From an uncultured Bacteroidales bacterium (lineage in GTDB: Bacteria; Bacteroidota; Bacteroidia; Bacteroidales; UBA932), in the NCBI GenBank assembly GCA_947306365.1, contig CAMZGD010000015.1, forward strand, positions 1 through 55,696: 55,696 nucleotides of DNA, in the 5' to 3' direction. Under the pieces are notes generated by a model. That model was not told the DNA's origin and did not search any database. It saw only the letters and a list, made by a program, of their open reading frames with translations. Of this stretch, positions 1 through 55,696 are shown piece by piece (the first letter of the stretch is position 1; each line of letters opens with the position of its first letter). The position numbers were made by a program, and so were the translations under genes.

Positions 1-13
1 TGCGGAGCCTCAT

Positions 14-49
14 AAAAAAAGAAGATGACCAAAAATCTCTTTTTGGTCA
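14..49 (-). terminator. Intrinsic terminator of the histidine phosphatase operon
   Basis: A perfect 10-bp stem (TGACCAAAAA at 26-35, TTTTTGGTCA at 40-49) closes a TCTC loop. Read on the minus strand it is followed by a T-rich tract at 14-25. It lies 30 bases after the stop codon of the histidine phosphatase, so it probably ends the GH20-regulator-phosphatase transcript. Confidence 0.85.
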
Positions 50-78
50 CCCTCTTCGTATCCGGACCTCGGGTTCCG

Positions 79-1350
79 CTACGGACGGTATGTATCTTTA
101 ATGTATTGCTTGAAGGCGTCCCAGTCGTAGTACGGCCCGTCGGCGGCCGGCACCGGCAGTCGCGCCTCCTGTCCGTTCAGCAGCACCTTGAACAGTACTT
201 TCGGCGACCGTTTCGCCCGATAGAAGACGAATTGGAGGTTGGCCCCCATCGGCACGTCGTACAGCCGGCACCATACCGGAATCTCCTCCGCAGTGTCGAC
301 GGCGTGGTCGTAACCGTTGACGCCCAGGCACATCAGCAACGGAAGGAACGTGTAGTCGTGCCCGAAGCGCAGGTCGGCGCCCCGTTCCCCGTCGGCGATG
401 CGCGCATCGGCCTTCGCAATGATGTCGTCCACGATGGGCAGGTAGCCCAGATGGGTGGGCCAGGCGCTCGCATAGAACTGGAAGTCGTCGGCCTTCCAGA
501 GGGCGATGCGCTCTTCAGTCGTGAAGATGTCGTTGAAATCCAGGTCCGTGTCGAGGCTCTGCATGCCGGCGCCGAAGAAATACAGGTAGGAGACCAGGTC
601 CCACTGCTCTTCCCGGATGACGGCATCGTCCGGATTCGTGAACAGTCGCGAGAGGATCGTCCGGTAGTCCACGGTCCGGTCGACGTATTCCGTCCAGGTC
701 TCATCGAAGAGCAGCGGCGTGAGGGGAACCTCCTTGACCCGGAAGGGGTTGTGGTGGTCGAGCGGAAGGATGGCCGGAAGGAAACTGTTGCCGAAATGCT
801 CGAAGATGTCGAGTTTCGGATTCCGGCCCTTCAGCCCCAGGCAGAAGGACGACATCGTCATCACGCAGCGGGTGGACGTGGAAACCCACGAACGCACGCG
901 GGCGTCGCCCTTGAAGACCTTCGGGAAATTGTCGTACATCCGTTCCGCCAGCGCCTGCTGCTGGTACCAGCCTTTCCGGGAGAGGTCGCCGACACGGTGG
1001 CGGACTTCCGGATAGAGCCGGTCGAACCGACGCTTGAAATCTTGTCCGAGCGCCGTGAGGTTGCCGGCGGCATCCGCCTCCGAAAAGACGTTGTTCAGCC
1101 GTTCGTACATATCCGACTGCCACGCATAGCGGGCGCCGTGGCGTCCGTAGTGGCTGATGTAAAAGGGTTTGTATCCGCGGGGGGCGGGCGTCAGCGCCAC
1201 CGGCCCCGCCGGGCACAGGTAATCGGTTCCGTTGAGGAATTCCGGATGGGCTTCCAGCTGACGGAGATAGTCCGGCTGCTGGGCGTCGGCAAGAAGGGCG
1301 GCCGCAAGAAGGCACAGGGCCGCAAGCAGGAATCGTCTGGTCGTTTTCAT
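79..1350 (-). CDS. Histidine-type phosphatase (acid phosphatase / MINPP-like), exported
   Basis: 423 aa. A signal peptide (residues 1-23, ending ADA) indicates a periplasmic or surface phosphomonoesterase. Branch 2 of the histidine phosphatase superfamily is recognised from the RHGAR motif at residues 70-74 (H71 is the expected phosphohistidine nucleophile) and a late GHD motif (H331, D332; proton donor). Family members remove phosphate from sugar phosphates, phytate or other inositol phosphates; the substrate cannot be read from sequence. An upstream in-frame ATG exists, but the start at 1350 places the signal peptide correctly and overlaps the regulator's stop codon as ATGA, implying translational coupling. 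The gene is the last of a GH20-regulator-phosphatase operon. A second, unrelated phosphatase lies in the opposite arm of the locus. Confidence 0.88.
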   Translation of the reverse strand: MKTTRRFLLAALCLLAAALLADAQQPDYLRQLEAHPEFLNGTDYLCPAGPVALTPAPRGYKPFYISHYGRHGARYAWQSDMYERLNNVFSEADAAGNLTALGQDFKRRFDRLYPEVRHRVGDLSRKGWYQQQALAERMYDNFPKVFKGDARVRSWVSTSTRCVMTMSSFCLGLKGRNPKLDIFEHFGNSFLPAILPLDHHNPFRVKEVPLTPLLFDETWTEYVDRTVDYRTILSRLFTNPDDAVIREEQWDLVSYLYFFGAGMQSLDTDLDFNDIFTTEERIALWKADDFQFYASAWPTHLGYLPIVDDIIAKADARIADGERGADLRFGHDYTFLPLLMCLGVNGYDHAVDTAEEIPVWCRLYDVPMGANLQFVFYRAKRSPKVLFKVLLNGQEARLPVPAADGPYYDWDAFKQYIKDTYRP

Positions 1351-2516
1351 TGTATGCTGTTTTTCTTGTTCTTTTCTCTCCATTCCCCCGGAGAGCAGCC
1401 ATACAGCTGCTTGAACCTGCGGGAGATGCTCTTGGTGTCGGTCTCCCCGAGGGAGATGGCGATTTCGATCAGGGGCTCGTCGGTGTCGAGCAGCAGCTCG
1501 GAGAACCGCTTGAGCCGCAGGTCGGTGATATATTGATAGATGGTCTGTCTGGTCACGCTTTTGAAACGCCGCTCCAGCAGGCGTCGCGACAGGGCGACCT
1601 CGCCCATCACGTCGTTGACGGAAATCTTCTTTGTGTCGTTCCGGTGGATGAACTGCACGGCTTTCCGGATCTGGATGTCGTTCGTCGCGAAGGAGGCCGT
1701 GGAAAGCCGGCTGACGATTTTGACGGGCCTGAGCACGACATCCTCGAGCGGCGCGTCAGGGTTGAGGACCCGCCGTTCGATCAGGGAGGCGGTGCGGTAA
1801 CCGCCTTCCTCGATGTCCACCTGGATGCTGGACAGCGGCGTACTTCCCAGGCTGCAGAGCAGTTCGTCGTTGTCCACGCCCATTACGGAAAGCTCGTCGG
1901 GAATACGGACCCCGGCGGAATGGCAGGCCTCCACGAGGTTGTTGCCCTGGTTGTCATCGCAGGCCATCACGGCGATGGGCTTGGGAATCATCCGCAGCCA
2001 TTCGGCAAGCCGGTCGCTTTCATAATACCAGAGATGGTCGATGTCCTGCAGGTTGTAGGAATAGAGCGCGTTGCCGAAGCCGGCGGCCGTCACTTCCCGG
2101 CGGAACCCTTCGAAGCGTTCGTCGGACCAGCAGACGTTGCGGAACCCGAAGAAGCCGAAATTGCGGAATCCGCGTTCCAGGTAGAACCGGGCCGCCATCC
2201 GGCCGGTTCCGATGTAGTCCGCCGTGATGTTGGGGATGGTCGTGAAGCGTTTCTTGAAATCCTGCGCGACGGCTACGATGCCGTTCCGGGTGAACAGGTC
2301 GACTTCGTCGGTTTCCTCGAACTGTCCGATCACCGCGTCGGCGCCCCAGCTCATGGCCCAGTCGACTACGCCGGGGATGCCGATCCGCCGCTTGTAGGCG
2401 GGCGGCATCCGGCAGATGCCCCACTGCTCCTTCCGGCGGGAGTATTGCACGATGCCCTTCAGGAGCTTGCTGGGGAACGCCTCGGTAAAGTCCGAAATGA
2501 TGAGGAGCCGGAGCAC
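1347..2516 (-). CDS. XylR-like regulator: LacI-type sugar sensor fused to AraC DNA-binding domain
   Basis: 389 aa. Residues 1 to about 275 resemble a LacI/periplasmic-binding-protein sensor fold without the LacI headpiece. Residues about 285-385 form an AraC/XylS double helix-turn-helix, with a final helix around SISRRFKQLYGCSPGEWR. This is the architecture of E. coli XylR, a cytoplasmic activator that binds DNA after sensing a sugar. The start is GTG at 2514-2516, 9 bases after the GH20 stop codon, so the gene is co-transcribed with GH20. Its likely target is the divergent promoter region at 4602-4744, where a 14-bp direct repeat has a 21-bp period. The inducer is unknown; an amino sugar or glycan breakdown product is inferred from the neighbours. 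Confidence 0.9.
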   Translation of the reverse strand: MLRLLIISDFTEAFPSKLLKGIVQYSRRKEQWGICRMPPAYKRRIGIPGVVDWAMSWGADAVIGQFEETDEVDLFTRNGIVAVAQDFKKRFTTIPNITADYIGTGRMAARFYLERGFRNFGFFGFRNVCWSDERFEGFRREVTAAGFGNALYSYNLQDIDHLWYYESDRLAEWLRMIPKPIAVMACDDNQGNNLVEACHSAGVRIPDELSVMGVDNDELLCSLGSTPLSSIQVDIEEGGYRTASLIERRVLNPDAPLEDVVLRPVKIVSRLSTASFATNDIQIRKAVQFIHRNDTKKISVNDVMGEVALSRRLLERRFKSVTRQTIYQYITDLRLKRFSELLLDTDEPLIEIAISLGETDTKSISRRFKQLYGCSPGEWREKNKKNSIQ

Positions 2517-2525
2517 GGGCGGTTG

Positions 2526-4601
2526 TCAGTTGCGGTGGTAGGAGATGCCGAGGGACTCGTAGTACGGATACTCGTGGTCCGTGACGATGCTGAAGAAGCG
2601 GTCGAAGTCGTCCATGAACAGCGGGTCGTCGGAGACCGTCGTGGCTTCCCAGACGGGACGGGCGTTCCAGCCGCGTTCGAACAGGCCCACGCCTTTCGGG
2701 AAGATGTAATAGGTCACGTGGTCGAAGCTGCGGATCGTCTCCGCCCAGAGCTGGCCCTGGACGCCGATGATGTGCGGCACGCCTTCCGGCAGCAGCGCGG
2801 TCTTGCCCGCGCTCGCGCCGGCGATGTCGGCTATCTGGCGCTGGTCGTCCCAGCGGACGGACCGGTAGCAGTCGTACGGAAGGAACGAGAACGCGCGGCG
2901 CTCGTCGATGTAGCCGGCCCAAGAGTGCCCGCGTTCTTCCTTGTCGTCGTTGTAGGCCATGTCGAAATAGTTGTTCGAGGCGTTGGACAGCACGACGTTG
3001 ATGCCCTCGTTGGCATATTTGTAGGCATATTCGTCCCGTCCGCGGGAAACGGCCCACAGGTTGACGTAGGCGAGGTCCTCCTTCAGCCGTTCGAAGGTTT
3101 CAGGCCGCAGGTGCAGGGCGACCTCCTGCCAGCCGGCGATCTTCACGCCCCGCGCTTCGGCGATGTCGAGGATGTGGCTGACGAAATAGTCGGTCAGTTC
3201 GTCCAGGCTTCTTCCCGTACTGTCCATCAGTGCGCGGCAGGCCGGCGATCCGGTCCAGGCGCCTTCCGGCACCTCGTCCCCGCCGATATGGATGGCTTCG
3301 AGCGGGACGCTGGCCTCCGCATACAGGTCGGCTACGCTTTCAAACACCTTGTCGAAGAAACGGTACGTGGTCGGGAGGGCGACGTTGATGGCATTGTCCG
3401 TATAGTCCTGGACCGACTCGTAGAGCGAAGTATCGCGCGGTTCGGAGAGCAGATATGCGGTGTCGCCGGTGCGTCGGGCGCGGACTTCCATCGATTTGAT
3501 GGCGGCACGCGAGTGGCCCGGTGAATCGAATTCGGGGATGACGCGGATATGGCGGGCGTGGGCGTAGCGGAGAATCTCCACGAAGTCGGCGCGGGAATAG
3601 AAGCCGTTGCCGGGTGAGGATGCGTCGTTTCGGTCGCGGGAGCCGCAGTAGGTGGGCTGGAGGGCGTCCGGTTCGGTGATGGAACCGTCGGGCTGCAGGT
3701 CGGGAATGCCCCGGAACGCCCCGTAGGACGTCAGCTCCGGCAGGCCGTCGATCTCGAGGCGCCAGCCTTCGTCGTCACCGAGGTGCAGATGGAGGTAGTT
3801 GACCTTGTAGTGAGCGAGGATGTCGATGAGCCGGAGCAGGTCCGGCTTTTTCGTGAAGTTCCGGCTGACGTCGAGCATCAGTCCGCGGTAGGGAAGGTCC
3901 GGCCAGTCTTCCACGATGGCGGAAGGCACCGGTTTTCCGCCGGCATTCCGGCGAAGGTTGTCGAGCGTGACCGCTGCGTAGAAAGCGCCGTCTTCGTCGG
4001 CGGCCTCCACCGTGACGGCATCGGCGAGCGTGATCCGGTACCAGCCCGACGGGCGGCCTTCCACGATGCGGGCTTCCGGGTCTTCGGCGGGCAGGGTCGT
4101 GGTTCCGTCCTGGAGCGCCAGCGATTTCAGCCGCGGCACCATGTCATAGGCCGTCGTCCCGACGTGGCGGGTGGTGAAGGACTGCACCCGTTCGGACGGC
4201 TGCCATTTATACTTGACGGCGACCGGTACGGGTTTTCCGCCTTTTTTCTGGAGATAGAACCCTTCCGGGGCACGGCAGTGGTTGACCAGGGCACGTGCCT
4301 CATACCGGAGGGTAAGCTTGTTTTCCGAGGCTTCCGTTTTCGGGATGACACGGTAGAGCGTGCCGCCCAGGTGCACGATATCGGCCGGCGCCTCTTCCCC
4401 CATCGAGACCGGGGTGCGGAACTGGCTGAACCAGAGGGTCCAGTCCGTCCCTGCGGGCGGATTCTGGATTTCCATTTCGTGGATGGCTTTGCCGGTCTTG
4501 GGATCGGCGGCCCCTTCCGTCCAGACGATACGGGGCTGGTGTACGCAGGCGGCGCTCAGCGCACCGGCCAGCAGGAGGCAGAGGAGGAGATTCGGTTTCA
4601 C
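2526..4601 (-). CDS. GH20 beta-N-acetylhexosaminidase lipoprotein
   Basis: 691 aa. It hydrolyses terminal beta-linked GlcNAc or GalNAc by substrate-assisted catalysis. A lipoprotein signal peptide ending LSAAC (lipobox) is followed by a GH20b-type N-terminal domain and the (beta/alpha)8 catalytic domain. The catalytic D-E pair is in the HIGGDEVP motif (D442, E443). An in-frame ORF extends upstream to 4691 (with an ATG at 4637), but a TAnnTTTG-like box lies at 4627-4634, so those starts would precede or overlap the promoter. GTG at 4601 gives a clean signal peptide. First gene of the minus arm of the glycan locus, followed by the regulator and a phosphatase. Localisation to the outer membrane or periplasm is inferred from the lipobox. 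Confidence 0.92.
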   Translation of the reverse strand: MKPNLLLCLLLAGALSAACVHQPRIVWTEGAADPKTGKAIHEMEIQNPPAGTDWTLWFSQFRTPVSMGEEAPADIVHLGGTLYRVIPKTEASENKLTLRYEARALVNHCRAPEGFYLQKKGGKPVPVAVKYKWQPSERVQSFTTRHVGTTAYDMVPRLKSLALQDGTTTLPAEDPEARIVEGRPSGWYRITLADAVTVEAADEDGAFYAAVTLDNLRRNAGGKPVPSAIVEDWPDLPYRGLMLDVSRNFTKKPDLLRLIDILAHYKVNYLHLHLGDDEGWRLEIDGLPELTSYGAFRGIPDLQPDGSITEPDALQPTYCGSRDRNDASSPGNGFYSRADFVEILRYAHARHIRVIPEFDSPGHSRAAIKSMEVRARRTGDTAYLLSEPRDTSLYESVQDYTDNAINVALPTTYRFFDKVFESVADLYAEASVPLEAIHIGGDEVPEGAWTGSPACRALMDSTGRSLDELTDYFVSHILDIAEARGVKIAGWQEVALHLRPETFERLKEDLAYVNLWAVSRGRDEYAYKYANEGINVVLSNASNNYFDMAYNDDKEERGHSWAGYIDERRAFSFLPYDCYRSVRWDDQRQIADIAGASAGKTALLPEGVPHIIGVQGQLWAETIRSFDHVTYYIFPKGVGLFERGWNARPVWEATTVSDDPLFMDDFDRFFSIVTDHEYPYYESLGISYHRN

Positions 4602-4626
4602 GGTCGAAAGATGTTGGATTCTTTTA

Positions 4627-4660
4627 CAAAGATGCATTTTATTCTTTGAATAAGAACAAA
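4627..4660 (-). promoter_or_regulatory. Bacteroidota-type promoter of the GH20 operon
   Basis: On the minus strand CATCTTTG (4627-4634) matches the TAnnTTTG -7 box at 7 of 8 positions, and a TTTG (4657-4660) lies 22 bases upstream as a -33 box. This predicts transcription starting about 20 bases before the chosen GTG start of GH20. Confidence 0.55.
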
Positions 4661-4665
4661 TAATC

Positions 4666-4700
4666 CGCAAATTGTACCATGAAATACGCAAATTTTACCA
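4666..4700. promoter_or_regulatory. Direct-repeat operator, probably for the XylR-like regulator
   Basis: CGCAAATTGTACCA (4666-4679) and CGCAAATTTTACCA (4687-4700) match at 13 of 14 positions. They are in direct orientation with a 21-bp period, two turns of the helix. AraC-family activators commonly bind direct half-sites with this spacing. The second copy ends 20 bases before the -7 box of the plus-arm promoter, the position of a class II activator. Assignment to the neighbouring regulator is inference. Confidence 0.65.
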
Positions 4701-4728
4701 AACAAAGGGCCTGCTTTCATTAAATTTG
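4693..4728 (+). promoter_or_regulatory. Promoter of the ROK-GH2-phosphatase-SusCD operon
   Basis: TAAATTTG (4721-4728) is a perfect TAnnTTTG -7 box, 16 bases before the ROK start codon. The -33 position holds only a weak TTTT (4693-4696) inside the second operator half-site, consistent with a promoter that depends on an activator. Confidence 0.65.
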
Positions 4729-4744
4729 CGAAAAAGCCTGCCGT

Positions 4745-5572
4745 ATGAAGCTCGGAATAGACATTGGAGGCACCAATCTGTGCCTGGGACTCGTTCATGA
4801 GGGACGGGTCCTGCAGCGGGTGTCCGCTCCTTCCTTTGCAGCCGGTGCGACGATGGAGCAGACGCTCGATCATCTCTCCGTTCTGATCCGCCGGATCATC
4901 ACGCCTGAAACGAAACGGATCGGTGTCGGTGTCCCTTCGGTCGTGGATGTCGCCAGGGGCATCGTCTACGACGCACAGAACATTCCCTCCTGGACGGAGG
5001 TCCCGCTGAAAGATTACCTGGAAGAACAGTTCCAGGTCCCGGTAGCGGTCAACAATGATGCAAACTGTTATGCGATGGGTATCTATGGGCTTTATCCGGC
5101 TGCGGAGAAGCCCGAGCTGCTTGTGGCCGTGACCCTGGGAACGGGCGTGGGCATCGGCATCGTCGAGAACGGGCGGCTCCTGTGCGGCGTCAACTGCGGC
5201 GCCGGCGAGCTGGGCTGCCTCCCCTACAGGGATTCGATCCTCGAGGATTATTGCAGCAAGAAGTTCTTCTTCGGCACCGGATGGGACAGCCTGTCGGCTT
5301 CCCAGGCGGCGCGTGCCGGAGACCCGAAGGCGCTGGCCCTGTTCGACGACCTGGGACGCAACCTGGGCGCACTGGTCTGCGCCGTGCTGTTTGCCTACGA
5401 TCCGAGCCACGTCGCTTTCGGCGGCGGCATCGCCCACAACTTCCCGCTGTTCCGCCGGTCGATGAACGACTACCTGCAGGCGAATTTCCCCTACAGGAAG
5501 GCCCTGGAACGGCTTCAGGTGGATACATTCACAGACAACGACATTCCGGTCATCGGAGCATCCCTCATATAG
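4745..5572 (+). CDS. ROK-family sugar kinase
   Basis: 275 aa, cytoplasmic. The N-terminal phosphate-binding motif DIGGTN (residues 5-10), a second-lobe phosphate loop (GTGVGIGI) and GAGELG identify the ROK family, whose members phosphorylate glucose, GlcNAc, ManNAc or similar sugars with ATP. The usual zinc motif CxCGxxGCxE is absent: only GAGELGCLPY is seen, so this is a zinc-free variant. It is the first gene of the plus arm, 4 bases before the GH2 gene. With an exo-glucosaminidase and a hexosaminidase as neighbours, phosphorylation of an amino sugar (GlcN or GlcNAc) is the likeliest role, but this is inference. Confidence 0.9.
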   Translation: MKLGIDIGGTNLCLGLVHEGRVLQRVSAPSFAAGATMEQTLDHLSVLIRRIITPETKRIGVGVPSVVDVARGIVYDAQNIPSWTEVPLKDYLEEQFQVPVAVNNDANCYAMGIYGLYPAAEKPELLVAVTLGTGVGIGIVENGRLLCGVNCGAGELGCLPYRDSILEDYCSKKFFFGTGWDSLSASQAARAGDPKALALFDDLGRNLGALVCAVLFAYDPSHVAFGGGIAHNFPLFRRSMNDYLQANFPYRKALERLQVDTFTDNDIPVIGASLI

Positions 5573-5576
5573 CGCT

Positions 5577-8084
5577 ATGAAAAAGTTTTGGATTGTTTTC
5601 GTCGCGGCTGCCGTCTGTGCCTGCACGCCGCAAGCCCGTCCCGACAACGGAAGCGTCCTCGTCCTTTCGGACGGGTGGCAACTGAGCCGTACCGGCGGGC
5701 CGGAGAAACTCGCCGCCACCGTCCCGTCGACCGTGGCGGGTACCCTGTACGCTGCAGGCCGTTTCTGCGACGGTCTTCTGGAAGGCCGCAACTATGCGAA
5801 GGTCGACAAGTCGGTCTTCGACGACGAATGGGTCTACCAGACCGGATTCACTGCACGGCCGGCGGAGGGACAGCACACGGAACTGGTGTTCGACGGACTG
5901 GGCTACCGGGCCGACATCTTCCTCAACGGGACACAGCTGGCCGCCGCCGACACGACCTATGGCGTCTTCGTGCGCAGGGCCTACGACGTCACGTCCCTGC
6001 TCCGGGGCCGCAACCGGCTGGAAGTCCGGCTGCGCCGTGCGCAGCCGGGTGACCTGAACCTCGGTTTCGTGGACTGGAATCCCCGCCCGCTGGATGAGAG
6101 CATGGGCCTGGTCCGGCCAGTCTCGCTGCATACGACCGGCGCCGTCTCCATCGAGGATGTCTTCGTCATCCCCGACCTGGACGTGACGACGCTTGCGCAG
6201 GCGGACCTCGAGGTCCGCGTGAAACTGCGCAACCGGGAAGACCGTGCGGTGGAAGCGGAACTGGCGCTGGCGCTGCAGGATGCCGGTGATTTCCGGACGC
6301 ACGTGACGCTCCCTGCCGGCGAAACCGTGACGGTCGCGCTGACACCGGCCGAGGCGGCCCTGCTGCATCTCGACCAGCCCCGCGTCTGGTGGAGCTACGA
6401 CCTGGGTTCCCCTGAACTGTATGGCCTGACGGCCCGCGTGGAAACCGACGGGGCTGTCTCCGACGCCCGGACGGTCACGTTCGGCGTGCGGAAGATCGAG
6501 AGCCGGCTCACGGACAAGCAGTACCGCCAGTTCACCCTTAACGGGAAGGATATCCTGATCAAGGGTGCGGGCTGGACTGACGACATCTTCCTGCTCGACA
6601 CCCCGGAATCGCTGGAACGGCAGGTCAGCTATGTCAAGGATATGAATCTGAACCTGATCCGGTTCGAGAACATCTGGGGCAAGGACGACACGGTCTATGA
6701 CCTGTGCGACCGCGAGGGCGTACTTGCCCTGGTGGGCTGGAGCTGCCAGTGGGAGTGGGAGGATTATTGCGGCCTCCCCGAAACCGACGGCTACGGCTGC
6801 ATCAATACGCCCGAAACGGAAGACCTGGCTGCGGCCTATTTCCGCGACCAGGTGGTCCGGTTGCACAACCACCCCGCCGTCATCGCCTGGATGACCGGCA
6901 GCGACCGGATTCCGAATCCCGCACTGGAAACGCGCTATCTGGAGACGTACCGGCAGGAAGACTACCGGCCGTACGTCAATTCCGCCAAGAACCAGTTCAG
7001 CACCGTGAGCGGCTGGTCCGGTTCGAAGATGGAGGGCCCTTATGAATATGTGGCGCCCGACTACTGGTATTTCGACAGGGAGCACGGCGGCGCCTTCGGC
7101 TTCAATACCGAGACCGGCATCGGCGCCAACCTTCCGCAGATCGAGTCGCTGCGCCGGATGATTCCCGAAGCGGAGCTCTGGCCGCTTTCGGAAGCCTGGA
7201 ACTACCACTGCACGGCTTCTTCCTCGGCGATGAACAGCCTGGACGTGCTGATGCAGGCCGTCACGGAACAGTACGGCGCCCCCGAGGGGCTGGAAGATTT
7301 CGTCCGCAAGGCGCACGCCGTCGACTATGCCGGCACCCGTGCGATGTTCGAGTCGTTCCGCGTCCGGATGCCGGAAACCACCGGCATCGTCCAGTGGATG
7401 CTCAACTCGGCCTGGCCGTCGCTCTACTGGCAGCTTTACGACTGGTACGGCGTGCCGACGGCCGGCTATTACGGCACGAAGAAGGCCTGTGAGCCCGACC
7501 AACTGCTGTTCGACTACAGGGACCGGAAGGTGTATGTCGTGAGCGAACGGCCCGAAGGACGGACGCTGACGGCATCCCTGCAGGTTTTCGACGCGGCTTC
7601 GCAGCCGCTCGTGGCGGAAACGCGCACCGTACAGACGGGATACCGAACGGTGCTTCCGGTCTTCGACCTGCGCCGCTTCGACGGCAAACCGCATTTCATC
7701 GCCCTTTCCCTCACGGCGGAGGACGGCAGCCCCGTGTCCGACAACTTCTACTGCATCGGCGCCCGCGACAATGTGTATGACTTTGCAGCCTCGAACTGGT
7801 ACATCACGCCGGTCCGCAGCTGGAGCGACCTGCGCTTTGTCTTTGCGGGTGGCGGTTCCGACTTCTCCGTGACGGCGGTTCCGACCGGGGAAGGCTATGA
7901 CGTGACGGTTGAAAACCGTTCTTCCGTCATCGCTCCCCAGGTAATCCTCAAGGCGCTCGACGCCGAAGGCCGTCTCGTCGTTCCGGCTTACTGGAGCGAC
8001 AATTTCTTTGCCCTGCTGCCCGGCCAGGCAAAGCACGTCACCTGCCGCACGGACTGCAAGGGCCTCACGATCGCATTGAATTGA
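5577..8084 (+). CDS. GH2 exo-beta-D-glucosaminidase / beta-mannosidase-like lipoprotein
   Basis: 835 aa. A signal peptide with a cysteine at residue 16 suggests a lipoprotein. The GH2 order is sugar-binding domain, immunoglobulin-like domain, TIM barrel (about residues 310-630) and C-terminal beta domains. The barrel resembles the CsxA subfamily (exo-beta-D-glucosaminidase): the acid/base site is WMTGSD (D443) in place of the normal N-E pair, and the nucleophile is in GFNTETG (E512), 69 residues later. CsxA itself uses an Asp/Glu pair. This suggests release of GlcN or mannose from non-reducing ends. Substrate remains open; endo-beta-mannosidase-type relatives share this fold. Lies between the ROK kinase and the alkaline phosphatase. 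Confidence 0.85.
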   Translation: MKKFWIVFVAAAVCACTPQARPDNGSVLVLSDGWQLSRTGGPEKLAATVPSTVAGTLYAAGRFCDGLLEGRNYAKVDKSVFDDEWVYQTGFTARPAEGQHTELVFDGLGYRADIFLNGTQLAAADTTYGVFVRRAYDVTSLLRGRNRLEVRLRRAQPGDLNLGFVDWNPRPLDESMGLVRPVSLHTTGAVSIEDVFVIPDLDVTTLAQADLEVRVKLRNREDRAVEAELALALQDAGDFRTHVTLPAGETVTVALTPAEAALLHLDQPRVWWSYDLGSPELYGLTARVETDGAVSDARTVTFGVRKIESRLTDKQYRQFTLNGKDILIKGAGWTDDIFLLDTPESLERQVSYVKDMNLNLIRFENIWGKDDTVYDLCDREGVLALVGWSCQWEWEDYCGLPETDGYGCINTPETEDLAAAYFRDQVVRLHNHPAVIAWMTGSDRIPNPALETRYLETYRQEDYRPYVNSAKNQFSTVSGWSGSKMEGPYEYVAPDYWYFDREHGGAFGFNTETGIGANLPQIESLRRMIPEAELWPLSEAWNYHCTASSSAMNSLDVLMQAVTEQYGAPEGLEDFVRKAHAVDYAGTRAMFESFRVRMPETTGIVQWMLNSAWPSLYWQLYDWYGVPTAGYYGTKKACEPDQLLFDYRDRKVYVVSERPEGRTLTASLQVFDAASQPLVAETRTVQTGYRTVLPVFDLRRFDGKPHFIALSLTAEDGSPVSDNFYCIGARDNVYDFAASNWYITPVRSWSDLRFVFAGGGSDFSVTAVPTGEGYDVTVENRSSVIAPQVILKALDAEGRLVVPAYWSDNFFALLPGQAKHVTCRTDCKGLTIALN

Positions 8085-8088
8085 CAAC

Positions 8089-9249
8089 ATGATGAAAAAA
8101 GCGCTTCTCTTCCTTCTTTCGGCCGCATTCTGCGTTGCGGCGGCCGCCCAGGTCGACCAGGGCAGGGATCTCTCGAAATACGCCGACGACAAGTTCGGTA
8201 TCGACGACCAGTATACGGTAGCCACGCCCTACGAGACAGTTACGGTCAGCCCCGTGAAGTCGAAAAAGGTAAAGAATGTAATCCTGCTGATCGGCGACGG
8301 GATGGGCCTGGAGCAGATCAGCGTGGGCTGGGTTCTCAACGGGGGCCGGCTCAATATGGACAACTTCCGGGTGACCGGGGGTTCGCGCACGTATGCCGCC
8401 GACAAGCTCATCACCGACTCGAGCGCCGGGGGAACGGCCATCGCGGCCGGCGAGAAGACCCGGTGCGGCTATATCGGCGTCGATGAAAACGGGAATCCGG
8501 TCGAGAGCCTGCTGCACTATGCACAGCGGAAAGGAAAGAAGACCGGCGTCGTCGTATCGTGCCGCATCAACGATGCGACGCCGGCCGATTTCGTCTGCCA
8601 CTCCGACGACCGCCACAAGGAGGCCGACATCGCCGCCCAGTATGTGGGCAGCGGCGTGGACTTCATCTCCGGCGGCGGCCGGCAGTTCTGGGAAGGGCGC
8701 AAGGACGGGCGCAACCTCATCGAGGAGATGAAAGCACTGGGCTACACCTTCGTAGATACCGACGAGGAACTTAAACAAGTGCATGAAGGCAAGCTGCTCG
8801 GCCTGTTCGCCCCGCTCGACATGCCCCCGGTGCTGGACCGCGGCCCGATTCTGGAAGACAGCGCGGAGAAAGCCCTCGAGCTGCTGGACAACCGGAAAGG
8901 CTTCTTCCTGATGGTCGAGGGCTCCCAGATCGACGACTGGGGCCATCGCCACAAGGTGGGACACGTGGCCGAGGAACTGTTCGAGTTCGACCGCATCGTG
9001 GGCAAGGTGCTCCAGTGGGCCGAGAAGGACGGGCACACCCTGGTCATCGTGACGGCCGACCACGCCACGGGCGGCCTGACCCTGATCGACGGCAGCATCG
9101 AAGACCGCACCGTCAAGGTCCATTTCTCGACCAAGGGCCACAATGGAATCGTGGTCCCGGTTTTCGCCTACGGGCCCCACGCGGAAGATTTCGCCGGCGT
9201 CTATGAGAATGCGGAACTGTCCGCGAAGATCCGGCGCCTGATCAAATGA
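8089..9249 (+). CDS. Alkaline phosphatase, PhoA family, exported
   Basis: 386 aa with a signal peptide (residues 1-20, cut near AAAAQ). Alkaline phosphatase fold: first metal site IGDGMG (D70), nucleophile serine in TDSSAGGTA (S111), HRHKVGH and TADHATGG metal ligands near the C-terminus. It hydrolyses phosphomonoesters in the periplasm. It starts 4 bases after the GH2 stop codon and is followed 30 bases later by SusC, so it is part of the glycan-utilisation operon rather than an isolated Pho gene. With the histidine-type phosphatase in the other arm this gives the locus two unrelated phosphatases, suggesting a phosphorylated glycan as substrate (inference). Confidence 0.93.
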   Translation: MMKKALLFLLSAAFCVAAAAQVDQGRDLSKYADDKFGIDDQYTVATPYETVTVSPVKSKKVKNVILLIGDGMGLEQISVGWVLNGGRLNMDNFRVTGGSRTYAADKLITDSSAGGTAIAAGEKTRCGYIGVDENGNPVESLLHYAQRKGKKTGVVVSCRINDATPADFVCHSDDRHKEADIAAQYVGSGVDFISGGGRQFWEGRKDGRNLIEEMKALGYTFVDTDEELKQVHEGKLLGLFAPLDMPPVLDRGPILEDSAEKALELLDNRKGFFLMVEGSQIDDWGHRHKVGHVAEELFEFDRIVGKVLQWAEKDGHTLVIVTADHATGGLTLIDGSIEDRTVKVHFSTKGHNGIVVPVFAYGPHAEDFAGVYENAELSAKIRRLIK

Positions 9250-9279
9250 CAAAAACCTGTAATCCTAATAAACTGATTT

Positions 9280-12200
9280 ATGAAATCTTTAAAACGTCTC
9301 TTGCTTTTACTGCCGCTTTTTGCCGCATTGAGCCTCAATGCCCAGAACGTGACGGTGAAAGGTACGATTACGGACGGGAGCAATGGGGACCCCATCCCGT
9401 TTGCATCGGTTGTTGTCAAAGGAATGACAACATGGACTACTTCCGACGCTGATGGTAATTATGCGATCGACGCACCGGCCAGTGCCACGCTCACCGTGGC
9501 GTGCCTGGGTTACAAGGAAGCCGAAATCGCCGTCAATTCCCGCAGCGCCCTGGACATCGTGCTCTATCCGGACCTGGACGTGCTTTCCGAAGCGGTCGTT
9601 ATCGGTTACGGTGTACAGCAGAAGAAACTCCTCACCGGTTCGACGGTGCAGGTCAAAGGCGATGAACTGGCCAGGCTGAACACGCCGTCGGCCCTCGGCG
9701 CCCTGCAGAGCCAGAGTCCGGGCGTTTCCATCACCCAGAATTCCGGCCAGCCTGGCCGCGGCTACAAGGTCAACATCCGCGGTATCGGCACCATCGGGGA
9801 TTCCGAACCGCTGTATGTCATCGACGGTGTGGCCGGCGGTGACATCAATGTGCTGAACCCCAACGACATCGAATCTATCGACATTTTGAAGGACGCCGCC
9901 TCCGCGGCGATCTACGGTGCGCGTGCCGCCAACGGCGTCGTGCTGGTGACCACCAAGCAGGGCAAGGAAGGCCGCGTGATCGTGTCGTACGACGGCTTCT
10001 ACGGCGCCCAGTATATCGCCAAGATGCCCGACATGGTCGACGCCAAGGAATACATGGAGCTTTATAACCTCGCCCGCAAGAATTCCGGCGTGGCGGAGGT
10101 GGACTTTTCGGCCGTGCTTCCCGCCAAGCTCTACCAATCCATCACCAGCGGCAGCTGGAAGGGTACCAACTGGGTCGAAGAGATGTACAACAAGGGTGCG
10201 ATGACCCAGAACCATTCGCTGAACGTGATCGGTGGTACCGCGGACCACAAGTTCTCGATGGGTCTTTCCTATACGGGCCAGGACGGTATCCTCGGTTACA
10301 ACAAGATCGAGCCCGTGAACGCGAAATACCGCCGCTACACGTTCCGCATCAACACGGACAACGTGGCCATCAAGCGCGGCAACCTCGATATCCTCAAGTT
10401 CGGCGAGACGCTCAATTTCAGCTACGGCGAGAACAGCGGCATCGGCGAGGGTGACATCTATGAGAGTTCCCTTCACGACGCGATCGGCGCCACGCCGCTC
10501 CTGCCGGTCTATGCCACCGACGCGAACGGCAAGATCACCGGTTTCTACGATGAGGCGGCCCGTGAAGCGGACGGCTGGAACTTCTTCAGCGACTCCAAGC
10601 ACCCGATCGGCCTGGATTACTACAACCGCGGCCGCAACCTCGAGAAATTCTATGCCCTGCACGCCAGCGTGTTCGCCGAGCTCCAGCCCGTCAGGAACCT
10701 GAAGTTCAAGACCCAGTTCGGCTACCGGATGTCCGGTTCCTCGACCCGCAGCTACAAGATGCTCTACCATCTGAACGCTTCGCAGTACAACGACAACGAC
10801 CAGGTGTCGCAGCGCATCCGGCTCAACAGCCGCATCACGTGGGAGAACACCGCTTCGTACCACTTCGACATCAACGGCGACCACGTGTTCGACACCGTGC
10901 TCGGCCAGTCCATCGAGAAATGGGGCTTCGGCGAAAGCGTCTCCGCTTCGGCGATGAACAGCATCTTCCCGAACGACTTTACGCGCGCATGGCTGTCCAA
11001 CACAAAGCCGGCGCTGATCAACCAGATCTCCGCTTCCGGCTCCCCGTCGACGCAGGGAGCCCTCGCTTCGTTCTTCGGTCGTGTGAACTACAGCTTCCTC
11101 GACAAGTACCTGCTGTCTGCCACGGTCCGCGCCGACGGTTCCTCGAACTTTGCGAGAGGCCACCGCTGGGGCGTGTTCCCTTCGGTTTCCGCCGGCTGGA
11201 TCCTTTCCAACGAGCCCTGGATGGAAGACGCCCGCGGCTGGCTCGACTTCCTGAAACTCCGTGCCAGCTGGGGCCAGAACGGTAACGCAAGCATCTCCAA
11301 CTTCCAGTACCTGACCACGATCTCGCTGTCGAGCAGCGCCGGTTACTACTTCAGCGACAAGGCTACGATGCAGACCGGTGCGAAGCCCGACGTGCTGGCG
11401 AACCCCGACGTGAGCTGGGAGACTTCCGAGCAGACCAACGTCGGTTTCGACGCCCGCTTCCTGAATTCAAGCCTCGGCGTCACGTTCGATGCATACATCA
11501 AGAACACCAAGGACTGGCTTGTCCAGGCGCCGATTGCGGCCGTGTACGGCTTCAGCTCGCCGTATGTGAACGGCGGCGACGTGCGCAACTCCGGTGTCGA
11601 GCTTGCCATCGACTACGGCAAGTACACGGGCGACTTCACCTATGGCATCAAGGTCAACGGCGCCTACAACCGGAACAAGGTCACCCGTATCGCCAACGCC
11701 GAAGGCATCATCCACGGCGAGGACGACGTCCTGAGCCAGGGTACTTCCGAGATGTACCGTGCACAGGTGGGTTACCCGATCGGTTATTTCTACGGCTACA
11801 AGACGGCCGGCGTCTTCCAGAACCAGGCCGAGGTCGACAGGACCGCCGCCAAGTATGATGACGCCAAGCCCGGCGACCTGATCTTCGTCGACGTCAACGG
11901 CGACGGCCAGATCACAGACGACGACCGCACGATGATCGGCGACCCGCATCCCGACTTCACCACCGGCCTCAACCTCTGGATGGCGTGGAAGGGCTTCGAC
12001 CTGAGCGTCACGGGCTACGGCGCCTTCGGACAGCAGATCGCCAAGTCCTACCGTTCGTTCTTCGACCGGCCGACCGACAGCTATACCCGCGACCTGCTGA
12101 ACTGCTGGCATGGTGAGGGTACGTCCAACCGGCTGCCGCTCTGGACGACCTGCGCCGACCGCAACTGGTCGAACATTTCCGATATCTATATCGAGAACGG

Positions 12201-12441
12201 CGACTTCTTCAAGATCTCCAACGTGACGCTCGGCTACGATTTCAGCCGGCTCATCAAAGGTTCCTGGATCAGCAAGGCCCGTCTCTATCTTTCGGCCCAG
12301 AATCTCCTGACCATCACCAAGTACTCCGGTATGGACCCTGAGATCGGCTATGGTTTTGACGAGGACTGGGTGTCCGGCATCGACCTCGGTTACTATCCGA
12401 GCGCCCGGACCTTCCTCGTGGGTGTCAACATTCAATTCTAA
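9280..12441 (+). CDS. SusC/RagA-type TonB-dependent outer-membrane transporter
   Basis: 1053 aa. Signal peptide (to about residue 22, ending LNAQ), then a CarboxypepD-regulatory-like domain (about 24-105), a TonB-box-like segment before VVIGYGVQQKK, the plug domain with the RGIGTIG and YVIDGV motifs, and a C-terminal 22-strand barrel ending in phenylalanine. With the lipoprotein SusD encoded 6 bases downstream it forms the outer-membrane complex that imports oligosaccharides using TonB energy. Co-transcribed with the preceding kinase, GH2 and phosphatase. Confidence 0.97.
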   Translation: MKSLKRLLLLLPLFAALSLNAQNVTVKGTITDGSNGDPIPFASVVVKGMTTWTTSDADGNYAIDAPASATLTVACLGYKEAEIAVNSRSALDIVLYPDLDVLSEAVVIGYGVQQKKLLTGSTVQVKGDELARLNTPSALGALQSQSPGVSITQNSGQPGRGYKVNIRGIGTIGDSEPLYVIDGVAGGDINVLNPNDIESIDILKDAASAAIYGARAANGVVLVTTKQGKEGRVIVSYDGFYGAQYIAKMPDMVDAKEYMELYNLARKNSGVAEVDFSAVLPAKLYQSITSGSWKGTNWVEEMYNKGAMTQNHSLNVIGGTADHKFSMGLSYTGQDGILGYNKIEPVNAKYRRYTFRINTDNVAIKRGNLDILKFGETLNFSYGENSGIGEGDIYESSLHDAIGATPLLPVYATDANGKITGFYDEAAREADGWNFFSDSKHPIGLDYYNRGRNLEKFYALHASVFAELQPVRNLKFKTQFGYRMSGSSTRSYKMLYHLNASQYNDNDQVSQRIRLNSRITWENTASYHFDINGDHVFDTVLGQSIEKWGFGESVSASAMNSIFPNDFTRAWLSNTKPALINQISASGSPSTQGALASFFGRVNYSFLDKYLLSATVRADGSSNFARGHRWGVFPSVSAGWILSNEPWMEDARGWLDFLKLRASWGQNGNASISNFQYLTTISLSSSAGYYFSDKATMQTGAKPDVLANPDVSWETSEQTNVGFDARFLNSSLGVTFDAYIKNTKDWLVQAPIAAVYGFSSPYVNGGDVRNSGVELAIDYGKYTGDFTYGIKVNGAYNRNKVTRIANAEGIIHGEDDVLSQGTSEMYRAQVGYPIGYFYGYKTAGVFQNQAEVDRTAAKYDDAKPGDLIFVDVNGDGQITDDDRTMIGDPHPDFTTGLNLWMAWKGFDLSVTGYGAFGQQIAKSYRSFFDRPTDSYTRDLLNCWHGEGTSNRLPLWTTCADRNWSNISDIYIENGDFFKISNVTLGYDFSRLIKGSWISKARLYLSAQNLLTITKYSGMDPEIGYGFDEDWVSGIDLGYYPSARTFLVGVNIQF

Positions 12442-12447
12442 TGCGCC

Positions 12448-14241
12448 ATGAAAAAGACTACTGCATATTTTTCGGCCCTTATGCTGGGCATCCTGCTGCT
12501 GGCAGGCTGCGAGAACTTCCTGGATACGGTGAGCTACACCGAGAGCAACACCAGTAACTTCCCCGCTTCGGAAACGGACGCCAAGCAGCTCGTGACGGGT
12601 ATCTACAGTGTGCTCAACCAGGCCGCCTATGAACCCAGCGCCCATTCCTTCATCGCCAACCTGACGGCTTCCGACGAATGCTTCGGCGGCGGCGGCCAGG
12701 ACGACTATGAGATCCAGGCGTATGACCACCTGCTCTATTTTGAACCCAACGCACAACTGGATTACTGGGAGCCGTATTACGCCGGCATCACCCGGGCCAA
12801 CCTGGCCATCGCCAACCTCGACAAGGTGGAAGATGAGACCCTGCGCAACCAGTTGCTGGGCGAGGCCTACTTCCTGCGTTCCTTCTTCCTGTTCGACCTG
12901 TCCCAGCAGTTCGGCGAGATTCCGCTGGTGTCGGCCGTGCCGAACTCCGTGACGGAGGCTGCCGAGTATCCGGCTCCGGGTACGACCGAGGAGATCTACG
13001 GTACGATCGCCGCCGGCCTGCAGAAGGCCATCGCCATCATGCCGTCGAATACGTGGGACAAGTGCGTTTCCGGTAAGCGCCACGCCACCAAGTGGGATGC
13101 CGAGGCCCTGCTCGCCCGCGTATACCTGTTCTACACGGGCTTCTACGGCGACAAGAACGGCACGACCCTGACGACCCTCCCGCTCGTCGACCTGGAAACC
13201 GGCGAGCTGGCCAGCGGTACGATCGGCAAGGACGAAGTCGTCCGCGGTCTGGAAGACTGCATCAGCAACAGCGGTCACAAGCTCGTTTCCGATTTCCGCC
13301 TGATGTGGCCGTACATGAACTCCGCCACCAAGGCCGACTATAAGTATGCCCAGAGTGTCGACGGAACGTGGATCACCGACGACGTGAATCCCGAGGAGAT
13401 GTTCAGCATCTGCTTCTCCAACATCGCCTCTTCATCGCGCAACCGCAACAAGTTCGACCAGTATCTGGGCGTGCGCAAGCGCAGCAAGTATGAGGTCAAC
13501 GCATTCCCCTTCAGCCGCGGCTACGGCATGGCCACCGTCAACCCGTATATCTGGGAGCAGTGGGAGAAGGACGAGCCCGGCGACATCCGCAAGGCGGCTT
13601 CCATCTACAACATCTACGATGAGATGGACGATCCTTCCCAGTACACCTGGGGCAACGACCAGCAGATGGAAGAGACGGGTTTCTGGCAGAAGAAATACCA
13701 GGCCTGGGGCGCCATGGTGAACGGCAAGTTCTTCTATGAGTTCTCCTCCGTGCCTGAATACGGTGGCGCCGGTTCCGACCTGGGCCGCGGCCACTCCCTG
13801 CAGAATGTCCAGCTGATCCGTTTCGCCGACGTGCTCCTTATGCACTCCGAACTGACCGACGGCAAGGTGATCTACAACGGCAAGAGCGGCATGAACGCCG
13901 TCCGTGCCCGCGTTGGCCTGCCCGACAAAGCCTATACCGTGGAGAATCTGCGTATGGAACGCCAGCACGAGCTCGCCTTCGAAGGCATCCGCTGGAGCGA
14001 CATGCGCCGTTACGGCAAGGCCTATTGCATCAAGGCCCTTGAAACACAGCTGGGCCAGCCGATCCGCAACAACAGCGCCCAGACGGTAATGAAAGACCAG
14101 AACGCTGGTTACAAGGCCCGTTATGAAGCTACTTGGGGCTTCCGCCCGTTCCCGCAATCCGAAATCAGCCTCTCGAACGGTGTGCTGAAACAGAATGCAG
14201 GATGGACGGATGCATCCGCCCAATATACGAACTGGAAGTAG
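12448..14241 (+). CDS. SusD/RagB-type glycan-binding lipoprotein
   Basis: 597 aa. A lipoprotein signal peptide (lipobox LLAGC, cysteine about residue 21) is followed by a SusD-type fold rich in helical repeats, with the characteristic C-terminal RMERQHELAFEGIRW segment. It sits as a lid on the SusC pore and captures oligosaccharide at the cell surface. It is the last gene of the operon and is followed by a strong terminator. Confidence 0.96.
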   Translation: MKKTTAYFSALMLGILLLAGCENFLDTVSYTESNTSNFPASETDAKQLVTGIYSVLNQAAYEPSAHSFIANLTASDECFGGGGQDDYEIQAYDHLLYFEPNAQLDYWEPYYAGITRANLAIANLDKVEDETLRNQLLGEAYFLRSFFLFDLSQQFGEIPLVSAVPNSVTEAAEYPAPGTTEEIYGTIAAGLQKAIAIMPSNTWDKCVSGKRHATKWDAEALLARVYLFYTGFYGDKNGTTLTTLPLVDLETGELASGTIGKDEVVRGLEDCISNSGHKLVSDFRLMWPYMNSATKADYKYAQSVDGTWITDDVNPEEMFSICFSNIASSSRNRNKFDQYLGVRKRSKYEVNAFPFSRGYGMATVNPYIWEQWEKDEPGDIRKAASIYNIYDEMDDPSQYTWGNDQQMEETGFWQKKYQAWGAMVNGKFFYEFSSVPEYGGAGSDLGRGHSLQNVQLIRFADVLLMHSELTDGKVIYNGKSGMNAVRARVGLPDKAYTVENLRMERQHELAFEGIRWSDMRRYGKAYCIKALETQLGQPIRNNSAQTVMKDQNAGYKARYEATWGFRPFPQSEISLSNGVLKQNAGWTDASAQYTNWK

Positions 14242-14268
14242 TTTTAGGTTAATTAAATGCTCTTTTTG

Positions 14269-14296
14269 GGGGGACCGGCCGTGCGGCCGGTCCCCC
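14269..14296 (+). terminator. Strong hairpin terminator after SusD
   Basis: A perfect 12-bp stem GGGGGACCGGCC (14269-14280) and GGCCGGTCCCCC (14285-14296) with a GTGC loop, starting 27 bases after the SusD stop codon. It has a T tract on the upstream side (14263-14267) and only TTGTCTTG downstream. Confidence 0.8.
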
Positions 14297-14321
14297 TTGT
14301 CTTGAATAAGGAAAAAAATGC

Positions 14322-14329
14322 TATTTTTG
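14322..14329 (+). promoter_or_regulatory. Promoter of the HU-like gene / dnaG / metG
   Basis: TATTTTTG is a perfect TAnnTTTG box only 8 bases before the ATG, with a TTG at 14302-14304 as a possible -33 element. The transcript would have a leader of only a few bases. Confidence 0.65.
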
Positions 14330-14337
14330 CGTTTAAT

Positions 14338-15114
14338 ATGGAAATCAACCTTTTCTCGAAATGTATCAAGGATCTTATCGTTGAAAACGACAGGGTTGAC
14401 GTTCCATACCTGGGCTCGTTCACGGCTGAGATGATGCCGGCGAGCTATTCCGACCGCCAGACCACGATCCATCCGCCTTACCGCAAGATGACGTTCCACA
14501 AGGGAAACGTCTCCCTGTCGGAAGGCCGCCTGCTGCTCGACAAGGTACGCCGTGAAACCGGCGTCTCGCTCGAGCAGGCGGGCGTGGAACTGGGCTGGTG
14601 CCTGAGCCGCCTCTGCTCGGAACTGGAGGGCCGCAAGCGCTGCAAACTGCCCGGCCTCGGCGAAATGCGGGCCAATGCACGCAACGAATTCTTCTTCGTC
14701 CCCGACGACAATCTCGACATCTGGCCCGACGGTCTGGGTTTCGAACCCATCTCCATCAAAGTTGCCGAAAAGACGCCCGATCCGGGAGAAACCGAAGAAC
14801 AGGTTGTCGTGCAGGCGGGCGCGCGTGAGCCTTCAGCAGATTTTGTCGTTTCGGAGAGCCCGGCCCTCCGGGGTCCCGAAACACAAAATCGCGCGGAGGA
14901 AGCCCGCCCAACCGAAATACCGAAACGGCCGGAGGAAGCCCGCCATACGCACAGGAAGAAGAAGCGGCTGCGCCCCTGGCTGATTGCCGTAATCATCGTG
15001 GCAGCGCTGCTGGTGCTGCTGATTGCCGCAGCCTATCTCTTTACGGATCAAATGTCCTGGATGCTCGATCCGTTGCTGTATTCGAAAGAAGAGCTGGAGC
15101 TCTTGGGGAGGTAG
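14338..15114 (+). CDS. HU-domain (CCDC81-like) protein with one transmembrane helix
   Basis: 258 aa. Residues 1 to about 140 resemble the HU-CCDC81 type of Bacteroidota HU-like fold. A charged low-complexity linker (about 142-210) and one transmembrane helix (213-234) follow, with a 24-residue tail. The topology suggests a cytoplasmic DNA- or protein-binding domain tethered to the inner membrane; relatives often carry a SPOR domain, which is missing here. A longer in-frame ORF begins at 14257 but crosses the promoter, so ATG at 14338 is preferred. The linker contains a DNA inverted repeat (14839-14890) and a 15-bp direct repeat, which look like inserted repeat DNA. One base separates it from dnaG. 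Confidence 0.75.
   Translation: MEINLFSKCIKDLIVENDRVDVPYLGSFTAEMMPASYSDRQTTIHPPYRKMTFHKGNVSLSEGRLLLDKVRRETGVSLEQAGVELGWCLSRLCSELEGRKRCKLPGLGEMRANARNEFFFVPDDNLDIWPDGLGFEPISIKVAEKTPDPGETEEQVVVQAGAREPSADFVVSESPALRGPETQNRAEEARPTEIPKRPEEARHTHRKKKRLRPWLIAVIIVAALLVLLIAAAYLFTDQMSWMLDPLLYSKEELELLGR
14839..14944. repeat. Inverted repeat plus direct repeats inside the HU-like gene linker
   Basis: GATTTTGTCGTTTCGG (14839-14854) pairs with CCGAAACACAAAATC (14876-14890) with a single unpaired base. Immediately after, CGGAGGAAGCCCGCC occurs at 14894-14908 and again at 14930-14944, a 36-base period. All of it is in frame and encodes the disordered linker. Confidence 0.7.
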
Positions 15115-15115
15115 G

Positions 15116-17128
15116 ATGATCGACCGTGCCACCGTAGACAGGATTCTGGACGCCGTCCGGATCGAAGAAGTCATCGGCGACTTCGTATCGCTGCGCAAGC
15201 GCGGAGCGAATTACCTGGGCCTGTGTCCGTTCCATCAGGACAAGAACCCCTCGATGAGCGTCTCCTCGACCAAAGGCATCTTCAAGTGCTTCGCCTGCGG
15301 CAAGGCCGGAAATGCCGTGACCTTCCTGATGGAACACGAGCATCTGACCTATGTGGAAGCGCTCCGCTACCTCGCCAGGAAATACCATATCGAAATCGTC
15401 GAAAAAGAGGAAACCGCCGAAGAGATCGCCCACCGGATGCGCTACGAGAGCCTGCTGGTGGTGACCGACTATGCCCAGAAGTTCTACGCCGACGTGCTAT
15501 GGAACACCGAAGTGGGCAAGGCCGTCGGCCTGTCGTATTTCCGGGAACGCAAGTTCACCGACGAGACCATCCGGCAGTTCGGCCTCGGCTATGCCGCCTC
15601 GCGCCCCCTGACGCTCTGCGCCCAGGCGCTGAAAGACGGCTATAAGAAAGAGTACCTGGTGGATGCGGGCCTCTGCCTCGAGCGGGAAGGGACGGGCGAA
15701 CTGTACGACCGCTTCTTCGATCGCGTGATCTTCCCGATCCACTCCATCAGCGGCCGCGTGATCGCCTTCGGCGGCCGTACGCTGAAGACCGACAAGAGCG
15801 TCGCCAAATACGTGAACAGCCCGCAGAGCGAAATCTACGACAAGAGCCGCTCGCTCTACGGCATCTTCCAGGCCAAGAACGCGATTGCCAAAAACGACAA
15901 ATGCATCCTGGTGGAAGGCTATGCCGACGTGATCTCGATGCACCAGGCCGGCATGACTAACGTGGTGGCCTCGTCGGGCACTTCGCTCACCGTGGAGCAG
16001 ATCCGGCTCATCAAGCGCTTCACCGACAAGGTCACCATCCTCTACGACGGCGACGCGGCGGGCGTCAAGGCGGCCCTGCGCGGCATCGACCTGGTGCTGG
16101 AGGAGGGCCTGAGCGTCAAGGTGGTGCTCCTGCCGCCCGAAGACGATCCCGATACATTTGCCAAGAGCCACTCCCTGATTGAGATCCGGGAATACATCGA
16201 AGAGAACGAGCAGGACTTCATCTCGCTCAAGAGCGACCTGCTGCTGCAGGAGAGCGAACGCGACCCGGTTCGCCGGGCGCAGGTGATCGGCGACATCGTG
16301 CAGAGCGTTTCGGTGGTGGCCGACCCGATCCTGCGCAACATCTACGTGGAGATGGTGGCCGAAAAGTTCGACCAGAAGACCGACTCCGTACTGGCGAAAG
16401 TCGCCGAGTTCCGCCGGAAGAAACGGGCGCTGGACCGTTCGCGGCGGCGTTTCGAAGCGCGTCCGGAAGGGCCGCTTCCGGAAGTGCCGGCCGACCTGCC
16501 GGACGGGGAGGAGCCGGCGGCCGTGCCGTCGTCGGGCTATCCCGTACGCGACGCCTATCTGGCCGTGATGGAACGCGAACTTTGCTACTACCTGATTAAA
16601 TTTGGCGCTTATCCCCTTCATTTCGAGAAGGATATGTATTTCGGGGCGGAGCCGTCCGAGGAAATTTCCGTGTCGCGGTATATCCACGACGCCCTCGACG
16701 ACGACGGACTGGTCTTCGTGAACGACCTCTACCGTACGCTGTTCGACCGTTATTTCGCTTTCACGGCTACGCTCCCGCAGGAGGAACCCGAGGCGATGCA
16801 GCAGCGGATCATCCGCTTCCTCACCACGGGCGAAGACGAGACCTTGAACCGGGCGGTCTTCGACCTGATCCTCGAGGAGCATCCCCTGACCGTCAAGACC
16901 TACGAGGAGTCCATTACGCCCGAGGAGCAGGCGCTGGCCTACACGGTACCCAAGTCCGTGCTCCTCTACAAGCTCCGCATCACCGAGCAGCAGTGCGCCG
17001 CCACGGCGAAGGAGATCGCCCGGGCGCAGCGCAGCGGCGATTCCGGCATCCTCCGGGAGCAGGTCCGCCGGCTGCAGTTGCTCAATACCGTCAAGAACAG
17101 ACTTTCAAAAGAATTGAACAGATTATGA
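15116..17128 (+). CDS. dnaG: DNA primase
   Basis: 670 aa. It synthesises RNA primers for replication with the replicative helicase. The CHC2 zinc ribbon (C37, H40, C58, C61), the primase core and a TOPRIM domain (VEGYADV and the metal-binding DGDAAG) are in the usual order, followed by a variable helicase-binding C-terminus. The start is ATG 15116, one base after the upstream stop codon; a longer reading frame from 15023 only reads through the preceding gene. The stop overlaps the metG start as ATGA. Confidence 0.97.
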
Positions 17129-19182
17129 AAAAACGGAATCTCATCACTTGCGCGTTGCCGTATGCCAACGGCCCCGTCCACATCGGCCACCTGGCCGGCG
17201 TCTATGTTCCTGCCGACATTTATGTGCGTTATCTGCGAATGCGCGGCCGCGAGACGCTTTTTGTGTGCGGATCCGACGAGCACGGCGTGCCGATCACCAT
17301 CGCGGCCCGCAAGGAAGGATGTTCCCCCCAGGATATCGTCGACAAGTACCACGCCCTCATCAAGCAGTCGTTCGCCGATTTCGGCATCACGTTCGACATC
17401 TATTCGCGCACGACCTCGGCTACGCACCACCGGTACGCCGCTGAATTCTTCCGCAAGCTCTACGACGAGGGCAAGTTCGTGGAGAAGGAGAGCGAGCAGT
17501 TCTACGATCCCGAAGCGAACGTTTTCCTGGCCGACCGCTACATCGTGGGCACCTGCCCCAAGTGCGGCAACGAAGGCGCCTATGGCGACCAGTGCGAGAA
17601 GTGCGGCTCCACGCTGAGCCCCGAGGAGCTCATCAATCCGCATTCGAAGGTGAGCGGCGCCGAGCCTGTGAAGAAGATGACCAAGCACTGGTATCTGCCG
17701 CTGAACGAATACGAACCGTGGCTCCGCCAGTGGATCCTGGAAGGCCACAAGGAATGGAAGAGCAACGTGTACGGCCAGTGCAAGAGCTGGCTCGACGGCG
17801 GCCTGCAGCCGCGTGCCGTGAGCCGCGACCTCGACTGGGGCGTGCCGGTTCCGGTGGAAGGCGCCGAAGGCAAGGTGCTCTACGTGTGGTTCGACGCGCC
17901 GATCGGCTACATCTCCAATACCATCGAACTGTTGCCCGACACCTGGGAGCAGTGGTGGAAGAGCCCCGACACGCGGATGGTCCATTTCATCGGAAAGGAC
18001 AACATCGTGTTCCACTGCATCGTGTTCCCGTCGATGCTCAAGGCGTACGGCGACGGTTTCATCCTGCCGGAGAACGTGCCCGCCAATGAGTTCCTCAATC
18101 TCGAAGGCGACAAGATCTCGACCTCGCGGAACTGGGCGGTCTGGCTCCACGAATACCTGCAGGACTTCCCCGGCAAGCAGGACACGCTCCGCTATGTACT
18201 GACGGCAAACGCACCGCAGACTTCCGACAACGATTTCACCTGGAAAGATTTCCAGACGCGGCACAACAGTGAATTGGTGGGCATTTTCGGCAACTTCGTG
18301 AACCGGGCCGTGGTGCTCACGCATAAATACTACGGTGGCGCGGTGCCGGAGCCGGGCGAACTGCAGGACATCGACCGGGAAGCGCTCGCGCAGATTCCGG
18401 TCCTGAAGCAGGCCATCGAAGAGAATCTCGAAGCCTTCAAGTTCCGCGAGGCACTCCGCGAGGCGATGAACCTCGCCCGCGTCGGCAACAAGTACATCTC
18501 CGATACGGAGCCGTGGGCGGTGGCAAAGACCGATATGGAGCGGACGGCTACGATCCTCTATACGTCGATCCAGCTCTGCGCTTCGCTGTCGGTGGCGTTC
18601 GCCCCGTTCCTGCCGTTCTCGGTGGAGAAACTCAACCGGATCCTGAACGTGACGCCGCTTGGCTGGGATGAATTCGGCCGCAGCGACCTGCTGCCCGTAG
18701 GCCACAAGCTCAATCCGGCTGAGCTGCTGTTCTCGAAGATCGAGGATGCGGAAATCGAGAAACAGGTGAAGCGGCTGGCCGACATCAAGGAGGCCCGGCT
18801 GGCAGCCGAGGCGGCGGCAGCGGCCGCTGCCGCGCCGAAGGTGGAACCGGCCAAGGATGCCTGCACGTTCGACGAGTTTGCGAAGATGGATATCCGCACG
18901 GCGACCGTCCTGGCGGCCGAGCGGGTTCCCAAGACCGACAAGCTGCTGAAACTCACCATCGACACGGGCCTTGACCAGCGGGTCATCGTGAGCGGTATCG
19001 CACAGTACTATGCGCCCGAGGACATGGTCGGCCGGCAGATCTGCATCCTGGCCAACCTCCAGCCGCGCATCATCCGCGGCATCGAAAGCAAGGGAATGAT
19101 CCTGATGGCGAAACAGATCGACGGGACGATGCGCATCGTCACGCCCGAAGAGCGCCTGTCCAACGGCGCAACGGTCGGTTAG
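17125..19182 (+). CDS. metG: Methionyl-tRNA synthetase with C-terminal tRNA-binding domain
   Basis: 685 aa. Class I aminoacyl-tRNA synthetase charging tRNA-Met. The HIGH motif is at [10 protein letters not shown] near the N-terminus, a zinc knuckle CPKCG / CEKCG follows, and KISTS serves as the KMSKS loop. An alanine-rich hinge leads to an EMAP/Trbp111-like tRNA-binding and dimerisation domain (about residues 580-685). ATG 17125 overlaps the dnaG stop by 4 bases, indicating translational coupling; the longer frame from 16993 is read-through. Confidence 0.97.
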
Positions 19183-19291
19183 TCCTCGAGACCTCGTTAC
19201 GGTCGACCGGGCCTCGCCGCCTTCGCGGGTCCATCTCCCACGATTCCCGCTGTGCCATAGCTGGCTGCTGTTTCCCGATGCAGTTATGCAG

Positions 19292-19418
19292 TTTTGTCAC
19301 GACAGGATCGTAAGATACTCCAGCGTCCTGTCGTGACACGTTTTTTGATGAAAGCCGCACTTTTGCTGCCACGACAGGACCCATAGCCCGTCCACAATCC
19401 TGTCGTGACAAAAGAAGG
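19292..19418 (+). repeat. 127-bp palindromic element, copy A (upstream of transposase module)
   Basis: Two 18-nt-loop hairpins in tandem. Arms: TTTTGTCACGACAGGA (19292-19307), TCCTGTCGTGACA (19326-19338), TGCCACGACAGGA (19367-19379) and TCCTGTCGTGACAAAA (19398-19413), then GAAGG (19414-19418). Loops are 18, the middle spacer is 28 bases. Only the third arm carries a substitution. Same length and orientation as copies at 21233 and 55346. Confidence 0.92.
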
Positions 19419-19578
19419 GTCGTGTCCCTCAGTCGACGGGCCCGTCCTTTTTTTCTTGAAAAAGGAGGTCTATTTTATTGGAAATGGAATTGTTTGAATT
19501 GTAAGGCGCAGATAATCAGTGCAATTCGGCTCTTCTTCGATATTGCTTTTTGGATGGGAGACGTTTGCGCACATAGGC

Positions 19579-19586
19579 TATCTTTG
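19579..19586 (+). promoter_or_regulatory. Promoter of the Myb-repeat / transposase pair
   Basis: TATCTTTG, a perfect TAnnTTTG -7 box, 24 bases before the start codon of the DNA-binding protein. No well-spaced -33 box is visible. Confidence 0.65.
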
Positions 19587-19609
19587 CCTTAAAACAGAAC
19601 ATATGACGT

Positions 19610-20194
19610 ATGATGAACACAAGAGAGCATTTCTTTTTTCCGACGGAGCAGTTGGAGAGCATCCGAAGAGAGGCCGGACGGTTCAACGAAGCGTGGACAG
19701 CGCAGGAAATAATGGCGGTGGTCGAACTGTTTCGAAATGGGAAACGCATCGACGAGATTGCCAGTATGCAGGGAAGGACGAAGAACGCCATCAAAATCAG
19801 ATTAGTGAACGAGGGAGAGGTGCTTCCGTATTTATCCCGGCGAGAGCAGGAATGGGCACTGGAGGAAGTGGATCGTCTGGGCCGTTTCCATTCGCAGGGC
19901 TATTCTCCCGTCGAAATTGCGAAGTTGATGGGCCGTCTCAGCCGGGAGACGCGGGACAAACTGGTGGAAATTGGCTTACTTCCGCAAAGAGAGAGGCCGG
20001 TTCGGGATCCTGAACATCCCAATGCGTTTATGCCTTGGCCGAAGGAAGAGACCGCCAGGCTTGAGCAGGAACTGTCCAGCCTGCGGACGGCCCTCGCCGG
20101 TCTGGCACGAATCGCAAAAGACCACGGCCGGTCTGTCGGCTCCATCGTCTCCCGCGCCGAAAAACTAGGACTATGCGATATTGTCGGCGCATAA
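19610..20194 (+). CDS. Triple Myb/SANT-like helix-turn-helix protein, function unknown
   Basis: 194 aa, no signal peptide or membrane segment. Three related modules of about 45 residues can be aligned by eye: 27-68 (ends GRTKNAIKIRLVNEG), 78-122 (ends GRLSRETRDKLVEIG) and 141-188 (ends GRSVGSIVSRAEKLG). Each starts with an aromatic/E-rich helix and contains a G-x-s-x-x-x-I-A turn and a GR...I..R/KL..G recognition-helix-like end. This pattern suits a multi-site DNA-binding protein. I do not recognise a named family. It lies between palindromic element A and the transposase gene, 39 bases upstream of the latter, and has its own promoter, so the two are probably co-transcribed. Lower GC than the neighbouring core genes suggests acquisition. 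Plausible roles are element recognition or transposase control; both are inference. Confidence 0.7.
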   Translation: MMNTREHFFFPTEQLESIRREAGRFNEAWTAQEIMAVVELFRNGKRIDEIASMQGRTKNAIKIRLVNEGEVLPYLSRREQEWALEEVDRLGRFHSQGYSPVEIAKLMGRLSRETRDKLVEIGLLPQRERPVRDPEHPNAFMPWPKEETARLEQELSSLRTALAGLARIAKDHGRSVGSIVSRAEKLGLCDIVGA

Positions 20195-20233
20195 TGTCCA
20201 TAGGGAAAGACGTTTGTTATAGGGTCAGGCGTT

Positions 20234-21232
20234 ATGAGGAAAGTATACCATATCTGCCTGTCATCTCATAATGAGGTGCTCTTCCGTGCTGAGACGGACT
20301 ATATTCGAGGGTTCAATTGTCTGGCAGAAACAGCATTGCTGACGGAAAGCCGGGTGCTGGCCGACGGCATTCTCTCGACGCACTGGCATACGGTCGTCCA
20401 GACGGACAATCCGAAATACTTTGTCCGGCATTATCGTTACGCATATGCCCGCTACTTCAATTCAACATACGGTCGTCGCGGGCGGCTGGGCGAGAGGACT
20501 GCGTTCATTACGGAAATCGAAGGTATCCACCGTCTTACCACAGCCATCAATTATGTGAACCGGCAGGGCTTGCATCACGGACTCACGGCGACGCCTTTCG
20601 GGTATCCGCATTGTTCGGCCAACGCATACTTCCGTAAGGACTTGGGGAAGCTCCTGTTGGATATCCCGCAGATGCTGCCCGAGCGCAGGCATCTGTTTTT
20701 GACGCGGAATGTCCGGATTCCCGAATCATATCGGATGGATCGTAACGGGCTCTTGTTGCGCGAAGATATTTTGGACATTTCGTATGTGGAACAGGTGTAC
20801 CTGACTCCGCGCAATTTCCTGTACCAGATGAACCGGTTGACCGACGACCGGATGATGGAGGAACAAAAAAGTGAAAAGTCCGGTACGCCCGTAATCAGCA
20901 TCGATCTGATTGAGCAGGGGACACCCGATTTTGATGTCAGACAGATGCTGGTCAACGAGCAGGGCCGGGTCAACAAAAACTGGATGACCGATCAGGAGTT
21001 GTGCCGGCTGATAGACGATGGGTATATTCCACGGATGAAAGGAGATAGTGACGGTACGACGATCTATTCGTTGACGTTGTCCGAACGGTCTGCGTTGTTC
21101 GAAAGAATTGGCAAGGACCTGCGTCAGGCTCGCTACGCCGACAGAAACGACGGCCGGACAGTCATCGGTGCCGCCGGCCTGGCCGGGAAGTATGTCACGG
21201 AGCCGCAGCTCCGCCGCTGTCTGGTGCTATAG
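20234..21232 (+). CDS. REP-associated tyrosine transposase-like protein (Y1/HUH family)
   Basis: 332 aa. An IS200-like Y1 transposase core occupies about residues 1-140: the HUH-type motif is HWH (H50, H52), followed by ARYFNSTYGRRGRL, typical of REP-associated transposases, and a helix INYVNRQGLHHG in which Y107 is the candidate catalytic tyrosine. Such enzymes cut single-stranded palindromic DNA. Unlike IS200 (about 150 aa) it has an extra 190-residue C-terminal region of unknown function, with a possible winged-helix segment at about 245-305. There is no left-end/right-end IS structure or accessory TnpB. Instead a 127-bp palindromic element begins directly after its stop codon and another lies upstream, the typical arrangement of RAYT genes and their repeats. 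Catalytic competence is inferred, not shown. Confidence 0.8.
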   Translation: MRKVYHICLSSHNEVLFRAETDYIRGFNCLAETALLTESRVLADGILSTHWHTVVQTDNPKYFVRHYRYAYARYFNSTYGRRGRLGERTAFITEIEGIHRLTTAINYVNRQGLHHGLTATPFGYPHCSANAYFRKDLGKLLLDIPQMLPERRHLFLTRNVRIPESYRMDRNGLLLREDILDISYVEQVYLTPRNFLYQMNRLTDDRMMEEQKSEKSGTPVISIDLIEQGTPDFDVRQMLVNEQGRVNKNWMTDQELCRLIDDGYIPRMKGDSDGTTIYSLTLSERSALFERIGKDLRQARYADRNDGRTVIGAAGLAGKYVTEPQLRRCLVL

Positions 21233-21359
21233 TTTTGTCACGACAGGACGCTGGATGGTCTCTGAGTCCTGTCGTGGCAGGGAAACCGGGGTTTCCGTCC
21301 GATTATGTGTCACGACAGGATTATAACAGGCGCTACTATCCTGTCGTGACAAAAGAAGG
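21233..21359 (+). repeat. 127-bp palindromic element, copy B (downstream of transposase)
   Basis: Arms: TTTTGTCACGACAGGA (21233-21248), TCCTGTCGTGGCA (21267-21279), TGTCACGACAGGA (21308-21320), TCCTGTCGTGACAAAA (21339-21354), then GAAGG. Loops 18 and 18, spacer 28. It fills the whole gap between the stop codons of the converging transposase and PqqD genes, so it may also serve as a bidirectional terminator. Confidence 0.92.
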
Positions 21360-21360
21360 G

Positions 21361-21630
21361 TCATTCCACGATACCCAGCTCCTGCCACTGGGCGAGGAGG
21401 CGGGCGGTGTCGGCACGTGCGGTTTCGAGATCCACGTCGTAGTCCTCACAGAGGGCCCGGGCGATGTCGTCGACGGAGAAATCGCCCAGTTCGCCGGCCT
21501 TCTCCCAGATCCAGGCGGCCGTTTCGTTGATCGAAAGCAGCTTGCCGAAATCGATGGCGCCAAGGCCTTCGCCTACGATTACTTTTTCGCCGCACACTTC
21601 GCGCAGCACGAATCCTTCTTTCCGTTTCAT
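21361..21630 (-). CDS. PqqD-family peptide-chaperone-like protein
   Basis: 89 aa. PqqD/RRE fold: an N-terminal strand region followed by a winged-helix with the typical INETAAWIWE segment (about residues 34-43) and a DIARAL helix. PqqD proteins bind leader peptides of ribosomally made, modified peptides and hand them to modifying enzymes. The start at 21630 is preferred over longer in-frame starts because it overlaps the preceding peptidase stop as ATGA. Last gene of a three-gene minus-strand operon with an S24/S26-type peptidase and an HPr-kinase-like protein. No precursor peptide or radical SAM enzyme is visible nearby. Confidence 0.85.
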   Translation of the reverse strand: MKRKEGFVLREVCGEKVIVGEGLGAIDFGKLLSINETAAWIWEKAGELGDFSVDDIARALCEDYDVDLETARADTARLLAQWQELGIVE

Positions 21631-22124
21631 TGTATGTCGATATTGCGGATAATCGTTCGTTTGTAGATGGCCAGCAGCCATCGACGGACCGGCAGGAGCC
21701 GCCGCCAAAGTCGTGCCAGACGGCGTTGGCGCGGAGAATCGAGCCGACGGTGAACGCCGTCGGCGCCCACCACTTCGTCGGCCCGCGCCAGTACTTCGTG
21801 CAGCGGGCAGCGCTCCCGGCCGCGAAGATTGCCGTCGCCCATCAGCACGACGCAGCGATCGACATCTCCGGCTCCTGCGTCCGGATTTCCGGCGATCTCG
21901 ATGACGCGGTGCAGCACGAAGCGCCTGCCGTCGATGCGGGCCAGCACCACATCCCCTTCGCGGATGTCGACCGGACGGGTCAGCACGACGCTGTCCCGTC
22001 CGCCGAGAATGAACGGCAACATGCTGCGCCCCTTCACCGGCAGGGTCACCGCGAGGCCTTCGTCGACCAGGTTGACGGCGTCGCGGATAATCTCTTCGTC
22101 GGTCAGGTTAGCCATCTTACACAT
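21627..22124 (-). CDS. S24/S26-family (signal peptidase I-like) peptidase
   Basis: 165 aa. The nucleophile motif VKGRSMLPFI (S34) and a following RFVLHRVI segment are those of the S24/S26 fold shared by LexA and signal peptidase I. A classical catalytic lysine region is not obvious: the second motif has an R/H pattern as seen in atypical S26 members. No clear N-terminal membrane anchor is present, so it may be cytoplasmic, with a basic C-terminal tail (RRLARLWRRLLPVRRWLLA) that could be amphipathic. The start may be 22124 or 22115; both overlap or abut the end of the upstream kinase-like gene. It may process a peptide handled by PqqD (inference). Confidence 0.75.
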   Translation of the reverse strand: MCKMANLTDEEIIRDAVNLVDEGLAVTLPVKGRSMLPFILGGRDSVVLTRPVDIREGDVVLARIDGRRFVLHRVIEIAGNPDAGAGDVDRCVVLMGDGNLRGRERCPLHEVLARADEVVGADGVHRRLDSPRQRRLARLWRRLLPVRRWLLAIYKRTIIRNIDIQ

Positions 22125-22995
22125 GGGTTATATGGTCGTGGCAGAGGCGTGCGGCCGCTTCGTCAGGCAGGCACTGGAGATGCCAGACCGGGATGTTCGT
22201 CGCAAGGGCGTTTTCGGTTTCGTGCAGGCCGTCGGCCAGCGACCGGTCCCAGCGCTTGCCCGAGATGCCAGGCAACAGCACGGCGTAGGCCGTGATGCCG
22301 TAAAGCCGCCGGATGGCGTTGAAGGGAGCCTGTTCAAGCTGTACGAAACCGCCGACCGGGAAGTCCAGGTTGCGATAGCACGGCGTCTTTCCGCTCCAGG
22401 GCGATCCGTACACCCGCGCGGACCCGTCGGGAAAGACGCGCACCACGGGATTGTCGTCGTTGACCAGTTCGGAACCGGGGACATGCTTGAGCCACAGGCG
22501 CGCGTGCGTGCTTTTTCCGGTGCCGCTCCTGCCCAGGAAGAGGTAGCCGCGGCCTTCGTACCCGATGACGGCCGCATGGAAGAGCGCCGTGCCGAACCGG
22601 GCGCTGCTCAAGGCGTAAAGCACCATCAGGGCGTTGCCCAGCGTGTACGCGGGATGGGCGCAAAGCGCGAGTTTTGCCGTGCCGTAACCGGGAGCGGCCA
22701 GCATCCGGCCTGAAAGGGTATCCCCCAGGCAGAATTCGAACCAGGAACCGCCGTCCGGCGTCCGGAACAGACGGATTCGGGAACCGTCGTCATTCTGGTC
22801 GAATTCCTCCGTAAGGCCGTCCGGAACCGGAAGGGCCGCTTCCCGGACCAGGTGCAGCCGGAAAAGCCGTTCCGGCGCCGTCGCGGGGTCGGCAGCGAAC
22901 GGAGCGTAGTGCAACAGCGCCTCCGTCAAGTCCACCCCCTCGCCGGCTTCTACCGAAAAGCAATGCCCGGCAACGATATGGCAAAACTCCTTCAT
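22117..22995 (-). CDS. HPr kinase/PEPCK-like P-loop protein
   Basis: 292 aa. The C-terminal half has an HprK/PEP-carboxykinase-like nucleotide-binding fold: Walker A GRSGTGKST (155-163), an NDDNP acidic motif (179-183) and GSPWSGKTPCYRN. The N-terminal 130 residues are unrelated to the HprK sensor domain. Similar HprK-like proteins occur beside PqqD and small proteases in lasso-peptide and other modified-peptide clusters, where they phosphorylate peptides or serine residues. ATG 22995 is preferred because a longer frame (to 23034) runs into the terminator hairpin at 23013-23035. First gene of the three-gene cassette; its 3' end overlaps the peptidase start by 8 bases. Confidence 0.75.
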   Translation of the reverse strand: MKEFCHIVAGHCFSVEAGEGVDLTEALLHYAPFAADPATAPERLFRLHLVREAALPVPDGLTEEFDQNDDGSRIRLFRTPDGGSWFEFCLGDTLSGRMLAAPGYGTAKLALCAHPAYTLGNALMVLYALSSARFGTALFHAAVIGYEGRGYLFLGRSGTGKSTHARLWLKHVPGSELVNDDNPVVRVFPDGSARVYGSPWSGKTPCYRNLDFPVGGFVQLEQAPFNAIRRLYGITAYAVLLPGISGKRWDRSLADGLHETENALATNIPVWHLQCLPDEAAARLCHDHITHV

Positions 22996-23012
22996 CCAGG
23001 TTACAAATACGG

Positions 23013-23035
23013 GATGCCCGGCCAAGCCGGGCATC
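23013..23035 (-). terminator. Hairpin after the fumarase gene
   Basis: Ten-bp perfect stem (GATGCCCGGC / GCCGGGCATC) with a three-base loop, 5 bases after the fumarase stop codon on the minus strand. No T run follows, so it may be a weak or Rho-assisted terminator separating fumarase from the kinase-like gene. Confidence 0.6.
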
Positions 23036-23040
23036 TCAAA

Positions 23041-24657
23041 TTATTTGAACTTCGCGAAGAAGTCGTTCCCCTTGTCGTCCACCAGGATGAAGGCGGGGAA
23101 ATTCTCCACGCGGATCTTCCAGATGGCTTCCATGCCGAGTTCGGGGTATTCGACGCACTCGATCGACTTGATGTTGTCCTGCGCCAGCAGCGCGGCGGGG
23201 CCGCCGATCGAGCCGAGGTAGAAGCCGCCGTGCTTCCGGCAGGCGTCGGTCACCTGCTGGCTGCGGTTGCCCTTGGCCAGCATCACCATGCTGCCGCCAT
23301 GGCTTTGGAACAGGTCGACGTACGGGTCCATGCGGCCGGCCGTCGTCGGGCCCATCGAGCCGCAGGCCATCCCTGCCGGCGTCTTGGCCGGGCCGGCGTA
23401 GTAGATCGGGTGGTCCTTCAGGTACTGGGGCATCGGTTCGCCGCGGTCGAGGCGTTCCTTGATCTTCGCGTGGGCGATGTCGCGGCCCACGATGATGGTG
23501 CCGTTCAGGCTCAGGCGCGTGCCGATCGGATACTTCGTCAGGATCTTGCACACTTCGGACATCGGCTGGTCGAGGTCGATCTTCACGGCATTGCCCTCGC
23601 CGGCCCGGCGGAGTTCCTCCGGAATCCAGCGGCCCGGGTTGTCGTCGAGCTTCTCGATCCACACGCCGTCCTTGTCGATCCTGCACTTGATGTTGCGGTC
23701 GGCCGAGCAGCTCACGCCCAGGCCGACGGGGCAGCTGGCGCCGTGGCGCGGCAGCCGGATGATGCGCACGTCGTGCGCCATGTACTTGCCGCCGAACTGG
23801 GCGCCGAGGCCGATCCTGCAGGCTTCCTCCCACACTTTTTTCTCGAGTTCGACGTCGCGGAAGGCGCGTCCGGTCTCGTCGCCGGTGGTCGGCAGGTTGT
23901 CGTAGTACTTGCAGGAGGCTAGTTTCACGGTGAGCAGGTTGCGCTCGGCCGAGGTGCCGCCGATGACGAAGGCGATGTGGTAGGGCGGGCAGGCTGCGGT
24001 ACCGAGGGTCTTCATCTTGCCCACGAGGAACGGCACGAGCGTGCCGGGATTGAGGATGGCCTTGGTCTCCTGGTAGAGGTAGCTCTTATTGGCGCTTCCG
24101 CCGCCCTTGGTCACGCAGAGGAAGCGGTATTCCATGCCTTCGGTCGCCTCGATGTCGATCTGGGCGGGCAGGTTGCACTTGGTGTTGACTTCTTCGTACA
24201 TCGACAGCGGTGCGTTCTGGCTGTAGCGGAGGTTTTCTTCGGTGTAGGTCTTGAAGACGCCCTTCGAGAGCGCCGCCTCGTCGCAGAAGCCGGTCCAGAC
24301 CTGCTGGCCCTTCTCCCCGTGGATGATGGCCGTGCCGGTATCCTGGCAGAACGGAAGCTTGCCCTTGCAGGCCACCTCGGCGTTGCGCAGCATCGTCAGG
24401 GCCACGTACTTGTCGTTCTCTGACGCTTCCGGGTCGGAGAGGATCTTCGCCACCTGGGCGTTATGGGCCGGGCGGAGCATGAACGATACGTCACGGAAAG
24501 CCGTGTTGGCCATCACGGTGAGCGCTTCGGGCGCTACCTTGAGCATCGGCTTGCCTTCGAAATCGCCGACCGAGACCCACGCCTCGGAACCGGGAATGCG
24601 ATAGTACTCGGTGGTGTCTTCGCCGAGCTGAAACATCGGAGCGTATTTGAATTCCAT
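23041..24657 (-). CDS. Fumarate hydratase class I (iron-sulfur, FumA/B type)
   Basis: 538 aa, cytoplasmic. Interconverts fumarate and malate using an oxygen-sensitive 4Fe-4S cluster. N-terminal alpha domain with the cluster cysteine in PFCQDTGTA and a second in [19 protein letters not shown]; the C-terminal beta domain carries [18 protein letters not shown]. The length matches single-polypeptide class I enzymes. It lies 22 bases after prfB and ends the long rlmN-to-fumarase operon, with a hairpin after its stop codon. Confidence 0.95.
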
Positions 24658-24679
24658 ATTCGGGTAAGATTAAGTTGCC

Positions 24680-25757
24680 TTATAAATCGTTTCTCATTAA
24701 AAATTCCTTCATGAAGGCGTTCAGGTCACCGTCGAGCACGGCCTGCGTGTCGGACGTCTCGTAGCCGGTGCGCAGGTCCTTGACCATCTTGTAGGGATGC
24801 AGCACGTAGGACCGGATCTGCGAACCCCACTCGATCCGCTTCTTCTGGCCTTCGAGTTCCGCCTGCTTTTCCTGCCGCTTCTTGAGTTCCAGGTCATAGA
24901 GGTGTGACTTGAGGATGCGCAGGGCGTTCTGCCGGTTGTCGAGCTGCGAGCGTGTTTCGGTGTTCTCGACCACGATGCCCGTGGGGATGTGCCGCACGCG
25001 CACGCCCGTCTCCACCTTGTTGACGTTCTGGCCGCCGGCGCCGGAGGAACGGAACGTGTCCCATTCCAGGTCGGCGGGGTTGATCTCGATCTGGATGGTG
25101 TCGTCCACCAGGGGATAAACGAAGACCGAGGAGAACGTGGTCTGCCGCTTGCCCTGGGCGTTGTAGGGAGAGATGCGCACCAGCCGGTGCACGCCGTTTT
25201 CCGCCTTCAGGTAGCCGTAGGCATAGTCGCCCTCGAACTGGATGGTGCACGACTTGATGCCGGCCTCGTCGCCCTCCACGAATTCGGTGGTGGTCATCTT
25301 GTAGCCGTTGCGTTCGCCCCAGCGGGTGTACATGCGCATCAGCATCGCCGACCAGTCGTTGGCCTCGGTGCCGCCGGCACCTGAGTTGATGGTCAGCACG
25401 GCGCCGAGGCTGTCGCCTTCGGCCCCCAGCATGTTGCGCATCTCCAGCGATTCGAGTTTGGCGACAAGGTCTCTGTACGCCGCGTCGACGTCGTCGGCGG
25501 CGTCTTCGCCGAAGTCCAGCAGGGTTTCCAGGTCGGAGATGCCGGCCTCCAGGGCGTCATAGCCGTCCACCCAGTACTTGATGGCGGAGACGCCTTTCAT
25601 AAACGCCTCTGCGGCCTTCGGGTCGTCCCAAAAGTCGGGGGCTGTCGTCTTAGCTTGTTTTTCTGTCAGTTCAGCGCGTTTCCCGGGGATGTCAAAGAAA
25701 CCTCCCCAACGTCTCTATCCGCTGTTTAACCGTTTTGATCTCTTCCGAGGTTGTCAT
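24680..25757 (-). CDS. prfB: Peptide chain release factor 2, programmed +1 frameshift
   Basis: 358 aa after frameshifting. Release factor 2 terminates translation at UGA/UAA. The main frame (24680-25693) contains the GGQ catalytic motif (SGAGGQNVNK) and the codon-recognition region, where the usual SPF tripeptide reads SPY (ISPYNAQ). The N-terminus is in another frame: ATG at 25757 encodes MTTSEEIKTVKQRIETLGRF, then CTT TGA C at 25691-25697. A +1 slip at CTT skips one T and continues as L-D-I-P-G-K, the known autoregulatory site of prfB. A purine-rich GGGGAGG (25701-25707) just before it provides the Shine-Dalgarno-like stimulator. The first 32 bases overlap the end of recX. Confidence 0.95.
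25691..25707 (-). promoter_or_regulatory. prfB programmed +1 frameshift site
   Basis: On the minus strand GGGGAGG TTT CTT TGA C: a Shine-Dalgarno-like purine tract, the slippery CTT codon and an in-frame UGA followed by C. When RF2 is scarce the ribosome shifts +1 and makes full-length RF2, which forms a negative feedback loop. Confidence 0.93.
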
Positions 25758-26202
25758 AAATCCGTTTTATTTCGTCGTAGCCGTAACCGCGCCCCAGCGC
25801 ATAGCGGAAGAACCTTGCCTTGCGCCGCTCCGGGTCGGTTTCCGCCTGCAGCGCGTTCCATTTTGCGCGGAGCAGCTGTCCGAGGCGGGCCTCGGCGGCT
25901 TCCCCGTCGATTTCTTCCAGCGCTGCGGCAATGGCGGCCGCATCGATGTCTTTCCGTTGCAAAGCTAACTTAATTTTGAGACTTCCCCAACCCTGGAGCG
26001 CACTTTTGTCGCGGGCGAAGGCGCGGGCGTAGCGCCCGTCATCCACGTAGCCCTCGCGGCAGAGCGTCTCGAGAATCTCCTGTGCGTCAGCCGCCGGAAG
26101 GCCCGCCAGTTTCCGGCGGATGTCGCTCCGGCAGTATTCGCGGACGGCGCAACACCGCATCAGGCGGTTCGCGGCCCGCTCTTTCGCCCCGTCAGAACTC
26201 AT
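25726..26202 (-). CDS. recX: Regulatory protein RecX
   Basis: 158 aa. RecX binds RecA filaments and limits their activity. Three-helix tandem repeats are visible, including REYCRSDIRRKL and GYVDDGRYARAFARDK, the RecX signature. It overlaps the upstream patatin gene by 11 bases and the downstream prfB by 32 bases. recA itself lies about 6 kb away on the other strand (31950-32987). Confidence 0.9.
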   Translation of the reverse strand: MSSDGAKERAANRLMRCCAVREYCRSDIRRKLAGLPAADAQEILETLCREGYVDDGRYARAFARDKSALQGWGSLKIKLALQRKDIDAAAIAAALEEIDGEAAEARLGQLLRAKWNALQAETDPERRKARFFRYALGRGYGYDEIKRIYDNLGRDQNG

Positions 26203-28456
26203 AGCCGATGGATACGTAGGCTCCGATCCGCTTGGTATAGTTCGACCATAGCAGGCTGGCCGAAATCGGTCCGATCACCGAGTTGTAGGCATAGCCGAGC
26301 TTTGCTCCGATGACGAGTTTTTCGTTGAAGGCATCCGCCAGCTTGTCGAATGTACTGGCCGCGGCGTTCGAGACGAAGACATAGTGGTTGTCGAGGATCC
26401 GGTAGCGGCAGTCGAGCGTGGCGATGCTCAGTACGTTGTGGAACAAGTGGGTGTGGGAGAATCCGATGAACGGTATCTGGTGGTCGAGGTAGCGTCCGGC
26501 CAGGCTGCCGCCCATGAAGTTGCCATACACCACGGGTACGTGGTCGCCGAAGATGGTCCGGTTGTCTAGGGTCAGGAGGACGGCAAACCGGCGGCTGAAC
26601 GGGACGACACCGGTCGCATGGACCTGCAGGATGCTGAAATCCTGGTAATCGCCCGCCAGGTGGTTGAAATGGTAGGAGAACCCCGCATTGATGTCGAAAC
26701 CATGCATCGGAAAGAACGGCTGGTCCAGGCGCTCCAGCTCAACCTTTGCGAAAACCGACGGGAAATGGTTGCGCTTCAGGTCGGTGTCGTAGCCCTTCAG
26801 GGCCTCCGATTCTTCGGTGAGCAGGCGCCGGAAGTCGAAGAACTCGAACCGTCCGCCCGCTTCGATGTCGATGTCGCGGGCGTTCCGGGTGGAAAAGCCC
26901 GCCGTGAGGGCGTGGTCGGTGAAGCCCATGTTGCTCACCATGCCGGTGTTCAGGATATTCAGGTTCGAAGAACGGACACGGTAGGAGGCGTAGAACTGGG
27001 CGAGGGAAGGGAATGCGTAGGAATATCGGAATTCCGACTGCATGTTGTAGGCCAGCTTCGTCGTCAGGGTGAACTTGGAGCCGTAGAGGGCGTTCTCGTT
27101 GAGGCCGATGCCGAGCAGGACGGCGGCCACTTCCTCGCTGTCGAACCGGAAGCCTACGCCCAGTCCCGACTTGCGGCCGCCCACGAAATTGAGGTCCAGG
27201 TCATAGGGGTCTTCGTGCCCCTTGAGCTGATAGGTCACCGACTCGAAGGCCGCCGTATTGTAAAAGCGCGATACCTCTTCGTCCAGCAGGCGTCCGCTGA
27301 TGCGGGTGCCCGGCTGGAGCGGGCTCTTGCGCAGCAGGCGCTTTGCGTCTTTCTCATTCAGGCCGTTGTAGGAGACACTGCTGAGCGTGATCGAGTCGCG
27401 GTCGAGCCGGACGGCCTTCCGGTAGCGTTCCGGCTGCTTGATCGGCCCGATGAACCGCTGCTGGGAACTGTCGAGCCAGGCCTTCATTTTCCGCAGGTCC
27501 TCCTGCTTCTCCCGCGCGGCAGCTTCGCCGTTGTCGATCAGGGTGCGGAGGCTCTTCGTGTCGAAGCTCATCGTGCCGTATCCCTTGGTACTCGGGGCGA
27601 TCAGGATGTCGGTATGGGCGATGGCATCGGGAAACTTGGTGTCCATGTAGAGGTCCAGCACTTCGTTGAAGAGGTCGCCGATGCTGTTGACCACCGGTTC
27701 CTCTTTTTCCAGTTCGCCGAGTTTCACGCCGATGATGATGTCGGCGCCCATCTCCCGGGCAACGTCCACCGGATAGTTGTTGAGGGCCCCGCCGTCGATG
27801 AGCACCATGTCACCGATGCGGACGGGGGAGAAGTAGCCGGGAATGGCCATCGACGAGCGGATGGCGTCGACGAAGTTGCCGCTCTTGAAGACCACTTCCT
27901 TCTTGCCGATCAGGTCGACCGCCACGCAGGCGAAGGGAATCGGCATCCGGGAAAAGTCGAGCGAGTCCTGGTAGCCGACCGAAAGCCGGGTGAAAAGGTT
28001 GTAGATATTCTGGCCGTTGACCATGGCGATGGGGATGTTGCTCAGCAGGGATCCCTCTTCCCGCCGGGGTTGGACACGCGCCCCCAGCCGGCTGTAGTCG
28101 CCGCGTCCGAAGGGTACGCGGAGCAGGTAGTTGTCCTGATTTTTCCGCTGTTCGAAATAAGTCTTGCTCCGCGGGATGCGGTCGCTCATCACGAAGTTCC
28201 AGTCCTGGGCCATGATCAGCGAGTCGAGTTCGGCCGCGGAGTAGCCGATGGCGTACAGGCCGCCTACGATGGCGCCCATACTGGTACCGACGATGTAATC
28301 GATGGGAATATTGTTTTCCTCCAGTACTTTCAGTACGCCGACGTGCGCCGCGCCTTTGGCGCCGCCGCCGCACAGCACCACGCCCACCTTCGGCCGTTGG
28401 GCCGCGGCCGGAAGCGTGAGCAGCAAAAGCAGTAACAGAACGGACAGACGTTTCAT
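26192..28456 (-). CDS. Patatin-like phospholipase fused to an outer-membrane barrel (copy 1)
   Basis: 754 aa with signal peptide (1-20). The patatin lipase domain carries the oxyanion GGGAKG (30-35), nucleophile GTSMG (S59) and the catalytic Asp in DGG (D221). A POTRA-like linker (about 370-430) and a C-terminal Omp85/BamA-like 16-strand barrel ending in phenylalanine (GYEF) follow. This is the PlpD type of type Vd autotransporter, which presents a phospholipase A across the outer membrane. A paralogue of similar length is encoded immediately upstream, so the pair arose by tandem duplication. Confidence 0.9.
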   Translation of the reverse strand: MKRLSVLLLLLLLTLPAAAQRPKVGVVLCGGGAKGAAHVGVLKVLEENNIPIDYIVGTSMGAIVGGLYAIGYSAAELDSLIMAQDWNFVMSDRIPRSKTYFEQRKNQDNYLLRVPFGRGDYSRLGARVQPRREEGSLLSNIPIAMVNGQNIYNLFTRLSVGYQDSLDFSRMPIPFACVAVDLIGKKEVVFKSGNFVDAIRSSMAIPGYFSPVRIGDMVLIDGGALNNYPVDVAREMGADIIIGVKLGELEKEEPVVNSIGDLFNEVLDLYMDTKFPDAIAHTDILIAPSTKGYGTMSFDTKSLRTLIDNGEAAAREKQEDLRKMKAWLDSSQQRFIGPIKQPERYRKAVRLDRDSITLSSVSYNGLNEKDAKRLLRKSPLQPGTRISGRLLDEEVSRFYNTAAFESVTYQLKGHEDPYDLDLNFVGGRKSGLGVGFRFDSEEVAAVLLGIGLNENALYGSKFTLTTKLAYNMQSEFRYSYAFPSLAQFYASYRVRSSNLNILNTGMVSNMGFTDHALTAGFSTRNARDIDIEAGGRFEFFDFRRLLTEESEALKGYDTDLKRNHFPSVFAKVELERLDQPFFPMHGFDINAGFSYHFNHLAGDYQDFSILQVHATGVVPFSRRFAVLLTLDNRTIFGDHVPVVYGNFMGGSLAGRYLDHQIPFIGFSHTHLFHNVLSIATLDCRYRILDNHYVFVSNAAASTFDKLADAFNEKLVIGAKLGYAYNSVIGPISASLLWSNYTKRIGAYVSIGYEF

Positions 28457-28477
28457 GGAATCGGAGATTATCGTTGT

Positions 28478-30766
28478 TTAGAAATAGTAACCCAGCGAGA
28501 AGTGGAAACCGACTTTCTTGGAGAGGTTGGACCAGTGGGCACAGACCTGGACGGGCCCCACGACCGTGTTGATCGAATAGACGGCGCCTGCACCGAAATA
28601 ACCGTATATCGTGTCGTTAAAGAAATCCCACGACTCGGCCAAATAATTCCCGATCAGGGTCAGGTAGTGCTGCCCGAAGATGTTGAAGCGGAGGTCCGCC
28701 CTTGCGATGCTTGTCTTTGGCGAGGACCTGTAGGTATGGTTGATTCCCACGAACGGAATCTGCCAGGGTACGTAACGTCCCGGCATATAGCCTCCGACCA
28801 AGTTGTGGTAATACCGGATCGGAAGCCCGAACAGCCAGCGGTTGTACAGCTGGGGAACCAGCGTGACGTGCCCGCCGAGGGGAATGGCGGCTTTCAGGTC
28901 TAAAGTCCCTTCGTACACGAAATATCCCTCCTGGCGGTTCGCCGCCCCCAGGATATTGAAGGCCAGGCCCCGGCGGGGGAAGTAGTTGTCGTCCATACTG
29001 TCGAAATGCCAGTTCACGAATCCCTGCCAGTAGCTTTGCTTGATCGGTTCTCCCATGTTGAAACCGTCCGGCGTGGCATCGATCACCAGGCAGGAGTAAT
29101 AATTATAGGCGGCGCCGATCTTGATGTCGGAATTGTGCCAGCCCACCATCTGATAGTCGGTTTTGGCATTGAAGACATTGTAACGGTCGGTGTTGTAGAG
29201 GAGATAGTTCAGTTGACCGGAGAAGTTGTTTCCGACATCGTAGGTGTCGAACCGGGTGTCCGTTCCGGTGATCGTGAAGTTGAGGCGTGTCAGGTTGGGG
29301 AAAGTGTAGCCGTAGGCGACGGTCAGGTTGGAGTTGGCGCCGAGCTCCAGCTTCGTGTCCAGCTTGGAACCGAAAAGCTTGTGCTTGTTGAGCGAAACGC
29401 CCAGGAGGATGGATGCCATTTCTTCGGAGTCGAAGCGGAAACCGATGCCGGCCTGGTGGACGCGCTGGGGAACGAAATGGATCTTGAGCCGGTATCCTTC
29501 ATCTTCTTTGCCGGCAATGCTGTAGTTCACCTTCCGGAAGCAGCGGGTGTTGTAGAAGAAGTCCATGACCTGGTCCATGTCCGGCCCCGACACGTATTTG
29601 CCGGGCGCGATGTCCGTTTTGGAGAGCAGCCAGGTCATCTCGTCCTGCTCAGTGCCGCTGATCTCGATCTGGGAGACGAGCACCGAATCCCTGTTCAGGT
29701 TCACGGCCCTTGGCGGACGCACGGACTCGCCTGCGGGAAACTCCTTCAGGTGGTCGGCCATCGAGCGGAGCTGCGGGAATACCCGGTTCGCCGCCACCCG
29801 GCCGCTGTCGACCAGGGCGTCCACACTCACCTCGTCGAAATCGAGGACGCCGTAGGCACTGGTATTGGGCTCGATGATGATGTCGGATGCGGCGCGCCCC
29901 GACTGGTACTTTTCACCGTTCATCATGGTGAGCATCGTCGAGAGCATCTCCGGGATGGTCTGGTCGGTGTCCGGCCGGGCTTTCTTGAAATGGTGCAGGT
30001 CCACGCAGATCACATAGTCGGCGCCCATCTCCTTGACGACGTCGACGGGCATGTTGTTGAGCATGCCGCCGTCGATGAGGAACCGGTCGCCGATCTGGAC
30101 GGGTGTGAAATAGGCCGGGATCGACATGCTGGAGCGGATGGCTTCCACGATGTTGCCGCTGTGGAACACCACTTCCTCCTTCGTGTTGAGGTCGACGGCC
30201 ACGCAGGCGAAGGGGATGGGCAGCGTGTTGAAGTCGATGTCGTCCTGATAGCCCACCGAGAGCTTGGTGAAGAGCTGGTCGAGGTTGTGGCCCGTGACCA
30301 GGGCGGACGGCAGGTTCCGCAACACGCCTTTTTCCTTCTTGGCGGCGTCCGCCTGCGTCTCTTCCTGAAGCATCGCGTGGTTCATGAACGGGAACGTGAC
30401 GATGTATTCGTCCTCATCCTTCTTGGTGCTGTAGTAGGCGTTCTGTCTGTATACCCGGTCTTTCATCAGGAGGTTCCAGTCCTGTGTACGCACGAGCGTA
30501 TCGAGTTCGTCGGCGCTGTAGCCCAGGGCGTAGAAGCCGGCGATGATGGAACCGATGCTGGTGCCGACCACGTAGTCGATGGGGATGCCGAGCTGTTCGA
30601 TGACTTTCAGGGCGCCGATGTGGGCCATGCCCTTGGCGCCGCCGCCGGAAAGCACAAGGCCGACCTTCGGTCGCTCTTTCTGCGGCACGGACGGCGCCGT
30701 GTCTTCTGCCCGGAGGGCGGGAAAGACCAGTGTCAGGGAAAGAATCAGGGTGATAATGCGTTTCAT
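28478..30766 (-). CDS. Patatin-like phospholipase fused to an outer-membrane barrel (copy 2)
   Basis: 762 aa with signal peptide (1-20). Same domain order as the neighbour: GGGAKG (41-46), GTSIG (S70), DGG (D232), POTRA-like segment and Omp85-type barrel ending GYYF. Catalytic residues are intact. It starts one base after the rlmN stop codon and is followed by copy 1 after 21 bases. The two proteins are clearly homologous yet diverged along their whole length, so the duplication is old and both copies appear functional. Confidence 0.9.
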   Translation of the reverse strand: MKRIITLILSLTLVFPALRAEDTAPSVPQKERPKVGLVLSGGGAKGMAHIGALKVIEQLGIPIDYVVGTSIGSIIAGFYALGYSADELDTLVRTQDWNLLMKDRVYRQNAYYSTKKDEDEYIVTFPFMNHAMLQEETQADAAKKEKGVLRNLPSALVTGHNLDQLFTKLSVGYQDDIDFNTLPIPFACVAVDLNTKEEVVFHSGNIVEAIRSSMSIPAYFTPVQIGDRFLIDGGMLNNMPVDVVKEMGADYVICVDLHHFKKARPDTDQTIPEMLSTMLTMMNGEKYQSGRAASDIIIEPNTSAYGVLDFDEVSVDALVDSGRVAANRVFPQLRSMADHLKEFPAGESVRPPRAVNLNRDSVLVSQIEISGTEQDEMTWLLSKTDIAPGKYVSGPDMDQVMDFFYNTRCFRKVNYSIAGKEDEGYRLKIHFVPQRVHQAGIGFRFDSEEMASILLGVSLNKHKLFGSKLDTKLELGANSNLTVAYGYTFPNLTRLNFTITGTDTRFDTYDVGNNFSGQLNYLLYNTDRYNVFNAKTDYQMVGWHNSDIKIGAAYNYYSCLVIDATPDGFNMGEPIKQSYWQGFVNWHFDSMDDNYFPRRGLAFNILGAANRQEGYFVYEGTLDLKAAIPLGGHVTLVPQLYNRWLFGLPIRYYHNLVGGYMPGRYVPWQIPFVGINHTYRSSPKTSIARADLRFNIFGQHYLTLIGNYLAESWDFFNDTIYGYFGAGAVYSINTVVGPVQVCAHWSNLSKKVGFHFSLGYYF

Positions 30767-30767
30767 A

Positions 30768-31823
30768 TCAGGTCGACGTTTTTTTCAGTCCTTTGCCTGC
30801 GAGGAGGCCGCAGGCGGCGAGGATGTCTTCGCCGCGCGAGGCGCGCAGCGTGGTGGTGAAGCCGGCACCCTGCAGCCGTGCCTGGAAGGCGGCGATGGCT
30901 TCCGGGGATGCGGTGCGCAGCGGAGAGTCGGGGATGGCGTGGAAGCGGATCAGGTTGATCCGGCAGGGAAGGCCGCGCAGCAGGGCGGCCAGTGCGGCGG
31001 CGTGGCGGCGGGTGTCGTTGACGCCGGCGAAAAGCGTGTATTCAAAGCTCACGCGGCGCTGCCCCGAGAAGTCGTACTGGCGGAGGAGGGCCACCACCTC
31101 GCGGATGTCCCAGGTGTTCTGGACGGGCATCAGCGCGGCGCGCTCTTCCGGGAACGGGTTGTGGAGGCTGACGGCCAGGTGGCATCGGCTCTCGTCGAGA
31201 AACCGTTTCAGGTTGGGCAGCACGCCGATGGTGGAGAGCGTCACCCGTTTCGGGCTCCAGCCGAAGCCCCAGTCGGAGGTGATGACCTCCAGCGCCCGGG
31301 AGACCGCCGGCCAGTTGTCGAGCGGTTCGCCCATCCCCATGAACACGGCGTTGGTGAGGATGTCCGCCTCGTCGAGGCCGAGGAACTGGGAAAGGATGTC
31401 GCCGGCCGACAGCTGTCCGTGGAAGCCGCCGCGCCCGGTCATGCAGAAGCTGCAGTTCATCTTGCAGCCCACCTGCGACGAGACGCATACCGTGGCCCGG
31501 GCGAGGCCGCCTTCCGAGCCGTCCTCGTATTGCGGGATCATCACGGTCTCGATGTACCGGTCGCCGGACGGCGCAGGGAAAAGATACTTCCGGGTGCCGT
31601 CGCCTGAAGTGACGGCGCCGGCGGGAAGGACGCGTCCCACTTCGTACCGCTCCGACAGGGCGGCGCGGGCCGCCTTGGAGAGGTTGGTCATCGCGTCGAT
31701 ATCCGTCACCCGCTTCTGGTAGAGCCACTGCGCCAGCTGTTTCCCCGCAAAGGCGGGGAGCCCCAGCTGCAAAGCGGTCTCCTGCAGTTCGGACAGCGTT
31801 TTTCCCAGTAGCTTCTCTTTCAT
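30768..31823 (-). CDS. rlmN: 23S rRNA (adenine-2503-C2)-methyltransferase RlmN
   Basis: 351 aa. Radical SAM enzyme that methylates C2 of A2503 in 23S rRNA and A37 of some tRNAs. The cluster motif CKMNCSFC (CxxxCxxC) is present, as are GMGEPLDNW and the C-terminal segment with the resolving cysteine region. ATG 31823 follows a TAAATTTG promoter box; a much longer open frame to 33044 is only antisense to recA. Confidence 0.95.
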   Translation of the reverse strand: MKEKLLGKTLSELQETALQLGLPAFAGKQLAQWLYQKRVTDIDAMTNLSKAARAALSERYEVGRVLPAGAVTSGDGTRKYLFPAPSGDRYIETVMIPQYEDGSEGGLARATVCVSSQVGCKMNCSFCMTGRGGFHGQLSAGDILSQFLGLDEADILTNAVFMGMGEPLDNWPAVSRALEVITSDWGFGWSPKRVTLSTIGVLPNLKRFLDESRCHLAVSLHNPFPEERAALMPVQNTWDIREVVALLRQYDFSGQRRVSFEYTLFAGVNDTRRHAAALAALLRGLPCRINLIRFHAIPDSPLRTASPEAIAAFQARLQGAGFTTTLRASRGEDILAACGLLAGKGLKKTST

Positions 31824-31846
31824 CGTCGTGCGTTTCCCCTTTCCTG

Positions 31847-31854
31847 CAAATTTA
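31847..31854 (-). promoter_or_regulatory. Promoter of the rlmN operon
   Basis: TAAATTTG on the minus strand, a perfect -7 box 24 bases before the rlmN start codon. Divergent from the recA promoter 35 bases away. Confidence 0.65.
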
Positions 31855-31889
31855 CGACAAATGGATTCATTTTCCCACAAAAAAAGTAG

Positions 31890-31897
31890 TATCTTTG
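31890..31897 (+). promoter_or_regulatory. Promoter of recA
   Basis: TATCTTTG, a perfect -7 box, followed by a leader of about 47 bases. No LexA-type palindrome is evident around it. Confidence 0.65.
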
Positions 31898-31949
31898 CGT
31901 ATTGGACGGAATGTGTCAGCGATCCATTAACCCTTTTATTTTTTAGTGT

Positions 31950-34143
<2,194 letters not shown>

Positions 34144-34212
34144 CAAAAACGGCTTATCAACGATTTTTATTCGTTTTTCTACTAAAAAAATTAGGAAATA
34201 GTAAAAAATCAT

Positions 34213-34220
34213 TATCTTTG
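34213..34220 (+). promoter_or_regulatory. Promoter of the small barrel protein gene
   Basis: TATCTTTG in an AT-rich stretch after trpS, 36 bases before the ATG of the next gene. Confidence 0.65.
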
Positions 34221-34256
34221 CAGAGAAAGATCATTCATTTAACGATTAACGCATAT

Positions 34257-34868
34257 ATGAAAAAAATCTGCATTACCCTTGTGGCCCTCTTCGGCCTGCT
34301 GGTTTCCCCTTCGTTGAACGCGCAGACCCTCAACGAATACTGCCCCGATGAGATTTCGGCAAGCTACGGCATCTCGGTGATCGGCATTGCCATGAACACC
34401 CTCATCAACTTGGCCGGATCGATCTCCAGCATCGCCGAGGCCATCTCGGAAGAAGAAATCGAATCCATCCGCAGCGGCGGATCGAAGGGTGTCCTGAACC
34501 TGGGTTACATCCATCACTTCAACAATGTGTTCGGCGTGGGCGCCAATGCCGGCTTCAACCGGATGAGCGTGAATCTGGAAGACAAGACCGGTTCCCTCAC
34601 GGCTGCTTCAGCCAACATCTTTTTCCTGATGGGCGATGCGAAACTGAACTGGTTCCGCCGCGACTATTTCGGAATGTACTCCAAATTCGGTCTCGGTGTG
34701 ATGTGCATCAACGGCAACCTTGTCGAGACGGCGAGCGGCAACCTGTGGCTGCCGACGGCCCATATTTCGCTGATCGGCATGGAATTCGGCGGCCAGCTCT
34801 GCGGCTTCATGGAACTCGGCGCCGGCATGCAGGGCGTCGCCCAGTTCGGCGTGAAGTATCACTTCTGA
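34257..34868 (+). CDS. Small secreted, probably outer-membrane beta-barrel protein of unknown function
   Basis: 203 aa with a clear signal peptide (1-22, ending LNAQ). The mature protein has alternating hydrophobic patterns (GVGANAGFNRMSVNL, YFGMYSKFGLGVMCING, AQFGVKYHF) and a C-terminal phenylalanine, as in small outer-membrane barrels. I do not recognise a family. A longer frame from 34140 spans the promoter, so ATG 34257 is used. It has its own promoter and its stop lies 3 bases from the end of the converging amidohydrolase gene. Confidence 0.75.
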   Translation: MKKICITLVALFGLLVSPSLNAQTLNEYCPDEISASYGISVIGIAMNTLINLAGSISSIAEAISEEEIESIRSGGSKGVLNLGYIHHFNNVFGVGANAGFNRMSVNLEDKTGSLTAASANIFFLMGDAKLNWFRRDYFGMYSKFGLGVMCINGNLVETASGNLWLPTAHISLIGMEFGGQLCGFMELGAGMQGVAQFGVKYHF

Positions 34869-34871
34869 TTG

Positions 34872-36551
34872 TTACCGGCTCAGCTGGTCTGTGCCGAGAA
34901 TCACTCCTGGGAGGGCACCCGTATGGGCGCCCTCTTTGATTGTATGGACGCCGTTGACGAACACGTGGACGATGCCCGCGGGGAAGGTGTGCGGCCGGGC
35001 GTAGGTGGCCAGGTCGGCGATGCGAGCCGGGTCGAAGACGGTGATGTCGGCCGCGTAGCCCGGGACGAGCAGGCCGCGTTCCCTGAGCTTGATGCGCGAT
35101 GCCGGCAGGCCGGTGCACTTCCAGATGGCGGTCGGCAGGTCGAGCACCTTGTCTTCCCGGACGAACTTTTCGAAGAAGCGCGGGAACGTACCGTAGGAAC
35201 GCGGATGCGGCAGTTCCTTGCCCAGTTCTCCTTCCGGTGAATAGACGCTGCCGTCGGAAGCGGGCATCGACAGCTGATGGGCGTAAATCTTCCTGAGGTT
35301 CTCCTCCTTCATCGCAAAGGTGGCCTGGTTGACCTCCAGCTTCTCGGAGATGAGCAGGTAGCGGATCATCTCCAATTCGTCCATGCCGGACAGCCGGCAG
35401 CATTCGGCCAGGTTCTTGCCGGCGTACACGGCATTGGCGGGGTCCTTGCAGCCGGCTACGACCACCTGCTGCGGTCCGCCGAAGCGTTCGAGGCGGCTGT
35501 AGGCGTATTTCCGGATCTTTTCGCAGGCGGCCTTGTCGTCGAGGCGGCGATAGATGTCTTCGGCGGTTCCGTCGCGCAGTTCGATGGGAATGAACGAGGT
35601 GAAGCCGGTGGAAAAGGCGGTGTAGGGATACCGGTCGAAGGCGATGTCGATGCCTTCGGCGTGCGCCCGGTCGATTTTCCCGAGCATCTCGTCGATCTTG
35701 TCGAAATTGGCCGGGTTCTGCGCCTTGAGGTGGGAGATCTCGAGCCTGGCGCCGGACAGTCGGGCGGCTTCGATGGCTTCGTCCATCGCTTCGAGCACGT
35801 GGTCGTCCTCGTTGCGCATATGGATGGTGTAGAGCGCGTTGTGCCGGGCCACCACCTTGTTGAGCGCCACCATCTCACGGGTGTCCGAGTAGCAGCCGGG
35901 GGCGTATTCCAGGCCGTAGGAAAGGCCGATGGCGCCCATTGCGAGCTGCCGGTCGAGGATTGCGCACATCTGCTCGAGGTCCGCATCGGAAGCCTTCACG
36001 TTGTAAGGGCCGACGACGGCCTCGCGCACGTCGCCGTGGCCCACGAGGCTGCAGTAGTTGATGCCGATCTTGTTGTCCGCGAGGCGCTGGTAGAATCCGT
36101 CGATGTCGCGCCAGGCCGGTCCGCCGTGGCGCGGCCGGTCTTTCCGGCCTTCCCAAGCCTCGTCCGAATAGACAAAGGGACAGTATCCGCAGTTTCCGCC
36201 CACCTCGCTGGTGATGCCCTGGTAGATGCGGCTGTCGCCCTTGGGGGCGAGGAAGAGATTGGTGTCGGTATGGACGTGTATGTCGATGAAGCCGGGCGAT
36301 ACGGCCAGCCCGCCGGCGTCCACGATGGTTCCGGCGCTGGTTCCGAGATCTTTCCCGAGGGCGGCGATCTTTCCGTCGCGGAGGGCGATGTCTCCCCGGA
36401 TCGGGGCTTTCCCGTCGCCCGCGTAGATGACGCCGTTCTTGATAATGACGTCGAAGGACTGTTTTGTGGTGACCTTGCATCCGGTCACGCCCGTGATGCC
36501 GAGCGCGGCGGCGCCCAGCAGGGAAGTCTTGAGGAAATCGCGTCGGTTCAT
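34872..36551 (-). CDS. D-aminoacylase / N-acyl-D-amino-acid deacylase-like amidohydrolase
   Basis: 559 aa. Amidohydrolase-superfamily enzyme that removes acyl groups from N-acyl-D-amino acids or cleaves related D-peptides. Metal ligands begin with HVHTD (about residues 95-99); NCGYCPF and the HXR-type IHMRNEDD motif follow, and the C-terminal EGAHTGALPG segment is family-typical. The N-terminus has a twin-arginine motif (RRDFLK) and a possible lipobox (VTGC, about residue 25), suggesting folded export and lipidation. Two bases separate it from apbE upstream. A peptidoglycan D-amino-acid role is inference. Confidence 0.88.
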   Translation of the reverse strand: MNRRDFLKTSLLGAAALGITGVTGCKVTTKQSFDVIIKNGVIYAGDGKAPIRGDIALRDGKIAALGKDLGTSAGTIVDAGGLAVSPGFIDIHVHTDTNLFLAPKGDSRIYQGITSEVGGNCGYCPFVYSDEAWEGRKDRPRHGGPAWRDIDGFYQRLADNKIGINYCSLVGHGDVREAVVGPYNVKASDADLEQMCAILDRQLAMGAIGLSYGLEYAPGCYSDTREMVALNKVVARHNALYTIHMRNEDDHVLEAMDEAIEAARLSGARLEISHLKAQNPANFDKIDEMLGKIDRAHAEGIDIAFDRYPYTAFSTGFTSFIPIELRDGTAEDIYRRLDDKAACEKIRKYAYSRLERFGGPQQVVVAGCKDPANAVYAGKNLAECCRLSGMDELEMIRYLLISEKLEVNQATFAMKEENLRKIYAHQLSMPASDGSVYSPEGELGKELPHPRSYGTFPRFFEKFVREDKVLDLPTAIWKCTGLPASRIKLRERGLLVPGYAADITVFDPARIADLATYARPHTFPAGIVHVFVNGVHTIKEGAHTGALPGVILGTDQLSR

Positions 36552-36552
36552 C

Positions 36553-37563
36553 TTATCGTGTCTTGATGTTTGTCGTCTGGAAGGTTTTCATCGTCCCGTC
36601 CTCGTCGTAGACCAGCAGCGCCTCGAGGTCCGGCCTTCCGGCGAGGATCTCCCGGGCCCGGAGGGGCCCCGCGACCATCAGCCAGGTGGCATAGGCGTCC
36701 GCCGTGGCGGCGTCCTGCGCCTCGACGGTGGCGCTAAGCAGGTTGTGGGTGACGGGCCGGCCGGTGGCCGGGTCGATGGTGTGGGCGTATTTCTGCCCGT
36801 CTTCGATATAGAATTTGCGGTAGTTGCCCGAGGTGACGATGCCGCAGTCGGTGACTTCGAGGATGGCCTGCAGGTCCTTGCCTTCGTCGAAGTTGCCGTC
36901 GGAGGGCCGGTCGAGGCCGATGCGCCAGGGGTCGCCGGCGGCGTTGCGGCCCTTGCAGGCGATCTCCCGGCCGATGTCCACCAGGTAGTCCCGGATACCG
37001 AGCGAATCGAGCAGCGTCGCGACCACGTCAGCCGAGTAGCCTTGCGCGATTGCGTTGAAGTTCAGCCGGACGCGCGGGTCGGCCTTGACCAGGTGGACGC
37101 CGTCGGCCCGCTCTTCGAGCGTCAGGAGATCCATTCCGACGAACGCCCGGATCGAATCGATGGCCGCCTGGGTGACGGTCTCCCGGTTCGCGAAGCCGAA
37201 GCCCCAGAGGTCGAACAGCGGGGCGGCCGACGGGTCGAAGGCGCCGCCGGTCTCCGCCCAGATCTCCTTCGAGCGGGTGAAGCAGCCGATGAAGAGCGTG
37301 TCGAGGGGGAGGTCCTCCCCGGCGTTGAGCCGCGAGAGCAGCGAGCCCTTGTTGTAGCCGCTCAGCGAGCCGTCGATCGCCAGCAGCCGGCCGTCGATCC
37401 GGTCGCGGAGCTCCTGTGCGGAGAGGCCGCGCACGGGACGGCAGATGACGTGGTAGGTCCCGCCCTGGGCGAACCCTTCGATGTATACGTATTGGTTCCC
37501 GCTTTCGCAGCCGCCGGCCAGCAGCAGGAAAGAAAGCAGAAGCAGGATGAAGGGACGGTACAT
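36553..37563 (-). CDS. apbE: FAD:protein FMN transferase (ApbE) lipoprotein
   Basis: 336 aa. Transfers FMN covalently to threonine residues of exported flavoproteins such as Rnf/Nqr subunits. A lipoprotein signal with LAGGC, then the ApbE fold with GGAFDPS, NFNAIAQGYSAD, VDIGREI and the HTIDPATGRPV metal-binding motif. ATG 37563 is chosen over 37572 because the latter overlaps the -7 box, leaving an almost leaderless mRNA. First gene of a two-gene operon with the amidohydrolase. Confidence 0.92.
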   Translation of the reverse strand: MYRPFILLLLSFLLLAGGCESGNQYVYIEGFAQGGTYHVICRPVRGLSAQELRDRIDGRLLAIDGSLSGYNKGSLLSRLNAGEDLPLDTLFIGCFTRSKEIWAETGGAFDPSAAPLFDLWGFGFANRETVTQAAIDSIRAFVGMDLLTLEERADGVHLVKADPRVRLNFNAIAQGYSADVVATLLDSLGIRDYLVDIGREIACKGRNAAGDPWRIGLDRPSDGNFDEGKDLQAILEVTDCGIVTSGNYRKFYIEDGQKYAHTIDPATGRPVTHNLLSATVEAQDAATADAYATWLMVAGPLRAREILAGRPDLEALLVYDEDGTMKTFQTTNIKTR

Positions 37564-37569
37564 TTCTTG

Positions 37570-37577
37570 CAAATTTA
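37570..37577 (-). promoter_or_regulatory. Promoter of apbE
   Basis: TAAATTTG on the minus strand, 6 bases before the ATG, so the transcript should begin within a few bases of the start codon. Confidence 0.6.
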
Positions 37578-37589
37578 CGATTATTTGTG

Positions 37590-37597
37590 CATCTTTG
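37590..37597 (+). promoter_or_regulatory. Promoter of the FISUMP lipoprotein gene
   Basis: CATCTTTG (7 of 8 to TAnnTTTG) 8 bases before the ATG, with a TTG at 37567-37569 giving a 20-base spacer. It is divergent from the apbE promoter within 30 bases. Confidence 0.5.
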
Positions 37598-37605
37598 CAA
37601 GTTGT

Positions 37606-38601
37606 ATGGACCTGATCAAGAAAACCGGTTTTCTGGCTGCCGCCCTGCTTCTGCTGCTGGGCGTCTTTGCGTGCAAGGACGAGGAAGAGGAGACGGAGAC
37701 GTCCGCCTCGATGTCCGGTTCCGTCGAATATGACATCCCGTACTATGTGCTCAAGGGCGAGACGGTCACGATGTCGGCCTCCGGGATCCTCTATCCCAAG
37801 GATGTCCGGTACAAGTGGTACATTTCCGGCGTTTACGCCGATACACTGACGGCCAGGACGGTCACGGTGCGTTTCCCTGACAGCCTGGGCGTCTTCACCG
37901 TATCCGCTTTCTCGTATGCGGACGGTTTTTACAACAGTTCGACGTCGCAGACGGTCACGACCATCGACACCACCTGGAACACGTCGCTCACGGGGCTCGC
38001 GGACAGCGCGGAGCGGGTTACGGACGTCCGTGACGGCCGTTCCTACTGCTATGTCACCATCGGCCCGCTGGACTGGTTCAGCCAGAACCTGGCCTGGCAG
38101 GGAAAGGGTGTCCCGTTCAAGGCTTCCCCGGCGGCCGCCGGCCTGTTCGGCAGTTTCTACACCTGGGAGGAGGCCGTCACGGGCGACGTCTGTCCGGAAG
38201 GATGGCGGGTCCCCACGGAGCAGGACTGGAATTCGCTGGCTGCGGCGATGAACGGCGGGGAACCCCTCGACTTCTACGGGAACTGGCCGGGTCTCGGGTC
38301 ACGGGCGTCGGCCGACGCGTATGTCAACGGGGAACGGCTGTGGCCCTATTCGCCCGACAACGTCCACGAGAACACCTTCGGCTGGAATGCGATGCCGCTG
38401 GGCTACTCCTTTGCGAACACCAGCGATTTCAGCGGTGTGAACGCATTCGGCTGCTGGTGGAGCGCTACGGAGAAGAATGCAGACCAGGCCTTCTACCGCT
38501 ACATCCACTACGACCGTCCCGACTTCCCGGCAAGCTATACGTCCAAGAACGACTTGCGCGCCAGCGTCAGATGCGTTCGAACGCATCCACAATCTTTGTG
38601 A
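37606..38601 (+). CDS. FISUMP-domain lipoprotein
   Basis: 331 aa. Lipoprotein signal (LLLLLGVFAC, cysteine about residue 22). An immunoglobulin/PKD-like segment (about 30-125) is followed by the Fib_succ_major_paralogous domain (about 140-330), recognised by WFSQNLAW, CPEGWRVPTEQDW and the final SVRCVR. Such surface proteins are common in gut Bacteroidota; function is unknown. ATG 37606 is used; the longer frame from 36427 runs antisense through apbE. The last 35 bases overlap the converging phoH gene. Confidence 0.88.
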   Translation: MDLIKKTGFLAAALLLLLGVFACKDEEEETETSASMSGSVEYDIPYYVLKGETVTMSASGILYPKDVRYKWYISGVYADTLTARTVTVRFPDSLGVFTVSAFSYADGFYNSSTSQTVTTIDTTWNTSLTGLADSAERVTDVRDGRSYCYVTIGPLDWFSQNLAWQGKGVPFKASPAAAGLFGSFYTWEEAVTGDVCPEGWRVPTEQDWNSLAAAMNGGEPLDFYGNWPGLGSRASADAYVNGERLWPYSPDNVHENTFGWNAMPLGYSFANTSDFSGVNAFGCWWSATEKNADQAFYRYIHYDRPDFPASYTSKNDLRASVRCVRTHPQSL

Positions 38602-39514
38602 CGAGCGGGTGCCGGACGATATCTTCCTTTCCGAATTCCACAATACTGATTCCCTTGATGTCGCGGACGAGTTCCACGCCCCGCATCAGGCCTGAGTCGC
38701 TCTTGTTGGGCAGGTCGATCTGCGTGGCGTCGCCTGTGACGATGAACTTGGCGTCGCTGCCCATGCGCGTGAGGAACATCTTGAGCTGGCCGAGCGATGT
38801 GTTCTGCGCCTCGTCGAGGATGACGAAGGCGCGGTCGAGCGTGCGGCCCCGCATATAGGCCAGGGGCGCGATCTGGATGATGCCTTCTTCCATGAACGAC
38901 TGGAGCCGTTTGGCGGGAATCATGTCGCCCAGCGCGTCGTAGAGCGGCTGCAGGTAGGGATCGAGCTTCTCCTTCAGGTCGCCGGGCAGGAAACCGAGCC
39001 GTTCGCCGGCTTCCACGGCGGGCCGGGTGAGGATGATCCGCCGCACTTCGCGGTTTTTCAGCGCCCGGACGGCGAGGGCGATGGCGGTGTAGGTCTTGCC
39101 GCTGCCGGCCGGGCCGATGGCGAAGACCAGGTCGTTGCGGGCGGACTCGGCGACCATCCGCTTCTGGTTGGGCGTACGGGCCTTGATCGGCCGTCCCTCG
39201 TTGCTGTAGAGGATGATGTTGCCGTTCGCGGGGTCTTCCGCCGCGGGCGCTTCTTCCGCGTTTCTGCTCCCTTCGAAGAGCGACTCCACGTCGTATTCCG
39301 TGAGCACGCTGCGGTTTTTCCGCTTCTGCCGCAGCAGCGTGATCTTTTCCTCGAAATCGTCGAGCTCGCTCTGGGGCCCCATCAGGTAGATTTCCGCGCC
39401 GCGGGCGACGGCCTTGATCTTCGGGTAATGGGCGGTGAGCAGGTCGAACAGTCGGTTGTTGATTCCGTAGATGTCGATCGGGTCGATCTCTTCAAGCAGG
39501 ATGGTTTTTTCCAT
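38567..39514 (-). CDS. PhoH-like ATPase
   Basis: 315 aa. Cytoplasmic P-loop protein of the PhoH family: Walker A GPAGSGKT (about residues 133-140), ILTRPAVEAGERLGFLPGD, Walker B VILDEAQN and TGDATQIDLP. An N-terminal KH-like segment precedes it. The family is linked to RNA metabolism and often lies beside ybeY, which is not here. It starts 3 bases after capA and overlaps the converging FISUMP gene. Confidence 0.92.
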   Translation of the reverse strand: MEKTILLEEIDPIDIYGINNRLFDLLTAHYPKIKAVARGAEIYLMGPQSELDDFEEKITLLRQKRKNRSVLTEYDVESLFEGSRNAEEAPAAEDPANGNIILYSNEGRPIKARTPNQKRMVAESARNDLVFAIGPAGSGKTYTAIALAVRALKNREVRRIILTRPAVEAGERLGFLPGDLKEKLDPYLQPLYDALGDMIPAKRLQSFMEEGIIQIAPLAYMRGRTLDRAFVILDEAQNTSLGQLKMFLTRMGSDAKFIVTGDATQIDLPNKSDSGLMRGVELVRDIKGISIVEFGKEDIVRHPLVTKIVDAFERI

Positions 39515-39517
39515 ATG

Positions 39518-40594
39518 TTATAGTCCGAATTTCTGTCTGAGGGCCTCCCATTCGCGGACCATCTTGTCGTAGTCGCTCTTGTCGAGCCACGCGTCGCGGC
39601 GTCCGAGCCAGTCGCGGATGGGGATGACCGTATAGTTCTGCTCCAGCATCCGGCGGCGGGAGCACCACAGGTAGGTGGGGTCGGCTTCCACGATGACGGC
39701 GCGTCCCGATCCGTCGCGGACGACCGTCAGTTCGAGCAGCAGGCCGATCTGCGTGTTCACGTCGCTCTGGTTGGAGACATAGTTGCCCAGCGACCAGGCG
39801 ATCACGTGCGGCGGCGTGAATTCCACGGGCTGTACCACGTGCGGATGGGCGCCCACGATGGCGTCGACGCCTTCCCGCAGGAGCAGTCCGGCCCAGCGCC
39901 GCTGGCTGGCACCTGGGAACTGGTTGTATTCTTCGCCCCAGTGGGGCAGGGCGACGATCAGGTCGGCGCCCCGGTCGCGGGCCCGTGCGACGACTTCCTT
40001 CACGTAAGCGGAGTCGAGCAGGCTCACACGGTAGGGCGGCGGGACGGGTAGGCCGTTGGTGCCGTAGGTGAAGTTGAGGAAGGCGACCCGCAGGCCACGG
40101 ATGTCGGCGATCATCGGGTTGTTCTCGAATTCCTCGCCGGCGGAGCGGTACAGGCCGGTGAAAGGGACGCCCAGCCGGGAATAGACGACGTAGGTGCTGT
40201 CCATCCCGGCGCGGCCCTGGTCGCAGATGTGGTTGTTGGCGGCCAGGAACAGGTCGATGCCGCAGCGCTGCGCCTCATAGGCCAGGCTCTGGGGTGCGGA
40301 AAAGAACGGATAGCCCGAGTAGGGCTGCACGCCGCAGGGAAACTCCAGATTGGCCACCACGAAGTCGGCCGCATCGAAACGGTCCTGCACGTGCCGGAAA
40401 TAGGAGCTGTAGTCGTAATCGGCGGGGTTTGCGCGGTTGCCGCCGGGCCTGAGGGCGGCGGACGTCTGCGGGCCGTGCGACATCACGTCGCCGATGAATA
40501 CAATCCGGACGGTGTCGGGCCTGCCTGCCGCGAGCGGCTGGCAGACGGCCAGTCCGGCGAACAGTGCCAGCAGTTTCCTCCGGGTTTTGTGCAT
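39518..40594 (-). CDS. CapA/PgsA-like metallophosphatase-fold protein, exported
   Basis: 358 aa with signal peptide (1-23). PGA_cap domain: FIGDVMSHGPQ metal site, NLEFPCG, ANNHICDQG, PHWGEEYN and the GAHPHVVQPVE motif. Calcineurin-like relatives take part in poly-gamma-glutamate capsule synthesis, but no other cap genes are present, so the substrate is unknown. Co-transcribed with phoH. A weak TAACTTTA box (40613-40620, minus strand) may be its promoter. Confidence 0.88.
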   Translation of the reverse strand: MHKTRRKLLALFAGLAVCQPLAAGRPDTVRIVFIGDVMSHGPQTSAALRPGGNRANPADYDYSSYFRHVQDRFDAADFVVANLEFPCGVQPYSGYPFFSAPQSLAYEAQRCGIDLFLAANNHICDQGRAGMDSTYVVYSRLGVPFTGLYRSAGEEFENNPMIADIRGLRVAFLNFTYGTNGLPVPPPYRVSLLDSAYVKEVVARARDRGADLIVALPHWGEEYNQFPGASQRRWAGLLLREGVDAIVGAHPHVVQPVEFTPPHVIAWSLGNYVSNQSDVNTQIGLLLELTVVRDGSGRAVIVEADPTYLWCSRRRMLEQNYTVIPIRDWLGRRDAWLDKSDYDKMVREWEALRQKFGL

Positions 40595-40643
40595 TCGATA
40601 GACTTTAGGTTGTAAAGTTACGCTTTTTATGCGTTTTTTGTGC

Positions 40644-40651
40644 TATCTTTG
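40644..40651 (+). promoter_or_regulatory. Promoter of the SPOR lipoprotein / gcvT operon
   Basis: TATCTTTG, a perfect -7 box, 7 bases before the ATG. A very short leader is expected. Confidence 0.65.
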
Positions 40652-40658
40652 TCCGATT

Positions 40659-41156
40659 ATGAGACAGCATCTTTGCGCAACGGTTTCCTGGGCCCTGTCG
40701 CTGCTCCTGGCGGTTGCGGCCGTTTCGGGCTGCGACCTGGTGCGCGCCTCCCTGGGCAAGCCGACGTCCGCCGACCTGGCTGCGCTCCGGATGGCGAAGG
40801 AAGCCCGCGAGCAGGCGGTCCGCGACTCCCTTTCCGCCGTCGAGGCGGAACGTGCGCGCGTCGCCGCCGAGCAGGCGGCCGCCGCCGCGGAAGGTGCGGT
40901 CCTGAAGACCTACTACGCCGTGGCGGGTGCCTTCAAGGATTCCGCCAATGCGCAGATCTACGTGGACAGGCTGCACGAAAACGGTTTCCGGGTGCGTGTC
41001 TTCGACTTCAGGAGCGGCCTGAAGGTCGTCTGTGTCGACGGCAGCGATTCCCTTGCCGCCGTCCGGCGCGACGTGGCGGCGCTCAAGCGGCTGCACATCG
41101 CCCCGTCCGATCCCTGGATCTACAACACGAATCAGAAACTACACAAACAGATATGA
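40659..41156 (+). CDS. SPOR-domain lipoprotein
   Basis: 165 aa. Lipoprotein signal with lipobox AVSGC (cysteine 25), an alanine/glutamate-rich helical stalk (about 40-80), then a SPOR domain (about 83-150, starting [10 protein letters not shown]) that in other proteins binds denuded peptidoglycan at division sites. ATG 40659 is chosen because the promoter box lies between it and an upstream in-frame ATG at 40629. Its stop overlaps the gcvT start as ATGA. Confidence 0.85.
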
Positions 41157-42259
41157 AGAATACCGTATTCACTGGGAAGCACATCGCGCTGGGTGCGAAG
41201 ATGGCTCCGTTCGCCGGCTACAACATGCCGATCCAATACAAGGGAATCAACGAGGAACACGCCTGCGTGCGGGAAGGCGTCGGTGTATTCGACGTGTCGC
41301 ACATGGGCGAGATCTGGATCAAGGGACCGCAGGCGTTGCCGTTCCTGCAGTACGTGTCTTCCAACGACGCGTCCGTGCTTTTTCCGGGCAAGGCGCAGTA
41401 CACCTGCTTCCCCAACGGAAGGGGCGGCATCGTGGACGACTTCATCGTGTACTGCTTCAGCACGGAGAAGTACCTGCTCGCCGTCAACGCCGCCAACATC
41501 GAGAAAGACTGGAACCACCTGTGCGGCCTTGCGCCGAAGTTCGGCATCGAGATTGGCCGTGACCTCGTCAATGCGTCCGACCAGACCTGCCAGCTCGCCA
41601 TCCAGGGCCCCAAGGCGATGGAGGTGATGCAGAAACTCTGCAAGGAGGACATCCTTTCCATGGAATACTATACCTTCAAGGAACTGGAAGTCGCCGGCAT
41701 CCCCGGTGCGATCCTTTCCACCACGGGCTACACCGGCAGCGGCGGATGCGAGGTCTATGCCCCCAATGAATACGGCGACCAGCTCTGGAACGCGGTGTTC
41801 GAGGCCGGCGCACCCTACGGCATCCAGCCGATCGGCCTGGGCGCACGCGACACGCTCCGCCTCGAGATGGGCTTCTGCCTCTACGGCAACGACATCGACG
41901 ACACGACTTCCCCGCTGGAGGCCGGCCTGGGCTGGATCACCAAGTTCAACGACGTCAAGGGCGACTTCGTGGACAAGCAGTTCCTGCTCGACCAGAAGGC
42001 GGCCGGCCTGACGCGCAGGCTCGTGGGCTTCGAGCTCGTGGACCGCGGCATCGCCCGTCACGAGATGCCCATCTGCGACGCCTCCGGCGCCCCGATCGGC
42101 CACGTGACCTCCGGTACGATGGGCCCGACGGTGAAGAAGGCGATTGGCATGGGTTATGTAGCAGTTCCCTTCAACAAAGTCGGCAGCGAAATCTTCATCG
42201 AAGTGCGCGGCAAACTGCTGAAGGCCGTCGTGGTGAAGATGCCGTTCTACCAGAAATAA
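41153..42259 (+). CDS. gcvT: Aminomethyltransferase, glycine cleavage T protein
   Basis: 368 aa. Tetrahydrofolate-dependent T protein of the glycine cleavage system. Typical motifs: [49 protein letters not shown] and the C-terminal [19 protein letters not shown]. The other subunits (GcvP, GcvH) are not in the window. ATG 41153 overlaps the SPOR stop by 4 bases; the longer frame from 40640 is out-of-frame read-through of the SPOR gene. Confidence 0.96.
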
Positions 42260-43549
42260 TTGAAAGGGAAACTGATCATACTCCTGATGCTTGAATTCTG
42301 TGCGGCGACCCTCGCCGCACAGAATTTTGCTGTTGCCCCCGCCCTACGGCGGCACGTGGAGGCCCTGTCGTCCGACGAGCTGGACGGCCGGCTGGCGGGC
42401 AGCGAAGGGGAACGGGCTGCGGCCCGCTACCTGTACGATGCGCTGTGCGACGCCGGCGTGCTGATGCTCACCGATTCGCTGGGGCAGGATTTCCGTATCG
42501 CCGGCGACGGCGGGGAAATCGCCTCGCAGAACATCGTGGGCATCGTGGAGGGCGCAGATCCGGAGCTTCGGGAGGAGTACATCGTGGTGGGTGCGCGCTA
42601 CGACCACGTAGGCACACACGTGCTGACCGTCAACGGCGAGCCGGTGCGGCAGCTGTACCCGGGCGCGGATGCCAATGCGTCGGGCGTGGCCGTGCTGGTG
42701 GAGGTGGCGCGGATGGTGTCGCAGTACCGGGGCCTGTTCCGCCGTTCCATCCTTTTCGTCGGGTTCGGTGCGGGCGAGCAGGGAATGGCCGGCTCCTGGT
42801 ATTTCGTCAACCGGGCCTTCGAGCAGATCCGCCAGGTCAAGGCGATGGTCGACCTCGACTGCCTGGGGCGCAGCGGCGAATCCAACCCGCTGCGGTGCTT
42901 CACCCAGCTGGGCGCCGTCGACCGCAACTATCTGTTCGACAAGACGCACGAACAGCCCGTCGTGGTCCGGCCGGCCGTCGTGCAGGAACCGCCGCTCCCG
43001 TCGGACTTCCTGCCGTTCTACGAGCGCGGGATTCCCGTTTTCCTCTTCACCACGGGGCCGGCGCGGGAGCACCGTACCGTCCGCGACACGCCCCGGCAGC
43101 TCGATTATCCGGCGATGGAGGCTGCCTGCAACTACCTGTACCATTTCCTGCTGGTGCTCGCCGCCCAGGACGAGGTCTCCACGGCCGAAAAGGATCCCGG
43201 GAAGCAGGCGCGCCGCGCCGAGCGGATCTATGCCGCGTCGGACTGCGACGTGCGTCCGCAGTTCTTCCATTCCAACGAGAAGCATTTCCTCCAGAGCTGG
43301 GTGTACAAGTACCTGAAGTATCCCGCCCGGGCCATCGAACAGAACATCCAGGGCCAGGTGCTGGTCAGCTTCGTGGTGGAGAAGGACGGCAGCGTGACCA
43401 ACGTCACCGTGGAGCACGGCGTGGACGAACTGCTCGACGACGAAGTGGTCCGCGTGGTGGAGGTCTCCCCGAAGTGGATTCCCGGCCAGATCAAGGGTGA
43501 GAAAGTCCGCACGCGGCTGGTCATCCCCGTCGAGTTCCGCCTGAAATAA
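42260..43549 (+). CDS. Degenerate M28 peptidase domain fused to a TonB C-terminal domain
   Basis: 429 aa. The start is TTG directly after the gcvT stop codon; it gives a signal peptide (1-20) that the next ATG would destroy. Residues about 30-305 have the M28 metallopeptidase fold and about 345-429 a TonB C-terminal domain ([12 protein letters not shown] ... PVEFRL). Comparing with the usual M28 motifs, the first zinc His is R113 (GARYDHVG), the bridging Asp is A138 (GADANASG), the catalytic Glu is G172 (GAGEQG) and the last His is R272 (EHRT). E173 and D200 remain. It is therefore probably a pseudoenzyme that binds rather than cuts, possibly linked to the periplasmic TonB network. Seen directly: substitutions; inferred: loss of activity. 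Confidence 0.82.
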
Positions 43550-43575
43550 TATTCATCAAACTCACTGGAAATCGT

Positions 43576-43583
43576 TATCTTTG
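43576..43583 (+). promoter_or_regulatory. Promoter of leuS-yitT
   Basis: TATCTTTG, a perfect -7 box, 21 bases before the leuS ATG. Confidence 0.65.
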
Positions 43584-43604
43584 CGGTTTGAAACAAAACG
43601 CGCA

Positions 43605-46316
<2,712 letters not shown>

Positions 46317-47213
46317 ATGGAAAAGAACAAAGTCCTCTCGACGCTCAAGTCCTACGCCATCATCACGCTCGGCCTGTTCTTCTACGTGCTGGCCTGGACG
46401 GTCTTCGTCATTCCGCACCACCTGGTGGGCGGCGGCGTGACCGGTATTTCGGCCGTGATCCAGTATTGCACCGGTTTCCACGTGAGCTATTCCTTCTTCC
46501 TGATCAACGCGGTGCTGCTGCTAATCTCCCTCAAGGTGCTGGGACCGGCCTTCGGCGTGAAGACCATCTATGCGATGGTGGTCGCCACGATTCTGCTGCG
46601 CGTCCTGCCGATGGTCATTCCGGAAGAGTTCATCCGCATCATCGCGCTCGAGAACGGCAAGCTGCTCAGCGTGATCATCGGCGGCGCCCTGTCGGCCCTC
46701 GGCATCTCGCTCACGTTCTCGCAGGGCGGCAGTTCGGGTGGTACCGACATCATCGCGCTGATGATCAACAAGTACCGGGCGATTTCCCCCGGCAAGATCC
46801 TGCTGATCCTCGACATTTTCATCATCGGGTCGACCCTGATCGTTCCTACGGAAGGAAGCTGGGGCGAACGCTTCGCCAACCTGGTGTACGGTTATGTGAT
46901 GGCGGGCGTCTTCAGTTATTCGCTCGACCTCTTCGTATCCGGCAGCAAGCAGTCCGTACAAATCCTGATTTTTTCGAAGAATTATGAAAAAATCGCGGAC
47001 CGCATCACCAGCGAGCTGCACCGCGGCGTGACGGCGCTCAATGGAAAGGGCTGGTACACAAAGGCGGACGCGACCGTCCTGGTGATCATCGCCCGCAAGC
47101 ACGAATTGAAGTTTTTGCTGAACCTCGTCAAGGAGGAAGACCCGCAGGCCTTCCTTTCCGTGGGCAGCGTGACCGGCGTGTACGGCGCAGGCTTCGACGT
47201 AATCAAGAAATAG
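46317..47213 (+). CDS. YitT-family membrane protein
   Basis: 298 aa. Five to six transmembrane helices (about 15-195) including the conserved GGxTGIS and SQGGSSGGTDIIA segments, then a cytoplasmic DUF2179 domain (about 215-298). Conserved membrane protein of unknown transport role. Translationally coupled to leuS (no gap) and followed by a terminator. Confidence 0.92.
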   Translation: MEKNKVLSTLKSYAIITLGLFFYVLAWTVFVIPHHLVGGGVTGISAVIQYCTGFHVSYSFFLINAVLLLISLKVLGPAFGVKTIYAMVVATILLRVLPMVIPEEFIRIIALENGKLLSVIIGGALSALGISLTFSQGGSSGGTDIIALMINKYRAISPGKILLILDIFIIGSTLIVPTEGSWGERFANLVYGYVMAGVFSYSLDLFVSGSKQSVQILIFSKNYEKIADRITSELHRGVTALNGKGWYTKADATVLVIIARKHELKFLLNLVKEEDPQAFLSVGSVTGVYGAGFDVIKK

Positions 47214-47240
47214 CGGTCCGGCGTCGCCGGAAGGCATTAG

Positions 47241-47279
47241 GGGGCGGTTATATCGGTCGACGATGGAACCGCCCCTTTT
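47241..47279 (+). terminator. Terminator after leuS-yitT
   Basis: Nine-bp stem GGGGCGGTT (47241-47249) / AACCGCCCC (47267-47275) with a 17-base loop followed by TTTT. Confidence 0.75.
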
Positions 47280-47312
47280 GTGTATAATTTCGTCGGGTAA
47301 AAACGCGATGAA

Positions 47313-47867
47313 ATGATGAACACGATTTGGATGCTGATCGGTTATGTGCCGTTGCTGGGCGTGGCGGTTTTCCTGTATCTGCGGTTCGGCCGCCGGAAAT
47401 CCGCGGGAGCGGAGGGTCCGCCGGACGCAAAGGCGTATCCGCGCCAGGACCGGGCGATTCCCAACGCAGACCGGATTCTGGAAGACGCCGGGCCCAGCCT
47501 CAAGGACGCGGACATGGAGGAGTTGAAAGACCGCCTGTGCAATGTGCTCGAGCGCGAAAAGCTCTATCTCAATCCCGACATCCGGGTGGGCGACCTGGCC
47601 GAACGGCTCTACACCAACAAAAGCTACCTCGCCCAGACCATCAAGCTGAAACTCAACAAGAATTTCTGTCAGCTGGTGCACTACTACCGGGTGCGGGAGG
47701 CGATGCGGGTCTATGCGCAGAATCCCGAACTTACGATAACGCAGTTGTGCCGGCGGGTGGGCTTCAATTCGATGACCACCTTCAACACGGCTTTCGGGCG
47801 CAATACGGGCTTCACCCCGGCGGAGTGGTGCAAGGAGTACCGGAAAAGAAATGAGGCGAAAGCTTAG
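47313..47867 (+). CDS. AraC-type regulator with N-terminal membrane helix
   Basis: 184 aa. One transmembrane helix (about 5-24) and a charged linker, then a complete AraC double helix-turn-helix (about 88-180: VGDLAERLYTNKSYLAQTIK and TITQLCRRVGFNSMTTFN). It looks like the output end of a membrane-bound regulator without a recognisable sensor. It overlaps the following AraC-type gene by 17 bases, suggesting co-translation and perhaps joint action. Confidence 0.82.
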   Translation: MMNTIWMLIGYVPLLGVAVFLYLRFGRRKSAGAEGPPDAKAYPRQDRAIPNADRILEDAGPSLKDADMEELKDRLCNVLEREKLYLNPDIRVGDLAERLYTNKSYLAQTIKLKLNKNFCQLVHYYRVREAMRVYAQNPELTITQLCRRVGFNSMTTFNTAFGRNTGFTPAEWCKEYRKRNEAKA

Positions 47868-48210
47868 CGCGGATGCGCTCTATGCAAAGATGAAGAAAAC
47901 GATGGTGCGCAAGCGGCTTTTCCTGCGGAAGGGACTTACCCGCGACGAGGTGGCGCGGGAGCTCAACACCAACCGCACCTATGTCACGCGCGCGCTCAAG
48001 GGTCGCGGACTGAATTTCGCCCAGTTCGTAAATTCCTATCGGGCGCAGTATGCCATCGGTCTGATGCTCAGTAAAAAACATGCGGAAACCCCGCTCGCGG
48101 ACATTGCCGAGATGAGCGGATTCTCGCACGTGGAGACCTTGAACCGCTATTTGAAAAAAAGCGCAGGCTCTACAGCCTGCGCCTTTCGGGAACGGATCCT
48201 GGACGGATGA
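47851..48210 (+). CDS. Short AraC-type DNA-binding protein
   Basis: 119 aa made up almost entirely of an AraC double helix-turn-helix (TRDEVARELNTNRTYVTRAL and LADIAEMSGFSHVETLNRYL). No sensor domain. Its 3' end contains a perfect hairpin (48161-48182) that encodes part of the last helix and also serves as the terminator of the converging aspA gene. The stop codon lies directly next to the aspA stop. Confidence 0.78.
   Translation: MRRKLSADALYAKMKKTMVRKRLFLRKGLTRDEVARELNTNRTYVTRALKGRGLNFAQFVNSYRAQYAIGLMLSKKHAETPLADIAEMSGFSHVETLNRYLKKSAGSTACAFRERILDG
48154..48182 (-). terminator. Intrinsic terminator of aspA inside the neighbouring coding region
   Basis: Perfect 9-bp stem GCGCAGGCT (48161-48169) / AGCCTGCGC (48174-48182) with a CTAC loop. 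On the minus strand it is followed by seven T (48154-48160). It lies 28 bases beyond the aspA stop, within the 3' end of the AraC-type gene. Confidence 0.85.
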
Positions 48211-49641
48211 TCAGAGCTCGACCTTCGTCGGCTTGACCATGTTCTTCGGGTCGAGGATCTTGTCGAGCTGGGCCTTGGTCAGGTACTTCTTGGCAAGGAC
48301 GAGCTTGTACACGCTGCCGCCGGTGACGAGGGCTTCCTTGGCCACCTCCGTGCACTTCGCGTAGCCGATGTACGGCTTCAGGGCGGTCACGATGCCGATG
48401 CTGTTCTCCGCAAGCTCCTTGCAGTGCTTCCGGTTGGCGGTGATTCCGTCGATGCACTCGATGCGCAGGGTGTTCAGCGCGTTGGTCATCCAGGTCTGCG
48501 ACTCGACGATCGATTCGACGAGGACCGGCTCCATCACGTTGAGTTCGAGCTGGGCGGCTTCAGATGCCATCGTGATGGCGGTATCGTTGCCGATTACCTT
48601 GAAGCACACCTGGTTGGTGACCTCGGGGATGACGGGGTTCACCTTGCCCGGCATGATGGAGCTGCCCGGCTGCTTCGGCGGGAGGTTGATCTCGGACAGG
48701 CCCGTGCGGGGACCGGAGGCCAGCAGGCGCAGGTCGTTGCAGATCTTGGAGATGCGGATGGCGATGTTTTTCAGCTCGGCGTGATAGCAGACCATGCAGG
48801 AGGTGTCGTTGGTGGCCTCCACGAGGTCTTTGGCCAGGGAGATCTTCCAGCCGCTGATCCTCTTGATGTGCTTGGTGCAGGCTTCGGCGTAGCCGGGCTC
48901 GGCGGTGATGCCGGTACCGATGGCGGTGGCGCCCATGTTGATCACGAGGAACTCCTGCGCTGCGGCGTCAAGGCGTTTCATCTCGGTTTCCACTGCGGTG
49001 GCGAAAGCGCCGAAAGTCTGTCCGAGGGTCATGGGGACGGCGTCCTGAAGCTGGGTGCGGCCCATCTTGATGATCGAGGCGAAGCTGCGCTGCTTGGCGC
49101 GGAATGCCTTCGCGAGCGCCTTGAGGGCGGCCATCAGGTCCTGGTGGATCATATAGAGACCCAGGTGCATCGCCGTGGGATACGCATCGTTGGTCGACTG
49201 CGCCATGTTGATGTGGTCGTTGGGGTGAATGAACTGGTATTCACCGTGCTTCTTGCCCATGATTTCGAGCGCCCGGTTGGCGATCACCTCATTGGCGTTC
49301 ATGTTGGCCGAGGTGCCGGCGCCGCCCTGGATCATGTCGATCGGGAAGTGCTCGGTGTGCTTGCCTTCCATCAGTTCCCGGCAGGCCTTCACGACGGCGT
49401 CGGTGATCTCGTCGGAGACGAGGCCGAGGTCGTGGTTGGCCAGGATGGCGCCCATCTTGACGATGCCGAACGCCTTGACGAACTCCGGATGGTCGCCGAG
49501 CAGGTTGCGGCTGATGTCGAAGTTCTCGATGCAGCGGAGCGTCTGTACGCCGAAGAGGGCCTCCACGGGGACGTCCTTGTCGCCCAGCAGGTCGTGTTCT
49601 GAACGGGTCTTGCCCGAAGTCTTGAATTTGTATTCGATCAT
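48211..49641 (-). CDS. aspA: Aspartate ammonia-lyase
   Basis: 476 aa. Converts aspartate to fumarate and ammonia. Fumarase/aspartase superfamily: GAGTSANMNANEV, HPNDHINMAQSTNDAYPT and the catalytic-loop signature GSSIMPGKVNPV. The SQSSND-type and SS-loop residues fit aspartase; its product feeds the fumarate pool shared with the fumarase at 23041-24657. Third gene of the folE-trkA-aspA group, 30 bases after trkA. Confidence 0.94.
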   Translation of the reverse strand: MIEYKFKTSGKTRSEHDLLGDKDVPVEALFGVQTLRCIENFDISRNLLGDHPEFVKAFGIVKMGAILANHDLGLVSDEITDAVVKACRELMEGKHTEHFPIDMIQGGAGTSANMNANEVIANRALEIMGKKHGEYQFIHPNDHINMAQSTNDAYPTAMHLGLYMIHQDLMAALKALAKAFRAKQRSFASIIKMGRTQLQDAVPMTLGQTFGAFATAVETEMKRLDAAAQEFLVINMGATAIGTGITAEPGYAEACTKHIKRISGWKISLAKDLVEATNDTSCMVCYHAELKNIAIRISKICNDLRLLASGPRTGLSEINLPPKQPGSSIMPGKVNPVIPEVTNQVCFKVIGNDTAITMASEAAQLELNVMEPVLVESIVESQTWMTNALNTLRIECIDGITANRKHCKELAENSIGIVTALKPYIGYAKCTEVAKEALVTGGSVYKLVLAKKYLTKAQLDKILDPKNMVKPTKVEL

Positions 49642-49671
49642 AACTGATATTTATTTTGGTTGATTGTTTGC

Positions 49672-51021
49672 TTATGCGAAGAATTCCTCGATGCGGCTCA
49701 GGGCCGTCGGCAGGGCGAAGATGACCACGCGGTCGTAGGGTTTGATCTGGGTGTCGCCTACGGCGATGAAGGTCTCGTTGCCGCGGATGATGCCGCCGAT
49801 GACGGCGTCCCCGGGGAAGTTGACGTCCTTGACGGGGGCTTTGGTGATCAGGCTGTCGGGGTTGACGATGTATTCGATCACTTCGGCGTCCGAACCGCCG
49901 ATCACCTTGACCGTACGGACCTTCGTGCTCATCGTGAAACGGAAGATGCGCCCGGCCGTGATGATTTTCTTGTTGATGACGGCGTCCACGCCCATCCCCT
50001 CGGCCAGCTTGATATATTCGATGTTCTCGACTTCGGCGATGGTCTTGGCCACGCCCATCTTCTTGGCGGCCACGCAGGCGAGGATGTTGGTCTCGGAACT
50101 GGACGTGACGGCCACGAAGGCGTCGCAGCTCTTGACGTCCTCCTCATAGAGGAAGTCGGAGTTGCGGCCGTCGCCGTTGATCACCAGCGTCCGGTCGAGG
50201 TTCTCGGAGAGGACTTCGCACCGTTCGCGGTTGATTTCGATGATCTTGACGAATTCGGCGGTCTTCTCGAACTGCTTGGCCACCATCTCGCCGATGCGGC
50301 CGCCGCCCAGGATCGTAAGGCGCTTGATGTCGAGATACTGCTTGCCCGACCAGGTCATCAGTTCGTCGACGTACTCCCGTTTCGCGACCACATACACCAT
50401 GTCGCCCCGCTTGAAGAGCGTGTCGCGCTGCGGGATGAGGGTCTCGCCGCCGCGGGTGAGGGCCACGACGCGGAAGGGAAGGTTGTCCGGCGGATAGGGG
50501 AAGTCGGCGGCGGACTTGTTGAGCATCTTCGATTCCTCGTCGATGCGGAAGACCACCATCTGCAGCTGTCCGCGGGCGAAGTCCACGAAGTCCGAGACGT
50601 CGGACTGCTTGAGCAGGTCGCCGATCTCCGTGGCCGCGATCTTTTCGGGATAGAAGAGCAGGTCGATGCCCAGCTCCGTGAACATCAGTTTGTTGTCGTA
50701 GTTGAGGTACTCCGCGTCATTGATGCGGGCCGTCACTTTCTTGGCGCCCATCTTCTTGGCGATCAGGGCCGCCACGATGTTGACGTCCTGGGCCTTGGCA
50801 GGGCTGACGGCCACGAACAGGTCGGCCTTGTCCACGCCGGCGGCCTTGAGGATGCCGATCGAGGTCGGGTTTCCCTGCACGGTGAGCACGTCCATGCTCT
50901 CGCTCACCAGGGCCAGCCGCTCTTCGTCGTGGTCGATGATGGTGATCTCGTGGTAGCCTTCGCTGAGCATCTTGGCCAGGTGGCAACCGACTTCTCCTGC
51001 ACCTGCAATGACGATCTTCAT
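49672..51021 (-). CDS. trkA: Trk system potassium uptake protein TrkA
   Basis: 449 aa. Cytoplasmic gating subunit of a Trk potassium channel: two RCK (TrkA-N/TrkA-C) modules, each with a Rossmann NAD site (GAGEVG at residues 7-12 and GGGRIG in the middle). The membrane partner TrkH is not adjacent. Seven bases downstream of folE. Confidence 0.95.
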   Translation of the reverse strand: MKIVIAGAGEVGCHLAKMLSEGYHEITIIDHDEERLALVSESMDVLTVQGNPTSIGILKAAGVDKADLFVAVSPAKAQDVNIVAALIAKKMGAKKVTARINDAEYLNYDNKLMFTELGIDLLFYPEKIAATEIGDLLKQSDVSDFVDFARGQLQMVVFRIDEESKMLNKSAADFPYPPDNLPFRVVALTRGGETLIPQRDTLFKRGDMVYVVAKREYVDELMTWSGKQYLDIKRLTILGGGRIGEMVAKQFEKTAEFVKIIEINRERCEVLSENLDRTLVINGDGRNSDFLYEEDVKSCDAFVAVTSSSETNILACVAAKKMGVAKTIAEVENIEYIKLAEGMGVDAVINKKIITAGRIFRFTMSTKVRTVKVIGGSDAEVIEYIVNPDSLITKAPVKDVNFPGDAVIGGIIRGNETFIAVGDTQIKPYDRVVIFALPTALSRIEEFFA

Positions 51022-51028
51022 GGTAGTA

Positions 51029-51628
51029 TCAATGCAATTTCGCTCCGATGAGCGTCATGAATTCATTTCGGGTACGGATGTCCTTCAGGAAGACGCCGGT
51101 GAACGCCGAGGTCGTCGTGACGGAATTCTGTTTCTGGACGCCCCGCACCTGCATGCACATATGGGCGGCTTCGATCACGACGGCCACGCCCAGCGGACGG
51201 AGCGTTTCCTGGATGCAGTCGCGGATCTGTACGGTGAGGCGCTCCTGCACCTGGAGCCGCCGTGCGAAGGTCTCCACCACGCGGGCGAGCTTGCTCAGGC
51301 CGGTGATGTAGCCGTCGGGGATGTAGGCCACGTGTGCCTTGCCGTAGAACGGGAGCATGTGGTGCTCGCACATCGAGTAGAGTTCGATGTCCTTGACTAC
51401 GACCATCTGGTGGTACTCTTCCCGGAACATCGCCGACCGCAGGATCTCGGCACCGTCCTCTTCGTAGCCCTTCGTGAGGAACTGCATCGAGCGCGCGACG
51501 CGGTGCGGGGTTTTCAGCAGCCCTTCGCGGCCGGGGTCCTCGCCGATGAGCCGGAGAATCTCCCGATAGTGGGCTGCCAGCTCCTCGGTGACGGCGTCGT
51601 CGTAGGTTTCGTTTTTCAGATAAGACAT
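51029..51628 (-). CDS. folE: GTP cyclohydrolase I
   Basis: 199 aa. First enzyme of tetrahydrofolate synthesis, converting GTP to dihydroneopterin triphosphate. Zinc ligands in [12 protein letters not shown] and [10 protein letters not shown], and the [10 protein letters not shown] substrate motif, are intact. First gene of the folE-trkA-aspA transcription unit. Confidence 0.97.
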
Positions 51629-51653
51629 GATATCTGCTTATAATTATGGCAAG

Positions 51654-51691
51654 TTACGAATAATATTTCATTTTTTTGAAATAATTCGTAA
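51654..51691. promoter_or_regulatory. AT-rich inverted repeat between folE and mqnB
   Basis: TTACGAATAATATTTCA (51654-51670) and TGAAATAATTCGTAA (51677-51691) are inverted copies differing by a two-base insertion, around a T6 loop. It lies in the 86-base gap between divergent genes, next to weak -7-like boxes on both strands, so it may be an operator. Confidence 0.5.
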
Positions 51692-51714
51692 TTTAGAACG
51701 TTTAACCAACTATT

Positions 51715-52245
51715 ATGCGGTATCTCTGGCTGGCTGCCGTCGATTTTGAACTGAATGTCGTCCGTGCGCTCCGTGGCGGGACGGACGACGTGTTCCTGTG
51801 CGGCGGCGTGGGGCCGGGGGCCACCCGCCGCGCGCTGGCGCCGGTGCTTGCGGACTGCGGCTGCGACCTGGCCATCGACGTGGGCCTCGCCGGATCCTAT
51901 GGCGGCGGCATCCCGCTCGGCGGGGTGGTGCAGGTGGTGACCGAATGCTTCGGCGACCGTCCCGGTGTCCCGTTGGTCAATCCGGCGCCGCCAGCGCTTT
52001 TTTCTGCGCTGCCGCAGGCGGCGGGCAACACCGTCCCCGCGCTGGAAGCTCGTTGGCGCTGTGTCCCGGCCGACGTCGAAACGATGGAAGGTGCTGCCTT
52101 CTTCGAAGCCTGTCTGGCCGCCGCCATCCCGTTCGCCGAGATCCGTGCCGTCTCAAACGTCGTCGGGGAAACCGACCACGCGCGCTGGGACATCCCCCTT
52201 GCCCTCCAGAACCTGCAGAACTGCTTGTCCACCCTGTCATTCTGA
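51715..52245 (+). CDS. mqnB: Futalosine hydrolase
   Basis: 176 aa. Nucleosidase of the futalosine route to menaquinone, releasing hypoxanthine from futalosine. The nucleoside-phosphorylase-like fold is recognised by IDVGLAGSYGG, the METMEGAAF-type catalytic segment (VETMEGAAFFEACLAA) and IRAVSNVVGE. It is shorter than the usual 210-230 residues, mainly in the middle. mqnD follows after 8 bases. Confidence 0.88.
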   Translation: MRYLWLAAVDFELNVVRALRGGTDDVFLCGGVGPGATRRALAPVLADCGCDLAIDVGLAGSYGGGIPLGGVVQVVTECFGDRPGVPLVNPAPPALFSALPQAAGNTVPALEARWRCVPADVETMEGAAFFEACLAAAIPFAEIRAVSNVVGETDHARWDIPLALQNLQNCLSTLSF

Positions 52246-52261
52246 ACGAAGTGATGAATCT
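52236..52261 (+). repeat. Dispersed-repeat-like sequence bridging mqnB and mqnD
   Basis: The 26 bases read GTCATTCTGAACGAAG then TGATGAATCT. They resemble, with one difference (TGATGAATCT instead of TGAAGAATCT), a short repeat seen in many bacterial genomes. The TGA of TTCTGA is the mqnB stop and the variant base creates the ATG of mqnD. The resemblance is recalled, not searched. Confidence 0.5.
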
Positions 52262-53108
52262 GACCCTCGCCTTTTCTTCCTGCCCCAACGACACTTTTAT
52301 GTTCCACGCCCTCGTCCACGGCCTGGTCGATACCGAAGGCCTGTCGTTCGATGTCGACATCCACGACGTGGAGGAACTCAACGAACGCGCCCAGGCCGGC
52401 CGCTACGACGTGACCAAACTCAGTTTCCACGGCTGGTTCACGGTCCGAGACCGGTACGACCTGCTGCCGTCCGGCGCTGCGCTGGGCTGGGACTGCGGTC
52501 CGCTGCTGGTCCGCCGTGCCGATGATGCGGCCGTGCTGCAGCGCAGCGGCCTCCGCGTGGCGGTTCCCGGCCGCTACACCACCGGTGCCCTGCTCTGTTC
52601 GCTGGCCTTTCCCGGCCTCGTCCGCCAGGTGCCGATGCTCTTTTCCGATATCGAAGGCGCCGTGGCCAGCGGCGACGTCGATCTCGGTGTCCTCATCCAC
52701 GAGGGCCGTTTCACCTACCGTGACAAGGGACTCGACCTGGTCTGCGACCTGGGGTCCTGGTGGCAGCAGACCTCGGGGTGCCCGATCCCGCTCGGCCTGA
52801 TCGCCGTCCGGCGCTCCTGCGGCGCGGATTTTGCTGCGAAGTTCAACCGCGTGCTGCACCGGAGCATCTCGTATGCTTTCGCCCATCCGGACGCTTCACG
52901 CGCATATGTCGCCTCGTACGCCCGCGAGCTGTCGGCAGACATCCAGCGAAAACACATCGACCTGTTCGTGAACCGTTTCTCTCTCGACCTGGGGGAAGAA
53001 GGCCGCCGGGCGGTCGATACCTTGTACGAGCACTATGAGCGAGATTATCTGCATGGAGGGCGTGTCGAAGCTTTACCGCATGGGCGACAGTGTGGTGAAA
53101 GCGCTTGA
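52254..53108 (+). CDS. mqnD: 1,4-dihydroxy-6-naphthoate synthase
   Basis: 284 aa. Converts cyclic dehypoxanthine futalosine to 1,4-dihydroxy-6-naphthoate in the futalosine pathway. MqnA/MqnD family (periplasmic-binding-protein fold): [16 protein letters not shown] at the N-terminus, [21 protein letters not shown] and HEGRFTY. ATG 52254 lies within the repeat-like sequence; the earlier frame from 51798 is read-through. The last 24 residues (after LYEHYERD) overlap the ABC gene by 74 bases and look like an extension past the family's normal end. Confidence 0.92.
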
Positions 53109-53730
53109 CGGCGTGGACTTCCGGGTCCTGAGAGGGGAGTATGTCGCCATCATGGGACCTTCGGGTTCGGGCAAATCGACGTTGATGAACCTGCTGGGCT
53201 GCCTCGATAAACCTTCGTCGGGACGCTATCTTTTGAATGGCTGCGACGTGAGCCGGATGGACGACGACCGGCTGTCCGGGGTCCGCAACCGCGAGATCGG
53301 TTTCGTTTTTCAGGCGTTCAACCTGCTGCCGCGCCTCACTGCGCTGGAGAACGTGGCGCTTCCGCTGTCGTTCGCGGGGGTGGAGAAGGGGGAACGGCTG
53401 GCGCGTGCGGCGGAGGCGCTCCGGCAGGTGGGCCTGTCGCACCGGGCGGATCACCGGCCCGACGAACTGTCCGGCGGCCAGCGTCAGCGTGTGGCGTTGG
53501 CGCGGGCGCTGGTCACGCATCCGTCCATCATCCTGGCTGACGAGCCCACCGGCAACCTCGATTCGGCCACTTCCGAAGAGGTGATGAAACTTTTTGCCGG
53601 GATTCATCGTAAAGGTAATACAATCTTACTGGTAACCCACGAGGAGGAGGTGGCCCGCTGCGCCGGGCGGATCGTCCGGCTTCGTGACGGAAAAATAGAA
53701 AGGGATGAAAATCTACACCAAGACCGGTGA
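53035..53730 (+). CDS. ABC transporter ATP-binding protein, LolD/MacB type
   Basis: 231 aa. Walker [10 protein letters not shown] (about 38-46), Q-loop [11 protein letters not shown], signature LSGGQRQR, Walker [10 protein letters not shown] and the H-loop VTHEEE. The sequence resembles the LolCDE/MacB/FtsE group. No permease gene is adjacent. A later ATG at 53053 would shorten the N-terminus by six residues; the longer start matches relatives. Overlaps mqnD by 74 bases and the next gene by 26. Confidence 0.92.
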
Positions 53731-54226
53731 TGCCGGCACCACCTCGCTGGTGGGCGGGACGCGCGTAAGCAAGGCGCATCCCCGCGTGATGACGTATGGC
53801 GACCTCGACGAACTGATCAGCTGGCTGGGCCTGATCCGTTGCGAGACGGCCGGAAAAGACCTTCCGCTGCGCCGCATCCAGATCCAGCTGATGAACGTGA
53901 GCGCCCATCTGGCCAACGACGGGCGTTCGCTGAAGCTCAAGCCGCTCGACGAGGCCGAGACCGCCTTCCTCGAGCAGGAAATCGACCGGATGACGGCCGA
54001 ACTGCCGCCGCAGACGGCCTTCGTGCTGCCGGGCGAGCCGCGGGCGGCCTCGATGGCGCACATCGCCCGCACCGTATGCCGGCGGGCCGAACGCAGCGCC
54101 GTCCAGATCGAAGGGAAGACGGACCAGGACGCCCTGGCGATCCGGTATGTCAACCGCCTGAGCGACTACCTGTTCACCCTGGCAAGGTACTTGTGTGAAG
54201 GGCGGGATGATTACTGGCTCCCGTAA
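53705..54226 (+). CDS. PduO-type ATP:cob(I)alamin adenosyltransferase
   Basis: 173 aa. Makes adenosylcobalamin from cobalamin and ATP. N-terminal [14 protein letters not shown] motif, central helices, and the active-site region [13 protein letters not shown] followed by [15 protein letters not shown]. It overlaps the ABC gene by 26 bases and may be co-translated; no other cobalamin gene is in the window. Confidence 0.95.
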
Positions 54227-54262
54227 AATGTTTGAAAAAAACTTGTTGTATTGTTTTTTTTA

Positions 54263-54270
54263 TATATTTG
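54263..54270 (+). promoter_or_regulatory. Promoter of the DUF2795 gene
   Basis: TATATTTG, a perfect -7 box, with TTG at 54243-54245 17 bases upstream. The leader is about 38 bases. Confidence 0.7.
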
Positions 54271-54312
54271 CGGCCCCATTTGGGAAAAGAAACAATTTAA
54301 CACATACCTGCA

Positions 54313-54534
54313 ATGTATTGGACGCTTGAGCTTGCATCAAAACTGGAGGATGCCCCCTGGCCCGCAACCCGGGAAGAACTGATCGATTACGCTACTCGTT
54401 CGGGAGCTCCGCTTGAAGTGATTGAAAACCTGGAAGACCTCGAGGAAGACGGTGAAGTCTATGAGTCCATCGAAGACATCTGGCCCGATTATCCGACCAA
54501 GGACGACTTCTTCTTCGACGAGGAGGAATATTGA
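54313..54534 (+). CDS. DUF2795 family acidic small protein
   Basis: 73 aa, strongly acidic C-terminus. Matches the short DUF2795 proteins conserved in Bacteroidota (MYWTLELASKLEDAPWPATR, then a DLEEDGEVYESIEDIWPDY segment). Function unknown. It has its own promoter and a very strong terminator, so it is a single-gene unit and probably well expressed. Confidence 0.9.
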   Translation: MYWTLELASKLEDAPWPATREELIDYATRSGAPLEVIENLEDLEEDGEVYESIEDIWPDYPTKDDFFFDEEEY

Positions 54535-54566
54535 TACAGCGCAATCGCGGAAAACAACCGTTTTGA

Positions 54567-54607
54567 AAAAGCAGGGTGGCCAAAAAACTTTTGGCCACCC
54601 TGCTTTT
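54567..54607 (+). terminator. Strong terminator after DUF2795
   Basis: Fifteen-bp perfect stem GCAGGGTGGCCAAAA (54571-54585) / TTTTGGCCACCCTGC (54589-54603), extended by AAAA/TTTT on the outside and followed by A. Symmetrical, so it could act in both directions. Confidence 0.9.
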
Positions 54608-54844
54608 ATGGACAGTCCGCCCGTCATTGACCGCCGCGCCCCGCCAGTTTTCGCCGGATCTCCGCCGACCCCGCCGGCGGTTTCCTCGGGCGTCGGACGC
54701 CTTTCTTTATTTTTTCGTCGCCGTCCTCACAGGAGGCTCTCTATGAGGAGGGCGCACTTCAATTTCGCGGTTCCATCCTCACCGATATCCTTCTTTGAGG
54801 ACGAGCGGAAAAAGAGTATATTTGGCGTGTTAAACTATTGCAAT
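54608..54844. other. Non-coding stretch between terminator and membrane-protein promoter
   Basis: After the terminator the DNA is GC-rich to about 54710 and then AT-richer. No supported gene is visible; an in-frame ATG at 54743 would extend the next protein by 34 residues but lies upstream of its promoter. A promoter is clear at the right end: TTTG (54794-54797), 19 bases, TATATTTG (54817-54824). Confidence 0.7.
54794..54824 (+). promoter_or_regulatory. Textbook Bacteroidota promoter of the membrane-protein gene
   Basis: TTTG at 54794-54797 and TATATTTG at 54817-54824 with the canonical 19-base spacing. This is the best-formed promoter in the window, 20 bases before the ATG. Confidence 0.8.
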
Positions 54845-55330
54845 ATGATTATTCTGATTGAAGGTCTGGCAATGTGCTTCATCTTGCTTATCATCTGTGT
54901 GATCGGCATTGCCAAAGAGGGGCCTGTAGGATTGGTAACCTTTTACGAGCAGGATGTTAAGGACCGGGTGGTTAAACTTGGTCTAACCACAAAAGAGAAG
55001 ATACAGAAAAGCACTGCCATTGTTGGGATCGCTGTTTTGATTCCATCTCTTTTATTAATTCCATACATGGTATATGGCGTCAATGGAGCCGCAGGATTCT
55101 GGGATGGTTTTTGGCAAATGACAGTTATCGGATTGATAGTGGGTGTCTTCGACCGTATCTTCATTGACTGGTACTGGGTGGGAAAAACCAAGGCTTGGGA
55201 AATCCCCGGTACAGAGGACTTGAAGCCGTATATCCCCAAAAGTACAGTTATCAGGAAGTGGATTGCAACAGTCATTGTTCATCCGGCCTTTTATGCATTG
55301 ATTGCCTGGGCGATGACACTGATTCGGTAA
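54845..55330 (+). CDS. Small four-helix membrane protein of unknown function
   Basis: 161 aa. Transmembrane helices at about 2-23, 56-77, 87-106 and 140-160, with a conserved-looking loop IDWYWVGKTKAWEIPGTED (about 109-127). From memory a similar loop occurs in uncharacterised membrane proteins of Firmicutes, which would fit horizontal transfer; the lower GC content compared with the neighbours supports this. ATG 54845 lies just after the promoter. A 127-bp palindromic element begins 16 bases after the stop codon. Confidence 0.78.
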   Translation: MIILIEGLAMCFILLIICVIGIAKEGPVGLVTFYEQDVKDRVVKLGLTTKEKIQKSTAIVGIAVLIPSLLLIPYMVYGVNGAAGFWDGFWQMTVIGLIVGVFDRIFIDWYWVGKTKAWEIPGTEDLKPYIPKSTVIRKWIATVIVHPAFYALIAWAMTLIR

Positions 55331-55345
55331 GCAACCGCACTGTAC

Positions 55346-55472
55346 TTTTGTCACGACAGGACGCTGGACAGGTTGTCAATCCTGTCGCGGCATGAAAACA
55401 GGGGTCCTCGCCCAAAATCACGTCACGACAGGACCCATAGTGAGTCTACGATCCTGTCGTGACAAAAGAAGG
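55346..55472 (+). repeat. 127-bp palindromic element, copy C (remote from the transposase)
   Basis: Arms: TTTTGTCACGACAGGA (55346-55361), TCCTGTCGCGGCA (55380-55392, two substitutions), CGTCACGACAGGA (55421-55433, one substitution), TCCTGTCGTGACAAAA (55452-55467), then GAAGG. Loops 18 and 18, spacer 28. Outer arms are identical to those of copies A and B. Confidence 0.92.
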
Positions 55473-55696
55473 AACGTCTGTCATTCAGCCAGTCGGGTAT
55501 TCTTTTGCCGATTAATCACCCGAAATCACCTCAAACCGATATAACCGGCATCTACTTTTTGCCAGTTGTGGAAAAAGTTAAAAAACCGCCGCAGTTTCCG
55601 CCAGCCGTTTTCTTCCCGGGTTATATCGGGAAAAGGACACTAAATTTGGAAAACGGTTAATCTTCCATCGGTATTTTTTCTTGGGGGTCGCCCCAT
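55473..55696. other. Non-coding right end with inverted repeat and outward promoter
   Basis: No gene is visible. CCGATATAACC (55536-55546) and GGTTATATCGG (55619-55629) are perfect inverted copies 72 bases apart. TAAATTTG (55641-55648) is a perfect -7 box pointing out of the window, so a gene probably begins just beyond 55696. Confidence 0.6.

Follow-up and report, generated by a model that had tools for sequence, protein, structure and literature searches.

The two genes and two flanking repeats located at positions 19292 to 21359 of the window (the whole stretch that was analysed, positions 1 to 55,696 of contig CAMZGD010000015.1 in assembly GCA_947306365.1, from an uncultured Bacteroidales bacterium of UBA932) very probably represent a REPIN-RAYT-like system, composed of a Y1/HUH enzyme, hairpins whose stems are specific to the transposase lineage, and an accessory helix-turn-helix (HTH) protein. 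It is well supported as a REPtron-like module, of a kind that is known, and represents a new subclass that is unusual in its stem diversity, its fixed hairpin spacing, its missing GTAG foot and its HTH partner.

Organization of the module

The initial annotation had placed two genes between two copies of a 127-bp element, an arrangement which was confirmed as regards its coordinates. The features of the module, together with a related unit elsewhere in the window, are as follows:

19292 to 19418, no strand: upstream two-hairpin (REPIN-like) unit, with hairpins at 19295-19338 and 19367-19410, 72 bp from start to start (DNA fold)
19610 to 20194, plus strand: triple Myb/SANT-like HTH protein of 194 aa (Pfam, AlphaFold, internal repeats, dN/dS)
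20234 to 21232, plus strand: Y1/HUH transposase (RAYT-like) of 332 aa, with H50, H52 and Y107 and a C-terminal extension at about residues 235-332
21233 to 21359, no strand: downstream two-hairpin unit, with hairpins at 21236-21279 and 21308-21351
55345 to 55472, no strand: lone unit with a stem of the module's family, near the contig end and about 20 bp past the ORF at 54422-55330

Both bracketing units are indeed 127 bp in length, yet the sequences of the two copies are not close, and the same orientation formerly ascribed to them was not upheld, whole-unit agreement amounting to 77 of 127 positions (61%) in direct and 89 of 122 (73%) in inverted alignment. The interior of the downstream unit aligns better with the upstream unit when inverted, agreement across the spacer alone being 0.30 direct versus 0.54 inverted, and direct repetition is limited to the last 12 nt, AAAAGAAGGGTC. 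Among the 13 first-set loci with a clean pair on both flanks, the units were direct in nine and better inverted in four, the window being one of the latter. The module had been described correctly as AT-richer than its surroundings: its GC content is 0.529, compared to 0.609 for the window, and only 0.2% of 2068-bp windows are equally low or lower.

Three minus-strand genes, which we take to specify PqqD-like, S24 peptidase-like and HprK-like proteins, lie to the right of the module (window 21361-23034), and this block is inverted relative to the module in genome G039. The 3′ end of metG is present twice in G036:C19 (L052, 69-386 and 6196-6423), flanking the module on both sides, and unrelated ORFs, mostly on the opposite strand, are situated between the upstream unit and the transposase in loci L251, L252 and L255; L205; L196; and L232.

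The transposase and its family

Designation of the 332-aa product as a Y1/HUH transposase was borne out by the fold of its predicted model, which was nearest to TnpA-REP in a VIA-align comparison that barely tests model residues beyond 216-234, and by H50, H52 and Y107, which are invariant in 52 of 52 homologs. Close homologs measure about 310-345 aa, and about 98 C-terminal residues of the window protein (235-332) extend past the TnpA-REP match. The tyrosine motif of the window protein reads Y107-VNRQ (YVNRQ), without the Y---NP signature, and the protein is, therefore, not filed in class 2 TnpA-Y1 (Quentin et al., 2018). Given that a distant homolog, L096 (34-36% identical), reads YILRNP, descent from class 2 TnpA-Y1 is plausible.

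Searches with Pfam, NCBIfam, PADLOC and PHROGs named no transposase for the window protein, NCBIfam returning one chance-level match. Across the homologs, Pfam Y1_Tnp was matched at E <= 0.1 by 11 of 52 (best 8.9e-5); when ten were rescanned singly, seven matched Y1_Tnp (best 4.2e-4; none reached the Pfam cut-off), and no match was seen for L093, L106 and L098. A PDB sequence-profile search of the family yielded five entries, with the true transposase 2ec2 at E 0.76. The best entry, 8prj (1.1e-4), was set aside, the alignment being partial and the protein an unrelated designed one.

A homolog at E <= 0.001 was detected in 39 of the 100 genomes searched (own genome included), with up to 11 matches per genome when distant ones are counted, and 0 of 40 genomes outside the family gave a transposase match. 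When 393 genomes of the order were searched with a profile of close members, the own genome was the single one to pass 1e-20. As far as sampled, the close family appears to be confined to the genus and some members of its family. The 80 relatives kept for further analysis are all recorded as bacteria of the Bacteroidales or Bacteroidia, either MAGs or uncultured, their stated sources being mainly ruminant forestomachs and, in some cases, horse faeces; a plasmid search gave no match. The own genome (G000; 2.14 Mb in 34 contigs, 87% complete) encodes four further Y1 matches, of which the three listed are located at G000:C8:73676 (51% identical), C10:69472 (28%) and C5:65363 (28%).

An IS-like mobile transposon with terminal repeats and the HTH gene as a passenger would account for related repeats framing the genes, for a GC content below that of the neighbourhood, and for the presence of the two genes on separate contigs in genomes G033 and G018. 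Such a transposon is considered very unlikely, as the matches listed include one of at least 60% identity per genome, the next match in the own genome being only 51% identical among those listed; furthermore, 18 of the 21 ortholog pairs of the transposase show saturation at synonymous sites, and metG, hprK, fumA or prfB is present in the fetched flank of eight of the nine HTH loci (none in that of G008). Based on these recurrent neighbours, the module gives the appearance of an old one that has for the most part been inherited within a single neighbourhood and rearranged locally.

Paired hairpins as a unit of fixed spacing

Each 127-bp unit of the window consists of two hairpins with stems of about 10-14 bp and loops of 16-18 nt. 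The exact hairpin pattern occurs at six places in the 2.14-Mb own genome, four of them at the module, as opposed to none for the reversed control pattern, indicating that the hairpins are not due to chance. A relaxed stem pattern (CRCGACAGGA...TCCTGTCGYG; reversed control 0) retrieved eight own-genome hairpins, namely the four of the module, a pair at window 55352-55461 and another pair at C6:33043-33152, and a more divergent unit lies at C6:56393-56526. Intergenic placement is claimed solely for the three solitary units of the own genome, which overlap no ORF of 90 aa or more, since an overlap with some ORF of that size was recorded for 32 of the 52 units in a crude greedy ORF set, many members of which are short and probably spurious.

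The unit survey encompassed 81 loci, i.e., the window and 80 kept of 119 confirmed stretches. Same-stem hairpins are paired, with centres 69-76 bp apart, in 60 of the 81 loci and in none of the shuffled sequences (one shuffle each of 79 loci); a 72-bp pair is absent from the other 21, including all six outgroup loci (L262-L267). With no distance imposed, the spacing between neighbouring hairpins is exactly 72 bp in 53 of 84 instances and 71-75 bp in 71 of 84. The 46 non-redundant units that were aligned also have positions outside the stem in common, for instance a TG on the inner side of the first stem (0.9 bits) and runs of A towards either end of the spacer (up to 0.8 bits; shuffled control maximum, 0.47). 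The 12 stem columns of each hairpin are Watson-Crick paired at a mean of 77-80%, versus 24-30% after sliding, and a column holds as many as four pair types. Because the loci were picked by inverted repeats, just the diversity of pair types is informative in this covariation, which would also be expected for a palindromic double-strand site. The stem core is near-constant (CGCGA in most units) while the inner pairs vary by lineage, which makes the inner stem the probable address.

The position of the hairpins beside and between genes, and the T-run at 19339-19348 after the first upstream hairpin, are features which ordinary intrinsic terminators or RNA structures would share. That the hairpins are nothing else is extremely improbable in view of their loops of 16-18 nt, their fixed 72-bp pairing and a stem tied to the transposase lineage (see below), and no Rfam match was obtained for window 17000-24000. 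A terminator scan returned five sites versus 2.6 (sd 2.0) in shuffles, its loop range of 3-8 placing the module hairpins outside its scope.

A TGCGNCG-like motif, possibly a guide or cleavage site, lies 5′ of the first hairpin, at a distance of about 15-20 nt, in 11 of the 46 units (L201, L219, L225, L226, L246 and others) and is sometimes repeated in the loop. Genome G011 harbors a tandem array of 11 hairpins with an exact 72-bp period, most of whose loops are near-identical (L148, G011:C23:18672-19429). Composites of two stem families side by side, with CCACAGAATG adjoining CGCGACGACA or CGCGACAGGA, were observed in L168, L169 and G011:C9:44013-44236 (L153).

Co-diversification of stem and transposase

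Each transposase lineage has its own stem. A Mantel comparison of protein and stem identity gave a value of 0.427 over 57 loci and of 0.361 when restricted to the 45 loci below 90% identity, neither of which was reached in 5000 permutations (0/5000 in both cases); L193, L194 and L248, whose stem word is in another frame or fused, were left out. Mean stem identity is 75-90% at more than 70% protein identity, 57% at 60-70%, and at a floor of 51-53% below 60%, such that the two similarities are linked at close range only, above about 60-70% protein identity. No two of the 45 transposases below 90% identity have an equal 12-nt stem core, any difference being counted. Six ortholog pairs of genomes G034 and G036 have a common stem (L207/L212, L226/L227, L223/L219, L233/L232, L244/L248 and L246/L247), the stem words of L244/L248 being exactly complementary; five of these pairs are sisters in the tree, and L219 and L223 belong to a three-member clade with L258. 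Within each of these two genomes, the stems of the paralogs that were read (6 and 7) all differ; CCACAGAATG and GCGACGCAGA are examples of paralog stems. Co-diversification of transposase and palindrome is already known for Gammaproteobacterial RAYTs and REPs (Nunvar 2010; PMC2817692).

Distribution across the genus and loss of the transposase

The stem type of the window was found in six of the 40 genus genomes, with 57 hairpins in G011, 8 in G000, 6 in G039, 5 in G008, 3 in G033 and 1 in G036, each of the six being either the window genome or the carrier of an ortholog of at least 60% identity. The anticipated restriction of the element to genomes with the transposase was, therefore, observed for this stem type within the genus, but its occurrence by the dozen was seen in G011 only, copy numbers of this stem type being mostly low. 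The single window-type hairpin of G036 is away from its ortholog, whose own flanks carry CGCGACGACA, and the seventh ortholog genome, G018, displays stem CGCGACGTGAA. Hairpins with the CGCGACGACA stem number 9 in G036, 9 in G034 and 1 in G024 among the 40 genomes.

Abundance of the element without the transposase had been named as an observation that would speak against such a system, and G034 comes part of the way, in that it keeps nine CGCGACGACA hairpins and its ortholog was found as a remnant only. As its close relative G036 has the gene, a recent loss of the transposase in G034 is likely, though this genome is 76% complete. The transposase of G024 (L127 1169-1498) bears an in-frame deletion, residues 82-298, including Tyr107, being missing, beside an intact HTH neighbour. 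The persistence of CGCGACGACA hairpins in G034 and G024, where the transposase beside the HTH gene is reduced to a remnant, indicates that units can outlive the enzyme.

The HTH partner

The partner protein had been described as "triple" Myb-like, in agreement with an AlphaFold model whose nine helices form three groups of three (mean pLDDT 79.7, pTM 0.51), with the internal repeats detected by HHalign (r1-r2 97%, r1-r3 86%, r2-r3 73%) and with a Pfam Myb match at E 1.1e-6. PHROGs matched 13 families (best 1.8e-13; D5-like regulator, 3.7e-13), and PADLOC returned no match for this protein. Matches at E 0.001 were present in 10 of the 40 genus genomes, nine of them strong. The proposal that the two genes are conserved neighbours holds for five of these nine, in which the transposase is intact (the window genome, G008, G039, G036 and G011), but not for G024 and G034, where it is deleted, or G033 and G018, where the ortholog is on a different contig. 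One further neighbour pair of HTH gene and transposase was encountered in L194. Across the family, two queries of the fetched flanks located an HTH gene in only 9 of 81 loci (the window and 8 of 80), and it is, therefore, not counted among the core components of the mechanism. In the first locus set, conservation across transposase clades was seen for no other upstream partner. A distant Myb-like gene with two repeats is present in L204 (2262-2995), L250 (949-1660) and L256 (1188-1562), inside the element frame in L204 only; this gene and an unknown 119-aa ORF (L204, L250, L218 and L222; weak in L256) accompany another transposase clade.

The HTH gene is under purifying selection, with dN/dS of 0.04-0.23 in the 14 of 36 pairs for which dS is estimable, the other 22 being synonymously saturated. 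The values for G036-G034 (0.04) and G033-G024 (0.09) are not datable to the time after transposase loss. Survival of the HTH gene without an adjoining enzyme suggests that its product has other targets.

It is conceivable that the 127-bp units are double-stranded operators of the triple-HTH protein, together forming a small regulon with the transposase as a passenger. Consistent with this proposal, the arms of the units make near-perfect half-sites, units persist in G034, and in genomes whose neighbouring transposase is deleted or missing the HTH gene has remained intact, with a low pairwise dN/dS. It is, nonetheless, judged unlikely, as no HTH gene was found in the fetched flanks of 51 of the 60 paired-hairpin loci and the stem changes with the transposase; the good conservation of the HTH sequence (66% mean column identity) while stems vary would also argue against it. 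In a weaker form, with the HTH protein binding the units alongside Y1 action, it is part of the REPIN-RAYT-like explanation.

Rearrangements at the units

Comparison of G036 with G034 (L168 versus L169/L177, i.e., G036:C29 and G034:C4, and L171 versus L170) revealed that several ends of blocks of 93-99.5% identity are within about 10 bp of units (L168 9181; L169 8418 and 17915; L171 8423; L170 4571). In addition, two direct composite units in G034 enclose a block of about 9.6 kb, and the matching place in G036 has one unit and no block. The units may thus be recombination sites for a cassette-like exchange of gene blocks, with the Y1 protein as recombinase, which would be compatible with a REPIN-RAYT-like system. 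We deem this role quite unlikely, because RecA-dependent recombination between repeats explains the breakpoints equally well, the observations stem from one genome pair, without statistics, and other breaks are away from units, e.g., a transposase deletion between short direct repeats. G036 units queried in G034 gave rearrangements rather than simple insertions and no clean filled/empty site; a genus-wide search with the proteins next to two units of the own genome likewise gave no clean filled/empty case, these proteins being too variable.

Relationship to known systems

The module has the broad attributes of RAYT/TnpA-REP systems, namely the fold, a HuH pair with a single catalytic Tyr, and cognate palindromes both flanking the gene and elsewhere. 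It resembles the Escherichia coli TnpA-REP (RAYT, PDB 4er8)/REPtron in its HUH-Y1 fold and catalytic residues, in the palindromes which flank the gene and have relatives elsewhere in the genome, and in co-diversification with the transposase. In contrast to that system, it lacks the GT[AG]G foot, reads YVNRQ instead of Y---NP, possesses 98 extra C-terminal residues and is characterized by loops of 16-18 nt, an HTH partner and a low copy number. Canonical GTAG REPs carry 5′ GT[AG]G at the hairpin foot, and in this respect the hairpins of the module differ from them: GT[AG]G was seen in 5 of the 92 outer feet (14 nt each), about 8 being expected by chance (hand estimate). In agreement with the earlier statement that the module matches no known RAYT system, a RAYT-type gene beside its own palindromes is here unlike the canonical ones.

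REPINs are about 100-150 bp in size, similar to the 127-bp unit. Bertels and Rainey 2011 (PMC3116915) propose the REP doublet as the unit and record tandem clusters; both have their like in the present system, with 72-bp pairs as doublets. The REPs of a REPIN are inverted and pair into one hairpin, whereas each half of the present unit is a long palindrome, at a fixed 72 bp. Since each half is near-perfectly palindromic, the orientation of the two halves is undefined.

TnpA-Y1 subclass 2.6, as presented in Quentin et al. 2018 (PMC6006769), is found in Bacteroidetes, has a median length of 179 aa and the motif YIH[QN]NP, and bears on its flanks atypical secondary structures that lack GT[AG]G. 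The host phylum and the flanking structures are shared by the module, but its close homologs are longer, at about 310-345 aa, and the window protein is without NP. It is further distinguished from IS200/IS605 TnpA (IS608, ISDra2) by the extra C-terminal region and by the lack of a near-identical second own-genome copy among the matches listed. No RAYT/REPIN system in this group was present among the literature matches listed.

Proposed mechanism and significance

Based on the fold, the catalytic residues and the cognate hairpins, single-strand cleavage and joining at the units is the likeliest activity. We propose that the Y1/HUH protein would recognize the hairpins on single-stranded DNA, with the address in the stem, and that DNA would be cut and rejoined at the hairpins by means of Tyr107. 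Two hairpins about 72 bp apart would form one 127-bp unit, units flanking the gene and being present in low to moderate number elsewhere; the 72-bp pairing may correspond to one unit per dimer or to the unit of copying. With an own stem for each transposase lineage, several paralogs could be present together in a genome, each with substrates of its own. The triple-HTH accessory of this clade most likely binds double-stranded units or the module promoter, and may function as a repressor or targeting factor.

A broader proposal, in which an expanding set of mutually orthogonal endonucleases of single-stranded hairpins, each paralog being directed by its own stem within an otherwise common unit of 72-bp pairs, is combined with a triple-HTH protein that has adopted the units as a regulatory or targeting network outliving the transposase and with units as break and join sites in the exchange of gene blocks, is offered tentatively and seems rather improbable as a whole.

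To our knowledge, few transposase-palindrome pairs have been dissected biochemically. REP recognition was analysed in this manner for three such pairs in PMC8266576. The paralog sets present in single genomes of one group of gut Bacteroidales, built on a common scaffold, constitute a data set for decoding the specificity of proteins for hairpins. The module adds a new subclass to REPIN-RAYT biology and provides a case of a DNA-binding partner surviving the loss of its transposase.
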